From positions 62,001 through 126,000 of the forward strand of contig NZ_CP082248.1 in NCBI RefSeq assembly GCF_019879105.1: a stretch of 64,000 nt of DNA, in the 5' to 3' direction. A program made the translations under genes and the position numbers. The DNA is from Natrinema sp. SYSU A 869 (GTDB lineage: Archaea > Halobacteriota > Halobacteria > Halobacteriales > Natrialbaceae). This document shows positions 1 through 64,000 of the stretch, in pieces. Under the pieces are notes generated by a model. It did no database searches, was not told where the DNA came from, and saw only the letters and a list, made by a program, of their open reading frames with translations. Each line of letters opens with the position of its first letter. Position 1 is the first letter of the stretch.

Positions 1-1024
1 CCGGTAAGTGCGATCACGTCCCCTGCGTCTCCAGCGAGTTTTCTGACTCGCTCGGAAACGTCGTTTGGACCCATCCCCTCGACTTCGCCGACTAGCCAGT
101 CGTCACCGTTCTTCGATACGGCTTCGTCCGCCAGGGTCGTCAGGCGTTCCTCCAACAGACGCTCGTGTAACTGGTCGATCTCTTCCGTGAGAGAACCGTT
201 CTCCTGTACGAGACTGGTAGCCCGTTCTGGAAGGTCATTGACGCTCGTATTCAGCACGTCCGCCGCACGTTCGGCGTTCTTTCTATCGTCGATCCGTGTC
301 TGGATGGCCGTATGACCGACAGCGTACTCGACGCGGATGAGATCGGACCCTGGATTCGAGACGTCCAACACCGATATCGGCCCGATCTCATCGGTATTCT
401 TCACGTGGGTACCACCGCAGGCCGCGATATCCCACTCGTCGATCTCGACCACGCGAACGGTATCAGACAATTCGCCGTCGTCAGTTACGTTGAACACCAC
501 GTCGTCGCGCTGACGGGCGCGCTCACTGTCCATTTCTTCCCACGTGACGTTCCGCGAGTCCCAGACGACTTCGTTCACCATTCGCTCGAACGTGACAGCG
601 TTTACGTCGTCCGGATTGTGATCAGTTTCGAAGTCCAGACGACCTTTCTCCGAACTGATATCGAATCCGCCGTATCCGGGGTCCTCGAACAGTTTCCGTC
701 CTGCACCGTACATCAAGTGACTCGCCGTGTGCGCTCGCATGCAGTAGGTCCGGAACTCTTCGTCGATGCGACCCGTGACGGCCTCTCCCGCTTCGAAGCC
801 AGGCACAGTCGCGAGGATATGGATGGTTTCCCCGTCTCGTTTTTGCACGTCGGTGACGTCAATACCGTCCAGAAATCCGTTGTCGGCCGGTTGTCCACCC
901 CCTTCCGGGTAGAATACGTCCGGTCCAAACGGACCGCACGACCGTCGACGGACCGAACGGTCGCCTCGAACTCGGTCACGTATGGCTCTTGGGCCGCTAT
1001 ATTGTTCGTCGAGTCGGTGGCCAT
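1..1024 (-). pseudogene. alaX: AlaX-type alanyl-tRNA editing protein, frameshifted, 3' end beyond window
   Basis: Trans-editing deacylase that removes mischarged Ser or Gly from tRNA-Ala. Starting from the ATG at 1024 (MATDSTNNIA) the product is AlaX-like. Two zinc-binding motifs of the editing domain are visible downstream: HTASH and CGGTH. The N-terminal family motif with FYPEGGGQPAD is readable only if one base is added near 913-914 (two A on the + strand where three are expected), so the first ~37 codons and the rest lie in different frames. A coiled-coil-like C-terminal part runs off the window start. A TATA-like TTTATGAAA lies about 25 nt upstream of the ATG, consistent with a leaderless transcript. 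The rest is well preserved, so a sequencing indel is as likely as a pseudogene. Confidence 0.8.
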
Positions 1025-1352
1025 AATGGGGATCTCGTCACACACTTTCATAAACAACACGGTGCCCGTAAAGCGTAAGACGCAGTTGGCCGACAGAGGG
1101 TTGCACTCTATCAAAAGATGCGACCGGTCGGCCAGCAGAGGCGGTGCGAAACGCGACTTCAGATCGGTGGCAGGACAAGGATGGCACCCCAACCTCGATA
1201 TATAAACCACACTACAAGCTGTGGATACGTGAGCAGTGCCGACCATGAATCGAGGGCTATTTTCTCGGTAGAGACACCTGATTGTGGACGCTAACCGGCC
1301 GAGATAGCGATGCGGCAACACATTAATACCGATACCGGTGTCCCTATTTGAC
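1025..1352. promoter_or_regulatory. Divergent alaX/folCP intergenic region
   Basis: This 328-bp gap separates two divergent genes. A TATA-like TTAATACC at 1323-1330 lies about 25 nt before the folCP ATG at 1353, predicting a leaderless mRNA. A second TATA-like tract (ATATATAAAC) sits near 1197-1206 with no recognisable gene just downstream. An inverted repeat (TGGCCGAC at about 1087 with GTCGGCCA at about 1115) is present; its role is unknown. Confidence 0.5.
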
Positions 1353-3779
1353 ATGGAGTACCACGAGGCAGTCAACTATCTGGAGAGTCTGGACCGTTCC
1401 CGTCCGAAGCTCGGGACGGAGACGACCGCTAGGATGCTATCCGCTCTCGGAGATCCACACGAGAAAGTCGACTGCGTCCAGATAGCGGGGTCGAACGGGA
1501 AAGGGAGCACAGCGGTGATGCTCGAACGGGTACTGCGGGAAGCGGGCCTTAACGTCGGCCTATATACCTCCCCAGACCTGAACGACTTCCGCGAGCGGAT
1601 CCGGATCAACGGAGGGAAAGTCTCGAAGGAACGCGTCCGATCGTTCGTCGAGGAGATCAAACCATGTCTCTCACGACTGCGCGGCGACGGTGACTGTCCA
1701 ACGTACTTTGAGGTACTGACCGTACTCGCATTGCAGCATTTTGGCAGTGAAGACGTCGATGTGGCAGTCCTCGAAGTCGGTATCGGTGGTCGGCACGACG
1801 CAACGAGCGTCGTAGACCCAGTGGCCGGTGCCGTCACGAACGTGAGCCTAGAGCACACCGACGTTCTCGGCGAGACGATCGAAGAGATCGCCCGAGACAA
1901 AGCGCAAGTCGCACCGGACGGGAAACAGCTCGTAACGAGTGCAAATGGCGAAGCGCTCGAGGCGATCCGATCCGAAACGGAGGTCGTCACTGTGGGCGAA
2001 GCAGAGGCCGACACCATCGCCCGAGAGGGTGAAATGACCTCGCAGGTCGAAACAACCGTCTTGATACTCGGTCGGGAGTGGAATGTCGAGACGAACCTTC
2101 CGTTGCTTGGCCAGCACCAGGCGACCAACGCCGGAGTTGCGGCGACTCTCGCCCGACAAGTAGCGAAAGTCGAGACCTCTGCGATCGAACTCGGACTCCG
2201 CAGCGCCCACTGGCCGGGTCGGTTTGAAGTAATGTCGACCAACCCGCTGGTGATCCTCGACGGTGCTCACAACCCGGCCGCGTGCGAGACGCTCGCTGAT
2301 CTCGTCGACCGGTACGAGTTCGACGGATTACACCTCGTCTTCGGCGCGATGAAAGAAAAAGACCACTCGAGAATGGCAGCGGAACTCCCTGAATCGGACG
2401 TGCTCCACCTCTGTCAGCCAGATGTGAGTCGGGCCGCGTCCTTCGACACGCTAACAGGAGCGTTCGAGACGTACACAGCCCAGATCGAGCGGGACAAGAC
2501 GGTACAAATGGCAGTCGAACGGGCGCTCAACTCGGCAGACAGCGACGACTGCGTACTGATCACCGGTTCACTGTACGTCGTCGCCGAAGCTCGCGATCGA
2601 TGGACGCAGCGCCAGATCCCAAAACAAGCTGATACACTCGACGCTGCGCGATCCGTTCTCTCCGAAGCGTACGTTCAGGATGGGTTCGCCAACCGTATCG
2701 CTAAAGACACTGTCACCAATACGTTCAAAATTCAGTTGCGCAAGAAGCAGGCGGAGTATCTACAGCAGACGATGCAATCCATCGGCGGGACGTGTGTCGT
2801 CTCAGAGATCGATTCTCCCGGGCGACATGTATCCGTCGTCCTATCTGGAACTGCCACCCAGTACGAACGTTTGGCCGACACGATCCAAAGCAGTGATTTG
2901 GGACTTTCGTACGTTTCGGAACGGTTCAGGGAGATTATCAGCGATAGCGAAGAGGCCGACCAGTATCCGTGGGATGCCGACACGGCAGTCATGGGTATCC
3001 TGAACGTTACTCCGGACAGTTTCTACGACGGCGGCCGGTACGCTCAGATGGAGGACTCCGTACGACGAGTCCGTGAAATGGTTTCCTCGGGCGCGGACAT
3101 TGTCGACGTCGGCGGCGAGAGTACGCGGCCGGGAGCCGATCCGATCACGGTTGAGGAGGAGATCGAGCGTGTCGTCCCGGTTATCGAACGCATCTCCGGG
3201 ACAGACGTGCCAATCTCTGTCGATACGAGGAGAGCCGCTGTCGCAGACGCCGCCCTGGAGGCGGGCGCAGACATAATCAATGACGTCTCCGGACTAGCAG
3301 ATCCGGACATGCGATTCGTCGCTGCCGACCACGATGCGCCGGTCGTCGTCATGCACAGCGTAGATGCCCCGGTCGATCCGGACCGATCGACGGCGTACGA
3401 CGATGTCGTCGAGGACGTCATCCGTGAACTCGGTCAACGAGTGTTGCTCGCCGAACAGGCGGGACTCGATCGCGATCAGATCATCGTCGATCCCGGACTC
3501 GGCTTCGGAAAGTCCGCCACAGAGTGCTTCGAGTTGGTCGACAGGCTGGGGGAACTGCGTGCTCTCGGTTGTCCGATCATGGTCGGCCATTCCCGCAAGT
3601 CCATGTTCGAGCGCGTTGACTGCAGTATCGACGATCGACTACCGCCGACGGTAGCAACGACGACCATGGCGGCCGAGCGAGGTGCGGATATCGTCCGCGT
3701 CCACGACGTCGAAGAGAACGCCACTGCGATCCGGACGGTTCGAGAAACGAACAGTACGGACAGAAAGGAGCCATACTAG
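1353..3779 (+). CDS. folCP: Bifunctional folylpolyglutamate synthase / dihydropteroate synthase
   Basis: Fusion of two folate-pathway enzymes, as known in haloarchaea. Residues ~1-430 are FolC/Mur-ligase-like: P-loop GSNGKGST at about residue 46, then the ligase core with DGAHNPAAC. Residues ~545-808 are FolP: VMGILNVTPDSFYDGG, DVGGESTRPGA, DIINDVSG, DPGLGFGKS, and VGHSRKSMF give the pterin/pABA barrel signature. The linker between them is unlike either domain. I chose ATG 1353 over GTG 1338 because a TATA-like element sits ~25 nt before it and MEYHEAV fits the family N-terminus. Total about 808 residues. It would make dihydropteroate and add glutamates to the folate. Confidence 0.93.
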   Translation: MEYHEAVNYLESLDRSRPKLGTETTARMLSALGDPHEKVDCVQIAGSNGKGSTAVMLERVLREAGLNVGLYTSPDLNDFRERIRINGGKVSKERVRSFVEEIKPCLSRLRGDGDCPTYFEVLTVLALQHFGSEDVDVAVLEVGIGGRHDATSVVDPVAGAVTNVSLEHTDVLGETIEEIARDKAQVAPDGKQLVTSANGEALEAIRSETEVVTVGEAEADTIAREGEMTSQVETTVLILGREWNVETNLPLLGQHQATNAGVAATLARQVAKVETSAIELGLRSAHWPGRFEVMSTNPLVILDGAHNPAACETLADLVDRYEFDGLHLVFGAMKEKDHSRMAAELPESDVLHLCQPDVSRAASFDTLTGAFETYTAQIERDKTVQMAVERALNSADSDDCVLITGSLYVVAEARDRWTQRQIPKQADTLDAARSVLSEAYVQDGFANRIAKDTVTNTFKIQLRKKQAEYLQQTMQSIGGTCVVSEIDSPGRHVSVVLSGTATQYERLADTIQSSDLGLSYVSERFREIISDSEEADQYPWDADTAVMGILNVTPDSFYDGGRYAQMEDSVRRVREMVSSGADIVDVGGESTRPGADPITVEEEIERVVPVIERISGTDVPISVDTRRAAVADAALEAGADIINDVSGLADPDMRFVAADHDAPVVVMHSVDAPVDPDRSTAYDDVVEDVIRELGQRVLLAEQAGLDRDQIIVDPGLGFGKSATECFELVDRLGELRALGCPIMVGHSRKSMFERVDCSIDDRLPPTVATTTMAAERGADIVRVHDVEENATAIRTVRETNSTDRKEPY

Positions 3780-3782
3780 TTG

Positions 3783-4320
3783 GGAGGTGAGACTGCAGCG
3801 GGTTTAGCGGGCTTACTATGCGTGAAACCGATAAACCGACTGCTCGCCAAATCGAGTACAGCAAACACGCGAACGTGAAGTCGAAGAATTGGAGTCGGAA
3901 ATCCTTTGAGTTTGTCGTGGCCATAAACCGCTTGATCGACTTGTAGCCGCTCTCGTTCTCCCAGCGATACCCGTACTCAGTGATGAGATTACCGCGATTC
4001 GACAGAAACACCGAATACTGCCGGTGATCGTCATGCTCAGAGTACCCTTTCCGTCGATCGATCTATGTCGTCTCGTGTCATTCGTTCTTTCTAAGATCGC
4101 GTTTGTAGTCAGTTTCGTATCGGTCGCAGTCACTTCGGAGCAACCGCTTGGCTTTGGCTTTCTCGCTGGTCTGCATTCGTTTTGGGGCGACGTACGACAG
4201 ACAGCGCTGGCTAATCATCTCTAGGACGTGCTGGCTGTCGAACCCACGGTTTATTGACACGTTATCACGGTGAACGCGGCCCTTAGCAGACTCAAGCAGA
4301 GATCCCACGACGAGAGGTCA
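3783..4320 (-). pseudogene. Degraded ISH-type DDE transposase
   Basis: On the minus strand three frames carry successive pieces of one transposase: a piece with NRGFDSQHVLEMI (catalytic-Asp region), a middle piece, and a C-terminal piece with YRWENESGYKSIKRF and FDFTFACLLYSIWRAV, typical of haloarchaeal DDE transposases related to the ISH3/IS4 superfamily. Several frameshifts and stops break it and the N-terminal half is missing. I see no clear terminal inverted repeats. It marks the edge between the folate gene and the formate dehydrogenase operon. Confidence 0.7.
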
Positions 4321-4480
4321 AGTATGGGTTCTGCTATGAGGGAGTTATCGGTACCAGTTATAATATAGCGGCTATTTATATTCATACCACAGTTACGAAA
4401 CCATACACAGTTAACATGAGATCAAACCATCCCAGTGATTTATGATACGGAACGAGAATAGACCCATGAGAACGTAGCAA

Positions 4481-5968
4481 ATGACGGCCATTACAACAGG
4501 CGATCATCTAGTCGTTCGAATCGCCGACAGCGATCCAGACGAAGGCTCTGTTCCATCCACCACTAGCTTTGACGGCTCCGTCGTCAACGTCGGCCCGACT
4601 GGAGTTCCCGCGCTCGAACCGCTCGTCACAGTGTCGGCTGCGGGCCGAACTGCGCTTCATACACGATGTTCGACGGAGGATCTTGAATCGATCGTAGCAA
4701 GCATCGATACGACTGGCAGCGTCGACGGTTCGGACCCGGATGCCGTCCTCTCGCACGCCCCAGACCGAAACCAATTTCCGACCGCACCGCTGCCCGGGCT
4801 GCGTGCTGGCGACAGACGCGTGCTCGGAGCATGCGGCTGGCGACGGCCGACAAGCGTTGCAGACCACGAGGCCGCTGGCGGATTCGTTGCGAGTGAGGCG
4901 GAAACGGTGTTGAGTGTCGGTGAATCCCTCCAGGGTCGCGGATGGGGTGATCTATGTCAGGACAGATCTCTCACCGACATATGGCGAACGGTCCGCGCGG
5001 CCGACGGCGATCCGATCGTTGTGGTGAACGGACACGGCTCACCCGCTGACACGCTTTTGCTCTCCAGCGCGCCGTTCGATGTCCTTGACGGCGCGTCCGC
5101 TCTCGCGAACACCGTCGCCGCCGACCGGATCGTGATCTACGTGTCCTCGGAAGTCGATAATGTGGTCGAGACAGTTGGTTCAGCAATCGACGCCTACCCG
5201 GACCCCGCGGCCCCGATGGAAGTGTGTACCGGTCCCCAAGAATACCGGGCGGCCGAGCCGACGATGACGGTCGAAGCTCTGGAAGGGAACCACCGGCTGG
5301 AGGCTCGGCTCCGACCCCCGGGACTTGAGCGTGTGGGACTCGACGGCCAGCCGACGCTCGTTCACACGCCGCGGACGCTCGCACATCTCGCCGTGGGCCT
5401 GCGTGAGGGCATCGACGAACAAACGCGCGTGCTGACCGTCCGTGGTGACGTCGACTCCGTCGCGACGGTCGAACTCTCGGAGACGGAGACACTGTCAGAA
5501 CTAGTCGACACCGTCGGCGTTGACGGGTCGTTCAAGGCCGCTTGCGTCGGCGGTCGGTTCGGCGGGATCACCCGTGATCTCGATGTCGGTATCGGCTCGA
5601 AGGCGCTCCGAGACGCCGACCTCGGAACCGATGGGACCGTCGATGTCCTCTCGGACGACCGGTGTGTAGTTGAGTTCGTCGGCCAGCGTGTAAGCTTCGC
5701 CGCCGAGGAGAACTGCGGCCGATGCGTGCCGTGTCGGGAGGGGACGGCGCAGTTGACGTCGCTACTCAGGGATGTCTACGGAGGCGAATTCGACACACAA
5801 GCGATCGAAGAACTGGTCCGTGTGATGACCACTTCAAGTATATGTGCGTTTGGCGAGCGGGCAGGTCGACCCGCCCGGACCGCTATCGAGGCGTTCACAT
5901 CGGAGTTCCAAGCGCACGCGGAGGGTCGCTGTTCCGCAGGTACCTGTCTCGACGCACTGGAGGCCTAA
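4481..5968 (+). CDS. NuoF-like (51-kDa type) Fe-S subunit of formate dehydrogenase, flavin/NAD site degenerate
   Basis: First gene of a formate dehydrogenase-type operon. The C-terminal part is NuoF-like: a SLBB-like region, then a [4Fe-4S] motif NCGRCVPCREGT at about residues 410-421 with a later Cys before the four-helix tail. In NuoF/FdsB the FMN- and NADH-binding part carries GRGGAGFP and a DEGEPG-type acidic loop. Here the matching stretches read LQGRGWGDL and VVVNGHGSPAD, so key glycines and acidic residues appear lost. This suggests an electron-relay subunit rather than a NAD reductase. Only 3 bp separate it from the next gene. A TATA-like ATTTATGATA lies 35-43 nt upstream. 495 residues. 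Confidence 0.75.
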   Translation: MTAITTGDHLVVRIADSDPDEGSVPSTTSFDGSVVNVGPTGVPALEPLVTVSAAGRTALHTRCSTEDLESIVASIDTTGSVDGSDPDAVLSHAPDRNQFPTAPLPGLRAGDRRVLGACGWRRPTSVADHEAAGGFVASEAETVLSVGESLQGRGWGDLCQDRSLTDIWRTVRAADGDPIVVVNGHGSPADTLLLSSAPFDVLDGASALANTVAADRIVIYVSSEVDNVVETVGSAIDAYPDPAAPMEVCTGPQEYRAAEPTMTVEALEGNHRLEARLRPPGLERVGLDGQPTLVHTPRTLAHLAVGLREGIDEQTRVLTVRGDVDSVATVELSETETLSELVDTVGVDGSFKAACVGGRFGGITRDLDVGIGSKALRDADLGTDGTVDVLSDDRCVVEFVGQRVSFAAEENCGRCVPCREGTAQLTSLLRDVYGGEFDTQAIEELVRVMTTSSICAFGERAGRPARTAIEAFTSEFQAHAEGRCSAGTCLDALEA

Positions 5969-5971
5969 TCT

Positions 5972-6937
5972 ATGAGTTCGGAAACTCCACAACAGACCGA
6001 CGCACCGCCGCTGACAGAGCAACTCGCCCCCGGAACGGCAACGGATCCCCCGGTCAGGAGCACCGACGCGGCGACCGTGACTGTCGACGGAACCCGCGTC
6101 GAAGTGGAGGCCGGCGCGACGCTTCTGGACGCGGTCGAGGCGGTCGATACCGAGGATGACGTCCCGGCGTTGTGTAGCTACGGTCGCCAAGAGATCGGTC
6201 CTCGGAGTGAGTGCCGAACCTGTATGGTCGGAACCGACGAACACGGCGTCGTACCGGCGTGTAGCTTCCCGGCTACGGACGGGCTCACCGTTCAGACCGC
6301 CGCAGCCGACGCCGCCGAAGCTCGCGACGTCAACCTCGATCTCGTCCTCTCGGATCACAACCTTCGGTGTACGACCTGTGGGAAGAACGGACGGTGCGAA
6401 CTGCAGGACGCCGCCATCGAACAGGAGGTCGAAGAACCGCGGTACGGCGTCCTCGACGATCGCGACGAGTACGAACCGATCGACGACTCCTCGTCGTTCA
6501 TCCAGATCGACCGCAACAAGTGCATCCTCTGTAACCGTTGTGTCGAGGCCTGCAACGATGTTCAGGTTGAGGGTGTCCTCCGGATAGAGGGCACCGGTCA
6601 AGACACACGGATCGGGTTCCAGAGCGACGCGGAGACGATGGAGGATTCGACTTGCGTCTCCTGTGGGCACTGCGTGACCGTCTGCCCGACCGGCTCGCTC
6701 GTCGAGAAAGGGATCGAGGACGCAACGACGATTCCTCTCCCTGGCTTCACACAGAAGAATAGCGTCGGAAAGACCTACGAAAGCACCGGAAAATCGAAGG
6801 GACCGATGACGCCGAAGAAACGCACCGAACGCACGCCTGAGAAGCCCACGAATGAAATGATCGATGCACCGACCGACGACAGCACATCGAGCGATGCCTG
6901 GGACGACGATGCCCAGAGCGGAGGTGACTGGCTGTGA
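5972..6937 (+). CDS. NuoG/HoxU-like Fe-S electron-transfer subunit of formate dehydrogenase
   Basis: 321 residues. An N-terminal 2Fe-2S ferredoxin-like domain (CSYGRQEIGPRSECRTC and a later Cys in VPACSF) is followed by the NuoG-type 4Fe-4S region (CTTCGKNGRCELQ) and two [4Fe-4S] ferredoxin motifs (CILCNRCVEAC and CVSCGHCVTVCP). In many soluble formate dehydrogenases this module is fused to the N-terminus of the catalytic subunit; here it is a separate gene. Its C-terminal ~60 residues are low-complexity and charged. The stop overlaps the GTG start of the catalytic subunit by 4 bp, so translation is probably coupled. It should pass electrons from the molybdenum subunit to the NuoF-like subunit or another carrier. 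Confidence 0.88.
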   Translation: MSSETPQQTDAPPLTEQLAPGTATDPPVRSTDAATVTVDGTRVEVEAGATLLDAVEAVDTEDDVPALCSYGRQEIGPRSECRTCMVGTDEHGVVPACSFPATDGLTVQTAAADAAEARDVNLDLVLSDHNLRCTTCGKNGRCELQDAAIEQEVEEPRYGVLDDRDEYEPIDDSSSFIQIDRNKCILCNRCVEACNDVQVEGVLRIEGTGQDTRIGFQSDAETMEDSTCVSCGHCVTVCPTGSLVEKGIEDATTIPLPGFTQKNSVGKTYESTGKSKGPMTPKKRTERTPEKPTNEMIDAPTDDSTSSDAWDDDAQSGGDWL

Positions 6938-9201
6938 GCGACGACCTCAACGGTGTCGCAGGGTATATGCAGGAAGCCAAGAATCAAGCGATAGAGAACG
7001 TCGAACACGTCGCTGAGGGCGTCGCTGCCCAGACGCTCCCCGAAGGGAAACTGTTCGAGATCGCACAGTCGATCAGTGACAAGCGACTTGAGGAGCTGAC
7101 CGTCGAAGACACGACCTGTGGCTACTGTGCGGTCGGCTGTCGGTTCGACCTCTACTCCGACGGCGAAGAGGTTCTCGCTGCGCGTCCGACTGACGAGGAG
7201 GACGCACCCGTAAATGGAATCTCCACGTGCGTGAAAGGGAAATTCGGCTACGACTTCGTGAACTCCGACGACCGGCTGACTGCGCCGCTGGTCCGCGACG
7301 AACACGGGGAGTTCCGCGAGGCGACGTGGGACGAAGCGCTCTCGAGGGTCGCCGAGGGGCTCGACCGTATCCGAGACGAACGCGGCGGCGAGGCGCTGTC
7401 GGTGATCGCCTCCTCGAGGGCGACGAACGAGGATAACTACCTGATGGGCAAGTTCGCCCGGCAGGTGCTCGGCACCAACAGCATCGACAACTGCAATCGG
7501 CTGTGTCACTCTTCGACGGTCGCCGGGCTGGCGAAAACCTACGGATATGGCGCTGCATCCATCAGTACTGACGACCTCGAACTCGCTGATTGCATCCTGC
7601 TGACGGGGTCGAATACCACTGAAGCCCACCCCGTCCTCGCGACGCGGATCAAACAAAACGTAAGAGACGGAGGTGACCTGCTCGTGTTCGATCCGCGAGA
7701 GGTCCAGATCGCCGAGTACGCGACGCAGTATACCCAAATCAAACCCGGATACGACGCCGTTTGGATCAACGGTATCACCCGTTACATCATCGATAACGGC
7801 CTTCACGACGAAGAATTCGTCGAAGAGCGGACTACGGGGTTCGAGGATGTCAAGGAAGCGGTCCAGGAGTTTACCCCCGAGCGCGTCGAGGAGGTCACTG
7901 GCGTCCCGCACGAAGCGATCGTCTCTGCTGCAGAGACGATTGCCGCGGCGGATGCCTGCGTGTTCGGATGGACGCTCGGCCTCACCGAGCACTCCCACGG
8001 TACCGAGAACGTAATGGCGATGGCGAACCTCGCAGCGATCACTGGCAATCTCGGAAAGCCCGGTGCGGGAGTCTCGCCGTTCCGCGGGCAGAACAACGTT
8101 CAGGGCGGTGGTGGCGATATGGGGCCGCTTCCGGACAACTTCCCGGGATATCAGGACATCGCCGACGACGACGTTCGCGCGAAGTTCGAAGACGCCTGGG
8201 ACTGCGAGATCTCATCGGAATACGGCTACTACACGACCCAGATGTTCCTCGCGGCCGACGGCGACGACATCCGTGGGATGTATATCATCGGCGAGAACGC
8301 GGCGCTCTCAGAGCCCGGCATCAACCACGCCGAGGACGTGCTCGAGGACCTCGAGTTCCTCGTGGTCCAGGATCTCTTCGTGACCGAGACCGCCCAGTAC
8401 GCCGATGTTGTCCTCCCGGCCTGTTCGTTCGTCGAGAAGACAGGGACCTTCACGAACACCGACCGCACGGTCCAGAAAGTCAACAAAGTGATGGAGCCGA
8501 AAGGCGAATCCCGACCAGACTGGCGAATTCTTCAGGACCTCGCAAATCGGATGGGGCGCGAGTGGGACTACGACTCGACGGCCGAGATTATGGACGAGGT
8601 AAACTCACTCACACCACTGTACGGGGGCATCACTCACGAGCGCGTCGAAGCGGAGGGTGGCCTCCAGTGGCCTTGCTGGGACGAAGATCACCCCGGGACG
8701 AAACGGCTCTATACGGAGGGATTCAACACCGAGGATGGCACGGCTTCGCTCCAACCTGTCGGATACAGCGAGCCCGCGGAGACGCCGGACGAGGAGTACC
8801 CGTTCACGCTCACTACCGGCCGCGTCCTGTATCAGTATCACACAGGGACGATGACCCACCGTGAGGAGGGCATTATGCAGTACAACCCGAGTGACTTCGT
8901 CGAAATCAACCCCGAGACCGCAGCCGAGTACGGCATCGAGAGCGGTGACCCGGTTCGGATCGAATCCCGACGCGGCGAAACGACTGTCCCCGCACAGGTG
9001 ACCGACCGCGTGGGCCCCGAGAACCTCTTCGTTCCGATCCACTTCGCCGAGAGCGCCGTGAATCGCCTCACCGACGAAGAGCACCTCGATCCGGTCGCAT
9101 CGACGCCGGAATTCAAGGTTTCAGCCGTGAGGATCGCGGCTGTCAAGGACGATATCGATCGAGCCGGAACTGAAGCGGTCGGGACAACGGGGGACGACTG
9201 A
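6934..9201 (+). CDS. fdhA: Formate dehydrogenase catalytic subunit (molybdopterin, Fe-S)
   Basis: 755 residues, DMSO reductase superfamily. A [4Fe-4S] motif CGYCAVGC begins near residue 60, followed by a Cys in ISTCVKGKFGYD. The Mo/W ligand region NRLCHSSTVAG near residue 190 has Cys where some formate dehydrogenases carry selenocysteine, and the next His matches the formate dehydrogenase active-site His. The C-terminal molybdopterin dinucleotide-binding domain has TTGRVLYQYHTGTMT, close to the formate dehydrogenase signature. Start is GTG 6934, inside the stop of the previous gene. The catalysed step is likely formate to CO2 plus two electrons; the physiological acceptor cannot be read from the sequence. 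Confidence 0.88.
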   Translation: MSDDLNGVAGYMQEAKNQAIENVEHVAEGVAAQTLPEGKLFEIAQSISDKRLEELTVEDTTCGYCAVGCRFDLYSDGEEVLAARPTDEEDAPVNGISTCVKGKFGYDFVNSDDRLTAPLVRDEHGEFREATWDEALSRVAEGLDRIRDERGGEALSVIASSRATNEDNYLMGKFARQVLGTNSIDNCNRLCHSSTVAGLAKTYGYGAASISTDDLELADCILLTGSNTTEAHPVLATRIKQNVRDGGDLLVFDPREVQIAEYATQYTQIKPGYDAVWINGITRYIIDNGLHDEEFVEERTTGFEDVKEAVQEFTPERVEEVTGVPHEAIVSAAETIAAADACVFGWTLGLTEHSHGTENVMAMANLAAITGNLGKPGAGVSPFRGQNNVQGGGGDMGPLPDNFPGYQDIADDDVRAKFEDAWDCEISSEYGYYTTQMFLAADGDDIRGMYIIGENAALSEPGINHAEDVLEDLEFLVVQDLFVTETAQYADVVLPACSFVEKTGTFTNTDRTVQKVNKVMEPKGESRPDWRILQDLANRMGREWDYDSTAEIMDEVNSLTPLYGGITHERVEAEGGLQWPCWDEDHPGTKRLYTEGFNTEDGTASLQPVGYSEPAETPDEEYPFTLTTGRVLYQYHTGTMTHREEGIMQYNPSDFVEINPETAAEYGIESGDPVRIESRRGETTVPAQVTDRVGPENLFVPIHFAESAVNRLTDEEHLDPVASTPEFKVSAVRIAAVKDDIDRAGTEAVGTTGDD

Positions 9202-9202
9202 G

Positions 9203-9943
9203 ATGGCGAAGCCACAGCCGTCCTACCCCGAGTCAGCGACCAACGGCGCGCGGAAAGAGCGTCCCGAGGGCAACGGCGAAGCGGCCGTTAAAGACGCCCT
9301 CGCAACCCACGGTGACGACGTCGCCGCAGCGATCGAGCAAAGTGACGAACTCGCGGATGCGATCACAACCGCGGTCCTCGTGCTCGCGAGTGCCGACGAT
9401 GATGAGGTTGGCCACGTCACGGACTCGGCGGCCAACCTCATCGCCGCCGCCGACGGCCTCTCGACGGACGGAACAGCGGAGTTCGCGGATGAGCTGGGTG
9501 AGAACGCCGACGCGCTTTCGGCGTCACTCGAGGTCATCGTCCAGTTCCAGCGCGAGGGCCACCTCGAAGATCTCGCGACCATCGCTGCCTCGTTTACCGA
9601 ATCGCTCTCGCCCGAAGAGGTCGAGGAGTTATCGGTGATGGTCGAAGACAACGGAACCGAACTCGTCACCGTCCTCGATACCATACTGGAACTCCAACGC
9701 GAAGGGCACCTCGACGACCTCGTCGAGACCGCGAAGACGCTCTCGATGCTGGAAATCGACGAGGATGCCGCCCGCGGTATGAACGAGTTTTTCGGTGCGA
9801 TCGGCGATGCCCAGCGTGACTCCGAGCCGATTGGCCTGCTGGGGACGGTGTCGGCGCTGTTGAATCGGGACATTCGGTTCGGCCTCGGATACTTCATCAG
9901 TCTCCTGAAGGCTAAGGGACGGCGCATCAGGGAACGATCCTGA
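9203..9943 (+). CDS. DUF1641 family protein of the formate dehydrogenase operon
   Basis: 246 residues, very acidic and helical. It has two similar segments (around LEVIVQFQREGHLEDL and TILELQREGHLDDL), characteristic of DUF1641 proteins often encoded beside formate dehydrogenase or sulfide:quinone reductase-like genes. No cofactor motifs and no membrane helix are evident. The ATG lies 1 nt after the fdhA stop, so it is in the same operon. A chaperone or assembly role is possible but not shown. Confidence 0.8.
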   Translation: MAKPQPSYPESATNGARKERPEGNGEAAVKDALATHGDDVAAAIEQSDELADAITTAVLVLASADDDEVGHVTDSAANLIAAADGLSTDGTAEFADELGENADALSASLEVIVQFQREGHLEDLATIAASFTESLSPEEVEELSVMVEDNGTELVTVLDTILELQREGHLDDLVETAKTLSMLEIDEDAARGMNEFFGAIGDAQRDSEPIGLLGTVSALLNRDIRFGLGYFISLLKAKGRRIRERS

Positions 9944-9946
9944 ACA

Positions 9947-11892
9947 GTGAGCAACACCAACGACCACTCGACCGTCTGTCCACTCTGTGCAGTCGGCTGT
10001 CGGCTGGAGCCCGGTGATGCGTCGTGCGCTGAGGGGGTCCCGGGACCCATGAATCCGAACGGTCGACTCTGTCGAAAGGGCATCGGCGCACTCGATGTCG
10101 ACACAGGCGACCGGCTTACGCAACCACTGCTCCGAGATGGGGGCGAACTCCGGCCAGCGTCGTGGGGAGAAGCCTACGAACGGGTCGTCGACGGAATCGA
10201 CGCCACCCTCGACCGTTACGGTCCCGACGCGATGGCGTTCTTCGGCGCGCCACACTGCACCAACGAAGAGAACTATCTCCTACAAAAGCTGGCACGAATG
10301 CTCGGCACGAACAACGTCGATAATCGGGCTCGACTTTGTCACGCGTCTACGGCCCGGGCTCTCGAGACGCGCGTTGGATGGCCTGCGTCGACGAACGGGC
10401 TCGCTGAACTGATGGACGCCGACGTAATTGTCGTCGCGGGGGCCAACCCCGCCGAACGCCAACCGATCGCGTTCAACAGCTTCGTCCGACCGGCAGTCAA
10501 TAACGGTGCGGTGCTCGTCCACATCGATCCAATCGGTAACGCGACGACGCGCCTTGCAGATATCCACGTAACCCCTCGTCCACGAACCGACGCATTGGTG
10601 TTCGATCTGGTGAGCAGTCGACTCCTCGATGGGGACCAGGTCGATCGAAATTTCATCCGCGAGCGCACTCGACAGTTCGAGTCGTTCGCAGCATCTCTGC
10701 GGGGTCTCGACCCAGCCCAGGCAGTGTCTGTGGCGGGCGTTGACGAAACGCATCTCGATCGCCTCGCGGAACTTCTTGCGACCGCGAACAGTGTCGCAGC
10801 GCTCGTTGGAACGGGTGTCGAAGGCGACGGCACAGACGCTTCCGACGCGCTCCTTGACCTCCTCCTTCTCACCGGGAACTGTGGTCGTCCCGGTACCGGA
10901 CTGTACGTCCTCCGTGGCCTCGCAAACGAGCAAGGGGCGACTGACGTCGGCTGTGTACCGGATCGGCTACCCGGTCACCGATCTGTGAGTGCGATCGACG
11001 CTCGTGAACGACTCGCCGAGGCGTGGGGCATGACACCGCCGCCAGACCCCGGTAAGAACGCCCGGGAGATGCTTACGACCTGCGGTGAGGAAATCCACGC
11101 AGCGGTCGCCGTCGGCGAGAACCCGGCCGTCTCGAAGTGCGATCCCGAGTGGACTCGCGACCGACTCGACGCACTCGACCATCTCGTTGTTCTCGATCCG
11201 TTTCTCAGCGAAACTGCGAGTAACGCGGACATCGTGCTCCCGGTCGCTGTTGGATTCGAGAAACAGGGGACCGTTACCAATCTCGAGCGGCGGGTCCAGC
11301 GCTTTTCCCCAACGAAAACCCCCCAGATTCGGTTCGTTCGGATTTCGAGATTCTCCGTGATCTCGGGACGCGGTTACTCCCCGATTCGAACGCGTTCAAA
11401 CACCAAACGGTTGCCGATGTATTCGATGAACTGACCCGTGTCGCACCGACGTACAGTGGACTTTCTTTCGCCGGGCTTGGATCGTCCGGTCAACAGTGGC
11501 CAACCGACGTCGATTCGACACTGTACCGAGACAGCTTCGAGACGTCTGACGGACGAGCCGTCTTCAGTAGCAGGCGACCGAGATACGCTTTCGATTCCGC
11601 GAGCGGTCTCTCTCTGGTCACTGGCGGACGGATGGGAGGATCACAGCCCGACGCCAGCGAGGCGAACCGCGTACTCAGAATGCATCCAAAAGACGCCCGA
11701 GACCGGGATATCGAAGAACAGGAGCCTGTTGTAATTTCGAATGAGGAACAGACTATCGGGGCTAGTGTCGAGTTGGACGAGAACGTTCGGCGTACGGCAG
11801 TATACCTCCCTGCCCAAGTCGCGGATCCCCTTCTGCGTCGCGGCACAAGCACCGTCACGGTCGAGTCACCGTCCGACCGGGACCACATGTGA
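9947..11892 (+). pseudogene. Second molybdopterin oxidoreductase (FdhF/NasA-like), frameshifted
   Basis: GTG start 3 bp after the previous stop. It has an N-terminal [4Fe-4S] motif CPLCAVGC, the Mo-ligand region ARLCHASTARALE with Cys, and a catalytic core parallel to fdhA (NEENYLLQKLARMLGTNNVDN). At about 11315-11322 the frame breaks in a run of six C; one extra C restores a continuous C-terminal domain ending at 11892 (PPDSVRSDFEIL, then VVISNEEQTIGASVELD in the substrate/cofactor-binding tail). As written, the first frame stops at 11434. The downstream frame is intact for ~190 codons, so this is either a recent inactivation or a homopolymer error. Two different molybdopterin subunits in one operon is notable. 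Confidence 0.8.
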
Positions 11893-11966
11893 GACTACGA
11901 AGTGGTCGGATTTTGGGTAGTTGTGTCGCTTCGATGTACTGGTCAGATACGATGAAACAACCGTAC

Positions 11967-13921
11967 TCAGGGCGCTGCATCGAGCGTCGAGGTGGTAATA
12001 GAACAAAAGGTGCTGTCAAGTTCATCGGCTTCCTCGGGGAGAACCGCTGTGACGACGTAATCCGCGTGCTGTTTGAAATACGTCAGGAGGCCGTAGATAC
12101 GATCAGCGTCGAGCATCTCTACGGCATCAATGACGACGATGGGGAGTTCAGAGCTCACACCGTGTGCGATATACCCCGCGAGCGCGACAACGAGCCCGAT
12201 AACTTCGCGTTCGCTTTTACTTAGCGTGTCGATCGTATCCTCGTAGGCAGCCCCGTCAGCAGTTGACCGCACGACGTGTAGTTCAAAATCGGTCCGAGAA
12301 GTCGATCGTTCCGTTGTCTCGGTGAGACGCTCGATCCATACGCGCTCGATGTTTTCGTACTCTAACTCATCTATCACCTGCTGCATCGATTCGTTGAACG
12401 CAGACACGAGATCGCGCTCTATCGTTTCGATCCGATCGCGCTGTTCCTGAAGCTGCTCGGATATGGACTCGCGCTCGGCCTCGAGATCGTCACGCTCGGC
12501 GCGTTCGGACTTGATCCGTTCGATCTCAGTCTCGACGTCGGTGAGTTCGTTCTCGAGTTGGCCGCGTTTGTACTCGAGATCGCTGATATCGCCGTATAGA
12601 CCGATGAGTTCGTCGTCCTCCACATTGATCTCTTCAGCTTTCGTTTGAAGCGCTTCGATCTCACTCTGGAGCGACGATCGGTCATCCTCGAGCCCCTCGA
12701 CTTGTTCCTCTCGGCGCTCGATTTCGTCTTCGATCGACTGTTTTCTGTCTACGAGCCGTTTGCGTGTCTCGCGTTGCTCTTCGAGCTGTCGCTTCCGGCT
12801 TTCGAGGGACTCGATCCGATCAGCGATCACGCTCTGTTGGTCTCGTTTTTCCTCGAGGATTTCCCGGACGACTCGGACCTGCTCCGCTATCTCCGACCGT
12901 TCGACGGTGTTCCCGCACGTCCAGCACGTGATCGTCCGGGACGTCGGATCGAGTTCACTGATGATGTCATCGGACTTCATCTGATCGGGGATATCAGTCT
13001 CGTCGTCCAGCAGTTGTCCGTTCATCTCTACGATCGGACTGAGCGCGTTGATCGTCGTCGTCAACTGCTGTTTTTGATGGTGGAGTTGCTCGATCTCGGT
13101 TTCGATCTCGTCGAAGTCCTGTGTCTCATCGGCACCGTGCACCTCAGCTAATCTCTCTGAAGTCCCGTCGAGATCGTCACGAAGCGATGACAATGCCTCT
13201 TTCTGTGTTCGAATTCGATCTCGGATCGTCTCCCGCTCCGTGCGTTTCTGTTGTAACTCCTCGAGTATCCGTTCGTCCTCGTCTGTCCCTCCGCTTACTT
13301 CCCTTTCCTCGATAACCTCGCGTTTTGCCTCGAGAGATTCCTCGATATCACGTATTTTCTTCTGCAAGCTATCGGCCTTCGCCTGGAGCGTCGGAAGGCG
13401 ATCTACCATCCGATCTATCTTTTCGAGTCGGCCATCGATATCGTCTTTTCTGGTCTTCAGGCGATCGATCTCCGATTTGATCTCCTCGGTATCGATCGGT
13501 CTCATCAGTAAGCCGTAAATATCGTTATCGTTGACAATAGCCCGTCGAATCGGATTCGTTTCACCGAGCGCGACAAACAGTTCACAGAGCTGGTTCCGAT
13601 CAGAAACGCGATCGGCATCGGAGACAACCGAGCTGCCGTTTTTCGCGTTTAGGTCGACGTAGTAGTCACCGTCGTCCGTTTCGAGTTCGACGTACCCCTC
13701 GTCAGCGTCGCTCTTCAACTTTGGATCGTTCCCCCGAGGACAGCAGAAAGTGCACGCAAAAAGGAGGACTTGTTTGACGCGTTTTCTCCCGAGAGTAGCG
13801 TGACTCCCGGAGAGAGTGTCACGTCTCCGTCTGATATTCCCCCGATGTTACGAACGTGTACACGAAGATCACCCAGTTCTTCGGCAGTATAATCTGTCGA
13901 TGTCGTATTATTATATGACAT
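11967..13921 (-). pseudogene. Archaea-specific SMC-related ATPase, frameshifted after the P-loop
   Basis: Reading from 13921, the N-terminal ~68 residues hold VRNIGGISDGDVTL and a P-loop GENASNKSS at residues 45-53. The frame stops at 13715, but one extra base near 13725-13730 (beside a run of five C) joins it to a 583-residue frame beginning KSDADEGYVEL. That part has long coiled coils, a hook-like CWTCGNTV near residue 270, and a C-terminal ATPase lobe (LSKSEREVIGLVVALAGY, then VVIDAVEMLDADRIY). This matches the haloarchaeal archaea-specific SMC-related protein. The P-loop is unusual: Asn replaces the Gly before Lys. The gene lies just downstream of rdfA on the same strand, a pairing seen in other haloarchaea, so a joint role in cell shape or chromosome/envelope organisation is an inference. 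Confidence 0.8.
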
Positions 13922-14000
13922 GGTAGTTCAGTATTCGATGATATTCGACACTTCAATAGATAAATAATAAACCCCATAATCTTCAATCTTATGTCAACAT

Positions 14001-14609
14001 TCATTTCTCTGTATCATTGGCGCAGTTACAACGGCCTCGCTCTAGAAGCCGAGAGAACGTATACTCTTCTCCACACTTCGTGCAGGCGATTCGAAGACTC
14101 AACGTCACGTCCACGTCGCTGATCGCCACATGACCGGCAGAGCGAAGTCGGTTAATCGTCCGTTCAGTGATGACCTCAGTCCGAGATAATAGTTTGAACA
14201 CCGTATTTTTTGCGTCGGAGGTGGTTACGTTCGGCTCGTAAGATGTATCCACCCCGAGACATTCTTGGAGATGCGTTCGAATAGTCTGGTAGCTAACAAA
14301 GTCCGACGTGACTGCCTCTGGATCTACCCCTGATCGTCTGAGCCGGTCGTTTACTTCGATTTTCGAACCCGAACTCACGTCGTCGGCGGTAAGAAGGTAA
14401 TACGTATTTTCGACCTCACCCTCGATTATTTCGGCTCTGGCATCCCGCATCGCGGCCTCGAGCACTCGCTGGTTGAAGTAGGTCTCGAGATCTCGAAGGC
14501 TCGCATCGGAATTCTGTTGCCGGTCCCGTAGCTTCGCATCGACATCGTCAAGTCCCCACTTCTCGCATACCCGATCGACCTTGCACACTTGACTGTCATC
14601 AGCGGACAT
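14001..14609 (-). CDS. rdfA: Rod-determining factor RdfA
   Basis: 202 residues. Family hallmarks are CKVDRVCEKWGLDDVDAKL at the N-terminus, then YFNQRVLEAAMRDA, EGEVENTYYLLT-DDVSSG and FVSYQTIRTHL. A C-terminal zinc ribbon has CTKCGEEY and CNC. In Haloferax this family is needed for rod-shaped cells. The SMC-like ATPase starts 79 bp downstream on the same strand, so the two are probably co-transcribed. ATG 14609 is used; no longer start fits. Confidence 0.82.
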   Translation of the reverse strand: MSADDSQVCKVDRVCEKWGLDDVDAKLRDRQQNSDASLRDLETYFNQRVLEAAMRDARAEIIEGEVENTYYLLTADDVSSGSKIEVNDRLRRSGVDPEAVTSDFVSYQTIRTHLQECLGVDTSYEPNVTTSDAKNTVFKLLSRTEVITERTINRLRSAGHVAISDVDVTLSLRIACTKCGEEYTFSRLLERGRCNCANDTEK

Positions 14610-14776
14610 TGGCTACCTGTAGAACGTGCGCTGGGACACCGGGTCCATCGTTACTCTACTTATGGTATCGGAGGCTAGTCGTCGCATACCTGTTTTAGAT
14701 CCCGTTCATAAATAACCATAACGATATTGTTGTATCTTCTTGCCATGCTTCTGAAAGCGGGTCTGTTGTATCATAG

Positions 14777-15568
14777 GGCACTGTCTAGTTTAGCACCTCC
14801 GCTGGCGTCTGTCCGTTAAGTGATTGGTGCGGTCGTTGTGTATTGTAGTAGTGTATAAACTATTCAAGTCATTCTCTGACGCTTGCCCGACTGCCCACCC
14901 ATGAATTATGGAAGCGGTCAGCACGTATTTTGAAGGTGTAAAACCACTTTCCGATCAGGTTTCGATCAACGTAGTTGAGCTGACCGCTCAACCCTAATCG
15001 GGAGAGGGTAGTCAGATATCCGTAGCCATCGACGAGAAACACCGTCTCGGAGAGATCGTGTTTCTCGGTCAACTTATGCAGGAACGCAGCGGCTGGATCG
15101 GTCCCTCGTCGTCCGAAGACTGCAACATCAAGAATCACCCGCGAGCCTAGGTCGATTGCAGCATATACCCAAGACCAATCGCTATTGGTCTTGACAGAAA
15201 TCTTATCAAAGGCGACCCGCGACGGCTTCGCCGTCCTCAGAACGCTCTGCGTTCTGATGGGCCGCACGAGAGCGTTGCTCTTGTGGACGTCGGCGGGTCT
15301 GGAACGGTATCAGCCAGCCGATGTACCCAGTGCCAGATTGCTTGATGTGACCGTTCAACGCCGAGCAAGCGAAGAATCGCTTGTGTCTCTCGAAGCGAGC
15401 AACCGGTCGCGTGGAGACGGACGGCGAACGCCCTGACGGGCGTCGCCGTCCGCTCCCAAGATTCATCAAATTCCGCTGCGTAGCACTCGCTGAGCAGGTC
15501 TGCGAGTGACATAGCCAAACTAACTCTACGACCTGCTCATTCCCAAACTGGCCTAACTAGACACTGCC
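14777..15568 (-). mobile_element. IS6-type insertion sequence with intact target duplication
   Basis: The 792-bp element is bounded by imperfect terminal inverted repeats (left GGCACTGTCTAGTTTAG; right end reads GGCAGTGTCTAGTTAGG on the other strand). It is flanked by a perfect 8-bp direct repeat TATCATAG at 14769-14776 and 15569-15576. Eight-base duplications and a single DDE transposase fit the IS6 family. The clean duplication shows a simple insertion without later rearrangement, although the transposase is dead. Confidence 0.9.
14785..15518 (-). pseudogene. IS6-family transposase, inactivated
   Basis: Starts at ATG 15518 (MAMSLADLLSECYAAEF). The N-terminal HTH region has LRETQAILRLLGVERSHQAIWHWVHRL and the catalytic core has SWVYAAIDLGSRVILDV, ETVFLVDGYGYL and LIGKWFYTFKIRADRFHNSW. 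The gene is broken by a frameshift around 15240-15290 and by two nonsense changes near the 3' end: TGA where TGG is expected after RASVRE, and TAG shortly after. The family C-terminus QRPHQSLNGQTPAEVLN is still readable to the TAG at 14785. Confidence 0.85.
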
Positions 15569-15746
15569 TATCATAGTGATTTATGTCCCTCGAGAGTCGT
15601 TGCCAATACAGGAAGTAGCTAGACTGAAATCGTAATCTTCCACGATGAGAAAATGATACCCGAGAAACAATGAAAAATATCTTACTTGCGGCAACATTCA
15701 ACCAGCTATCCGGATGATAGGTGGATAAGAGTCATAACAAAATCAA

Positions 15747-16394
15747 ATGTCAATAACAGCGAAAGCATATATCGAACACGAAGACCTAGCGCTCGTTCCG
15801 ACACTGTGCGATCTTGATGGCGTCAATATTCGGGTGATCCACCAAGCTACGACCGATCCGACCTCCAGTACTTTCCCGTTCGTGATCGAGTACGACGATC
15901 TCGAAGAGTTAGAAGAGACACTCAATAGAGATCATACTGTGACCAAGTACGAACGAATAGATAGCAATAACGGCACCAATATATATCAGATACAACATAC
16001 AGATACAGCTAAACTTATCAGCCCAGCTGTCACCCAGGTCAACGGATTCCTCTTACAATCAGAGACGAAAGATAAAGGATGGCTGATTCAGGCACAGCTA
16101 TTGAGCCGGGACGCACTTAACTCTGTATGGGAGTATGCGAGGGAAAACGACATCAATTTCAGATTGCTGGAGTTGTATGAAAAACGGAAGGGAGGGTCCG
16201 ATAGCTCGTTTGGATTGACGGAAGAACAACAGAAAGCTCTCGAGATCGCGTACGAAAAAGGGTACTTCAGCGAACCGCGTGAGATGTCGCTCGAGGACGT
16301 TGCCAACGAAGTCGGCATCTCCTCTACAGCGATGAGCGGCCGTCTGCGCCGAGGGATGAGAAACCTTCTCTCCTCGACACTCGTTGAAGATTAG
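15747..16394 (+). CDS. HTH_10 (Bat-type) transcriptional regulator
   Basis: 215 residues. The C-terminal HTH_10 domain is clear: GLTEEQQKALEIAYEKGYF then DVANEVGISSTAMSGRLRRG. The N-terminal ~150 residues have the sensor-like fold usual for short bacterio-opsin-activator relatives and carry no recognisable cofactor motif. It stands alone between an IS element and integrase debris, so its target is not obvious. A GC-rich hairpin follows the stop. Confidence 0.82.
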   Translation: MSITAKAYIEHEDLALVPTLCDLDGVNIRVIHQATTDPTSSTFPFVIEYDDLEELEETLNRDHTVTKYERIDSNNGTNIYQIQHTDTAKLISPAVTQVNGFLLQSETKDKGWLIQAQLLSRDALNSVWEYARENDINFRLLELYEKRKGGSDSSFGLTEEQQKALEIAYEKGYFSEPREMSLEDVANEVGISSTAMSGRLRRGMRNLLSSTLVED

Positions 16395-16404
16395 AAATGA
16401 CTTA

Positions 16405-16425
16405 TAGCGCCCTTGGTGGGGCGCT
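16405..16425 (+). terminator. Hairpin after the HTH_10 gene
   Basis: AGCGCCC and GGGCGCT form a 7-bp stem with a short loop about 10 nt after the stop codon at 16394. There is no long T run, so termination is likely but not certain. Confidence 0.45.
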
Positions 16426-16577
16426 GTTCAGATGAGAGCGTGACTGGACAAGGCGGTATGATTCGTGAGTTTTCTGTCAGAATTCAACCTCTTTATGAAT
16501 TCTATGAGAGTCCATCCCCTCTACTAATCACGAAAGATGAATCTCAGCAGGTCACGGCTTCCTGAGGGTGATCGTAC

Positions 16578-16740
16578 ATGAATTCCGAATCGACGTCAGT
16601 CGGAGCACCACTCGAGGAATTCCTCCGGTCGAAGGCGAAGGGCGGCCAAGACAGCAGGAACTACCGCCGAAATCACGAATGCTGCGTCGAGGACTTTCTC
16701 AGCTGGCTCGAAACGGATCCCCGATCGGGAACGATGTCGA
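16578..16740 (+). pseudogene. Tyrosine recombinase N-terminal fragment
   Basis: The first ~53 codons (MNSESTSVGAPLEEFL, then NYRRNHECCVEDFLSWLE) match the core-binding start of haloarchaeal XerC/D-like integrases. Similarity ends at about 16735, where an unrelated remnant on the opposite strand begins, and the catalytic domain is absent. A related fragment lies near 48340. Confidence 0.6.
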
Positions 16741-17000
16741 CAAGGTTTTTGCTAAGGTAGTGGCCGAAATCTCGAGTAGCCAATCTCGGAATTCGTCTGT
16801 GATACGCGGGTTCTCCTTGAGGGCTTGTTCTGCACTTCCGTATTCAATCGCACTTGGATCAGCGTATGCTTGACAGGGCCAGCTGACCCACACGTCATTA
16901 GCAGTAACGTCGTTGAACGGGCGGTTGTCTGGATCAATGAGATCGGCAACGGCGAACTCTCCGGGTAGTTTTCTGAGTAGTCCGTTCGCCTTTGAGTGGA
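16700..17000 (-). pseudogene. Unrecognised protein remnant fused to an IS end
   Basis: A minus-strand frame without its own start reads NGLLRKLPGEFAVADLIDP, then FNDVTANDVWVSWPCQAYAD, then EYGSAEQALKENPRITDEF. Composition is haloarchaeal and protein-like, but I cannot name the family. At its upstream side (about 16992-17018) sits GAATCAGCTTATCTGAACA, also found at the right end of the IS at 45685-46371, so an IS of that kind truncated this gene. Confidence 0.45.
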
Positions 17001-17034
17001 ATCAGCTTATCTGAACAATATCGAATCGGACGGT

Positions 17035-17245
17035 TTTACGGTGGGGTGCACTCAATCGATACCCAACTGCATCGACAGTCAAGCCGTACTCGACAAGGAT
17101 CTTGCAGCGAGCGGTGATGAGTTGCCGAGAGAACCGGACATGGTCGCTCTCAGCCATCGTATTGGGCGTATCGGGCCCTGCTTCAGACAGATGCTCCAAA
17201 ATTCGATCGTCGGCGCAAGGTATCCAGTTAGCGTCGCATACTCGA
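17035..17245 (-). pseudogene. PhiH1-repressor-like winged-helix remnant
   Basis: The minus frame contains WIPCADDRILEHLSEAGPDT, then FSRQLITARCKILVEYGL, the usual pattern of small haloarchaeal phiH1-repressor-like winged-helix proteins. Start and C-terminus are not conserved and the gene merges with an IS end on one side, so it looks inactive. Confidence 0.5.
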
Positions 17246-17303
17246 CTCTGCTTGCGCCAACACGTCCCTGACACGTGTTGAGTCCCGCGTCTCGCTATCG
17301 TTT

Positions 17304-17401
17304 GAGAGAGTACAACTCTCTCGCAACTTAGCGAATCATAGATTCGCGATGTCCGCGAAACCATCGGTTTCGCTTGATGATAAAAGACGCGTCGCGTCTT
17401 T
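17304..17401. repeat. Array of four short perfect hairpins
   Basis: Four perfect inverted repeats, each with a 3-nt loop, lie in a row: GAGAGAGT/ACTCTCTC (17304-17322), GCGAATC/GATTCGC (17331-17347), GCGAAACC/GGTTTCGC (17355-17373), AAAGACGC/GCGTCTTT (17383-17401). Stems are 7-8 bp, all different in sequence, with spacers of 7-9 nt. The array ends 45 bp before the DNA-binding protein pseudogene at 17446. Function is unknown. Confidence 0.8.
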
Positions 17402-17445
17402 CAAACTGTCGGCGCGTGAGGCCTTCGGAACTTAGTGAGGTCCCA

Positions 17446-18345
17446 ATGTCAAGTAATAACTCGAGTAGCAAGGTCGTTACGGTGGATGAACAGGCATTCG
17501 AACAGGCAGGCGAGCAGACGGTCGATGAAGATAGCGTCCCAGTGGTCGACGAGACGCCGATATTCGAGGCGACGGTCAAACAGGAGATACAGGCAAAGGT
17601 AGATACGAACCACCCGGACGGAATTGCAGAGACGAGTACCGAGCGGATTCACGGTGTGACCCTCGAGCAGGAAGAACGCATCAGGGCGCGAGAGGAAGAA
17701 CTCGAGCGGATAGTTCCCAGGCCGAGCTGGGAACGCAGGAGGGTCGTGAAAAGCGGACGCGAGAGATTGCCGCGAGACGGAGCGTAGAGCGGCGTGTGAC
17801 GTTCCAGAAACGGACTGCGAGCGTGAACCCAATGGCTGACCCGGAGCGGGCGGATCCCCGTGCAAAACTCACTCAGAAAAGAGTTGGCGGCAGTGAACAA
17901 GCAATCGATGCGGCTGGCCGAGAAGTTGGATGGCTAGTCTCGAGCGGCGATCAGCCGGCGGTTGGGTGAAGCCGTCGTCAGTGGGAAAGACCTGACGAGT
18001 ACGGTCGTCAACGTGTTCGAGGAGTTGCAGACAGCGCCCGGACAGGTGATTCCCATTGGGAAACTCGAGGAGGTCGATCGAAACGAGGTGAACATCGACG
18101 GGTGTGTCGAAATGCTGTGGGATCCATCGCATCCGAGCATTGCGCAGGTCGGTCTCATCGCAGACGACAGTGGACAGACGCGTGTGACGATCTGGAAGAA
18201 GTCCGAAGCACTGTGGATCGAGGAAGGTGAGCAAGTGCGCATTCACAAGGCGGCCCGGAACTGGTACGAGGGACGTGTCTCACTGGCCGTGACCGGCTGG
18301 AGCACGATACATTTCCCCAATCGCGATCGCTGGTGGGAAGCGTAG
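17446..18345 (+). pseudogene. Haloarchaeal DNA-binding (OB-fold, RPA-like) protein gene, broken
   Basis: N-terminal part: VVTVDEQAFEQAGEQTVDED and VVDETPIFEATVKQEIQAK. C-terminal part: VVNVFEELQTAPGQVIPIGK, LWDPSHPSIAQVGLI, then NWYEGRVSLAVTGWSTIHFP, a nucleic-acid-binding OB-fold domain common on haloarchaeal plasmids and integrated elements. Reading across all frames shows a one-base loss near 17718, a one-base gain in an A run near 17878 and an in-frame TAG near 17933. No single frame gives a full product. A second copy of only its first ~20 codons lies at 48546. Confidence 0.75.
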
Positions 18346-18616
18346 TTGATTACTGCGGTCTTCTTTTTGCTTCGTGCCAGTCCAACCCAGACCACCTCCT
18401 CCCCACCTTCCGCTCCGTGCTCGCTTGGGAAGGCGAACGTAGTGAGTCTTCCCAGCTCTCGTTCGCTCCGTTCACGAAAATTTCGCTGCGCGCGCAGCCG
18501 CAACCTCAGAGAGGTCAGTTAACTACTATCCTGGGAGATCAGTATCCAAAGAGAAAATCTTCTATTTTGCATATTTTTACTAATTGGATCTGAACTGAGT
18601 CATTTTCGGATCAAAT
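18346..18616. other. Intergenic stretch without a supported gene
   Basis: Mixed-composition DNA following the DNA-binding pseudogene. No reading frame looks coding and no clear hairpin or repeat was seen until the dispersed repeat begins at 18617. Confidence 0.4.
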
Positions 18617-18785
18617 CCTGCAGCGCCCATACATTTGAGGTACAATAATCGCCCGACGGCGCGGCGATTATCGGTCGAACGGGCCGGTTCGTTGCTTTCG
18701 TTCGATAGCTGACCAAGCGAGTTGGTGTCACGGGGATCCGCGTACATCCAAACCGGTCGGTAGAGAGAAAATCAATCGCCGATTG
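18617..18785. repeat. Dispersed repeat, copy A
   Basis: One of four related copies in this window (others at 28810, 34422, 40699). Shared landmarks are CCTGCAGCGCCCAT at the left, GCGTACATCCAAAC towards the right, and GAGAGAAAATCAATCGCC ending in GATTG. Copies A and B are nearly identical in the middle and contain ATAATCGCC...GGCGATTAT. This copy lacks the ~55-bp left extension found in the other three. Confidence 0.85.
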
Positions 18786-18953
18786 GCGGCCGATCATTGC
18801 TGGAGATTACCTCCACCCAAATCTTGTCAAAAGTTCTGTGCTGCATCTCTCATGGGGCCCTCGTTTATTTCGTCTCATCGGCACTGAACTGACCATAAAG
18901 TACTGCGTGCGCATGGAACGCTTCCAGCATCCACGAACGAAGTGAGCGGTTCA

Positions 18954-18991
18954 CCGACGGCGAGGCCGAAGGCCGAGCCGTCGGCCTTTTT
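18954..18991 (+). terminator. Strong stem-loop followed by T run
   Basis: CCGACGGC pairs with GCCGTCGG, and an inner GGCC/GGCC extends the stem; it is followed by CC and five T. It has the shape of an intrinsic terminator on the + strand. No intact + strand gene lies just upstream, so it may belong to lost sequence. The surrounding 18786-19158 stretch shows no supported gene. Confidence 0.5.
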
Positions 18992-19158
18992 CATCGAAGT
19001 TTTTGCGCCGAGTGGTTCGCCGTGGCGAACCCGAGGCGGAAAAAGTTCGTTCTCTGTATCCAGTATGCCACCTCTGACAAGGTCTGAGAAGGTTTCAGTG
19101 GTCGTGCTGCATATATCCCACTCCACCGCTGATAAGCCGGTGATCGGTTGGCACTAAA

Positions 19159-19965
19159 TCAGCCGACTACTGCCGTCGTCAGGCAGTACTCCATGGGAAC
19201 GGCATTCTGGCTATCGTCAAAGTACTGCTCGATAGTCTCGATCATTTCCTCACGGAGGGCCGGGAGATCGTCTTCGTCGATGTTTTCGAGTGCTACGATG
19301 AACATTCCAGACTGGGTTACTGCGGCCTCCCAGTAGTGTTCCGGTGAGAGAACGGGCGTCAATACTGTTCCAGTCTCAAACACGAGTTCATCGACATTGT
19401 CGCCTAACCGTTTCCTCACGACGTCAGGATCGCCCCACAGGAAGGGCGGAACCGGCGCATCTGGCTTCGGTGGGAGATACTCGGTCAACGTTTTACCCAT
19501 CGCTGGGACGACGCTCGCAGGCGTCCATGAGGTAAACGCGATCTGCCCACCCGATCGCGTTACTCGAAGCAGCTCCTGAGCGGCAGCATCAGGCGGGTCT
19601 GCGAACATGTGACCGACGCATGAGAGCGTTATGTCGAACGCATCGTCATCGAACGGGAGATCCGTCGCAGTACCTTCGTGCCAAGAGATATCCTCGACAC
19701 TTGCAACCGCGGCATTCTCTTTGGCCTTCTCAAGCATTGTCGGGGTGATGTCCAGACCGGTGACGCTGGCACCTCGCCGAGCAGCGGTGATGGCGATGTT
19801 TCCGGTCCCACAGCCGACATCTAGTACGGTATCGTCCGAATTGACGTCCGTCGCATCAACGAGACGAGCCGCCATGGACAGGAAATGCGGTGCGATGTCC
19901 GAATAGGACCCGAGCGACCACACAAATTTCGCGTGCTCCTCTGGAGACGATACTTCTTGAGCCAT
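19159..19965 (-). CDS. Class I SAM-dependent methyltransferase
   Basis: 268 residues, Methyltransf_11/25 type. Motif I is VLDVGCGTGNIAITAARRG; GLDITPTMLEKAKENA supplies the acidic residue and DDAFDITLSCVGHMF the post-I/II strand. The C-terminal part (EHYWEAAVTQSGMF) resembles haloarchaeal small-molecule methyltransferases of unknown substrate. It is monocistronic and faces away from the DUF1326/DUF2182 pair by ~150 bp. One of five such enzymes between 19 and 40 kb. Confidence 0.85.
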   Translation of the reverse strand: MAQEVSSPEEHAKFVWSLGSYSDIAPHFLSMAARLVDATDVNSDDTVLDVGCGTGNIAITAARRGASVTGLDITPTMLEKAKENAAVASVEDISWHEGTATDLPFDDDAFDITLSCVGHMFADPPDAAAQELLRVTRSGGQIAFTSWTPASVVPAMGKTLTEYLPPKPDAPVPPFLWGDPDVVRKRLGDNVDELVFETGTVLTPVLSPEHYWEAAVTQSGMFIVALENIDEDDLPALREEMIETIEQYFDDSQNAVPMEYCLTTAVVG

Positions 19966-20116
19966 GGTAACAAACTACGCCCCGGACCAGTATAACACTA
20001 TGTGCTGAGCGATACATCCTCCGTATTCAGCAGCTGATTCCCGAGAGTTTCTCGGTAGGTCGCCAAGCGGCTGTGGTGAATACAGGGTTCCTATCCATCG
20101 ATCACGCCGGATGATT

Positions 20117-20941
20117 CTACACGAAGGTGACCAAGATGAGGGCACTCCCAGCGATGCCAGCGACTACGCCAACACCCTTAGCCAGCTGTGTTCCCCATGA
20201 AACCGTTCGTTCGAGCGAAAGCAGGATCGCAATGAGCGCCATCCAGACGATATTCATCGAACCGACGACCACCATAAACGCGAACAGGGCCCAACAGCAC
20301 CCGACGCAGAAGATGCTGAACTCCCAGCTCATACGGATGGCCCCACGAACGCCCGGCTGGTGGTGACCCATCAGGAAGCCGAGCGGCGACCGGCACTGGC
20401 GCAGACAACGGTCTTTGTACGGCGAGAGTTGATACCCTGCTAGGAGCAGTAGTGTCCCGCCCAACAGAAGCCCGCCATGTTCAGTCGCAAGGGTGCCAAC
20501 TGGCACCACGGTGTTGACGATGAGGGGAACAACCCCTGTCAGCGTCCACAGGAGTGCGTATGTTCCCATAACCGCCCCAACCCGTGCTGCTTTTCCTGTA
20601 GCAGTTGTTCCCTCAAGCGTCTTGGCGTAGAGTCGGAACAACGGGACCGAGGACGGATACATCATTGCGACCATCATCACGCCCCACATGAGCAGGTAGA
20701 GTCCGATTCCGGTCACCCCGTTCGAAAGCGCCATCGCTTCCGGCGCTCCAGGATCGGACATCTGCATGTCTCTCGCTCCGCCCGGCATCGGGAGCCAGCG
20801 GCCGATGACCACCCCCCACGCGAGCAACGCGATCACGTAGGTGACGAGTGCGACAGTCGGGATCCGGCGGTTGAAATGATCGCCGAACAATTTCCCTGTG
20901 GACCTGAGCAATTGGCGGGAGCGGTCTCCCACCGTCGTCAT
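20117..20941 (-). CDS. DUF2182 integral membrane protein
   Basis: 274 residues with about seven hydrophobic segments. It has the family signature WGVMMVAMMYPSSVPLFRLY and the pattern FCVGCCWALFAFMVVVGSMN, with Met/Cys/His-rich membrane positions consistent with the suggested metal-binding annotation of the family. The start codon overlaps the stop of the DUF1326 gene (ATGA). DUF1326 and DUF2182 genes are often adjacent, so they probably act together at the membrane. The function is not established. Confidence 0.88.
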   Translation of the reverse strand: MTTVGDRSRQLLRSTGKLFGDHFNRRIPTVALVTYVIALLAWGVVIGRWLPMPGGARDMQMSDPGAPEAMALSNGVTGIGLYLLMWGVMMVAMMYPSSVPLFRLYAKTLEGTTATGKAARVGAVMGTYALLWTLTGVVPLIVNTVVPVGTLATEHGGLLLGGTLLLLAGYQLSPYKDRCLRQCRSPLGFLMGHHQPGVRGAIRMSWEFSIFCVGCCWALFAFMVVVGSMNIVWMALIAILLSLERTVSWGTQLAKGVGVVAGIAGSALILVTFV

Positions 20942-21549
20942 GCGTTCGCTAACTCGAAATCACAGAAGAACGCGTTGTTCTCCGAGACGTCCCACGTGAA
21001 TTCGTCGTTGTATTCGACCGTGGCAGTGGTGGATTTCCCGGTAGACATCTCCAGACTCTTCGTGAATGGATGGGGTGCGATCCTTCCGAGTTCCTCGTTG
21101 AAGCCGTATTTCCCGGCCACCTCCATGGAGATCATATCACCGACCTCGACAGAGAAATCTGCCCCATCCCGGGTGAATGAGAACGGGGCGGCCGCGACCT
21201 CGGCACTTTCGACGTGGGTATCGGCAGCGACCGCGAAGATGCCGCCGGCCCGGCCCGATAAGATGTCTTCGAGAGCGGCCTGCTGGTCGTCGTCGGCCGT
21301 CTCGTCGATGATGACCACCATTTGCCAGGCAGTATCCGGATCGAACAGGACTCCCTCTTCGCTCCGGATGAGCATCGCAGCGTGGAGGCCACTCAAATCG
21401 ACATCACCGTAGTGGCCGTCTTCGATATGCCACGCGAACGAGACCGTACAGATATTATCGTCTGGAGATTCCAACACGATACACTGACAGGTGGCGTCAC
21501 AGTTACACGCTTCAACGTAATCACCGCTGATGGACCATTTTTGTGACAT
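20938..21549 (-). CDS. DUF1326 family protein
   Basis: 204 residues from the ATG at 21549 (MSQKWSISGDYVEACNCDAT), chosen because this N-terminus matches the family; an upstream in-frame extension does not. The CNCxxxCQC cluster is the family hallmark and could bind a metal or Fe-S centre. First gene of a two-gene operon with DUF2182. An HTH regulator is divergently encoded 156 bp away and may control it. Confidence 0.87.
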   Translation of the reverse strand: MSQKWSISGDYVEACNCDATCQCIVLESPDDNICTVSFAWHIEDGHYGDVDLSGLHAAMLIRSEEGVLFDPDTAWQMVVIIDETADDDQQAALEDILSGRAGGIFAVAADTHVESAEVAAAPFSFTRDGADFSVEVGDMISMEVAGKYGFNEELGRIAPHPFTKSLEMSTGKSTTATVEYNDEFTWDVSENNAFFCDFELANA

Positions 21550-21705
21550 AGATACACTGTCGCCGCCCAATATGAAGTAGTCATCCAGTGAAATCCAGTC
21601 ACTACGTGCAATGGTCGGACGCATCCATACGCGGATCGTAAAATTCTATATCGAATTCATATGCTGTACAAGATGAACGAATAGTTATGTCGTTGGCACA
21701 CCTAT

Positions 21706-22524
21706 GTGTTGTATGTATCAAAGGGCACAAATTCTACGCCTCTCGACGATATCGAGTTCCTCGCACGATCAGAACACCGCGTCACAGTATTGGCTGCGCT
21801 GGCTAGGCGTCCCCAATCCCGGACTGACCTTCTAGAGCTGACTGAGGCGTCAAGTTCTACGATCGGGCGCACGTTGCGCGAGTTCGAAGGACGTCAGTGG
21901 ATCGAGAAGGACGGCCACCAGTTCGAGGCCACACAGCTAGGTAGATTCGTCGCGGCGGGCATGCGGGAACTGACCGACCGGCTCGAAACGGAGCAACGGC
22001 TTCGGGACGTCTGGCAGTGGCTCCCGTCCGAGACGAGTGGCTTCACCATCGAAATGGCGTCCGATGCGGTCGTGACGGTAGCCGGTGCTGATGACCCGTA
22101 TGGCCCAGTGAACCGATTCGTGTCGTTGCTCTGGGAAACGGACGGGTTTCGGTTCGTCGGGCACGACGTCGCCCTGCTGGAGCCGTGTAAAGACGAGCTC
22201 CGTCAGCGAATCCTCGACGGCATGCAGACGGAGGTCATCGACCCGCCAAGCGTCGCTCGATACATCCTCTCGACGTACAAGGAACACTGTTCAGAGCCGC
22301 TGGAGAGCGGTAATCTAACGGTCCAGATGCACGATGAGTTGCCCGCCTACGGACTCAGTCTCTTCGACGACCGAATCGCAATCAGCGGCTACAACACGGA
22401 GAGCGGGACGGTCCAAGTATTGCTCGATACCGATGCACCGGAGGCACACGAGTGGGCGATATCGGCGTACGAATCCTACCGACGCGAAGCGCGACCACTC
22501 GCCCTCAAAATGGCAGCAAAGTGA
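21706..22524 (+). CDS. Winged-helix regulator with FilR1/DUF1724-type C-terminal domain
   Basis: About 272 residues. The N-terminal wHTH region reads LARSEHRVTVLAALARRPQS, then LTEASSSTIGRTLREFEGRQ. The rest has ELPAYGLSLFDDRIAISGYN, typical of the haloarchaeal regulator family with a C-terminal methanogen-regulator-like (FilR1) domain. The start is GTG 21706 (no in-frame ATG nearby). It is divergent from DUF1326 and upstream of the cupin operon; its target could be either. Confidence 0.8.
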   Translation: MLYVSKGTNSTPLDDIEFLARSEHRVTVLAALARRPQSRTDLLELTEASSSTIGRTLREFEGRQWIEKDGHQFEATQLGRFVAAGMRELTDRLETEQRLRDVWQWLPSETSGFTIEMASDAVVTVAGADDPYGPVNRFVSLLWETDGFRFVGHDVALLEPCKDELRQRILDGMQTEVIDPPSVARYILSTYKEHCSEPLESGNLTVQMHDELPAYGLSLFDDRIAISGYNTESGTVQVLLDTDAPEAHEWAISAYESYRREARPLALKMAAK

Positions 22525-22610
22525 CCACATCAGTGCCGCCGGAAAGATCGGCTGCCGCTCCTCTCCCAGCGAGAGCCCAGCTGTCTGCAGGAGTGATTCT
22601 TGCACCGCCT

Positions 22611-22654
22611 GCAAGACGGTCGGTGGCTGGGTGAGTATCACTGGATGCCTACAT
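22611..22654. promoter_or_regulatory. 44-bp element shared with the osmC upstream region
   Basis: GCAAGACGGTCGGTGGCTGG...GATGCCTACAT here matches GCAAGGCGGTCAGTGGGTGG...GATGCCTACAT at 26495-26538, at equal length without gaps and roughly three-quarters identical. One lies before the cupin gene and the other before osmC, so a common operator or a remnant of a duplicated upstream region is likely. Confidence 0.5.
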
Positions 22655-22733
22655 GCTCCGCTCACTCGTAGTGAGACGTACTGAATTCGAGGCCAAGCCA
22701 GTGCACCAAGCAAAAGAAGACCTAACAGTCGTC

Positions 22734-23087
22734 ATGGAGACGCCAGCAGCGGTCGTTCAACAGCAACCGGGGTTCGGAGCCGCGACCGAATACGGCGAAC
22801 TGGCCGCAGAACACTTCCAGGTGAGCGCGGGAACCGACCTCACTCCCTTGCTGAAAGGACTCCACGAAGATACCTGTCAGTGCCCACACTGGGGATACGT
22901 GATAGAGGGCGAAATCAACGTCCAGTATTCCGACGGAACCGAGGAAGTAGACGACGCCGGGGACCTCATCTACTGGCCGCCAGGCCACACACTCTGGGTT
23001 GACGAAGACACGGAGTTCATCCTGTTTAGTCCACAGGCGGACCACATGGCGGTCTTCGAACATATGGCAACCAAGATGGACGAATAA
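22734..23087 (+). CDS. Small cupin-domain protein
   Basis: About 117 residues from the ATG at 22734 (METPAAVVQQQPGF), preferred over a longer in-frame start at 22653 that overlaps the upstream shared element. A cupin-like barrel is suggested by CPHWGYVIEGEINVQYSDGT, then DLIYWPPGHTLWVDEDTEF and a later His (ADHMAVFEH). A Cys pair (TCQCPHW) precedes the first motif. The next small gene starts 2 bp after the stop, so they form an operon. Confidence 0.8.
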   Translation: METPAAVVQQQPGFGAATEYGELAAEHFQVSAGTDLTPLLKGLHEDTCQCPHWGYVIEGEINVQYSDGTEEVDDAGDLIYWPPGHTLWVDEDTEFILFSPQADHMAVFEHMATKMDE

Positions 23088-23089
23088 CG

Positions 23090-23272
23090 ATGACAACGAC
23101 ACTCAACCAGGTGATGGAGATCGTCTCGTGTCCGCGCTGTGACCGAGAGACACCCGTTTCAGTTCCGGACACGGATGTAGACTTGGAAGTTAGACGATCT
23201 GTCGCGCTCTATGGCGATCACACGACCGTCACGTGTCCAGCTGATCACAGATTCTGGGTGTATTTCTGTTGA
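23090..23272 (+). CDS. Small CPxC zinc-ribbon-like protein
   Basis: 60 residues. CPRC near the N-terminus and CPADHRFWVYFC at the end could bind one zinc, as in many haloarchaeal micro-zinc-finger proteins. The start lies 2 bp after the cupin stop. Function unknown; likely co-expressed with the cupin and perhaps the following hydrolase. Confidence 0.65.
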   Translation: MTTTLNQVMEIVSCPRCDRETPVSVPDTDVDLEVRRSVALYGDHTTVTCPADHRFWVYFC

Positions 23273-23300
23273 AGAAGAGTACTCGTGAATACAACCACCC

Positions 23301-24134
23301 ATGACAGAAACAACACCACTAGACTCAGATACGGAAATGGGAACAGTCACGTCTACTGATGGGACCGAGATCGCCTTCGAACGGACGGGGAGCGGGCCAC
23401 CACTCGTGCTCGTCCACGGAGGTGCCTGCGATCACCGGTTCTGGGACCTCTCCAACATCCGTTCCACTTTCGCAGAACAGTACACGGTCTATCCGATGGA
23501 TTGCCGTGTTGTTGGCAAAAGTGACGACGCCGCCGAGTACGAACTGGAACGGGAGTTCGAGGACGTGGCTGCGGTCGTCGATCACCTCGACGAATCGGTG
23601 ACGCTCCTCGGGCACTCCTCCGGGGCGCTCTTATCGCTGGAGGCGGCCCTGCGTATCAATGATCTCCACAAACTCGTTCTGTACGAACCGCCGATTCCGG
23701 TCGGCAACCACGAACTCTACTCCGAGGAGGCGCTCGCGGAGATGAAGCGCCTGCTGGACGAGGGGAAGAACGAACAGGTGCTCGTGCTATTCCTCCGAGA
23801 AATTGCTCAGTCTACGCCGGAGGAAATTGACGCGCAGCGCTCGGCACCGGACTGGCAAGACCTCGTGGGCGCGGCCCACGTCTGGCCGCGCAGCGTGCAA
23901 GCGGTCGGCGAGTACGAGTTCGATGCGGCCCGATTTGCAGACTTGACCACGCCGACCGTGTTATTGACCGGCAGTGAGGGTCCACCGTTCTTGAAAGACG
24001 CCACGGAACGGGTCAACGATGTGCTTCCGAACAGCCGGATCATTACCTTCGATGGGCACGCGCATGAGGCGATGCTCACCGCACCGGACCGCTTCATCGA
24101 AGAGGTGCTTGTATTCACTCTTGAATCGAACTAA
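23301..24134 (+). CDS. Alpha/beta-hydrolase
   Basis: 277 residues. Oxyanion-hole motif LVLVHGGACDHRFWD, nucleophile elbow GHSSG, catalytic acid region TVLLTGSEGPPF, and His in FDGHAHEAML complete the triad pattern. Substrate is not predictable. It lies 28 bp after the small zinc protein and is probably in the same transcription unit. It converges on another alpha/beta-hydrolase of a different subgroup. Confidence 0.88.
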   Translation: MTETTPLDSDTEMGTVTSTDGTEIAFERTGSGPPLVLVHGGACDHRFWDLSNIRSTFAEQYTVYPMDCRVVGKSDDAAEYELEREFEDVAAVVDHLDESVTLLGHSSGALLSLEAALRINDLHKLVLYEPPIPVGNHELYSEEALAEMKRLLDEGKNEQVLVLFLREIAQSTPEEIDAQRSAPDWQDLVGAAHVWPRSVQAVGEYEFDAARFADLTTPTVLLTGSEGPPFLKDATERVNDVLPNSRIITFDGHAHEAMLTAPDRFIEEVLVFTLESN

Positions 24135-24201
24135 GGGATCCACTCTTCTTTTCGGCAGCCGTTCGATCTACACCCCGCCCGAAAATACAGCCGTGTATCG
24201 A

Positions 24202-24999
24202 TCACAGCGAGTTGATGAAGTGGCTCACCACCCGATTGAACCGCTCCGGTTCCTCGAACGGGGGACAGTGACCGCTGTCTTCGAAGCGTTCAAACTTGGC
24301 GTCTGGAACGAGATCCGCGACGTGTTTCACGGCCACGATCGGTCCCCGTGTTTCGCCCGCGCCGGCGCAGACCAACAGCGGAACGTCGATTTCGGGAAGA
24401 ACGTCCCGATAATCGCGGGTGAGCGCGTCGAACAGGATGGCACTTTTGACCGGTGCTGGAGTTCGAGACATCTCGTCGAACTGTAACGCTCTCGCCTCGG
24501 CAGTGGGATTCTTGAAAACCTGCTCCGTGAAGCGGTCGAGGAGGCTCGTCCGGTCGGCCTGAGCCAATGCGAGCACGTCTTTGAGACCCTCCAGATCGGT
24601 GAGTCCATACTCGTAGTCGTCCCACTGGAACCGCGATGCCTCGATATCGACATCGACCAGTCCCCGTACTCGGTCTGTACCGAATTGATCCACGTAGTCC
24701 CACGAGACGAACGCACCCATCGACCAGCCAACGAAGACCACATTCTCAAGATCTCGCTGTTCGACGAAGTTGTGGACATCGCGGGCGTACTGCGCGACCG
24801 TGTGCCCGAGATCCGTCTTTTCCGACCGACCGTGCCCCCGGAAATCAATAGCGATCGTTCGGTACTCGCTTGAGAGTCCAGTCAACTGCGACTCGAAATA
24901 GCGGAGACCGCACATGACGCCGTGGAGAAAAACGATCGGCTGGCCCTCTCCGTGATCCTCGTAATAGAGATCCGCCCCGTTACACTGGATGTATGGCAT
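24202..24999 (-). CDS. Alpha/beta-hydrolase
   Basis: 265 residues. Motifs: VFLHGVMCG (oxyanion), DFRGHGRSEK, nucleophile elbow GWSMG, acid in LLVCAGAGETRG and His in DSGHCPPFEEPERF. It resembles the broad arylesterase/non-haem peroxidase-like group. It is 18 bp from the stop of the FAD oxidoreductase gene upstream on the same strand and is probably co-transcribed with it. Confidence 0.87.
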   Translation of the reverse strand: MPYIQCNGADLYYEDHGEGQPIVFLHGVMCGLRYFESQLTGLSSEYRTIAIDFRGHGRSEKTDLGHTVAQYARDVHNFVEQRDLENVVFVGWSMGAFVSWDYVDQFGTDRVRGLVDVDIEASRFQWDDYEYGLTDLEGLKDVLALAQADRTSLLDRFTEQVFKNPTAEARALQFDEMSRTPAPVKSAILFDALTRDYRDVLPEIDVPLLVCAGAGETRGPIVAVKHVADLVPDAKFERFEDSGHCPPFEEPERFNRVVSHFINSL

Positions 25000-25017
25000 A
25001 ATAATTATCGTATGGTA

Positions 25018-26418
25018 TTAGATGCTCGGCTCGATATTCTGATTCATCTGGAACAGGTTCTCGGGATCGTACTCGTTTTTGAGTGTGGCCAACCGCTCGT
25101 AGTTGGCACCGTACGCGGCCTTCACTCGTTCGTCACCTTCCTGACTGAGGAAGTTCACTGCGACCCCATCCGATGCGAACGGGGCGATGGCGTCCATGAA
25201 CTCTTGGGCCCAGGAGATGTGAGCCTCGTCCTTCTCGGGATCGGTCCAGCGCGGGAAGACGTTGAAGGAAAACGCGGCATCTCGGTGCCGAAACGCCGTC
25301 GTGTCGGGGGAAACCCGCGCGATCGCGCCGCCGAGATGCTCTAGTACGATGTCGCTGGACGGTGTCGGGCGGGTTCGTGCCCGGTCTACGACGATGTCGA
25401 TCGCTTCATCGGAGAGCGGTTCCACCAGTTGTGTCTTCCAGTAGTTCCGAGCGCCTGCCTTCAAGTCCTCGTCGAACAGCTGTTGTAAGCCGGTGAACGG
25501 CATGGGCCCGACGAGATCGGCGATCGGATCGCCGAATTCTCGGAGCGGTTCGACGACCTGCTCGCCCTCTTCGATAGGGCCCGAGTAGCACATGATGAAG
25601 GCGACGACCGTCGTCCCGTGCAGTTCCTCTGGGATGAACGGTTCCAGCGGTGCCGCCGTGATTGCGACATAGCAACAGAGTTCGTCCGGTGCTTCAGACG
25701 TGAACTCACGGTGGAACCGGAGAAGATCCGTGGCATCCTCGAACGGGTGGAAGATCGGACCACCGAGCACTTCCGGGCCGACCTTGTGACAGTCGAACTC
25801 GAACGAAGTAACGATCCCGAAGTTGCCGCCGCCACCGCGGATTCCCCAGAAGAGATCCTCGTTTTCGTCTTCGCTCGCGTGCAGCAACTCCCCGTCTGCA
25901 GTAACGATGTCCGCTGACCGGAGATTATCGATCGTGAGGCCATACGATCGACTGAGCCATCCCCACCCTCCACCCAGTGTGAGTCCGGCGACGCCGGTCG
26001 TCGAGACGATACCGGCAGGCGTGGCGAGACCGAACGCCTGCGTCTCGTGATCGAGTTCACCGAGAAGGACACCGGGTTCAACCCGGACGGTTCGGGTTTC
26101 GGGTTTGACCCGCACTGATTTCATCCGAGAGAGATCGATCACGAGACCACCGTCGCATACGGCGTTGCCGGCAGCGTTGTGCCCACCGCCTTTGACAGCG
26201 AGGGTAAGGCCATGTTCGGTGGCGAAGTTCACTGACGCGATTACGTCCGTGACGCTTGCGCACTGAGCGATGAGTGCGGGCTCCCGGTCGATCATCGCGT
26301 TCCAGATCGTCCGAGCCTCGTCGTACCCGTCGTCGTTCGGACGGAGCAGCGTCCCACGAAACTGTTTCTGAAGGTCGCTAACTGCGTTGTCGTCTACCGG
26401 GGGTGCATGAACTGCCAT
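25018..26418 (-). CDS. FAD-binding oxidoreductase of the berberine-bridge-enzyme (BBE) type
   Basis: 466 residues. The PCMH FAD-binding domain has VKGGGHNAAGNAVCDGGLVI, GLTLGGGWGWLSRSYGLTID and GIRGGGGNFGIVTSFEF. The His in GGGH is the usual site of covalent FAD attachment; the second Cys attachment site is not obvious. The C-terminal BBE motif is YGANYERLATLKNEYDPENL. Oxidises an unknown small molecule. Upstream partner of the hydrolase at 24202. Confidence 0.88.
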   Translation of the reverse strand: MAVHAPPVDDNAVSDLQKQFRGTLLRPNDDGYDEARTIWNAMIDREPALIAQCASVTDVIASVNFATEHGLTLAVKGGGHNAAGNAVCDGGLVIDLSRMKSVRVKPETRTVRVEPGVLLGELDHETQAFGLATPAGIVSTTGVAGLTLGGGWGWLSRSYGLTIDNLRSADIVTADGELLHASEDENEDLFWGIRGGGGNFGIVTSFEFDCHKVGPEVLGGPIFHPFEDATDLLRFHREFTSEAPDELCCYVAITAAPLEPFIPEELHGTTVVAFIMCYSGPIEEGEQVVEPLREFGDPIADLVGPMPFTGLQQLFDEDLKAGARNYWKTQLVEPLSDEAIDIVVDRARTRPTPSSDIVLEHLGGAIARVSPDTTAFRHRDAAFSFNVFPRWTDPEKDEAHISWAQEFMDAIAPFASDGVAVNFLSQEGDERVKAAYGANYERLATLKNEYDPENLFQMNQNIEPSI

Positions 26419-26494
26419 GACGAACGATATGGCTTTGAGGGATAGGTAGTTACCTAGTGATTCTCACGCACTCAGTGACCCCCGCTCATCATCT

Positions 26495-26538
26495 GCAAGG
26501 CGGTCAGTGGGTGGCCGAATGCCACGAGATGCCTACAT
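26495..26538. promoter_or_regulatory. 44-bp element shared with the cupin upstream region
   Basis: Second copy of the element described at 22611, ending 41 bp before the osmC start and 76 bp upstream of the divergent FAD oxidoreductase start. Confidence 0.5.
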
Positions 26539-26579
26539 AGCTCTCGTCCGCGTCTTCCTCTTACAGGGAGGAATATCTC

Positions 26580-27143
26580 ATGAGTATCACTCACGGCGTA
26601 GATGTAGAGCAACTCGGCCAAGCGGTCGAAGCAATCACAGAGGAACCTGAAGGTGGCCAATTCCGGTTCCGCGCGGAAACCGAATGGACCGACGGCCTGC
26701 AATGTGTGACGACGATCGACGATTTCGATCAGGCCGGCGAACGAATTCACACCCAGGAGTTCCGCGTCGAGGGCGACGAACCGGAACAGATCCTGGGCAA
26801 CCGGACCGCACCGAATGCGGTCGAGCTCCTGCTCGCCGCCCTTGGATCGTGTCTGAGCGTCGGATACGCGGCCAACGCCGCTGCCATGGGTATTGAACTC
26901 AGTGACCTTCGATTCGAACTCGAAGGCGACGTCGATCTCCGGGGATTCCTTGGCATCTCCGAGGACGTCCGCGCCGGGTACAACACGGTGACCTGCACCG
27001 CCTACATCGACGCGGATGCGTCGGAGGATAAACTCGCCGAACTCCGAGACCGGGTCGAAGCCACCTCACCGCTGCTGGACAACATCACGAATGCCGTCCC
27101 GCTCGAAACCGACGTTGTCCCCGTACAGAGGGGTGAGCAGTAA
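26580..27143 (+). CDS. OsmC family protein
   Basis: 187 residues. Family features are NAVELLLAALGSCLSVGYAA, with the reactive Cys, and the C-terminal half with DRVEATSPLLDNITNAVPLE, where the second OsmC Cys is replaced. OsmC/Ohr proteins reduce organic hydroperoxides, but members lacking one Cys may act otherwise. The stop overlaps the ATG of the next methyltransferase (TAATG), so the two are translationally coupled. Confidence 0.85.
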   Translation: MSITHGVDVEQLGQAVEAITEEPEGGQFRFRAETEWTDGLQCVTTIDDFDQAGERIHTQEFRVEGDEPEQILGNRTAPNAVELLLAALGSCLSVGYAANAAAMGIELSDLRFELEGDVDLRGFLGISEDVRAGYNTVTCTAYIDADASEDKLAELRDRVEATSPLLDNITNAVPLETDVVPVQRGEQ

Positions 27144-27919
27144 TGTCGAAATCACTCGACGTCGATAAGCTAGAGCGAGAAGTCAAGACCGTCTACCGGA
27201 ACGTCGCAGAAGCGCCGACCGACGAGCATCACTTCGAGATGGGACGCCCGCTAGCGAAGCGGCTCGGCTATCCGGCTTCTGATCTCGATCGAGTGCCAGC
27301 AGAGGCTATCGACTCCTTCGCTGGCGTTGGATATCACTTCGACCTCGCCGACATCCAGGAGGGAGACGACGTGCTTGACTTGGGCAGCGGCTCGGGCATG
27401 GATGCCTTCGTCGCGGCGCTTCACGTCGGTGACGCTGGGAGCGTGAGTGGGCTGGACATGACCGATGAGCAACTGGAGAAGGCACGGCGGCTCCGCGACG
27501 AGGCCGGGATGGAGAACGTCTCGTTCGAACAGGGGTACATCGAAGACCTCCCGTTCGCCGACGAGTCGTTCGACGTCGTTGTATCCAATGGCGTCATCAA
27601 TCTCTCTGCCGAGAAAGAGCACGTCTTCGCGGAGGTGAATCGCATACTCAGGCCAGATGGCCGGTTGGCACTCTCCGATATCATCAGCGAAACCCGGATG
27701 CCCGAGAGCATCAAATCCAACGCGGATCTCTGGGCGGCCTGCATCGGTGGTGCCGAACAGGTCACCGACTATACCGATATGATCGAAACGCCCGGCTTCG
27801 AAGACGTCGAAGTCCGAGAGAATCCACAGTACGAGTTCATCTCGGATCGAGCGACGAACGCGTGCCAGAAGTACGGCGTGAAAAGCATCTCGCTGGGCGC
27901 TCGAAAGAGTCATCAATAA
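27143..27919 (+). CDS. ArsM-like SAM methyltransferase lacking arsenic-binding Cys
   Basis: 258 residues. Close in plan to arsenite methyltransferase: VLDLGSGSGMDAFVAALHVG, GLDMTDEQLEKARRL, and SFDVVVSNGVINLSAEKEHV. In ArsM the SNCVINL position carries a conserved Cys; here it is Gly, and the N-terminal Cys cluster is absent. A Cys in AACIGGAEQ remains. It is therefore probably a paralog acting on another substrate. Coupled to osmC; the next methyltransferase follows after 34 bp. Confidence 0.82.
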   Translation: MSKSLDVDKLEREVKTVYRNVAEAPTDEHHFEMGRPLAKRLGYPASDLDRVPAEAIDSFAGVGYHFDLADIQEGDDVLDLGSGSGMDAFVAALHVGDAGSVSGLDMTDEQLEKARRLRDEAGMENVSFEQGYIEDLPFADESFDVVVSNGVINLSAEKEHVFAEVNRILRPDGRLALSDIISETRMPESIKSNADLWAACIGGAEQVTDYTDMIETPGFEDVEVRENPQYEFISDRATNACQKYGVKSISLGARKSHQ

Positions 27920-27953
27920 AATTGAGGATAGAACTTACTATAAGGCAACCGAG

Positions 27954-28775
27954 ATGAACGATAATATCCAGTCAGTTGATTACGAGGGCATTACGGAGGG
28001 TCAACGGGAGATGTGGTCGAGCGGCGATTTCAACGAAATTGCCCGCCAAAACGTCGTCATGGCCGAGGCACTCTGTGAAGCCGTCGATCCACATCCCGGA
28101 CAACGAGTCCTGGACGTGGCGTGTGGGAGCGGCACAGCGGCGCTAATCGCGGAGCGACGGTACTGTGACGTCACGGGCCTCGACTACGTACCTGGATTGA
28201 TCGAACGAGCGAAAACCCGGGCGCGGGCCAACGGACAAGAGATCGACTTCCAGGTTGGTGATGTCCAGGACATGCCCTTCCCCGACGACAGCTTCGACGC
28301 GGTACTCTCGGTGTACGGCGTACAGTTCGCACCCGATCAGGAACGGGCGGCACATGAACTGCTTCGGGTGTGCAAACCGGGCGGCAAAATCGGTCTGGCG
28401 GGTCCTATTCCCGACGGGTGGAGCGGCGACTGGTTCGCTGCTCATGCGCAATACGTTCCTCCACCACCCGATGTCCCATCGCCCTTCCGCTGGGGCACCG
28501 ACGAGGGGCTCAAGGAGCTACTCGGCGCTAGCACTCGGTCGATCGAAAGTGACCGACGATCTGCGCTCCAGTACTATCGGTCGATCGACCATGCGGTGGA
28601 CGTGTTCAACACGTACTTCGGCCCGACAATCCAGGCGCTCAAGATGCTTGATACTAATTCGAAAGAGCGCTTCCGAACTGACCTCGGGAAAGTATTCGAC
28701 CGTTATAACCATGCGACGGATGGGACTGCAATCGTCGAGAATCAGTACCTACAGACCGTTGCAACTCCCGTGTAG
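27954..28775 (+). CDS. Class I SAM-dependent methyltransferase
   Basis: 273 residues, with motif I VLDVACGSGTAALIAERR, GLDYVPGLIERAKTRA and DDSFDAVLSVYGVQFAPDQE. It resembles the group that includes the enzyme at 19159 (same HELLRVCKPGGKIGL layout). Third gene of the osmC operon. The substrate is unknown; the repeat copy B follows 35 bp after the stop. Confidence 0.85.
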   Translation: MNDNIQSVDYEGITEGQREMWSSGDFNEIARQNVVMAEALCEAVDPHPGQRVLDVACGSGTAALIAERRYCDVTGLDYVPGLIERAKTRARANGQEIDFQVGDVQDMPFPDDSFDAVLSVYGVQFAPDQERAAHELLRVCKPGGKIGLAGPIPDGWSGDWFAAHAQYVPPPPDVPSPFRWGTDEGLKELLGASTRSIESDRRSALQYYRSIDHAVDVFNTYFGPTIQALKMLDTNSKERFRTDLGKVFDRYNHATDGTAIVENQYLQTVATPV

Positions 28776-28809
28776 TGCGGTGTATTTTCAACTAGGACCC
28801 AGTCACTTG

Positions 28810-29031
28810 AATTCGACCGCCTCACGCCTCAAAGGTCGATTCGTTCGACACTCGAACTAGAGCCTGCAGCGCCCATAGATTTGAGGTACAATAATCGCCC
28901 GACAGCGCGGCGATTATCGGTCGAACGGGCCGGTTCGGTGCTTTTGTTCGATGGCCGACCAAGCGTGTTGGTGTCACGGGGATCCGCGTACATCCAAACC
29001 GGTCCGTAGAGAGAAAATCAATCGCCGATTG
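28810..29031. repeat. Dispersed repeat, copy B
   Basis: Full-length copy with left extension (ATTCGACCGCCTCACGCCT), CCTGCAGCGCCCAT and the GAGAGAAAATCAATCGCC right end. It is near-identical to copy A from 28863 onward. It sits between convergent-free genes, just after an operon. The rest of 29032-29162 holds only the promoter of the next gene. Confidence 0.85.
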
Positions 29032-29162
29032 AGGGGAAAGCCGCTAAGCAAGGCAAATTCCAAATGTAGTGCTCTAAATCCCTCGTTTTGAGATTATCTA
29101 AACGAGCCAATTTGGGACCAAGGTTTCAATAGTAGCGACTCGTTGCTTAGATACAGAGAACA

Positions 29163-30077
29163 ATGGCAGAGGACCGTTCAGCTACGGATATCTTTCGGTT
29201 ACTATCCGACGATACCCGAGTTGATATCCTCCAAGCCGTTGCCGTCGCCCAGTACGAACTCGAACAAGTCGGATCCGGGCCTGCACAACTCGCTTTCTCA
29301 GAGATTTACGACCACGTCGAGGTGGAAAATACCTCGAAGCTATCGTACCACCTCGGAGAACTCACCGGTACCTACCTTCGGAAAAGCAACGACGGGTATT
29401 CGCTTTCACATGCCGGGGAGCGAATCGTTCGATTCATTCTGTCGGGCAATTACGAGCAACCGGACTCGTTCGGTCCCGAATCGATCCCTGGGACGTGTAT
29501 CTTCTGCGGCGAAGAATCACTCGAAGCACGGCTTTCGCATCAGTTCTTCCGTATCGATTGCACGAGGTGTGAACAGCAGGTCATGGGTCAACCGATAACG
29601 CCTGCGCAGGCCAGAACACGAGACGATGATGATTTGATCCGAAGCGTCCAGCTCCGAAGCGCCGAGGACTACCGGCAGATTCGGCGAGGGATGTGTCCTG
29701 AGTGCGGTGCTCACCTTTCTGCCGAAATAATTGAGATTCCCGAGAGTCCGTTACCTGATTCCGATTCGTTTGTTGTGACGAGCAGTTGTGAGGAGTGTCT
29801 CCGAGAATACAATAGTCCGTTGACTTATACCGTCCTCCACCATCCTGCTTCAATTGCGTTCCATTGGGACCACGGCATCGACGTGACATCGAGAGGGATC
29901 TGGGAGTTCCACGACCGCGTCTACGACGGTCGTTGGACGTCCAGGCAATTCGCATCCGACCCTGACGAATACGAAGTCGTGTTACGCCACGGGGACGACG
30001 CAGTTCGGCTCCATCTCAATTCGTCTGCGACGGTCACGCGGACAGAGCGCGTGCGACGCGAAAGTGGCGAATTTTAG
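29163..30077 (+). CDS. ArsR-like HTH protein with zinc-ribbon C-terminal region
   Basis: 304 residues. The N-terminal wHTH reads DIFRLLSDDTRVDILQAVAV, then ENTSKLSYHLGELTGTYLRK, as in haloarchaeal ArsR-like regulators. The C-terminal ~180 residues contain three Cys pairs (CIFCGEESLEAR with CTRCEQQ, CPECGAH, and CEEC) consistent with zinc ribbons. Such two-part proteins are common in haloarchaea with unknown ligands. Single gene. Confidence 0.78.
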   Translation: MAEDRSATDIFRLLSDDTRVDILQAVAVAQYELEQVGSGPAQLAFSEIYDHVEVENTSKLSYHLGELTGTYLRKSNDGYSLSHAGERIVRFILSGNYEQPDSFGPESIPGTCIFCGEESLEARLSHQFFRIDCTRCEQQVMGQPITPAQARTRDDDDLIRSVQLRSAEDYRQIRRGMCPECGAHLSAEIIEIPESPLPDSDSFVVTSSCEECLREYNSPLTYTVLHHPASIAFHWDHGIDVTSRGIWEFHDRVYDGRWTSRQFASDPDEYEVVLRHGDDAVRLHLNSSATVTRTERVRRESGEF

Positions 30078-30286
30078 CACACCTGACAGAGTAATTACGA
30101 AACCGCCGTTGACCGAAATCCATTGTTCGTTCAGAGTCCCCCGAGATAGACGAGTGCGACGCTTAGACAGGCGGATATCGGGTCAATCTGAGTTTTGAAA
30201 CGAACCCGATAAGTTATCAAATTTCCGATAGATTTATTGATACCGCTGGCTCGTATTGCAGTCGAAGTCAACGGAGACCCGAACCT

Positions 30287-30988
30287 ATGCAATCGAGCAA
30301 TCCAGGTGAACAGGTAAATCCGAAGGAAAACACGAACAGTGAGAGTACCGAGCGAGACCAGTCGGTGCAAAGACGGTCGATGTCGGCCGAAGAAATCGCC
30401 GACGCGTACGCAGACGTAGCTGACAAACTCGCACGGTGGCAGCGACTCGACCGGCTGTTCGCTGGTCGGTATCGTCGCCGCCAGTTCGAGCACGCGAACG
30501 GCCGAGTGCTTGATGTCGCCTGCGGTACAGGGAAGAACTTCAGCTATCTCCCACCGTCAGTCGAACTCGTCGGTATCGACATCAGCACCGACATGCTCGC
30601 CCACGCACGTGACGAACTCGACAGACTCGGTCTGGACGGCACTGTCCACCAGATGGACGCCCAGGCACTCGACTTCCCTGACGATAGCTTCGACACGGTT
30701 ATCTCGTCGTTTTCCACATGCACGTTCCCCGACCCAATCGCGGTGCTCCACGAGATGGAGCGGGTCTGCACCCCCGACGGCGAGATTCTGCTGGTCGAAC
30801 ACAGTCGTAGCAATATTGCTCCACTTGCCTGGCTTCAGGACTGGCGCGCCGAGTCCCACTACGAGAAGAACGGCTGCCGGTTGAATCACGACCCGCTGGC
30901 GACCGTCAAACAGGCGGGACTCCCGGTCAAGAACGTCTCTAATGCGTTCTTCGGTCTCGTCACCGCCATCGAAGCCACTCCGAGGTGA
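30287..30988 (+). CDS. UbiE/PmtA-like SAM methyltransferase
   Basis: 233 residues. LDVACGTGKNFSYLPPSVEL is motif I; GIDISTDMLAHARDEL and DDSFDTVISSFSTCTFPDPI follow, then GEILLVEHSRSNIAPLAWLQ, close to phospholipid N-methyltransferase/UbiE-like proteins. The ~45-residue charged N-terminal extension is unusual. Possible head of a run with the CPBP protease and serine hydrolase genes. Confidence 0.83.
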   Translation: MQSSNPGEQVNPKENTNSESTERDQSVQRRSMSAEEIADAYADVADKLARWQRLDRLFAGRYRRRQFEHANGRVLDVACGTGKNFSYLPPSVELVGIDISTDMLAHARDELDRLGLDGTVHQMDAQALDFPDDSFDTVISSFSTCTFPDPIAVLHEMERVCTPDGEILLVEHSRSNIAPLAWLQDWRAESHYEKNGCRLNHDPLATVKQAGLPVKNVSNAFFGLVTAIEATPR

Positions 30989-30999
30989 GTATCCACCAA

Positions 31000-31167
31000 T
31001 GAACACAAACACGACCCAGGAATCGCTCACGAACTGGTTCGACAACCACAATTCCACAACGCACAGAACCACTATGTACACCCCTCACCCGACGCGTCGC
31101 CAGAACCACCCGAACGAGACATTGCATCCGAATTCGACCGGAATGCGGGAGGTGACGCATGTATAAC
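31000..31167 (+). CDS. Possible small protein, frame uncertain
   Basis: An ATG at 31000 opens a 55-codon frame whose stop overlaps the start of the CPBP gene. From ~31050 to 31150 a different frame (FHNAQNHYVHPSPDASPEPP) has the acidic, Pro/Asp-rich composition expected of haloarchaeal protein. A frameshifted small gene is likely, but I recognise no family. Confidence 0.3.
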
Positions 31168-32106
31168 GTTCGCACCTTCCTTCGGTCGCTTGTCTGGAGT
31201 CAGCAGAGTGGCCGGGTGCGTGCCGTCTGGCGCGTGCTCGTTCCGGTATTCGCTGGCTTTCTCGCATTACAGTTCGTGAGCGCGGCGGCGTTCACACTCG
31301 ACTTGAATCGCGGCCAAATGATGGTGGCCGGGTTCACCGGGACCACCGTCGTGATGACGGTCGTTCTCGGCGTCTCGGCCCGGTATCTCGACCGCCGGCC
31401 GGTCCGAGAGTACGGGTACCGCCTGTCGTGGAACTGGTGGCGTGACTTCGTCGCGGGAACCGGAATCGGAACTCTCGTCGTTGGACTGACCTTCGTCATC
31501 GCGCGCCAGACCGGTTCGTTGCGGGTAGCTAGTAGTGGACTCGTCCCGGACACAGCTTCTCTGGGATGGTTGCTGGTGTTCTTCGCCGCGTTCGCCGGCG
31601 TCGCGTTCTACGAGGAGTACATCTACCGTGGCTCGTTCATCATGAACGCGGTCAAGGGGCTCACGGCCCGCGGCGTCACTCGGCCGGTCGGCACCGTTGT
31701 CGCGTTGCTCGCAAGCACGTTCGCGTTCGCCGTCATCCACCTTCCCGGTGCGATTGCTGCGGACGCGAACGTCGCACTCGTCGTCGTGAAGACGGGGCTG
31801 CTCGGCGGCTTGTTCGGCATCGCGTATCTCCGAACCGGCGAGCTCGCGTTTCCGATGGGGTTGCACCTCGGCGTGAACTACGCGCTGATGAACGTCTTCG
31901 GCATCTGGGCCGCAGGAACACCCGGCGTCCCGACGCTACTGACAGTCGAACTCACCGGAACAGGCCTGTGGAGCCCATCCCGTGGCATTCCGCTCTTCGT
32001 AGCGATACTTGTCGGATACGTCCTTGTGATCGCGTGGACACGAGGACGAGATTACGACTGCACTGCCCAGCAATACAACCGCTCCACTCCCAGGCATTCA
32101 GACTAA
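31159..32106 (+). CDS. CPBP family intramembrane glutamic endopeptidase
   Basis: 315 residues with about eight membrane segments. Family motifs: EEYIYRGSF (catalytic Glu pair), FAVIHLPGA and GLHLGVNYALMNVFG with the conserved His residues. Likely a membrane protease or prenyl-binding Abi-type protein. Its stop overlaps the ATG of the next gene (32106), so it is in an operon with a Tat-exported serine hydrolase and a small membrane protein. Confidence 0.87.
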   Translation: MYNVRTFLRSLVWSQQSGRVRAVWRVLVPVFAGFLALQFVSAAAFTLDLNRGQMMVAGFTGTTVVMTVVLGVSARYLDRRPVREYGYRLSWNWWRDFVAGTGIGTLVVGLTFVIARQTGSLRVASSGLVPDTASLGWLLVFFAAFAGVAFYEEYIYRGSFIMNAVKGLTARGVTRPVGTVVALLASTFAFAVIHLPGAIAADANVALVVVKTGLLGGLFGIAYLRTGELAFPMGLHLGVNYALMNVFGIWAAGTPGVPTLLTVELTGTGLWSPSRGIPLFVAILVGYVLVIAWTRGRDYDCTAQQYNRSTPRHSD

Positions 32107-33805
32107 TGACACGACAACGACTTTCCAAGACAAACGACAGCGCTCATGGAACGACGAGACGGTCGTTCCTCACCGGTCTCGGTGGGCTCGGACTCATTGG
32201 CATCGGAACCACGGTGGGTCGAACAAGTGCTACGACCGACTCTAGAGCCAACGATCTACAACAACACATAGACCCCTTCGCGGATCCGGGCGAGCTTGAA
32301 GCGTTCGTCGATGAGGTGATGGCCGAGCGGGTCGGGACGACAACGCCCGGAGCAACGGTCGTCATCGTCAGTGGAGACTCCCTATCCTCACCAAAGGATA
32401 TGGCTCTGCTGACGTCGATACCGACGATCCGGTTCGAGCTAATGAGACAGTGTTCCGGGTTGGATCGGTCGGGAAACTCGTGACATACACCGCCGTCATG
32501 CAGGGTGTCGAACGGGGTGTGCTCGACCTCGACGCCGACGTGAACACGTACCTCGACGACTCAGCAGTTACCGTACCGGACACGTACGACGACCCCGTGA
32601 CACTCCGCCACCTCGGTACGCACACCGCCGGGTTCGAGTCCGCACTCGATCCCGACATTGTCGCCGACCCAGCCGCTCTCGACTCGTTGGAGACGGTACT
32701 TATCGACCAGCAGCGCTCACGCATCCGTCCGCCTGGCGAGCTCGTCGGGTACTCCAACTACGGTGCGGCGCTTGCCGGTCACATCGTCGAGGAAGCTCAC
32801 GAGACGACGTTTGACGAGTACGTCCAGTCGGAGATCTTCGAACCACTCGGCATGATTCACAGTACGTTCGCCCAGCCCGTCTCTGACGACCAGCCTGGCA
32901 ACCTTGCCGCACCCCACGTCCGCAACGGTGAGTCGTTCACGGTTGCCGACGACGTGTACCTCAACATGCGTCCGGCGGGCTCGCTGAGTGCGACGGCGAC
33001 GGACATGGGGGCGTTCATGAGCGCACACCTCGGCGGCGGTTCAGTCGGCGACAGGCGGATTCTCCACACGGAGACCGCCAAAAGGATGCACAGTCGTCAC
33101 CACGTGCGTCATCCAGCAGTCACGAACTGGCGGTACGGCTTCCACGAGCACGGTGACCCAGATGCTAACCTTATTGCCCACTCGGGCGGAACGGTCAACT
33201 TCACGAGTCACCTGCTGCTCGCTCCGGACCACGATGTCGGGATCTTCGTCGCCTACAACAGCAACCCCGACGAGCTTCCGGCGACTGTCGTCGATGAGAT
33301 CGTCGCGGCGTACAATCTCCAACCGCCACCGACTACGCCGACACCCACTTCGAGACCGGGCGGTGATGAGCGCGCTGAAACTGTCGCTGGCGAGTACAGC
33401 CTCTCGTATCTCCCGCAGAGCGGTCCCCTTCAGGTAGTAGACCTGCTGGAACACGTAACTGTCGAACCCGCAGACGACGGCCGTCTGCGCACGACGACTC
33501 TCGAAGATCCCGCTCGGGAGTGGGTCGAAACCGAACCGTACGCGTATCAGGAGGTCGGCGGTCACGATGTTCTTGGCTTCGAGGTCACGGATGGAGACGT
33601 AGAAGTGCTGAATATGAGCAGTGAACCGAACGGCGTCTACCAGCCTGTTCCCTTCCACGAACGCCAACTCGTCACCGGCGGTGTCCTCGGGACGGCACTA
33701 TCCGGGTTTGGCCTCTCGCTCATTGGGTGGGGCGGACAGAGCACCTGGCGGCAGTGGAAGCAGTATCGCACCGATGACGAACCTGACACGGAGGACTCCG
33801 AATGA
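32106..33805 (+). pseudogene. Tat-exported class C beta-lactamase-like serine hydrolase, frameshifted
   Basis: N-terminus has a Tat signal (TTRRSFLTGLGGLGLIGIG). The mature part carries the SxxK motif in FRVGSVGKLVTYT, YSNYG as the tyrosine motif, and HSGG near the third motif, as in beta-lactamase-family peptidases and esterases. The C-terminal ~60 residues include a hydrophobic anchor. The first frame stops at 32483; adding one base near 32384 (after CCCTA) gives a continuous product VVIVSGDSLVLTKGYGSADV into the 451-codon second frame. It is otherwise well preserved, so a sequencing error is possible. Confidence 0.82.
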
Positions 33806-34208
33806 CAGATCAACACGTCTCTCAGCAACAAACCGGACAGCCGTGCGACGACACCGACAGTAGCGGGTTCACTTACGGCGTCAAACGCCGACTGACAAGC
33901 CCTCGTGGCTTGCTTGTACAGCAGGCGTCGGGTTAAGCGGTGTCTCCATCGGGTTCGTCGTGCTCTTCATGTTCGTATTGGATACCGGCGGCGACCTCAC
34001 GCTCTTCACGCGCCCGCTCCAAATGCAGATCGCCCTCGCGCTTCCGTATCTCATCGGTGTTCTTACGCTCGGGACGACTGCCGGTGCCCTGCTGGCATGG
34101 CGGTACCGCTACTGGTCACTGCACGCACGCATCCACCAGACGATCCTGGCACTGCTGGGCCTCGCGTTCAGCTGGCAGCTCTCGATGCTCGGATTCCTAG
34201 CAGTATGA
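33802..34208 (+). pseudogene. Small membrane protein, frameshifted
   Basis: The ATG at 33802 overlaps the previous stop. The first ~33 codons (MTDQHVSQQQTG...VKRRLTSP) and a downstream frame (GVGLSGVSIGFVVLFMFVLD to FSWQLSMLGFLAV) join if one base is added near 33902. The product would have three or four membrane helices and ~135 residues. I do not recognise the family; context suggests it works with the serine hydrolase. Confidence 0.6.
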
Positions 34209-34421
34209 GTGGGGGGTCACAGAACGATTCGCATGACGTCCTTTCGCCCTGTTTGGAACGAGCTATCTGTTCACTACATTCAAGGAGTGAGCGTTTCCGG
34301 TTGGCGCGAATCGGTTTGAGGAAGGTCGGGCCGTTACTGACTACCCTTGGAGGAGGGCAGCTACTTCCGCTGCGATTCGTTCCGGAGCTTCACCTGGACA
34401 GCTGTGACTGACGCCGTCGAA

Positions 34422-34640
34422 TTCGACCGCCTCACGCCTGAAAGAGCGATTCGTTCGATAATCGAACCGGAGCCTGCAGCGCCCATACATTTGACGCGGA
34501 ATAACCGCCGGATGGCGCGGCGATAACCAGTCGAACAGGCACGGTTTTGCTTTCGTTCGATGGGGCAACGAGAGTGTGGTTCTGCCTGGGGTTCGCGTAC
34601 AGCCAAACTGGTGGCGAGAGAGAAAATCAATCGCCGATTG
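34422..34640. repeat. Dispersed repeat, copy C
   Basis: Diverged full-length copy with ATTCGACCGCCTCACGCCT, CCTGCAGCGCCCAT and GAGAGAAAATCAATCGCC. Similarity to copy D continues beyond the right end to about 34750 (CTGAATACAG, TTGTTTCACG-like blocks). The middle differs from copies A and B. It lies in a 760-bp gap between 34208 and the IS5-like element; the remainder of that gap shows no supported gene. Confidence 0.8.
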
Positions 34641-34971
34641 ACACAACACCCCCAATACTCTGCAAGGATACGTATGCTGAATACAGCGGCTGTGTGCAGC
34701 ACGAACAAGTCGTTTGTTTCACGTCGAAACGAGTGAACCACCCGTTCAGTAGACCTGCGCAAGTACCTTTTTCCGCCTCGGGTTCGCTCGCTGCGCTCGC
34801 TCACCTCTCGGCGCAAAATCTACGCTAAAAAGGCCGCTCGCTCCCGGTGGTCGCTCGCGGGTGCAGCGCTTGCGACTCGACCACAGCGGTAACGCCTCCG
34901 CCTGTATTCAGCACAACCCGCCCCGACCTATACGGATTCTGGTAGAAAGTACGTGCTAAATACAGAGGATC

Positions 34972-35949
34972 GGCCTTGTTTAGACGCTCAAACGTTAACA
35001 GTGTAGAGCCGATCGAACTCGTATCGTCGTACTAGTAGCTCGGAGAAAATACCAAATCTACTAGGAAGTGAAGCGGGACGGGTTCGTTGTGCACACGAAG
35101 ACCTCCCGCTTCACAGAGAAGGTTGTATCGCTCGCCCAAAAAGCCGTCGTTGGCACGCCAGCTCCGGTCTACCGTCCGGGAGAAGAAGGCTACGCTGACT
35201 GGGTGATTCTCGCCGTTCAGGGATTGAAAGAGTATCTCGGCCATCCGTACCGGAAGCTGATGGACGTCCTCCGCGAGATGCCGAGAGTGACGAAATCACT
35301 CGGTTTGACGCCTGAAACGGTGCCACACTTCTCGACGGTGTGTACGCGAAAGCAGGCGATTCCAATGAAGCGGTGGCGAGCGATCCTCGATCAGTCCGTC
35401 GAGCTGTATGATCTCGGTGATGTGCAGGCGATCGACGCAACCGGTGTCGATCGCGTCCAAGCCAGCCAGCACTACGCCAAACGCACCGACTACACGTTCG
35501 AGGCGGTGAAGACGACGCTGCTCATCGATTGTGAAACCAGTGCGATTCTCGATATACACTGTTCGATGAAACAACCGCACGATACACAGGTCGGCTGGCA
35601 GGTGTTAGTGCGGAATCTCGATGAGTTGGCGACTGTCGCTGCCGATAAGGGCTACGACTGGGAGGAGCTTCGCACGAGATTACGTGCAGAAAGTATCACA
35701 CCGCTGATTCCGCAGCGAGATCCTGGAATGCGGGGGTGGGCGAGAAATTTCTCATCAAGGACCGGGCGTATCACCAGCGTTCGAACGCTGAATCGGTGTT
35801 TTTCGGGCTCCGGCGCAGATACGGCGATACGCTCTGGTCGAGAACCTGGTTCGGTCAATTCCGTGAACTTGTCATGAAATCCGCCGTCCGCAACATCGAA
35901 CGCGCTATAGAGAACTCACACCCGTGAAATCACGCGTCCAAACAAGGCC
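34972..35949 (+). mobile_element. IS5-like insertion sequence with target duplication
   Basis: 978 bp. Terminal inverted repeats are GGCCTTGTTTAGACGC at the left and, on the opposite strand, GGCCTTGTTTGGACGC at the right. A 9-bp direct repeat CAGAGGATC flanks it at 34963-34971 and 35950-35958. The target is a GTGCTAAATACAGAGGA tract similar to part of the dispersed repeat right flank. Confidence 0.88.
35068..35927 (+). pseudogene. IS5-family transposase, frameshifted
   Basis: Starts with GTG 35068. DDE core: VQAIDATGVDRVQASQHYAK, then LATVAADKGYDWEELRTRLR and, after the break, HQRSNAESVFFGLRRRYGD. Frame one loses the family at about 35729; adding one A there (GGAATG to GGAAATG) restores VGEKFLIKDRAYHQRSNAES through to the stop at 35927. 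One-base loss only, so recently inactivated or a sequencing error. Confidence 0.83.
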
Positions 35950-36005
35950 CAGAGGATCTATTCATTACGGATTCGTGATGCAGTTCGGAGCCGTCGGCGG
36001 AGCGG

Positions 36006-36692
36006 TCAGTCACGGCTAAGTGTAAATCGCCCGATGATACGGCCCGCACCGCGCCGAATCGTCTCGCTCGCACTCGACTTGTCTACTCCAAGCGTGTCTG
36101 CCAGTTCAGCGAGGGTACACTCTCGCGGCACTTCGAAGTATCCGCGGCGGTGTGCGACGGTCAGGTATTCACGTTGACGGTCGGTCAGCAGGGCATCCTG
36201 CTCGTCGGTATGAACGAGCGTCAGCAACTCGTACTCGCGGCCGGTGTCATCGAGTGCCGCGCCGAACGCTTCGAACTGGTCCTGTGTCGCGGTCAGATCG
36301 AATTCCATCTCGCCGTCTTCGACGATGATCGGGAACTCCGGCGGGAGCGAGGATTCCCAGAGAAATTCGTAGAGGCTCTTCTCGTCGGCTTCATACTGCC
36401 CGATAGCTCGCTGGTCGTCTACGTACAACTGGTCGTACGCGGAAATGTCAGTGTATCCTTGGATGGCATCGGTGACCCGCTCCGGGTTCTCGGCCCGGAC
36501 TTCACCGAGTTCGAGCGCCCGACCGCCCTTCGGGACGCCGGTGAGCAGTCGGAGCGTCGCGTCCGGGAACGACTTAGACACCTCAGTGATCCAGATTCCC
36601 TGAGGCAGGGTCAAACGGAAGCGTGCACGAATCATATCCATCTCTTCCGCTGTGAGCGTTGGGTTCGAGACGTAACCATCGTGGATCATCAT
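36006..36692 (-). CDS. HTH_10 (Bat-type) transcriptional regulator
   Basis: 228 residues. C-terminal HTH_10: LLTDRQREYLTVAHRRGYFE then LAELADTLGVDKSSASETIR. The N-terminal sensor part begins RARFRLTLPQGIWITEVSKS, a bacterio-opsin-activator-like pattern. It shares strand and spacing (~90 bp) with the membrane protein gene upstream and may regulate it or the divergent DUF4188 gene. Confidence 0.85.
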   Translation of the reverse strand: MMIHDGYVSNPTLTAEEMDMIRARFRLTLPQGIWITEVSKSFPDATLRLLTGVPKGGRALELGEVRAENPERVTDAIQGYTDISAYDQLYVDDQRAIGQYEADEKSLYEFLWESSLPPEFPIIVEDGEMEFDLTATQDQFEAFGAALDDTGREYELLTLVHTDEQDALLTDRQREYLTVAHRRGYFEVPRECTLAELADTLGVDKSSASETIRRGAGRIIGRFTLSRD

Positions 36693-36779
36693 TTACTCCG
36701 CCCCAGCAAAAATATTAGTCTGCTCGCCACCCCAAGTCACAGGTCTTGCATCACACGTCGGCCACTCTGTTTTCTCCCG

Positions 36780-37238
36780 TCACGTATCACCCCGGTACCA
36801 CAGCACTGCCCCGTATATTGATCCGATAACGACCGAGACGATGAGCGCGAGTACGATCCCGAACGCAAGATAGCCTGCGACGGGATTCGAGTACGGCATC
36901 ATCACGTCCTGTGGTGGTTCGACCGCCCACGGGCTGATATGAAAGTACGCGAGCATTCCGGCACTGAACGCGAAAAACCCGGCCCAGTACCTAGCCTCGA
37001 CGCGCCGGGTTAACGTCAGATAGAGGCTGATTGCAAGCAACGGGTAGATAGCGAGGCTATACGTGAACGCATTCACCTCCGGCGTGAGGGGCCAGCCGAC
37101 GTGATTACCACGGATAATGTGGTCGATGTGGTGCGCTATTCCTAGTACAGTTGGAACCAACACGAACAGGTAAAACGCCCGCGTCAGGGTACTGTCCTTG
37201 GTTGGCAGTTCGATCGGGAGCATGTCTTCGACTTCCAT
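36780..37238 (-). CDS. Integral membrane protein of unknown function
   Basis: About 152 residues from the ATG at 37238 (MEVEDMLPIEL). Four hydrophobic segments: FYLFVLVPTVLGIAHHIDHI with a His-rich HHIDHIIRG, FTYSLAIYPLLAISLYLTL, YWAGFFAFSAGMLAYFHISP and AFGIVLALIVSVVIGSIYGA. The HHxDH pattern in the first helix could bind a metal. No named family recognised. Confidence 0.65.
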   Translation of the reverse strand: MEVEDMLPIELPTKDSTLTRAFYLFVLVPTVLGIAHHIDHIIRGNHVGWPLTPEVNAFTYSLAIYPLLAISLYLTLTRRVEARYWAGFFAFSAGMLAYFHISPWAVEPPQDVMMPYSNPVAGYLAFGIVLALIVSVVIGSIYGAVLWYRGDT

Positions 37239-37324
37239 ATCTGGAGATCGTCTGCAGCCGCAATCAGGATTCACCCAACATGTTGGGAGAACGATCAACT
37301 CGATGTCACCCCACCAGCAACACG

Positions 37325-37876
37325 ATGACAGACAACTGCCATCGGGGTGACGAACCGATCGAACAGAAGGTTGCCGCGGAGCGCAGCGAGGAATTCGTAG
37401 TCTTCCACATTGGCCTCCGAATCAACGCGTTCTGGAAGCTCCATCGGTGGCTTCCGATCTTCCTAATCGAGCCACAGATAGTCCGGGAACTCGTCTCGGA
37501 CCCAGAGTCGGGCTTGCTCGGGAGTCGAACAGTCGTCGGACCCGGCATCCGAAACATCGGATTTGTCCAGTACTGGGACTCCTTCGAGGCCCTCCGTGAC
37601 TACGCGCGGGACAGCGATCGCCTTCATTTCCCCGCCTGGCAAGACTACTATGAAGACGGAACGAAAGAAGACGCGGCTGTCGGGATCTGGCACGAGACGT
37701 ACATCGTCGATCCCGACGACTACGAGACAGTCTACAACAATATGCCACCCCATGGTCTTGCCGCAAGCGACAGGACAGAGATCGTGCCTGCGTCGGATCA
37801 GCGGAATACAGCGGCAGGCCGATTAGGACAGACTGACGGTACCGATTCGCCGATCCATACTACCGACTCAACGTGA
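37325..37876 (+). CDS. DUF4188 domain protein (monooxygenase-like fold)
   Basis: About 183 residues from the ATG at 37325 (MTDNCHRGDEPIEQKV). Core signature: VFHIGLRINAFWKLHRWLPI, GPGIRNIGFVQYWDSFEALR and VGIWHETYIVDPDDYETVYN, characteristic of DUF4188 proteins related to phenylacetaldoxime dehydratase-like/ABM folds. The C-terminal ~35 residues are low complexity. Divergent from the HTH/membrane pair. 37877-38148 downstream shows only the ars promoter and no clear gene. Confidence 0.8.
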   Translation: MTDNCHRGDEPIEQKVAAERSEEFVVFHIGLRINAFWKLHRWLPIFLIEPQIVRELVSDPESGLLGSRTVVGPGIRNIGFVQYWDSFEALRDYARDSDRLHFPAWQDYYEDGTKEDAAVGIWHETYIVDPDDYETVYNNMPPHGLAASDRTEIVPASDQRNTAAGRLGQTDGTDSPIHTTDST

Positions 37877-38148
37877 GGATTGATTAGCGTATCTAAGGGG
37901 GAGACTATGACCGAAATAGAAAGATTCCGAGAGGTTGACGCCATCTGTAATCGACCACAGGTATCTCCTCAATCAGCCGAGATAGATGGTCAAACTGTAT
38001 GAGGCGGCCCGCTTCGCCCAGAGCGATGACATCCGGATGGGCCCAGTATGGAATTCAGATAGATTCTGGATAGAATCGGATTTTCGGGGCCATAACTCCC
38101 TCTAAAAGCTCTCTTCACGGTAGATGAACTACGACCCGAACACTTATA

Positions 38149-38178
38149 TTAGCATACCCTAATATTAGGGTATGCTAA
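38149..38178. promoter_or_regulatory. Perfect 30-bp palindromic operator of the ars operon
   Basis: TTAGCATACCCTAAT followed directly by ATTAGGGTATGCTAA: two perfect 15-bp arms. It ends 1 bp before the arsR ATG (38180) and starts within the TATA-like TTATATTA, so a bound repressor would cover the transcription start of a leaderless mRNA. This is the expected autoregulatory layout for ArsR. Confidence 0.9.
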
Positions 38179-38179
38179 A

Positions 38180-38560
38180 ATGAGTGGGCAGAAGACCAAT
38201 AGCCAGTCAGCAGAGAGCCGAGACCAACAAGGGACTGATTGCTGTACTGCCAGTCATTCGCACTCACTGGCGGAACAGGAGGTAGCCGCTGACGTAGATG
38301 TCCTTGCAACCCTCGGGAACGATACTCGGTACGAAGCGCTTCGACTTATCGCCGAGGCCGACGACGACATCTGCGTCTGTGAGATTGAACCCGCACTCGG
38401 CGTGAGCCAGGGAGCAGTCAGTCAAGCACTCTCTCGGCTCTTCAGCGCCGGCCTGGTCGAACGACGAAAGGAGGGCAGATGGCGGTATTATACCGCGACA
38501 CCGCGCGCAGAACGACTTCTCACAGTCCTCGACGATACGAGATCACACGATAATGACTGA
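38180..38560 (+). CDS. arsR: ArsR-family metalloregulatory repressor
   Basis: 126 residues. wHTH core: LATLGNDTRYEALRLIAEAD, then DDICVCEIEPALGVSQGAVS and LVERRKEGRWRYY. The CVCE at the start of the recognition region is the classic ArsR metal site (Cys-Val-Cys); an N-terminal DCC adds possible ligands. It should derepress the operon on binding arsenite. It overlaps arsM by 8 bp. Confidence 0.93.
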   Translation: MSGQKTNSQSAESRDQQGTDCCTASHSHSLAEQEVAADVDVLATLGNDTRYEALRLIAEADDDICVCEIEPALGVSQGAVSQALSRLFSAGLVERRKEGRWRYYTATPRAERLLTVLDDTRSHDND

Positions 38561-39386
38561 TACCACACCCACAACGGATGCGGATGGTGACCGTCTCAGT
38601 GCCCACGAACAGCGCACCGCCGTGCGCGAACGGTACGGACAAATCGCCACGGAGTCGGCCTCGTGTTGCGGAGAGACGGGATCCTGTAGCGAATCACCCA
38701 CAGATACGTCGAAGAAAGTCGGCTATTCGGACGACGAACTCAACGCCGTTGACGGGAACGCAAATCTGAATCTCGGCTGCGGTAATCCCACTGCGATCGC
38801 TAGCCTGGACGAAGGGGACACCGTCCTCGATCTCGGCTCCGGTGGCGGGTTCGATTGCTTCCTCGCTGCCCGCGAAGTCGGGGCGGCCGGCCACGTCATC
38901 GGCGTCGATATGACGCCCGAGATGATCGAGAAAGCCCGCCGAAACATCGAGTCGAACGCTGCACAGAACGTCGAGTTCCGAATCGGCGAAATCGAACACC
39001 TTCCGGTCGCAGATGAGTCCGTGGACGTGATCCTCTCGAATTGCGTCATCAACCTCTCGCCGGACAAACTACACGTGTTCCGCGATGCGTATCGAGTCCT
39101 CCGACCCGGCGGACGCCTCGCCATCTCGGATGGCGTCCTAACTACCGAACTACCGACCGACCTACAGTCGGATCCAGCCTCAGTAGCTGCATGTATCGGT
39201 GGAGCCGTCTCAATTCCAACGCTCGAAACGATGCTGAGCGAAGCCGGATTCACAGACGTTTCCATCGAACCGAAAGCGGACAGCGACGAGTTCATCCGTG
39301 AGTGGGACGATGAACGCGATTTGAGCGATTACGTTGTCCCAGCAACGATAGAAGGAGCAAAATCAGGAACGGAGTCTCATCCATAG
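38553..39386 (+). CDS. arsM: Arsenite methyltransferase
   Basis: 277 residues. N-terminal Cys cluster ASCCGETGSC, motif I VLDLGSGGGFDCFLAAREVG, SNCVINLSPDK and AACIGGAVS hold the Cys residues that bind As(III). It methylates arsenite using SAM, giving methylated or volatile arsenicals. Start overlaps the arsR stop; the next gene starts 1 bp after its stop. Compare the Cys-poor relative at 27143. Confidence 0.93.
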   Translation: MTDTTPTTDADGDRLSAHEQRTAVRERYGQIATESASCCGETGSCSESPTDTSKKVGYSDDELNAVDGNANLNLGCGNPTAIASLDEGDTVLDLGSGGGFDCFLAAREVGAAGHVIGVDMTPEMIEKARRNIESNAAQNVEFRIGEIEHLPVADESVDVILSNCVINLSPDKLHVFRDAYRVLRPGGRLAISDGVLTTELPTDLQSDPASVAACIGGAVSIPTLETMLSEAGFTDVSIEPKADSDEFIREWDDERDLSDYVVPATIEGAKSGTESHP

Positions 39387-39387
39387 C

Positions 39388-39789
39388 ATGAAAACGAGCC
39401 CGGACAACCGTAGTCCCGCGGTTCTGAACATGGACACCGCTACCGAATGCATCGACCAATCGAATAACGATCGATCCAGTAGACACAAGAGGTACACTAT
39501 GCATCGACCGCCGCCTGACCCACGAAAGTATCGAACCACTACTGACCCTACGTGGAGAGGTATCCTCGTATCCTACCTGATGGTAGCGTCGTTTCCGCTG
39601 TTACTCTGGGTTGTGAGCCAGCCCGTAGCTGGGACCGTAGTCGTGACGGCTATTGTCGGGCTAGCCCTCGGAGTCCGCCACGTCCATAAACTGGCTCGCT
39701 GCTTCTTCGAGTGTGGTGGGTTCGCGTTCGAACTCGGCGGGAAAATACGGGTATGTATTGCTCAGCCAAGTGTCGAAACGGCGTGCTAA
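39388..39789 (+). CDS. Small membrane protein in the ars operon
   Basis: 133 residues with a charged N-terminal half and one or two hydrophobic helices (GILVSYLMVASFPLLLWVVS, then GTVVVTAIVGLALGV). Two Cys pairs near the end (ARCFFECGG and RVCIAQ...TAC) might bind arsenite. No family recognised. It lies 1 bp after arsM and 27 bp before arsN2, so it is very probably co-expressed. The true start may be the internal ATG at MHRPPPDPRK. Confidence 0.55.
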   Translation: MKTSPDNRSPAVLNMDTATECIDQSNNDRSSRHKRYTMHRPPPDPRKYRTTTDPTWRGILVSYLMVASFPLLLWVVSQPVAGTVVVTAIVGLALGVRHVHKLARCFFECGGFAFELGGKIRVCIAQPSVETAC

Positions 39790-39816
39790 CCGTCAATTGG
39801 ACCGTATAAATCCTTC

Positions 39817-40248
39817 ATGATAACGATCGAGAAGGCGGATGAAGAAGCACTCCACCGTGTTGAATCATTCCTAAAACAGAGTAACTTGCCGTATCAGGAT
39901 GTGCGCTCAAACCCGGACTGTTTCTTCCTCGCGTACAGTGGCACGGAGTGCATCGGGAGTGGAGGCGTTGAGATGTACGGTTCAGATGGACTCCTCCGGT
40001 CTGTCGTTATCAGAGAGACCGATCGTGGACAGGGCTACGGGACGATACTGTGTGATGAGTTAGAAGAGTATGCGCGAGCGGATGGTGTTCAGATACTTTA
40101 CTTGTTGACCACGACCGCATCAGCGTTCTTCCGAGACCGAGGATATGAAGAGATCAGTCGGGAGAACACCCCACCACGTATCCAGCAAACCACCGAATTC
40201 ACGGACCTGTGCCCGAGCTCGGCCACCTGCATGCAAAAATCGCTCTGA
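39817..40248 (+). CDS. arsN2: ArsN2-type GNAT acetyltransferase
   Basis: 143 residues. GNAT core: GSGGVEMYGSDGLLRSVVIR, RGQGYGTILCDELEEYAR, and LLTTTASAFFRDRGYEEISR. The C-terminal FTDLCPSSATCM is typical of ArsN2 proteins found in ars operons. Likely modifies an organoarsenical or related toxicant by acetylation. Last gene of the arsenic operon. Confidence 0.9.
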   Translation: MITIEKADEEALHRVESFLKQSNLPYQDVRSNPDCFFLAYSGTECIGSGGVEMYGSDGLLRSVVIRETDRGQGYGTILCDELEEYARADGVQILYLLTTTASAFFRDRGYEEISRENTPPRIQQTTEFTDLCPSSATCMQKSL

Positions 40249-40479
40249 GCTTGATTCACCGAGAATCCCATGCCGTCCACGGGACAGGAGATGTCATGCT
40301 TTCAGCAGATGTAGGATTCATCTATCTTCAAGAATGTCTCCTACCAGCGCTCTCACATATACATGAACAGATAATAGAAGCAGGGTGTCAGAGACGAAGA
40401 TGCTGTACACGATGTGTGGCTCGCCCTTGATGGGAAGTTGGACAAACACGGAAACCGGCGGTTCTTGTGGACGAGCTGT

Positions 40480-40637
40480 CCGACGATACGATGTTCACTT
40501 CGCCCCCGCCCGTCCTCCAGCGGGCGATTGGGGCACTGATCGCCCCACTCGCGCGCCGACTGGGATACCAGGCCACATACCCGGAGTATGAGCGGCCAAG
40601 CTTCTGGGTGTCGCAGGTGGAACAGCTGCCAGAGTGA
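40480..40637 (+). pseudogene. C-terminal remnant of a cupin-type protein
   Basis: A frame ending at TGA 40637 reads TMFTSPPPVLQRAIGALIAP, then LARRLGYQATYPEYERPSFW, which resembles the C-terminal tail of a cupin family. No start or barrel precedes it. The upstream 40249-40480 contains protein-like fragments in shifting frames that I cannot name. Confidence 0.4.
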
Positions 40638-40698
40638 GTTTACTTTTCCAACATACCCCCATATTTAGTGACAGAAAAGGTGATATTGAAACGGTCGA

Positions 40699-40923
40699 TT
40701 TCGGTCGTCTCACGCCTCAAAGGTCGATTCGTTCGATGGTCGAACTAGAGCCTGCAGCGCCCATCGCAGATTTTCGGGGTTAAAATCACCATACAGCGGC
40801 GGGGCAAGATGCCGCACGAACACACTGCCGTTGCTTTCGTTCGATGGGGGATAGGTGAGTAGTCTCCACGAAAATTCGCGTACGTCCACAATAGTGGCGA
40901 GAGAGAAAATCGATCGCCGATTG
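40699..40923. repeat. Dispersed repeat, copy D
   Basis: Full-length copy: TCTCACGCCTCAAAGGTCGA, CCTGCAGCGCCCAT, then GAGAGAAAATCGATCGCCGA. The middle third is unrelated to copies A and B. Right-flank similarity to copy C runs on to about 41030. Confidence 0.8.
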
Positions 40924-41037
40924 TACAATACCCTCTATCAGGAGGCGCGTGCTGACATACAGAGGATGAGTTCAGCAAGGTGAGCTTGTTTGTTCCACGC
41001 TGAATGCGGTGACCCGGCCGCTCACTATGCGTGCGTA

Positions 41038-41286
41038 ATGAGTAATCAAGAAGCCCTGATCTCAGTCACCCTTAATCTGGCAGGGCCCGAATACGCCCCT
41101 ATGGACGACAAAGATGCGAAGAATATCAAGGTTTATGAATAGTACAGACATGGTGAAATTATAGGGGAGGAAGTGCGAGCAATCTTGGGCGACGATGTCA
41201 TCAATTCGATGGAAGCGGAAGTTGAAGCGTTTGAATCAGCCATGGAACGCGATACGAGCGTTTTCTTTGTTGGTGACGACAACTGA
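41038..41286 (+). pseudogene. Small acidic protein gene with one in-frame TAG
   Basis: ATG 41038 opens MSNQEALISVTLNLAGPEYA...KNIKVYE, then TAG at 41140-41142, then the same frame continues YRHGEIIGEEVRAILGDDVI to TGA 41286 (82 sense or amber codons in total). Both halves have haloarchaeal composition. A single CAG-to-TAG change would explain it. No family recognised; it lies just upstream of the HTH/PIN module. Confidence 0.5.
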
Positions 41287-41367
41287 CCACGAATCTGGAT
41301 TAATAGGGAACGACCGAAGTTCCAACCGTAGTAGACTAGTTGGACAGATCTCCAAAACACTTTAGAA

Positions 41368-41385
41368 CATAGTTCGCGTACTATG
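41368..41385. promoter_or_regulatory. Palindromic operator candidate of the HTH/PIN module
   Basis: CATAGT and ACTATG arms flank TCGCGT, and another ACTATG overlaps the start codon. It sits between a TATA-like TTTAGA and the ATG at 41390, the place expected for autorepression by the antitoxin-like HTH protein. Confidence 0.5.
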
Positions 41386-41389
41386 GACT

Positions 41390-42019
41390 ATGTCGAACGC
41401 TCCAACTCCTATCCAACCACCGGACGCGGGACACACCGCACACCGGTTTTTCGTCATCCAAGAGCTGCTGGGGACTCCTGATCTCGCGCGGTTCTACACA
41501 GATCTCTTGATCAACTCCCCCACAACGGTCACGGCAGCCCGTGAGCGCCAGGGTTTCTCCAAGAGTACTGCCTACAAGTACGCAAATACACTGGCCGAGT
41601 TGGGTGTCGCAGAGGAGTTGGATGAGTACGAAGATGGCTCTTCACTCTGGCGTGCCGACCCCGTGAGTGGAGACTGGACAGACGAAATAACCCTTGAACT
41701 CGGCCCCGCCATTATCGCGGTCTATGGCGCAACCAGTGTGGACGACGATCTCGAATTGTTCGTTGACCGCCACGGGAAGGCCGCACTCGCACCGGCGGTC
41801 ATGGCCACGCTCACTTACCTGCAAGGCGAGACAACGCGTCGTGGTGTCGCGGATGAACTCGGTATCCCTGCTGTGGAGGGCATCGCGGTCACTCAGGCAA
41901 TTGAGCGAATCATCGCCGTGGTGAAAAACCACGACCCAACCCTCAGCGACATCACGTTCGAGGTGGACGTTCACGACCGCGCAATTGAGCAGGGACCGTA
42001 CCAGCGAGCCGATGAGTGA
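41390..42019 (+). CDS. HTH antitoxin-like protein
   Basis: 209 residues. The N-terminal wHTH is seen in VTAARERQGFSKSTAYKYAN then LAELGVAEELDEYEDGSSLW. The C-terminal half is acidic and helical (AVMATLTYLQGETTRRGVAD). It overlaps the next gene by 8 bp. HTH plus PIN-domain gene pairs are common haloarchaeal toxin-antitoxin modules; this one would be the DNA-binding antitoxin. Confidence 0.75.
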   Translation: MSNAPTPIQPPDAGHTAHRFFVIQELLGTPDLARFYTDLLINSPTTVTAARERQGFSKSTAYKYANTLAELGVAEELDEYEDGSSLWRADPVSGDWTDEITLELGPAIIAVYGATSVDDDLELFVDRHGKAALAPAVMATLTYLQGETTRRGVADELGIPAVEGIAVTQAIERIIAVVKNHDPTLSDITFEVDVHDRAIEQGPYQRADE

Positions 42020-42551
42020 GGAGCATCCGTCTCCGTTCCCAACAGCCCTTATTCTCGATACAAGCTTTCTTCGAACCATCGGGGGAACGGAATCCACCTC
42101 GTATCAAACATTCATACAGTACGTCAGAGGGGAGGGAATTGACCTTTATCTGACACCGGGTGTCGTGGAGGAACTCGCGGAGCAACGCGGATACATCAGT
42201 ATCGACTGGGTTGATCGAGCGGACACAACAGCATGGATCAATCTCATCGATACCGTGCAGCCAGGAGTTCGGGTGCACGACGGGCCGCGTGCTGGCAAGA
42301 TTATGGATCGGGTTCATGAGCGACTGGCGAAGTTTGAGCAGACAGATCCAGACGAGCTAAGGAAGACTGATTCAGAACTTCCAGCGGCTGCCGTGATGCT
42401 TCTTGGTTCGACAGCGCATGACTCCGTCGGGATTTTGATTGACGACCGGAACGCTGAGCGGGCGATTTCTGGTGTGATCGACAATACGTACTATGACGGT
42501 CGAATTCGGGTACTCAGCATCTGGGATGCAATAGAGTATATCGAGTCCTGA
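42012..42551 (+). CDS. PIN-like domain protein, probable toxin
   Basis: 179 residues. ALILDTSFLRTIGG gives the first PIN aspartate; GVVEELAEQRGY and ELPAAAVMLLG supply further acidic residues; GILIDDRNAERAISG holds the last Asp pair. PIN proteins are Mg-dependent RNases. It is translationally coupled to the HTH gene. Confidence 0.78.
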   Translation: MSEEHPSPFPTALILDTSFLRTIGGTESTSYQTFIQYVRGEGIDLYLTPGVVEELAEQRGYISIDWVDRADTTAWINLIDTVQPGVRVHDGPRAGKIMDRVHERLAKFEQTDPDELRKTDSELPAAAVMLLGSTAHDSVGILIDDRNAERAISGVIDNTYYDGRIRVLSIWDAIEYIES

Positions 42552-42556
42552 CTGCG

Positions 42557-43490
42557 TCAGAGATCGTCTAAGTAATCCCTCCGCTGTTCCATTTTCTCTT
42601 CCTCTGAACGCGAATCATAGTGCATCGAGAGTACTGTTTCTGAGACGTTCGCGCGATCGCCGACCGCCTTCATCGGCCATCCTTCCTGAAGTGCGTGAGT
42701 GATACCTCCCCTGCGAAGTGCGTGGGGCTCTCCACAGACGGGCATCCAGAAGCTCCATCGTACGCTGTTGCTTCACACTGTTCGATTTCACGACCATGCG
42801 GACACTCCCCAGTTACGACGCAAGGCCTCGTGAACCGATAGCAGTCACCGCGCAGCGTTGTCGTATGAGCACGCCCTTGGGATGTCGCAATTAACGGTTC
42901 CCGGCCGTGCTCGTCAGTCACCGACGGTCGAGTATGCTCCAACCAATCATCCAGCAGCTCACAGACGTGGTCTGAAAGAGCGACGAAACGTTCCCCTTTC
43001 CCTTGATTCTTCAGCGTCGTCCCCGTGTCGGGACGGTGGGCCACCTCCAACGACTGCTTGGCAGGATCGTAATCAGCACAGTCCAGTGCGTGAATTTCAC
43101 CCACCCGCATCATCGTATGCCACATCAGCGTGAGAACGACGTGTGGCCGCGACGCGTATTCGTACTTCTCCAAGTAGTTCAGTATCCGGTCTGCCCGTTC
43201 CGAACCCAACATCTCATCGCGGATGTTGTCGTCGCCGGTCAAGTTCGGTGACAGAACCTTCGTGTGTAGATCCTGTTCGACGCCGTCAATCGACTCCAGC
43301 CACTTGATGAACACTCGCAGTGTATCCATCTGGGTCTTCTCAGTTGCTGGGGAGAGATCGCCCTCCATTCGCCGCCAGATTCTGAACTCGTGAAGCTGGC
43401 GTCCAGACAGCTCGTTCAGATTCGTGATCCCTTCGTCGTTGCACCATCGGATGAAGTGACCCAGTCGTGAACGATGGGAGCAGATTTAGG
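42557..43490 (-). pseudogene. Tyrosine recombinase (XerC/D-like), truncated and frameshifted
   Basis: From about 43490 the frame reads HRSRLGHFIRWCNDEGITNL and continues through SPATEKTQMDTLRVFIKWLE, MWHTMMRVGEIHALD (catalytic Arg region) and GKGERFVALSDHVCELLDDW. The last part, with PHALRRGGITHALQEG (His-x-x-Arg) and LSMHYDS (Tyr), lies in another frame starting near 42735. The first ~30-50 residues are absent. The break near the catalytic box suggests a one-base change; the missing N-terminus means it is probably inactive. Confidence 0.8.
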
Positions 43491-43511
43491 GTCTATGTAC
43501 GCTGAGCGGCT

Positions 43512-44345
43512 ATGAGGCCGACAAACAAATCAGAGACTCACAGAAAGAGTCTGTCGACGCGCGAATCCCAGGCACTCTCGCGACTTGCGAGCGAGGGGCG
43601 ACAAGTCGTCACTATCGGTGATGTCAAGGAAACGTTGGAGATTTCTCGAAAATCAGCCAAGGATATGGCATACTCACTCAAGGAGAAAGGCTGGTTGGAG
43701 CGCCTCTTCCAGGGGAAATACCTTATCTTGCCACTTTCTGCTGGAGAGAATGCGGTTTACACGGAACACGAGTTCGTCATCGCTTCCGCGCTCGTGGAAC
43801 CGATGTACATCGGCTACTGGAGCGCGGTGAATCACCATGGTCTCACGGAGCAGATGTCACGGACAGTATATCTTGTGACGACAAAGCGCGCGCAGACACG
43901 AGAGATTCACGGTGTCGAGTATCGACCGGTGTCGGTCACTGAGCAGAAATTCTTTGGATATCAGCCGACAGCGGTCGGATCCGCACAGGTGAACATCGCC
44001 ACTATCGAAAAGACGCTGGTTGACTGTGCTGATCATCCCGAGTTCTGTGGGGGAGTTGGTGAACTCGCCAAGGCGATGCAAAACGCAACGGAGAAGCGAT
44101 GTTCGTGGGAAACTGTCGTAGAATATCTCCGCCGGGTCGGGAACGGTGCTGCAACGAAACGTATCGTATACCTCGCTGACCAGCTCAACATCAATCTCCC
44201 GGAGTACTGGGATCTCGTCGATGATTTCACGACCGGATATCCACTTCTTGACCCAACTCGAGAAGCGACGGGCACCCGGGACAGTAAGTACCAGCTGCGT
44301 CTGAACGTAGAACCTGAAGCATTCCTTCCGGAAGACTTCGCATGA
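43512..44345 (+). CDS. abiEi: AbiEi-type antitoxin
   Basis: 277 residues. N-terminal wHTH (VTIGDVKETLEISRKSAKDM) followed by the AbiEi C-terminal domain with YIGYWSAVNHHGLTEQMSRT, PVSVTEQKFFGYQPTAVGSA and IATIEKTLVDCADHPEFCGG. In type IV AbiE systems it represses the operon and counteracts the nucleotidyltransferase toxin. Overlaps the toxin gene by 4 bp. It seems intact, although its partner toxin is interrupted. Confidence 0.88.
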   Translation: MRPTNKSETHRKSLSTRESQALSRLASEGRQVVTIGDVKETLEISRKSAKDMAYSLKEKGWLERLFQGKYLILPLSAGENAVYTEHEFVIASALVEPMYIGYWSAVNHHGLTEQMSRTVYLVTTKRAQTREIHGVEYRPVSVTEQKFFGYQPTAVGSAQVNIATIEKTLVDCADHPEFCGGVGELAKAMQNATEKRCSWETVVEYLRRVGNGAATKRIVYLADQLNINLPEYWDLVDDFTTGYPLLDPTREATGTRDSKYQLRLNVEPEAFLPEDFA

Positions 44346-45260
44346 TTACCGATACACGTCTGAGACAGTTAGCCAGAGAACTAGACGTTCGTCTGGGTTA
44401 CGCGGAGAAGAACTACGTCAACTCGTGGATTCTGTGGGCGATCTATACGAGCTCGTATGGAGATAATCTGCTGTTCAAGGGCGGCACCGCTCTTAGCAAG
44501 CTCTACTTCCCAGAGACATGGCGGTACTCAGAGGACCTCGACCTCGGTGTCGAAGGGGACTACCGAGGTAGCGAGGAAGAGTTGGCGACTGCGTTAGACG
44601 ACGCAGCAAGGCGCTCCGGGATTGATTTCGAGGTTACCCAACATCGCAAGTTTCGGAACGAGGGCTATCCAACACATTATACTGATGAACAGGCGCAATA
44701 CCACGGCCTTCAGGCCGTGAATACGCGCCGTAAGCTTGATTGTTCGACCCCACTATACACCTCTTGTGCGCGGAGAACTGGCAGTTGACTCGGTGTTTGC
44801 CACGGCGCGAGCCGAAATCAAACAAGTGAGCCGACCGCGCCGACCGACACAAAACAAGACACCTCCGAGCCGTCAACGCGGTAGGAGTAACGGCTTCGTG
44901 GCAGAGCCAGCGCCGTCGGTCGCAAACCGTAGACTCCCAACCGTCAGGATTGACCTGCCCGGCCAACACCGGGTGGGAGGCCCGCGTCTTTAGGCGCGGG
45001 AGGATGTCACGTTGACATCGACATCCAGTACAACGCCATTCTTGGCCACAGGAATACGACGAGTTTGGACGTCATGATTGACGAGCACGTGGCGTTCGAT
45101 TCAGTGGATCACACCCACCAGTATGAAGACACGCCTGACTTCACGCTGACTGCGTACAACCTTGAGGAAATCTTCGCAGAGAAGCTGCGAGCACTCTACC
45201 AGCGATCACAAGTGCGTGACTACTACGACCTCTATCGCATGATACGAATTTCGAGCGCAT
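44342..45260 (+). pseudogene. abiEii: AbiEii nucleotidyltransferase toxin, interrupted by a miniature element
   Basis: Starts MITDTRLRQLARELDVRLGY. The nucleotidyltransferase core is NLLFKGGTALSKLYFPETWR and SEDLDLG. The frame is broken after ...TDEQAQ at 44698 by a 312-bp element, and resumes at 45011 with VDIDIQYNAILGHRNTTSLD, TAYNLEEIFAEKLRALYQRS and VRDYYDLYRM. Deleting 44699-45010 joins CAA to GTT exactly in frame. The C-terminus is then cut at ~45260 by a second element. Confidence 0.85.
44699..45010 (+). mobile_element. IS200/IS605-derived miniature element (PATE-like)
   Basis: 312 bp with hairpin ends: CACGGCC-TTCA-GGCCGTG at 44702-44719 and CCCGCGTC-TTTA-GGCGCGGG at 44981-45000, then GGAGGATGTCAC. 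The internal part reads like the degenerate tail of a TnpB gene. Hairpin ends with 4-nt loops and no target duplication match IS200/IS605-family elements and the palindrome-associated miniature elements derived from them in haloarchaea. Confidence 0.75.
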
Positions 45261-45627
45261 ACCTGCGTCTTCAGGCGCAGGTCGAGCGGTAGGCGCAGCG
45301 TGTCACCCGCAGCCGGTGATCGGGACGGATTTCCATCGTAATCGTTTTAGTGTGATAGCACGTAACATAGGGTGCTACGAATACCGTGAGAGGCCGTTCC
45401 CGAACAGACAAGGGATGGTGAGGAGCGCGGTCTGTTCCTCACACGGCGATGACATGGTATTCGATGGGGCCTATTTGACCGGGCCACAGCCCTATACAGG
45501 GGAGGAAACGAGAGTTCCCCCGGTGTGTCGCCGGTTCCCCTTGAGTGCGGGTTGGAACCTCGAACGCCGCACTCGGCGGAAATCCGATGGTCGGATTCCA
45601 CGTCCTTCAGGGCGTGGAGGAGGTCAA
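45259..45627 (+). mobile_element. Second IS200/IS605-derived miniature element
   Basis: About 370 bp. Left hairpin CCTGCGTC-TTCA-GGCGCAGG at 45262-45281 and right hairpin CCACGTCC-TTCA-GGGCGTGG at 45598-45617, followed by AGGAGGTCAAT. No intact transposase. It follows AbiEii sequence directly, so it (or a later deletion) removed the toxin's C-terminus. Confidence 0.7.
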
Positions 45628-45684
45628 TCTATCCCTTACTCTGAATAAAGAAGCCTATATTCAACTACTGTTAACGGTACGACG

Positions 45685-46371
45685 GTGTTCAAATAAGGAT
45701 TGAAAGGTGAGGCGTAGCGTTTTCTGCGTGTCCATGGCCGAAAACGCTACGCCTCACTGGTTCTATCGACCAGATTGAGTTAGATTTTGTGGAGCGAGAA
45801 GCAACACCAAAACTGTTGATAAAGCTCGGTATTCAGTCCTATCTTGCAGGACAATCACCTTCGAATACTGTATCTATTATTGAGGTATTTGGTGTTGAAC
45901 GAGCACGTTCGACCGTTCACGATTGAGTTCACAAAGCCGATCTACAGCCCAAGGTGGACGAAACCCGGATCACATTGCGGTCGACGAGACCGTGATCCAA
46001 CTTGATGAGAAGCGATATTGGCTGTACGCTGCAGTCGATTCTGATACAAACAATTTACTCCATTCAAAGCTTGAACCGGTAAGAACGAACGTTTTTGCTC
46101 ACGCGTTCTTCGCCGAGCTACGCGAGAAACACGACGTCGATGACGCCGTGTTTCTCGTCGATGGAGCGACACCGCTCCAAGACGCCTGCTCTCGCCACCT
46201 CGATTTCAGATACGAACGTCACGGAAATCGGAACAGTGTAGAACGTGTTTTTCGAGAGATAAAGCGACGAACTATCTCTATCTCGAACTGTTTTAGCAAC
46301 ACCAAAGCAGAAACTGTCGACGAGTGGTTGCGATCATTCGCCTTCGCATGGAATCAGCTTATCTGAACACT
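45685..46371 (+). mobile_element. Degraded IS6-type element
   Basis: Ends GGTGTTCAAATAAG (left) and, on the opposite strand, AGTGTTCAGATAAG (right) are imperfect inverted repeats; 687 bp. No target duplication is seen. The right end GAATCAGCTTATCTGAACA also occurs alone near 16996, marking a second, lost copy. Confidence 0.75.
45734..46366 (+). pseudogene. IS6-like transposase, inactivated
   Basis: Pieces in different frames: TGSIDQIELDFVEREATPKL, FGVERARSTVHD then TGA where TGG is expected, and after a shift HIAVDETVIQLDEKRYWLYA, DDAVFLVDGATPLQDACSRH, ERHGNRNSVERVFREIKRRT. All three DDE segments are present, but two frameshifts and a stop block expression. Confidence 0.8.
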
Positions 46372-46393
46372 ACTATTTCTTCCAGCCGAAGAA

Positions 46394-46900
46394 CTAACTA
46401 TTTGTATGTAACTGGTAATTTTCTTCCATTGGGCGTGTATACACCTCGATAACGTGCTCATCAGGATCTTTGAAATATAACGACCGGTATGGCGCTTCAG
46501 CATCATATTCCCGTTTTGTTACGGGAACATCTGCGTGCTGAAGGAATTTATACGCGGTGTCAAAATCACTCTCATCAACATAGAGGGCGAAATGAACGTG
46601 GTCACCACCCTCATCATACAATGCGGAATCTGGCCAGTCAGTGACTGGTCGTGCTTTGTGTTTCCTGTCTTCATCGGAAAATTCGCGAGGCAGCCATAGG
46701 CCTAGGCGGGTATTCCCTCCAACATAGATCCACGTTGCCCAGACCTCTTCTCCAGAGGGTGATCCCGTAAATTGCCCATCAGCGTACCCCCATTGGTCAA
46801 CAATGGGAAATCCAAGCGTCTCTGACCAAAATGAAACAGCCCGATCCATGTCTGCAACTTCGAGGACGAGTTCAGAAACACCCTGTACTGGCAGCGTCAT
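46394..46900 (-). CDS. VOC-family (glyoxalase/bleomycin-resistance-like) protein
   Basis: 168 residues. VSELVLEVADMDRAVSFWSE, then FPIVDQWGYADGQFTGSPSG, DHVHFALYVDESDFDTAYKF and YRSLYFKDPDEHVIEVYTRP follow the VOC beta-alpha-beta-beta-beta repeats with His/Glu metal positions. Substrate unknown. It sits between an IS and a small hypothetical gene on the same strand. Confidence 0.87.
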   Translation of the reverse strand: MTLPVQGVSELVLEVADMDRAVSFWSETLGFPIVDQWGYADGQFTGSPSGEEVWATWIYVGGNTRLGLWLPREFSDEDRKHKARPVTDWPDSALYDEGGDHVHFALYVDESDFDTAYKFLQHADVPVTKREYDAEAPYRSLYFKDPDEHVIEVYTRPMEENYQLHTNS

Positions 46901-46949
46901 ACTATTCCCCTTATACGGATGTCATTAAAAGTCATACAATCCATTTGGG

Positions 46950-47240
46950 TCATAGAAACCCATCTTCGTTCTCGAGGGTTCGCTGGGCACCGAGTTCTTC
47001 GTATTCTTGGCCCGGTTCCCAAACGATGTTGTATCCTAGCTCGAGGAGCACCGCTTGTAGCTGATCGAGAACCTCGCCGGAGGAGACGATTTCGTGTGTG
47101 ATAATCCTGCTGCCCGACAAACCGGCAGACAGGCGGTCGAGCCGCTCCTTCCACAGCACGGCTTCAGTGATCGTATCGAATTTCGATACGTCAGCGTCAA
47201 GTATTTCGAAACGATCACAGCCGGCGAATTTCGATGACAC
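46950..47240 (-). CDS. Small hypothetical protein
   Basis: 96 residues (MSSKFAGCDRFEILDADVSK start), with an amphipathic middle and acidic tail. No motif recognised. It is divergent from the DUF7342 gene with ~66 bp between start codons and could belong to that module. Confidence 0.5.
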   Translation of the reverse strand: MSSKFAGCDRFEILDADVSKFDTITEAVLWKERLDRLSAGLSGSRIITHEIVSSGEVLDQLQAVLLELGYNIVWEPGQEYEELGAQRTLENEDGFL

Positions 47241-47306
47241 ACTCTTAGTATCGATATAAGATCAGCCACCTCAATCTATATTAAGATCCAGTCCGAATAA
47301 TCGAGT

Positions 47307-47834
47307 ATGGTCGAGGATACCAAGCTGCGGAACCAGCAGACGACGGGCGAAGACCGTGTGCGGATGATCGCACGACAGCTGTCGGAGCCCCGGACAGCAA
47401 ATTGGATCGCCTCCGAAGCAGGTTGGTCACACGAGCCAACCAAGCGCGTCCTCGAACGGCTCGTCGAGGACACCATCCTCCATCGTGACGACAGCGGCAC
47501 CCACACCACGTACTACCCAGATTACCGCCGCCAAGCGATGCAGGAGGCGATGCGCCTTCGGGACAGCGGGCACACAGTTGAGGAGCTCACGGACCGCCTC
47601 GCCGAAATGAAGGCACAGATCCGGGACTGGGAGAACGAATTCGGCGTCGAGTCACCGAACCACCTTCGAGGAACGCTCGCCGACGACGCCCTTGACACCG
47701 ACGAAGAGGACCGTCGCCGTGAGATCGCACGCGAGTGGGAACACCTCCAGCGTCGCATCCGGATCGTCGGGTTCGCTATCCGCGAATGGGACTTCCTAGC
47801 CCCAACAACAGACCCCGCCGAGGCCAGCAGCTAA
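47307..47834 (+). CDS. DUF7342-type winged-helix protein, probable antitoxin
   Basis: 175 residues. wHTH: ARQLSEPRTANWIASEAGWS, then KRVLERLVEDTILHRDDSGT; a long helical stretch follows (LRDSGHTVEELTDRLAEMKA). Haloarchaeal DUF7342 proteins are usually encoded with a small partner, as here (3 bp to the next gene), a layout like toxin-antitoxin pairs. The role as antitoxin is inferred. Confidence 0.72.
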   Translation: MVEDTKLRNQQTTGEDRVRMIARQLSEPRTANWIASEAGWSHEPTKRVLERLVEDTILHRDDSGTHTTYYPDYRRQAMQEAMRLRDSGHTVEELTDRLAEMKAQIRDWENEFGVESPNHLRGTLADDALDTDEEDRRREIAREWEHLQRRIRIVGFAIREWDFLAPTTDPAEASS

Positions 47835-47837
47835 CGG

Positions 47838-48296
47838 ATGTCTGTCCCGCACCCTGGTGGTGACCCGAACGCGAATCTATACGAACAACTGAAGCGGGAC
47901 GTCCTTGACCGTGTACCACAGATTGCGGCGGTCGAGTACGTTCCGGACGATATCGAGGCCAAGCAGTTGCGAGCAATTTTCGATCCGGACCGCCTTGACC
48001 CTCCAACAGGGCCTGAATCGCCGGAACTAACCGTCAAGTGGTATCGCCAGGACCCACACGATTGGTTCCGCGTCAACTACACCAACCCAAACGCGGGTTT
48101 TCACGCTGGTTGGCACCAAGATGAGAATCATCCCGATCTCGGACGGGTGCATTTCCAGTACACGGTCGCCGACGAAGCGGACCGATGGGATATCACATTC
48201 GAACACGAGACACCTTCCATGATCCTCTGGGAAATCGTCGAAGATCTCCTTGAAGATGTTCGTCCGACATACCAGTACTCGAACGAGGAATCATAA
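47838..48296 (+). CDS. Partner of DUF7342 protein, possibly TumE-like toxin
   Basis: 152 residues. Features LTVKWYRQDPHDWFRVNYTN, NAGFHAGWHQDENHPDLGRV and FQYTVADEADRWDITFEHET, with clustered Trp/His. The layout resembles TumE (formerly DUF6516)-type partners, but I am not certain of the family. Starts 3 bp after the DUF7342 stop. Confidence 0.55.
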   Translation: MSVPHPGGDPNANLYEQLKRDVLDRVPQIAAVEYVPDDIEAKQLRAIFDPDRLDPPTGPESPELTVKWYRQDPHDWFRVNYTNPNAGFHAGWHQDENHPDLGRVHFQYTVADEADRWDITFEHETPSMILWEIVEDLLEDVRPTYQYSNEES

Positions 48297-48335
48297 CCCC
48301 CGGTAAGACAACCGAGAACGCATCGGTCGATCACT

Positions 48336-48450
48336 CGCGAGTTCGTTCAAGCGATACCTCCTGGACAAGGGGAAGGCCGCGGTGGCGAGGGCGAAAACTA
48401 CCGCCGGAACGCGGCGCACGAACTCGAGCGAGAGCGCACAGGCGGATGAG
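48336..48450 (+). pseudogene. Tyrosine recombinase N-terminal fragment
   Basis: Across a one-base shift the + strand reads FKRYLLDKGKG and RGGEGENYRRNAAHELER, matching the start of haloarchaeal integrases, as at 16578. Nothing downstream belongs to an integrase. Confidence 0.5.
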
Positions 48451-48520
48451 TCAGTCGTTGTGCACAGCCACGGCTGGAGTGGTTTTGGTGTCAGAAGAAG
48501 ACGCTGAATGAGCGCCTTCG

Positions 48521-48614
48521 AGGTATCACGATCCTAGTGATACCAATGTCACGTAGCAGCGCTAGCGGTAAGGTCGTTACGGTCGATGAACAGGCATACG
48601 AACCAATCAAATAG
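48521..48614 (+). pseudogene. 5' fragment of the DNA-binding protein gene, with upstream hairpin
   Basis: ATG 48546 starts MSRSSASGKVVTVDEQAYEP, nearly the same as the start of the pseudogene at 17446, then stops at 48614. A perfect stem GGTATCAC/GTGATACC (48521-48543) sits 2 bp before the ATG. The pair integrase fragment plus this fragment repeats the order at 16.6-18.3 kb. Confidence 0.6.
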
Positions 48615-48653
48615 CCCCCAAGCACGAAACGTCCAGACCGCGAACATCGAGAT

Positions 48654-49843
48654 ATGAATCGTAGAGAGTTCGTTCGAACGGCGGGTCTGCTCGGACTGGC
48701 CGGAATACCCGAGAAAGTCGCTGGACAGAACGATAGGAACAGCGCAGACGACTACGACACGATTCGGGTCCCTAACGACGAACCTACCATACAGGACGCC
48801 GTCGATGTTGCCGAGCAAGGCAATCTTGTGCTTCTCGAAGAAGACACATACGAGGAGGCAATCGAGATCAGGACACCTAGGATAACACTGCGCGGTCACA
48901 ACCGAAACACGGTTATCCTCGACGGTGGGTTCGAGCAAGAAGACGGGATACTCGTCGAAGCCGATGGGGTCGCTGTCGAAAACCTTACCGTACGGCACTT
49001 TCGAAACAACGCCGTCTATTGGAACGATGTCGACGGGTTCCGGGGGAGTTTCCTGACAGCGTATAACAACGGCTACTACGGGATTTACGCCTATCGCTCA
49101 CGTGACGGCCGATTTGAATACAGCTACGCGTCGGGTCATCCCGATGCTGGATTCTACCTCGGCCGTAACCAACCGTTCGAGGCAGTTATCTCCGACGTTG
49201 TCGCTGAGTATAACGGTCTGGGGTACTCGGGGACCAGCACGGGTGAGGATCTGACGATCAAAGATTCGATCTGGCGGCATAACATGGCCGGTATTGTTCC
49301 GAACACGTTAGATACGATTGACCCACCCCAGCATTCCTCACACATTGTGAACAACGTCGTCCACGACAATGGCAACCAGAATGCCCCCACTGAGCAATAC
49401 ACGTATCCGATGTTTGGCACTGGCATCCTTCTCTGGGGTGGGAACGATAATCTCGTCGAGGACAACATCGTCGACGGCCACCCAAATTTGGGATTGCCGC
49501 CTATCCTACCGTTGACGAGCCGTCGGAGAACGTGATCCGAGAGAATGTCGTCCGCGGATCAGGACGGGCAGACCTAGCGCTGGGCGCGCCTGCTGGCGAG
49601 GACAACCAATTTGAAGCAAATGAGTTTATGACCAGCCTGCCGTCGGCCATCCAAGACGATGCGAGCGAGGGCGACGATCACGTCAGCGAGATCTTTCAGG
49701 AACAACAACGCCGCGCCGAGAACGAGAACTATCCGTCGGGCAACTGGCGCGACCAGCCAGAACCACGAGACCAGCCGACAATGCGTGATCCGGAAGCGCC
49801 ACCTCGGCCCGCCAGCAAATCCATCTCATGGGGACAGTGGTGA
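48654..49843 (+). pseudogene. Tat-exported right-handed beta-helix protein, frameshifted near the C-terminus
   Basis: Tat-type start MNRREFVRTAGLLGLAGIPE. Then a parallel beta-helix: IQDAVDVAEQGNLVLLEEDT, ITLRGHNRNTVILDGGF and repeated short strands such as GVAVENLTVRHF and DNLVEDNIVDGHPNLG. Frame one ends at 49535; one extra G near 49491 (GGG to GGGG) gives NLGIAAYPTVDEPSENVIRE and continues to 49843 (ISWGQW). Pectate-lyase-like fold; extracellular role likely. Homopolymer break, so possibly a sequencing error. Confidence 0.8.
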
Positions 49844-49863
49844 GCTCCTACTCGAGCTCAGCC
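49842..49863 (+). terminator. Hairpin after the beta-helix gene
   Basis: TGAGCTC/GAGCTCA form a 7-bp stem starting at the stop codon. The rest of 49864-50126 is AT-richer, with a TATA-like TTTATAA near 50080 and two GGTAT(G/A)AT(T/C)A direct repeats before the Fic start. Confidence 0.4.
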
Positions 49864-50126
49864 ATGTGGTAGGCAGCAACATCTGCGCGGGTCAGCTCTG
49901 AGGCGAAAATGGTGTTCAAGAACGGGTCTCTGATTCGACAATTAGTCGTCTTCTCGGCGTTTCTCGTTCGTGGATATTGTATAATTTCCATCACGTTCGT
50001 AGCGTGGATGGGGCCTGTTCACCAAAATTTCCGTATCCTATTTTGAGCAAGCATGCTCGAGACACCAGTAATCAAGTTAGTTTATAAGCGGTATGATTAA
50101 CAGGCTGGAAATCGTGGTATAATCAA

Positions 50127-51284
50127 ATGCCGACTCGAGAACTTCCGGAGGAGGCACCAGGACACTATCGTGAGTCGCATCCACACCCATACTACATTCC
50201 GGAAAAACTCCCCCTCACTACGCAGATTGCTGTCGACGACGTCCTCACGGAGCTTATCGCCGATGCCACCTTTCAACTCGGCCGCATCGACGGTATCAGT
50301 CCAACCGTCGATTTCTCACCAGTTCTCTACACTTCCCTCGTCCGGCTTGAAGCTGTCGAGACTGCCGAAATAGAAGGTGCTGACGTCGAAATGGACGAGG
50401 TCTACGCGTATCACACACGTACCAATGCAGGGGAGAATGTCGACACGAGCCGGGACCTTCAGGAGGTCCTGAACGCCGAACGTGCACTTCAGGAGGGGTT
50501 CAGCGCGATCAAACACGGTGAGCCAATAGCACTCGAACTCCTCCAGTCGCTCCACGAATTGCTCCTCGAGAACGTTCGAAACGAAGGCGAAGAAGTTGGA
50601 GAATGGCGGACCAGCGATGTTCATATCCCCTCTCCATACGCTAGTCAGCCACCATTCGTCCCCCCGCCCCACCGGAACGTTCCTGAACTCATGGACTCTC
50701 TGGAGGCCTACATCCAGATGGGCGGTCAACATCACCCGCTCGTTGACCTTGCGATTACGCATTACCAGTTCGAGACGATCCATCCCTGTGAGGACGGGAA
50801 TGGACGGCTTGGTCGCATCCTCATCGTGTTACAGCTCTGTGCTGCTGGCTACCTGAGCGAACCATATCTCTACCCGAGTGCCTACTTCAATCGCAACAAG
50901 CAGGAATATGTGGAGAAGATGCGCGCTGTGAGCGAACACGGAGATTGGCGTGACTGGATCACGTTCTTTATCGAAGGTATCGAGGTGCAGGCACGGGACT
51001 CATACGAACGGACACTTAGGCTGATGGAGCTTCGGCGTGACTACGAACAACGGTATCAGGACCAGAAAACGAGTCATCGCCTCGCACGAGGAGTATTCGA
51101 TATGCCATACTTCACAGCACACGACGTGCAGAATCGGTTCGATGTCAGTCGACAAACCGCATACAACGCCATTGAGGAGTTAGTGTCTGAGGGAATTATC
51201 GTCGAGACGACTGGAAACCAGCGGAATCAAGAGTACAAGGCAATCGATGTCTTCGACATCCTTGAGGGGATACCTGATCGCTAG
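50127..51284 (+). CDS. Fic family protein with C-terminal winged helix
   Basis: 385 residues. Fic_N-like start, then the Fic core HPCEDGNGRLGRILI near residue 219 (consensus HxFxxGNGR, with Cys in place of the usual Phe/aromatic). An upstream inhibitory-helix-like segment is SPVLYTSLVRLEAVETAEIE. C-terminal wHTH: FTAHDVQNRFDVSRQTAYNA. Fic enzymes transfer AMP or other nucleotides to proteins and often work as toxins. Stop directly abuts an IS200/IS605 end, so the tail may be altered. Confidence 0.87.
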   Translation: MPTRELPEEAPGHYRESHPHPYYIPEKLPLTTQIAVDDVLTELIADATFQLGRIDGISPTVDFSPVLYTSLVRLEAVETAEIEGADVEMDEVYAYHTRTNAGENVDTSRDLQEVLNAERALQEGFSAIKHGEPIALELLQSLHELLLENVRNEGEEVGEWRTSDVHIPSPYASQPPFVPPPHRNVPELMDSLEAYIQMGGQHHPLVDLAITHYQFETIHPCEDGNGRLGRILIVLQLCAAGYLSEPYLYPSAYFNRNKQEYVEKMRAVSEHGDWRDWITFFIEGIEVQARDSYERTLRLMELRRDYEQRYQDQKTSHRLARGVFDMPYFTAHDVQNRFDVSRQTAYNAIEELVSEGIIVETTGNQRNQEYKAIDVFDILEGIPDR

Positions 51285-51600
51285 TGACATCCTCCTCGCG
51301 ATAAACGGCGAGGCTTCCCACGCAGTAAGAATACCGGACTTGCCGGTAAGGTTTTGAGACTCATACTCACCAAGCGTCATCCTTGAGCTGCAACCTCGTC
51401 TGTAGGTCGGCAGCCTTCTCGGCCATCGACTCGGTTGGGAACTCGAAGGTCTCTCAAGGCCCGCCCGTGTGGTCATGGGCCAGAACATGCGGACGCCCGT
51501 TGGCACTATCGATCGAGTCTCGAGCGTGGCTACGGTTGTTTCAGGCGATCGCCGAACTTGTGCCGATGTGGATCGATAGCGGTTCATCATCGCCGTCTTG
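51284..51600 (-). mobile_element. IS200/IS605 right-end remnant
   Basis: TGACATCCTCCTCGC...GGCGAGG at 51284-51315 is, on the opposite strand, the hairpin and GGAGGATGTCA end typical of haloarchaeal TnpB elements. The adjacent ~280 bp have no intact frame and probably come from a TnpB 3' part. No left end is visible. 51600-51792 holds no supported gene. Confidence 0.5.
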
Positions 51601-51792
51601 GTTGACCATGACGTCTGTTAAACCCAAGCAAATAATGCTTCCAATTATCTAAATCGTGATTTTACTAACAGTGGCCACTGGAAACGACCTGAGTACAATC
51701 CAGTTATACATCTCCGCACAACATTCGGTTCAAACGTCTCAAACAGAATGTCTTTCTACTACGGCTGAAACGAATACCTGACATTGCCGGAG

Positions 51793-52758
51793 TTAGCAGA
51801 CGGCCTCAGCTGCTGCAAATCGTTCATCTAGTTCGTCACGTACCCATTCAGCGAGGTCTGTTGTTGCTTCCGGTGCGCTCGGTGCCCAGAGTGGAAACGT
51901 TTTGGCCGTTTGAAGGAACGTCACTAGCCGGTAGATGGGCCGCCGTCGGTCGAACCTCTGTGGAAGTTCACCTGCCCATTCACAGTATCCGTCGTGAACC
52001 GCTGCGCGTAGTCGGCCTCGATCGCTGTCAGACACATCTGCCCGTTCAGCCACCCAGGCCTCACCCCAGCAGAGGCCTAAACCCGGGTCGCCAACCAGTG
52101 TCCACTCCCAGTCGATCACCCCTGGTCGCCCATTCTGGAACACGTTCTCTAACCGGACGTCTGGATAGAGGAGTGCGGGCGACGCGCCGTCAAGGACATC
52201 TGTCTTTCCGCGTACTAGATCGGCCGCCCGTTCAGGGACGCCTGCGAATCGCTCCGATGGGACGTCGTTCGCCTCGCGCTCTATTGCGTCTGCGAGCACC
52301 GCACTCCACGCACCAGTCTCACGGTCGAGGTGATCTCGGTCACCGCCAGTAATCCATCCATGGTCGTCGAAACGCGCAGTAGTGATCCCTGCCACCACCC
52401 GGCCGATATCCCGGGCAATAGTTTCTTGACTCTCGTCTGCTTCCCAGTCCGTGCTGGCGGGAGTTCCATCGAGAGGTGAGGTCGCAAGATATGGTGGATT
52501 GAACGCTGAGTCCGCCGCGATTACGGTTGGAACACGAACCGAACAGTGATCGATAGCATAGCGGGTGGTGGCGACTTCGCGCCGGTTACGGGCAGCGTCG
52601 CCATCTATACGAAGTTTCAGGAAAACACGCTCGCCGTTGGAAAATATGATTCGAAGCGTGTGATTCCCCGGACGACCCGAGTCCACTGCCTCGTCGATAG
52701 CAGTCATCGTGCGATCTTGAAAGGCGTCGTTGAGCACTATTCGGACCGAATCGTCCAT
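51793..52758 (-). CDS. Aminoglycoside phosphotransferase-like kinase (APH family)
   Basis: About 321 residues from the ATG at 52758 (MDDSVRIVLNDAF). Kinase-like fold: ERVFLKLRIDGDAARNRREV, then LLYPDVRLENVF (degenerate HGDxxxxN with Tyr-Pro in place of His-Gly) and GVIDWEWTLVGDPGLGLCWG, which is the DWE metal-binding motif. Substrate unknown; likely a small-molecule kinase. Single gene. Confidence 0.82.
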   Translation of the reverse strand: MDDSVRIVLNDAFQDRTMTAIDEAVDSGRPGNHTLRIIFSNGERVFLKLRIDGDAARNRREVATTRYAIDHCSVRVPTVIAADSAFNPPYLATSPLDGTPASTDWEADESQETIARDIGRVVAGITTARFDDHGWITGGDRDHLDRETGAWSAVLADAIEREANDVPSERFAGVPERAADLVRGKTDVLDGASPALLYPDVRLENVFQNGRPGVIDWEWTLVGDPGLGLCWGEAWVAERADVSDSDRGRLRAAVHDGYCEWAGELPQRFDRRRPIYRLVTFLQTAKTFPLWAPSAPEATTDLAEWVRDELDERFAAAEAVC

Positions 52759-53034
52759 AATTAGCAATTCATTCGAACGTTCTAACTATTTTTTCCTTGT
52801 TGAATCAGCGCTCTATTCGTAACGGTCTATGAACTGGTCGCTACTTAGCGTATTAAAATCAGAGCACGACGGCTAGGATACCAGTGAGGAATCACCGAGC
52901 AAGATTATCAGTAGATAGTAGTACGGTTTCTTTATTTAGAAATACGCTCGAAATCGAATTGGGCAATTCGGTAACTACGTGTGCGTATTTACCGAATCGG
53001 AATCTTTGTAACGCGGCTGTTTTTAAATTTATAC

Positions 53035-53199
53035 ATGGATAGAACAGATTGGTTCCTCGCACTCATCACGTTTTTATTGGCTGTAATCACCCTTGAAACC
53101 GTTTCAGATGCTACGAACGAACTCTTTCAAGATATTGGCAGTAGTATCTCTATATTGGTGATTTTCCTCTTGCCGCTCTATCTTTTGCCCACGTCGTGA
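53035..53199 (+). CDS. Possible small two-helix membrane protein
   Basis: 54 residues from ATG 53035 with hydrophobic stretches WFLALITFLLAVITL and ISILVIFLLPLYLLP. No family and no clear promoter. Could be spurious; the surrounding 52768-53330 has no other candidate. Confidence 0.3.
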   Translation: MDRTDWFLALITFLLAVITLETVSDATNELFQDIGSSISILVIFLLPLYLLPTS

Positions 53200-53331
53200 A
53201 GAATCGTGATAAATCAGACTGATAATTGAGTCCTCTGTACTTACCGTGGTTTTCACGAACTACTCTGAATAAATCGCATTACCAACTACTGTTATTGGCG
53301 CCCAGCTATTTCTATTGAGCTGCAATCCAAA

Positions 53332-53340
53332 TGCTATAAG
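53332..53340 (+). promoter_or_regulatory. TATA-like promoter for the RNA candidate
   Basis: TGCTATAAG centred at 53337 lies about 26 nt before 53363, the first base of the predicted structure, the usual archaeal TATA-to-start distance. Confidence 0.55.
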
Positions 53341-53363
53341 TAACTAGGTATCATTAATCAAGA

Positions 53364-53442
53364 TGGAAGCCGCGCTCCACCTCGTCGCGGGGGCATGCGT
53401 TGAAATGCCCCGGGTGTTGGAGCACCCGAGACGTGGCTTCCA
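53364..53442 (+). ncRNA. Candidate structured RNA with pseudoknot
   Basis: A closing helix pairs TGGAAGCCGCG (53364-53374) with CGTGGCTTCCA (53432-53442), 11 bp with one G-U. Inside are a 7-bp hairpin GGGGCAT/ATGCCCC (53390-53411, loop GCGTTGAA) and a 5-bp hairpin GGGTG/CACCC (53412-53427, loop TTGGAG). The loop bases TGGAG (53418-53422) can pair with CTCCA (53375-53379) to make a pseudoknot. Not a tRNA: no T-loop and wrong spacing. It precedes a small zinc protein gene by 121 bp, so it may be a stand-alone RNA or a leader element. Confidence 0.6.
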
Positions 53443-53563
53443 ATCCATCCGCGGATTTGAAAGCCATGTTTCGCTTACTTCTAACGGGATATAAACGTCC
53501 CGCACGAGAGTCGTATCGCACTCGAGTAGCCGTCGGTCGCGACAGTCACCGCTTGAGGTGCCT

Positions 53564-53716
53564 ATGAGCGAGAAGACACAGTCAGAAGAGGAGGAAGACT
53601 GGTCGCTGCCATCGTGTCCGCACTGTGGGAAAGCGGTAATTCTGGTACACACACGCGGTCCGATGGAGCATGTTGCGGCGCCGTGTGGCTGTCGAGTCGC
53701 GTCGCCTGACCTCTGA
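53564..53716 (+). CDS. Small zinc-finger protein
   Basis: 50 residues. CPHCGK and PCGC give four zinc ligands in an otherwise acidic protein (MSEKTQSEEEEDWSLP start). A TATA-like GGGATATAAAC lies near 53485. Such micro zinc-finger proteins are common in haloarchaea. Adjacent to the RNA candidate. Confidence 0.6.
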   Translation: MSEKTQSEEEEDWSLPSCPHCGKAVILVHTRGPMEHVAAPCGCRVASPDL

Positions 53717-53905
53717 GGGATACTCAATCATCGACGCCGATTGAGATCACTGCTGCCACATATTTTGGATTGTCGTAGTGGGTGTCATAGAAGAGTTCTC
53801 ATACTCTGTGCGGGTAGCCGACGAATGATAAGTATAGAGCAAGTAGTGTGCAGCCTTTTCAGTGAGATAGCTATCTGGAAAATGTGATCCCAAGAGGGGC
53901 GATTT

Positions 53906-54364
53906 TTAATCCATTACGGATGCTGGTTGGTCGCCATTGTTCTCGCGCCGTGCGCTAATGCTGCAGGCCATTGCGGCGACCAGCAGGAACAGCGTCGGTA
54001 GCAGAAAGTACCAGCCGATACTCGTGACACCGAGGATTGAGATACCCATACCAATGACTGTCGTGGCCCAGGTGATGTAGCGGTGACCGGTCCACGCTGC
54101 GGCTCCGCCGAACGTGACGAGAGCCAGAAGAACCACTGCCCAGAAAAACAATACCGGAGCGTTTCCGGTGGGACTCCCTAAGAGGTAGTCGATACCCGAC
54201 TCACAGCTGCGGGTAGTTCCGTCGGTATTTGACCCACTGCTTGTCCAGCACGAGACTGGGCCGAACGCTCCCATCAAAGATAGGGATCCATACGTTCCAG
54301 CCAGACTGGCCAACCCAGCAGCGATTCGGGCGACACGTTTGGGACCGGCCGTTGTGTTAGCCAT
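53906..54364 (-). CDS. Integral membrane protein of unknown function
   Basis: 152 residues from ATG 54364 (MANTTAGPKRVARIAAG). Four hydrophobic segments, with two Cys (VSCWTSS and TRSCESG) facing an extracytoplasmic loop that could form a disulfide. No family recognised. Region 54365-54631 has no other gene. Confidence 0.6.
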   Translation of the reverse strand: MANTTAGPKRVARIAAGLASLAGTYGSLSLMGAFGPVSCWTSSGSNTDGTTRSCESGIDYLLGSPTGNAPVLFFWAVVLLALVTFGGAAAWTGHRYITWATTVIGMGISILGVTSIGWYFLLPTLFLLVAAMACSISARRENNGDQPASVMD

Positions 54365-54631
54365 ATAGAACAAAACGTAGTGTAGTATAGTTAACATTCG
54401 TCTGGTAAGTACGTGATGCACTAAGTACGCACACGTACGTGCCGGCTGGTTCACCAGAATGTAACTGAGATTAATCCTTGGGAATGGTTCTATGACACCC
54501 TCTTGTCGTAATCAACACAAAGACGAGCAGTTTTCTACCGATCTAGCGGATATCGGTGAAGGAACAATCACGGAAACCGATAGTCGAGTATACTATAAAT
54601 TTAGTATTGAATTTTGAACCCCATCCACGAG

Positions 54632-54820
54632 TTAGTCTTCCGGCATCGTCACACGAAGTTCGCCGTCGACCTCGTAGAAGTAGCCTCGCTCGATCAACCG
54701 GGAGAGGGCATGGGTCGCGTCCTCGGGTTCGAGGGCCAATTCATCAGGACTGCAGAGAACCTCGATCGCTTGCTCTCGAGGGAGACCGATGACGGGCGAT
54801 CGAAAGCGGAGGTTGAACAA
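54632..54820 (-). CDS. Small winged-helix-like protein, start uncertain
   Basis: About 62 residues reading FRSPVIGLPREQAIEVLCSP, then EDATHALSRLIERGYFYEVD and GELRVTMPED. Shape fits a small HTH. No ATG; TTG at 54820 is the nearest start and the frame may extend upstream into the divergent HNH gene. Confidence 0.45.
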   Translation of the reverse strand: MFNLRFRSPVIGLPREQAIEVLCSPDELALEPEDATHALSRLIERGYFYEVDGELRVTMPED

Positions 54821-54824
54821 AAAG

Positions 54825-55216
54825 ATGAATACACTGTTCCCACAGACGAAATCGGATCTCTGCCGCGTCTGTGATGAACCCGTCGTCGACGGTCGCTGGA
54901 ACTACTGTTCGGAGCGCTGCCAGAACATCGTGAACGCGGCCCAGCGAATGTTTCTCTGGGACACCGTCCGGGACAAGATCCTCGAGCGGGACGCCTACAC
55001 CTGCCAGAAGTGTGGTCGGTCCAAGGGGCTCCTGGAACTGAATCGATGGAGGTCGACCACATCGAACGGATCGCGGACGGCGGTCACCCACTCGGGGAGT
55101 CAAATCTCCAGACATTGTGTAGTGAGTGCCACGCCGAGAAGACAGCCGACGAGAACAGTACGACGACGCGAGATACTGTGCCGGACGTGACGCTTGACGA
55201 GTACCTCAAGTCGTAA
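54825..55216 (+). pseudogene. HNH endonuclease, frameshifted
   Basis: Starts MNTLFPQTKSDLCRVCDEP. It has a zinc-binding CRVC...CSERC N-terminal part, then the HNH zinc knuckle CQKCGRSKG. The catalytic part MEVDHIERIADGGHPLGESN with LCSECHAEK lies in another frame; one extra base near 55040 (AA to AAA) joins them, ending at 55216 (LDEYLKS). The rest is intact. Confidence 0.8.
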
Positions 55217-55384
55217 TGGTGGCCAGGGACCCCCATTCTGTCCAGTGTCTATTCTACCTATTCGTAGAACATACCCCACCGTGTCCAGTGTCTTCTGCTT
55301 CGAACAACCGACTCCAGTGACTACAATCCAGCAGAGAAAACTTCGGTTAGAAACTATGATCTAGCCGCTTCTGGATTGCTTCCG

Positions 55385-55963
55385 TTACCCCACCATGTCC
55401 ACTGTCTCATCGAGTGCCTCGAGCAGCAAATCAGGATTCGTGTCGAGTGCATACTCGTAATATCGGCCACCGGATTCTCCTTTATTCCGTTCATCACGGG
55501 TTGCAATCCCCAGCATAGCAAGTTCTCCGAGATGGTCACGAATTCGTCGTGGTACGAGTGGTTCCACTGCAGCCCGATCACAGACGATCTCGTAACGGTC
55601 TTGGATATCACGGGCTCGAGTCGGTGCTTCACCCTCTTCATGAAGTATTACTAAAGCGTACAAGACGAGGTGTCCCTGTTGGGTGAGGCCGGCCACTCCA
55701 TCGACGATCCGACTCCGCTCGAGCAAAGCTCGCGCTTCGTCGACGTGAGCTTCAGTGACGTGTTCAGCGTTCTGTTCGACGGCAACGTCGCCAGTCTCCA
55801 TCAGTAAGTCGAGACTCTGACGGGCGTCCCCAGCATCCTTTGCACCGAAGGCAGCACACTTCGCGATTACTTCGTGCGGGACGACGTCATCGTAGAACGC
55901 AATATCGGCACGCTGGCGGAGACTATCTCGGAGTTCGTTCGCGTTGTACGCGGGAAACTGCAA
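55385..55963 (-). pseudogene. Orc1/Cdc6-type replication initiator, C-terminal fragment
   Basis: 192 codons: FPAYNANELRDSLRQRADIA, GDARQSLDLLMETGDVAVEQ, VTEAHVDEARALLERSRIVD and a C-terminal winged helix with LVPRRIRDHLGELAMLGIAT. This is the lid and WH part of Orc1/Cdc6. The AAA+ Walker A/B half is missing upstream, where the divergent HTH-nucleotidyltransferase gene begins. It indicates past integration of a plasmid-like replicon. 55217-55384 shows no gene. Confidence 0.82.
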
Positions 55964-56031
55964 CCCCAGCTATCCAGTTGATCGTGGCCAGCTTTTTATA
56001 CCTCGTTGCACAAAATCAGACAGTGTCTGAG

Positions 56032-56979
56032 ATGGCGAAACAGGATATAACAGTCTGCATCGATGCGTACCCAAATGCGGACACTGCCATATTTCGCATC
56101 GAAGCAGCAGACGATATTCTTCGTCTACTAGTCGACGTCCACGAGACAGAGTTCACGATCCCCGATCTCGTCGACGCAACGGACGTGACTCGCTCGACGG
56201 TCTGGCGGGCCATCAACCTGCTCGAGAGGATCGGTGCCGTTCAGATTCGGGAGACACCGCAGCGAAACTACGTCGCCATCAATCCAGATCGTCTCCAGAA
56301 AGACGATCCAATACTTGCCATCGACCAGACAGAGTTCCATGCGCCGATTCGAACATTTGTCGACCAGATACAACGTGCAATCACCGACGCTGACGACGTC
56401 GACAATATTCGAGGAATCATCGTCTTCGGAAGCGTTGCACGCGGTGAGGCAGACCGCCAGAGCGACATTGACCTGTTCGTCGTCGTTGACGGCAATCGAA
56501 CGAGTGCCCGACGCGTCGTGACCGACGTTGTTGCTGAGCTCCGTGAGCAGCGATTCAATGGAGACCGGTTCGATTTCGAACCGTACGTCGAATCCGTAGA
56601 AAGCGCTCAACGGGCCGGATCGAAGCTCCATGAAATCTTCACAGAGGGAGTTACAGTGTATGGGGACGATCAGCTTCAGTCGCTCCGCAAGGCGGTATTG
56701 CTAATGAGTAGTACCGCCGGCATCGAGGGATATCGAAAGACAAACTCACAGCGTCTCTCAGACTCTTCCAACTTCGTCAGAAATCCTACGCAAACCCGGA
56801 CGAGAAGCCCTTCGAGATCATAAGAGCGATCTTAGAAGCCAACGGTGTCCAGATCGTTGATGAGGTGATCTCGGCACTGTCGTCGATGGAATCAATGGCA
56901 GAACTCGAGAGCACCATTCGACTGATCGACAGGCGGGGCTATCTTGTGGACCAGATGAGTCCCTCTTTGGCTCCGTAGC
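56032..56979 (+). CDS. HTH-nucleotidyltransferase (MNT-like) protein, C-terminus possibly frameshifted
   Basis: The frame from ATG 56032 ends at 56823 (263 codons). N-terminal wHTH: FTIPDLVDATDVTRSTVWRA. Minimal nucleotidyltransferase domain: IVFGSVARGEADRQSDIDLF. After ~56735 the coding signal moves to another frame reading LTASLRLFQLRQKSYANPDE, FEIIRAILEANGVQIVDEVI to a stop at 56979. So a frameshift or a separate degraded partner (HEPN-like position) is likely. MNT/HEPN pairs are toxin-antitoxin modules. TATA-like TTTTTATA lies ~38 nt upstream. Confidence 0.72.
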
Positions 56980-57168
56980 GGTCAACGAGCCGAATTATAT
57001 ACCAAACTGTGTTGGGGGTGAAACTTTGTCCAATGCCTATATATCTTAAAATGCGGTTGAGCCAAACCGTATCTGGCTGTACCGCGCACGGCTGGCCGCC
57101 ACACGGCGGTCACTCGTGGACATCCTTCGGACAGATTCAGACACAGCCGGCGTGGTGAATTGCCACGG

Positions 57169-57363
57169 GGTCAAGCAGTTCGAGATGCGGGGCATCTGTT
57201 ATCACGGAATACTTGATTTCCGTACAGCCTCCAGACACACGGCCTGCTTTATCTGTGGACCGCCTCGAGGTCAAGTAGTTCGAGAATCTTTGATTCTCGT
57301 CATCACGAGAGAGCTTTGCTCTCTCGAACGACCCCGAGGCACTCGGCCTGTTTCGCCTGTAGA
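57169..57363. repeat. Two tandem units with conserved flanks and different hairpins
   Basis: Units 57169-57259 and 57269-57363 share GGTCAAG(C/T)AGTTCGAGA, ATCACG and CGGCCTG near matching positions. Between the conserved parts each has two hairpins whose stems differ: GATGC/GCATC and ACGGAA/TTCCGT in unit 1; CGAGAATC/GATTCTCG and CGAGAGAGC/GCTCTCTCG in unit 2. Pairing is kept though sequence is not. The wider gap 56980-57549 has no convincing gene. Confidence 0.7.
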
Positions 57364-57549
57364 ACTAAGATTTCTGACGGAAGAGGACTATCCATACGCA
57401 TTGTTATCGAAAAACCATCATACATTTTGTACAGTTTATATTCTGTTCATACTACCCAATCATAGCCACCCCGCGCGCTGCTTTCTAGTAAACATGTAAG
57501 GTGTTTATAACCTCAGGATTTAAATAATAATGTCTGGCATTCAACTGTG

Positions 57550-57765
57550 ATGTCCACGAGGCAACAGTCGTTAGCGGTACCAGACGAGCTCGCATCACCA
57601 CAGGCCAAACTGGTCTACCTGTCCCTTCTCATCATGGAGGACGCAACAGCGACCAACCTCCAACAGTTCCTCGGACTGCCGAAACTCACGCTCCTCTCCG
57701 TACTCGAGTCGCTCGTTGCAAAGGATCTCGTCCGCCAGACGGAGGATGGCTATGTCAGTCAGTGA
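57550..57765 (+). CDS. Small HTH (TrmB/MarR-like) protein
   Basis: 71 residues. PDELASPQAKLVYLSLLIME, then ATNLQQFLGLPKLTLLSVLE and DLVRQTEDGYV form one winged helix. Overlaps the next gene by 20 bp. Likely a regulator of the downstream beta-ketothiolase operon. Confidence 0.7.
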   Translation: MSTRQQSLAVPDELASPQAKLVYLSLLIMEDATATNLQQFLGLPKLTLLSVLESLVAKDLVRQTEDGYVSQ

Positions 57766-58332
57766 ATTTACCGAGTCCCTGATCGTCCCCACCGGTACAC
57801 AGACCGATCTCCGGGTTGATTGTTATGTCCGGTCCGCCGTTGGAGGACCGACTGCCGAAACGATTACCTCGATTGTCGATCGACTGCAGCGGCTCTGCGA
57901 CTACGGGCAGATCAGCACCTGTCAAATCTCCTCATGGCCGCCGGAACGCCATACGGTCAACACGCATGAACCGACGCGACATGGGCTTATAGCCGAGTTC
58001 GAACGCTGGGCTGACCAACACGGTGTGACGCTCGAGCCAGCCTTCCGTCGGCAAACGGTACCACCGTCATCACTCGGGATCAGTGCCGACGATTCGCGTG
58101 AACGAATACGGGTACCGATCGTAGCGCTGGCATTGTACGAGGATACGCCTCCCGATTCAGACCCGGAGACAGAGTCTCTCCGCGGGGTTGTTCCATATAC
58201 CGATCAGACCTACACGGATACCGCTCGGACGTATACGGTCGATGACTGGCTCTCTGCGGTCGACCCAGAGATGTCTGAAGGGGGAACACATGATACGCAG
58301 ACCGATCACCCATCGCTGCTGGAGGGAGAGCG

Positions 58333-58336
<4 letters not shown>
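57746..58336 (+). CDS. Haloarchaeal HTH-associated hypothetical protein
   Basis: About 196 residues from ATG 57746 (MAMSVSEFTESLIVPTG). Contains SIVDRLQRLCDYGQISTCQI and a C-terminal PYTDQTYTDTARTYTVDDWL. I recognise no enzyme motif. It overlaps the reductase gene by 4 bp (ATGA), so it is in the same operon. Confidence 0.6.
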
Positions 58337-59129
<793 letters not shown>

Positions 59130-59133
<4 letters not shown>

Positions 59134-60323
59134 CGACGGCTCGTTCCCAAGCCACGGACGGGCACACCGAACGCGTGGCGGTGATCGGCGCCTCGATGAC
59201 GCAGTTCGGCCAGCGCGAGGAATGGATCCTGGACCTGTTGGCGGAGGCTGGAAGTGAGTGTCTCGACGATGCAGGCGTCGAGGCGTCCGACGTCGAGCAC
59301 CTCTACGTCTCGAACATGACCAGTGGCGAGTTCGAAGGGATGACAGGCGTGATGAACGCGCTGGCCCACGATCTGGGCGCGATACCGGCATACACCCAAC
59401 GGGTCGACCAGACGAGTTCCAGCGGCGGCGCCGGTATCTATGCCGCCTGGCAGTCGATCACAAGTGGCGCTAGCGACATGACACTGCTCGTCGGCGGCGA
59501 GAAAATGACCCATACGACGACCGGCGAATCAACCGACATTATCGCCTCGATCGGTCACCCTGTCGAGTATAAACACGGGGTCACGCTCCCGTCGTTCGCG
59601 GGACTCACGGCCCGCCATTATCTTGAGCGGTTCGACGTGCCCCGCGAGAGTCTCGGCAAGGTCGCGGTTAAGAACCACGCGAACGGCGTCGACAACCCTA
59701 ACGCACAGTTCCAGAAGGAGGTCGACCTCGAGACCATCCTCGAGTCACCGATTATCGCTGATCCGCTCCGCCTGTATGACTTCTGTCCGGTCACGGACGG
59801 CTCGGCTGCGCTGCTGTTCTGCCCCGAATCGGTCGCCCAGGAGTACACCGACGAGTACGCGGTGGTCGCGGGCGTCGACGGTGCAACGGACACCCACGTC
59901 GTCCACGAGCGGAAGGATCCGACCGTGATGGACGGCGTCGTCAAAAGTGGACAGGGTGCCTACGAGATGAGCGGCTACAGCCCCGATGATATCGACGTGG
60001 CCGAACTCCACGACATGTTCACCATCCTCGAGTTCCTCCAGATGGAGGGGCTCGGCTTCGCCGAGCAGGGCGGAGCTTGGCAACTCGTCGAGGAAGGTTA
60101 CACCGAGCGCGACACCGGCGAGTTGCCGATCAACACCTCGGGCGGACTCAAGTCGAAAGGGCACCCGCTCGGAGCCAGCGGTGTTGCTCAAGGCGTCGAA
60201 ATCTACGAACAGCTCGTCAGCGAGGCTGGCCCGCGGCAGGTCGACGCAGACGTGGGGCTGTGCTGTAACGTCGGCGGGTTCGGCAACTGCGTCATCACGA
60301 CGATCATGGAGGCAGCACGATGA
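59130..60323 (+). CDS. bktB: Haloarchaeal-type beta-ketothiolase alpha subunit
   Basis: 397 residues, GTG start inside the previous stop. Thiolase/SCP-x fold: RVAVIGASMTQFG, then VDQTSSSGGAGIYAAWQSI, DVAELHDMFTILEFL, SKGHPLGASGVAQG and GLCCNVGGFGNC. The nucleophile position has Ser instead of Cys (TSSSGG near residue 96). Haloarchaeal beta-ketothiolases are known to use a Ser-His-His set and to need a small OB-fold partner, which is encoded next. Likely condenses acyl-CoA units for PHA. Confidence 0.86.
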
Positions 60324-60679
60324 CGATGGACGCGACTCGGTACACGGACGGTTCGATCAGCTACCCTAGGCATCCACGCGGTCCCGGTGGCGCGGAGCCG
60401 GTCGAAACGATCGATCTCAGCGAGTACACCGCCGAGGTTGTCACGTGGACGACGAGTACGGCGACGCCACCCGGTGTGCGCGAGCCGAACACGCTTGCGA
60501 TCGTCGAATTCACCGTTGAGGGTGAATCGGTCCGGGCGATCGGGCAGGTCACGACCGATGAGGTCGCAACCGGTGACGAGGTCCGCCCGGTTCACGTCGA
60601 CGAACTCCGCGAACCCGGCGCCGGCATCCGTGAGCCCGATAGTCAGGCGTGGGACGGCTACCGGTTCGAACCAGCGTAA
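60320..60679 (+). CDS. OB-fold (DUF35) subunit of beta-ketothiolase
   Basis: 119 residues, overlapping the thiolase stop by 4 bp. VETIDLSEYTAEVVTWTTST, then NTLAIVEFTVEGESVRAIGQ and DEVRPVHVDELREPGAG form the OB-fold part of DUF35 proteins; the zinc-ribbon half common in other DUF35 members is absent. It corresponds to the beta subunit of haloarchaeal two-subunit ketothiolases. Confidence 0.83.
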   Translation: MTMDATRYTDGSISYPRHPRGPGGAEPVETIDLSEYTAEVVTWTTSTATPPGVREPNTLAIVEFTVEGESVRAIGQVTTDEVATGDEVRPVHVDELREPGAGIREPDSQAWDGYRFEPA

Positions 60680-61192
60680 ACTACCGCGCTCTCCCGCTCA
60701 CCTGACAGCTCACGCTCAACAAGATAGCCGTCGTGGCCGATGACGGAATCATTCACTGGGTCACATCTGATCAGGAACCCGCGGCAGTTACGTTCGGGTA
60801 ACCGACTAACTGAGACGTTAGATTACTGTTTATCACCCTGTAGGATAACGTTCCATCCGGAGGCACTCCCCGAACCACGCTCCAGACTCGAGTCACTCGC
60901 GACTCGAGAACTGCACCCACCTGCGTTCCTCGTTCGGCATCGCTCTGGGACATGTCATTGCGATCCGACGACGAGGAACACGCGCTGAGCGGACCACAGC
61001 TACCGAGACACACCACCAGGGTGCCTCCATTTCTCCACACGACGGCTTCGATACTAGCTTCGCGAGGAATTCGCGGAGTCGCTACTTTGTTTCCGTCTCA
61101 CTCCGAGCTCGCGTTCCCACTGCTGTTCACCACCGCGTGGGGTTCCGATCTCCGTCGCAGCGAACCTTTCTCCGAACGTTGCGATAGCGATA
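60680..61192. other. Intergenic stretch without a supported gene
   Basis: 513 bp between the thiolase operon and the convergent sulfatase gene. Open frames here lack haloarchaeal coding character. I saw no strong hairpin or repeat, apart from short CACTCGCGACTCGAG-type palindromes near 60895-60910. Confidence 0.4.
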
Positions 61193-62547
61193 CTACTCGA
61201 GCCCAGCGAACATCCGATCGTAGTCGTCGGGACGAACCGGCCCGTCGAGTACTGGATCGTCCGTCTCGCGCATCCATGTTGCGAGCGTCGACGCTAGTTT
61301 GGCTCGCACTTGTGCGTATTTCGCTTTGTCGGCGACATTCTCCTGCTCGTGTGGGTCAGATTCGAGGTCGTACAGTTCTTCGTACACCCGCGTCGGCCGC
61401 CCGTAGCGGCCCCGGACCTCGCGCCCGGCCAGGCTCGCGTAGACGTCGTTGGGGAGAAACACCCTCGGGTTGTGCCAGAAGTTCCTGATGTACTTGAACC
61501 GCTCTGTCCGGACAGCACGAATCGGGTTGTACATTCCGTGCCAGGTGATTTCTGCGAATACGCGGTTGCGAGGGAGTACATCCGGTCATTATCGAGCAGC
61601 GGGACCAGACTGTAGCCGTCGATGTCATCCGGTGTCTCGCCCGTAGCGAGGTCGAGAACAGTCGGCAGGATGTCTACATTACTCACTAGCTCCTCGTAGA
61701 CCGTCCCGCCGTCGATCAGCGGTGGATACCGTGCCAGCAGAAAGGCTTCGATGCCCGGATCGTAGCAGGTCCCCTTCGCTCGAGGGAATGCGATGCCGTG
61801 CTCGGTCGTAAACAGCACAAGCGTCTCCTCCTCGAAGCCCGCCGACTCAAGGGAATCGAGGATCGTTCCCAGAGCATCGTCGAGCGCGTACACCATCCCT
61901 CGCATGGCTGCGAGATCCTCGCGGATACCTGGCTCGTCGGGCAGGTACCCGGGAACCTCGATCTCGTCGGGGTCGTCCGCGTCGTAGCGATCGCCGTACC
62001 CGTAGAGGACGTCGCCCTCCTCCTCGTCCACTTCGTCCATCTCCAGGCGGTGGGCCTCGAAGAACCCCACCGACGCGAAAAACGGAGGCTCGAGACCGCT
62101 GTCCAAGTACTGCGAGAGGGTGTCCGCGACGTCCGCCGCGCGGTTGACCGAGTGCAATTCGGGAGCGACGTTCGGAGAGAGGCGACCGGCCGTATGGATC
62201 TCGTTGTAACCGATGTCTTCGGGCGACTCCGAAATGTGCTGGAGTCCGAACAGGTGTGTCCCGTAGCCGGCTTCGGACAACCGATGCGAAAGCGTCTGTT
62301 CGGTGTCGAGTTCCCATTCGGTATGAGCCAGTCCCAAGAGTCCGTTCACGTGCGGGTAGTAGCCGGTGAAGAGGCTACTGCGGCTCGGCGAACACTGCGG
62401 TGCCGTCGTAAAGTGGTTGGCGAACCGGGCGCCCTCATCGGCCAACCGATCGAGGTTCGGCATCTCGATGTCGACGCCGTAGCACCCCACGTATTGGCCG
62501 AGATCGTGGCAGTGTATCAGGAGCACGTTCGGCGCATCCATTGTCAT
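61193..62547 (-). pseudogene. Sulfatase (alkaline phosphatase superfamily), frameshifted
   Basis: From ATG 62547: NVLLIHCHDLGQYVGCYGVD holds the metal-binding Asp; PQCSPSRSSLFTG is the CxPSR site where Cys becomes formylglycine; LFTTEHG and LARYPP follow. Near 61568 the frame changes: the C-terminal part FAEITWHGMYNPIRAVRTER to DYDRMFAGLE (stop at 61193) lies in a second frame, joined by one extra base. Likely a sulfuric or phosphoric ester hydrolase. Otherwise full-length (~450 residues). Confidence 0.85.
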
Positions 62548-62611
62548 TTTCTCCCACGGGAGAAAACGGTTAAAACTGCAGCCGTGTGACGGCGGATTTC
62601 GAGAGAAGTAG

Positions 62612-62886
62612 GTGTCTCAGCGATGGACAAGAAGACAGATACTCGAGAATCGTTACCGCAACATTCTGAAGCCCGAGAGCGTCGTCTGGGACAAGATCGG
62701 TGAAACCGTCGAAGAGAACGCAGTTGTCGACAAGCTTTGTCAGCTCCGCGAGGCCGCTCGAGAGGGCAACGTCCCAGTGTTCTACTCCCCGCATACTACG
62801 AGGACGCGGAGTACGACGACTGGCAGCACCTCAACGCGATCGACGAGATCATGTCCGACACGCGGATGTTCGACGTCGACACCTAA
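62612..62886 (+). pseudogene. Isochorismatase-family hydrolase remnant
   Basis: SVVWDKIGETVEENAVVDKL, then LREAAREGNVPVFYSPH match the early part of the cysteine hydrolase family. One extra base near 62797 gives YYEDAEYDDWQHLNAIDEIM through RMFDVDT, then a stop. Both the catalytic-Asp N-terminus and the Cys-bearing C-terminus are missing, so this is a fragment. Confidence 0.65.
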
Positions 62887-62980
62887 CCGTCAAAAACGAA
62901 CTCCAGTTGTTTGTTGGTCGTGAGAACGATCGGCGCCTAAGCGGCACAACGCTTTCACCTAACGGACCGTACGACGGCAC

Positions 62981-63811
62981 GTGAACCACGATACCTGGTC
63001 CGAGTCACAAGCAGAAACGACCGTCACCGTCGACGGCCACGAGCTGTCGATCGCGTATCGTGACGAAGGCGAGGGCGAGCCCGTCGTGTTTCTCCACGGT
63101 ATTCCGACGTGGTCGTTTCTCTGGCGGCGGATCACTCCTCAGTTAGCGGATCAGTTTCGGACTATCGTCCCGGATTTCGTCGGCTACGGAAACAGTGATC
63201 GGCGCGATACGTTCGACCGCTCAATCCGCGCTCAGGAACAGGCCGTCGCCAACCTCGTCGACCAGCTGGGACTCGAGGAGTTCCACGTCGTCGGTCACGA
63301 TATCGGTGGTGGCGTCGCGCTCCGGTACGCCGCACAGACGGACGATCGGATCGACAAACTGGTCCTTTCGAACGCGACAGCGTACGGATCTTGGCCGGTC
63401 GAGTACATTACCTCGCTGGGGCTCCCGCGGACCCTCGAGATGGATGCTGACGCGTTCCGCGAACGACTCGATCGCGCGTTCGTCGACGGTCTCGAACGAG
63501 ACGACCTGAATCCGGAGTGGGTTGACGGGATGACAGAGCCGTGGCTCCGAGCTGACGGTCGGCGGGCGTTCGCCCGCGCTGCCGTCGCGACGAACACGAA
63601 CCATACGACCGAAATTGATTACGATATCATCGACGTCGACCTGTTGTGCCTGTGGGGCACAGCGGATACGGAACAACCCGTCGACGATGGCCGGAGACTC
63701 GTCAACGATATCGGTGGCGAGATCGTCGCGCTCGAGGACGCCGGACACTGGGTGACCGAAGACCGGCCGGACGCGTACCGTGACCATCTCGAAGCATTTC
63801 TCACTGAGTAG
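62981..63811 (+). CDS. Haloalkane dehalogenase/epoxide hydrolase-like alpha/beta-hydrolase
   Basis: 276 residues; GTG start at 62981. HGIPTWSFLWRRI supplies the oxyanion hole. The nucleophile elbow GHDIGGG has Asp rather than Ser, as in dehalogenases and epoxide hydrolases. Acid region LLCLWGTADTEQPV and His in EDAGHWVTEDRPD complete the triad. Substrate not determined. It follows the isochorismatase-like remnant by ~95 bp. Confidence 0.87.
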   Translation: MNHDTWSESQAETTVTVDGHELSIAYRDEGEGEPVVFLHGIPTWSFLWRRITPQLADQFRTIVPDFVGYGNSDRRDTFDRSIRAQEQAVANLVDQLGLEEFHVVGHDIGGGVALRYAAQTDDRIDKLVLSNATAYGSWPVEYITSLGLPRTLEMDADAFRERLDRAFVDGLERDDLNPEWVDGMTEPWLRADGRRAFARAAVATNTNHTTEIDYDIIDVDLLCLWGTADTEQPVDDGRRLVNDIGGEIVALEDAGHWVTEDRPDAYRDHLEAFLTE

Positions 63812-63909
63812 CGTCGGTCGACGCCGTGACAGCGATTACAAATCTGGAGAGTATCGTTCGGGCAGACGACCGGGTCACCATTATAATCCGTGCGGTCGTC
63901 GTTCGCGTG

Positions 63910-64000
63910 ATGGTAGCAATTCATCGAGTGACGACGACGGAAGAGAGGGTGTCGGGAACGATGCTCGGCGGCCGCTTGCCGACGGTGGGTCGGACGACTG
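63910..64000 (+). CDS. Start of an unidentified gene running off the window
   Basis: ATTATAATCC at 63881-63890 is a good TATA box 20-29 nt before ATG 63910, which opens MVAIHRVTTTEERVSGTMLG without a stop to the window end. Too short to name. Confidence 0.35.
   Translation, partial: MVAIHRVTTTEERVSGTMLGGRLPTVGRTT

Follow-up and report, generated by a model that had tools for sequence, protein, structure and literature searches.

The window, a stretch of 64,000 nucleotides on contig C2 of the three-contig, 5.67-Mb genome of Natrinema sp. SYSU A 869, contains an arsenic resistance operon on the plus strand. The first gene, arsR (38180-38560), encodes a repressor of 126 amino acids in which the ArsR/SmtB domain (HTH_metalloreg, HTH_5) scores above the curated cut-offs (NF033788, 70.6 bits, cut-off 55; PF01022, 35.7 bits, cut-off 22). 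Its end is overlapped by the arsenite methyltransferase gene arsM (38553-39386; NF008823, 343.3 bits, cut-off 263), i.e., the gene order is that of the arsR2M type. Two more genes on the same strand are presumed to belong to the operon: orf133 (39388-39789), placed there by order and strand, and arsN2 (39817-40248), an arsenic resistance N-acetyltransferase gene (NF040501, 151.8 bits, cut-off 125). orf133 has no match in Pfam or NCBIfam, and by eye its product looks like a small membrane protein. Just upstream of arsR, an open reading frame on the same strand (37151-37876) matches the Monooxy_af470-like family (PF13826), and its true start may be internal. Further upstream lies a DDE_Tnp_1 transposase reading frame (35068-35877, PF01609), overlapped in another frame by a reading frame without a Pfam match (35736-35927); by eye, 35068-35927 seems to be a single transposase gene split over two frames.

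The window ArsR has cysteine pairs at positions 21/22 and 65/67 and a glutamine, Gln82, in the recognition helix. The metal-binding box at the HTH of ArsR/SmtB proteins is printed as ELCV(C/G)D in PMC5658604, and in the window it reads ICVCE, whose outer letters are slightly unlike that motif. Cys65 and Cys67 are both found in all 90 distinct proteins with at least 15 of the 20 fixed operator bases defined below, Cys21 in 88 and Cys22 in 86 of them.

Directly before arsR lies a perfect 30-bp palindrome, TTAGCATACCCTAAT/ATTAGGGTATGCTAA, read from the letters of the window at 38149-38178 (no strand assigned). Between it and the ATG at 38180 lies a single base, an A at 38179. No other perfect palindrome in the window is as long, the runner-up measuring 16 bp, and when the window was resampled 60 times with a first-order Markov model, the longest palindrome ranged from 14 to 22 bp. 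The preliminary description of this DNA was thus right about a perfect 30-bp palindrome, although the span it gave, 38143-38182, encloses not only the palindrome but also part of the TATA box and the first codon. It also had the palindrome filling the gap between the TATA box and the ATG. One base is indeed left before the ATG, but at its other end the palindrome overlaps the TATA box. Since the left half-site in its extended form, TATTAG (38147-38152), lies inside TTATATTAG (38144-38152), the dyad does more than fill the space behind the TATA box.

A second exact copy of the 15-base arm is absent from the genome, and the palindrome was therefore rejected as a repeat or the end of a mobile element. 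With two mismatches the arm matches one other place (L003), and a reversed control gives at least as many matches. The double-site pattern derived below, allowing up to three mismatches, matches one place in the genome, with the control matching once per strand. The L003 match and two single-site places with one mismatch are at or below the control level, and no wider regulon was found in this genome by the double-site and single-site pattern searches.

Upstream of the palindrome, a BRE-like element, CCCGAAC (38135-38141, plus strand), which would be recognised by TFB, precedes the TATA box TTATATTA (38144-38151, plus strand), and the latter overlaps the first ArsR half-site. Both are conserved among 82 distinct promoters of related genes, the BRE-like element as CCnnAAC, and the TTA preceding TATTAG is conserved as well. 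For haloarchaea, PMC4983044 gives CGAAA as the BRE and TTWT as the TATA consensus.

A BRE/TATA matrix built from 117 other haloarchaeal upstream regions was aligned to 78 arsR promoters. The best-fitting leader is 7 nt in 45 of these, 8 nt in 22, 6 nt in eight and 4 nt in three, and for the window it is 7 nt; the estimate is rough, since the gene starts behind the matrix are predicted and most such genes were assumed to be leaderless. With leaders of 6-8 nt, the transcription start is predicted at 38172-38174 (plus strand), inside site 2. The gene had earlier been called leaderless. In Haloferax this term covers leaders of 0-5 nt and applies to 72% of the protein-coding transcripts (PMC4983044), and a leader of about 7 nt, rough as it is, falls just outside this definition, so that 'leaderless' is a tentative label here. 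With the start site inside the palindrome, the palindrome's own transcript would not be able to form the whole hairpin.

Protein similarity served to gather homologs of the window ArsR, both from genome contigs and from 125 family genomes. The counts of conservation, spacers, residues and site intactness use 130 loci, of which 54 (L124-L177) were chosen for holding the operator pattern; the counts free of this selection are those on the 76 loci chosen by protein alone and on their distinct subsets. Some genomes are present in more than one locus collection, and identical sequences were collapsed. Left out of the counts were L001-L003 and L005-L010 (duplicates from the window's own genome, one pattern locus and paralogs), L057-L059 (bacterial) and L089-L123 (pattern loci, of which the arsR ones duplicate included sites).

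Close homologs share a common upstream architecture, TTATATTAG-N6-CTAATATTAG-N6-CTAA-N-ATG, which consists of two TTAG-N6-CTAA dyads with centres 16 bp apart, spanning the region from the TATA box to the start codon. Of the 20 fixed bases, at least 17 are retained at 48 of the 76 protein-chosen loci, 15 or 16 at eight loci and fewer at the other 20 loci. For protein-chosen loci scoring at least 131 bits, 46 of 49 keep at least 17, the exceptions being L022, L025 and L039. The gap between CTAA and ATG is exactly one base in 43 of 45 distinct promoters from the protein-chosen loci, and in 78 of the 82 distinct promoters of the larger set, which includes pattern-chosen loci. Over these 82 promoters, CTAATATTAG is the best conserved block. 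In the window, the two dyads correspond to the putative ArsR site 1, TATTAG-CATACC-CTAATA (38147-38164), and site 2, TATTAG-GGTATG-CTAAAA (38163-38180), which share a TA and are assigned to no strand. Relatives conserve the half-sites of site 1, its spacer only weakly, and also those of site 2, 1 nt from the ATG.

Judged from these comparisons, the element is real and well conserved, and very probably an operator, as had been proposed for the adjacent arsR. Conservation supports this, as it does the overlap with the core promoter and the fixed distance to the ATG. The further proposal, that the operator and the first codons form one regulatory unit, is borne out by the fixed spacing but not by the bases 3' of the ATG, which are conserved much less than the operator tetrads. 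The palindrome would very probably be one copy of a double site for ArsR that is widely conserved among haloarchaea.

The association with arsR starts is also seen in the order. When up to two mismatches are allowed, a 32-base pattern is found in 69 of 392 genomes, compared with two of 392 for the reversed control, and in each of the 69 it adjoins an arsR homolog. At L124-L175, 52 of these genomes were examined and have the site at the start of the arsR homolog, while the other 17 belong to the family and are among the protein-chosen loci. Genome G350 has a second site (L176), again at an arsR homolog. In the examined DNA, arsM is present at 50 of the 54 loci L124-L177 and was not found at L130, L149, L158 and L163. 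A second operator in G338 (L177, 18/20) stands before a class-V aminotransferase gene (PF00266), the gene just upstream of arsR; on the minus strand, this operator is at 1684-1715 (reverse-complement numbering) and the gene at 1703-2881. This second operator may belong to a wider ArsR regulon.

An ortholog at E <= 1e-36 is present in 20 genomes of the family, and each of them carries a 22-base pattern at no more than one mismatch. Four family genomes without a close ortholog (G024, G095, G096 and G106) also have one-mismatch matches; as the control matches two genomes and the regions of these four (L178-L181) contain no site with at least 17/20, the matches are treated as chance. Distant family homologs, e.g., L079-L085, have a variant, TATTAG-N6-CTTGTATAAG-N6-CTGA (or CTAA), with 16 or 17 of the 20 bases. 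The arsR-arsM branch of L079-L085, L182 and L183, which includes arsR2M of Halobacterium NRC-1, has drifted to TATTAG-N6-(C/A)TTGTATAAG-N6-CTGA despite Gln82, with CTAA replacing CTGA in L085.

Residue 82 lies, as we presume from an alignment to SmtB and from general knowledge of the family, within the recognition helix SQGAVSQALSRL. Gln82 is found in 54 of 73 distinct protein-chosen homologs, and 52 of the 54 have at least 15 of the 20 operator bases; the exceptions are L025, in which the second site is shifted by one base, and L042, which has no operator. None of the 14 proteins with His82 or the four with Arg82 has the operator, and the one protein with Asn82 has 15/20. Nine of the 14 distinct His82 proteins have TGAA-N6-TTCA near the start at 7 or 8 of 8 positions; it was not found there at this level in L046, L047, L048, L051 and L087, and L048 has ATGA-N8-TCAT at 8/8. 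At the Arg82 locus L039 we find TTGG-N6-CCAA, which is no better than in shuffled DNA (p 0.27). A His82 pair from Haladaptatus (L040, L041) is nested in the Gln clade and has TATGA-type sites in the same 16-bp frame. The tree was built from 83 columns with 36 of 102 inner branches well supported, and L042, L053, L054 and L078 were left out of it.

The operator letters go with residue 82, a correlation that is partly confounded by descent. One may speculate that the letters of the half-sites depend largely on residue 82 (Gln, His, Arg or Asn), with operator and repressor switching together, e.g., in Haladaptatus, and that two overlapping ArsR dimers on opposite faces would cover the TATA box, the start site and the edge of the start codon as a cooperative switch. 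This combined proposal is tentative, and we would sooner bet against it than for it.

The protein and the operon are of known kinds, the former belonging to ArsR/SmtB and the latter resembling arsR2M. On pNRC100 of Halobacterium NRC-1, an arsR homolog likewise overlaps an arsenite methyltransferase gene, the promoter has the same frame with 15 of the 20 operator bases and 1 nt to the ATG, and a Gln is found at the same place of the helix; however, the operator is weaker, with a central ATTGTATAAG. From the review PMC3600143 and the neighbouring arsA/arsD, we infer that this pair is arsR2M. According to the review, arsR2 is constitutive and arsM is induced by As(III) and Sb(III).

Operators of the 12-2-12 type (SmtB, AzuR) contain TGAA-N6-TTCA in AATACCTGAACA-GA-TGTTCAAGTATT, at or near the transcription start (PMC8790569). 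The window shares with them an inverted repeat with tetrads 6 bp apart, which occurs twice as TTAG-N6-CTAA. In contrast to these operators, the letters are TTAG/CTAA and not TGAA/TTCA, two dyads overlap in a 16-bp frame, and the element sits at a fixed position, with an archaeal TATA box on one side and the ATG on the other. Thermus thermophilus HB27 has TtSmtB, likewise an ArsR/SmtB repressor of arsenic genes with a palindromic site over core promoter elements, but this site is of the 6-2-6 type and lies over a bacterial -35 box (PMC5658604). The window operator has the geometry of the family and differs from it in the letters, the tandem overlapping arrangement and the fixed place between TATA box and ATG. 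No published description of this operator was found by title or start of abstract in the open-access PMC literature; subscription literature was mostly outside this search, so an earlier description is possible.

The perfect symmetry itself is most readily put down to chance in the window copy. A larger dyad always results when two dyads stand in tandem, and the symmetry extends over 30 bp because the free spacers of the window are fully complementary as well. Over 80 distinct operators, the two spacers are complementary at 2.00 of 6 positions on average, compared with 2.01 after permutation. Six of six is reached by the window copy only (0.21 expected), five by none and four by ten, and this permutation test gives no support for selection on overall symmetry. 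Seven relatives compared with the window have different spacers, none of them fully complementary. The spacers are weakly conserved, yet not random: spacer 2 is partly constrained, with A as its second base in 62 of 80 operators (1.05 bits). Within the sites, spacer 1 is self-complementary in 4/80 (2.1 expected) and spacer 2 in 5/80 (4.7 expected). The preliminary description had seen a single, spacer-less dyad of unusual length. This is not supported, as relatives show two TTAG-N6-CTAA dyads around a weakly conserved N6, and full complementarity of the spacers occurs in the window copy alone. With complementarity at the permuted level, the probable unit is two ArsR sites in tandem, the perfect symmetry being incidental. 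The distance of 16 bp between the centres is about 1.5 turns, which would place two dimers on nearly opposite faces of the DNA.

We suggest that the region is the autoregulatory operator-promoter of the arsR-arsM operon, where two ArsR dimers occlude the promoter until released by arsenite and the overall symmetry is incidental, and we give this reading a probability of roughly 80%. The two dimers would bind the two TTAG-N6-CTAA dyads, probably on nearly opposite faces, and cover the region from the TATA box through the start codon. This would keep TBP, TFB and RNA polymerase off, so that assembly of the transcription machinery would be blocked. Arsenite, the presumed signal because the repressor belongs to the ArsR family and is accompanied by arsM and arsN2, would be bound by the ArsR cysteines; the repressor would then be released and the operon transcribed. 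The agreement of tetrad-N6-tetrad with the TGAA-N6-TTCA of the printed 12-2-12 site, and with the TGAA sites near His82 paralogs, speaks for this reading. Against simple autorepression speaks the reported behaviour of NRC-1, where arsR2 is constitutive and arsM induced (PMC3600143). The NRC-1 operator with only 15 fixed bases, the lack of an operator in L042 despite Gln82, the shifted operator of L025 and the partial constraint on spacer 2 also count against the proposed reading.

A competitor to two dimers is a single ArsR dimer on the whole long dyad, or on the central CTAATATTAG, with the 30-bp symmetry itself being selected. The window copy is symmetric across all 30 bp, and the best conserved of all blocks is the central one. 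This central dyad is intact in 64 of 80 operators, compared with 58 for site 1 and 68 for site 2, and these figures were counted against the tandem-dimer explanation. The same applies to unpaired deviations of tetrads within the sites: among 87 operators with at least 15/20 bases, all tetrads are intact in 54, tetrads 2 and 4 deviate jointly without 1 and 3 in five, and tetrads 1 and 2 alone deviate jointly in two. However, spacers that are no more complementary than permuted ones, with full symmetry once in 80, make a single dimer quite improbable, as does the known geometry of the family, tetrad-N6-tetrad. In L022, site 1 has decayed while site 2 is intact, and this pattern favours separate sites.

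Two other explanations concern the origin of the symmetry and the identity of the binding protein. A templated (quasi-palindrome) mutation, in which one spacer was copied from the other via a hairpin or a template switch, would be compatible with an ArsR operator. It could account for the six complementary positions where 0.21 such operators are expected among 80 and none is seen at five. We regard it as unlikely, as an expectation of 0.21 is too common to require a special event, and the window spacers match none of those in the seven relatives, so that no donor arm can be named. As ArsR binding is itself deduced, the dyad might also be the target of another regulator, a terminator or a mobile-element end, and no ArsR operator at all. 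This is very hard to reconcile with a pattern that accompanies arsR starts in the 69 genomes having it, changes along with the recognition helix of ArsR, has a single location in the window's genome and overlaps the core promoter.

Read as a tandem pair of ArsR sites, the palindrome ceases to be an isolated curiosity and becomes an operator for arsenic resistance in haloarchaea that is well defined and can be tested. It also carries a caution, namely that perfect symmetry over a long stretch can come from two ordinary sites with spacers that match by chance. The operator would supply a design for arsenite-inducible promoters in haloarchaea and, if the link to residue 82 is true, the family would show cleanly how a repressor and its operator can change letters together while the frame stays fixed.
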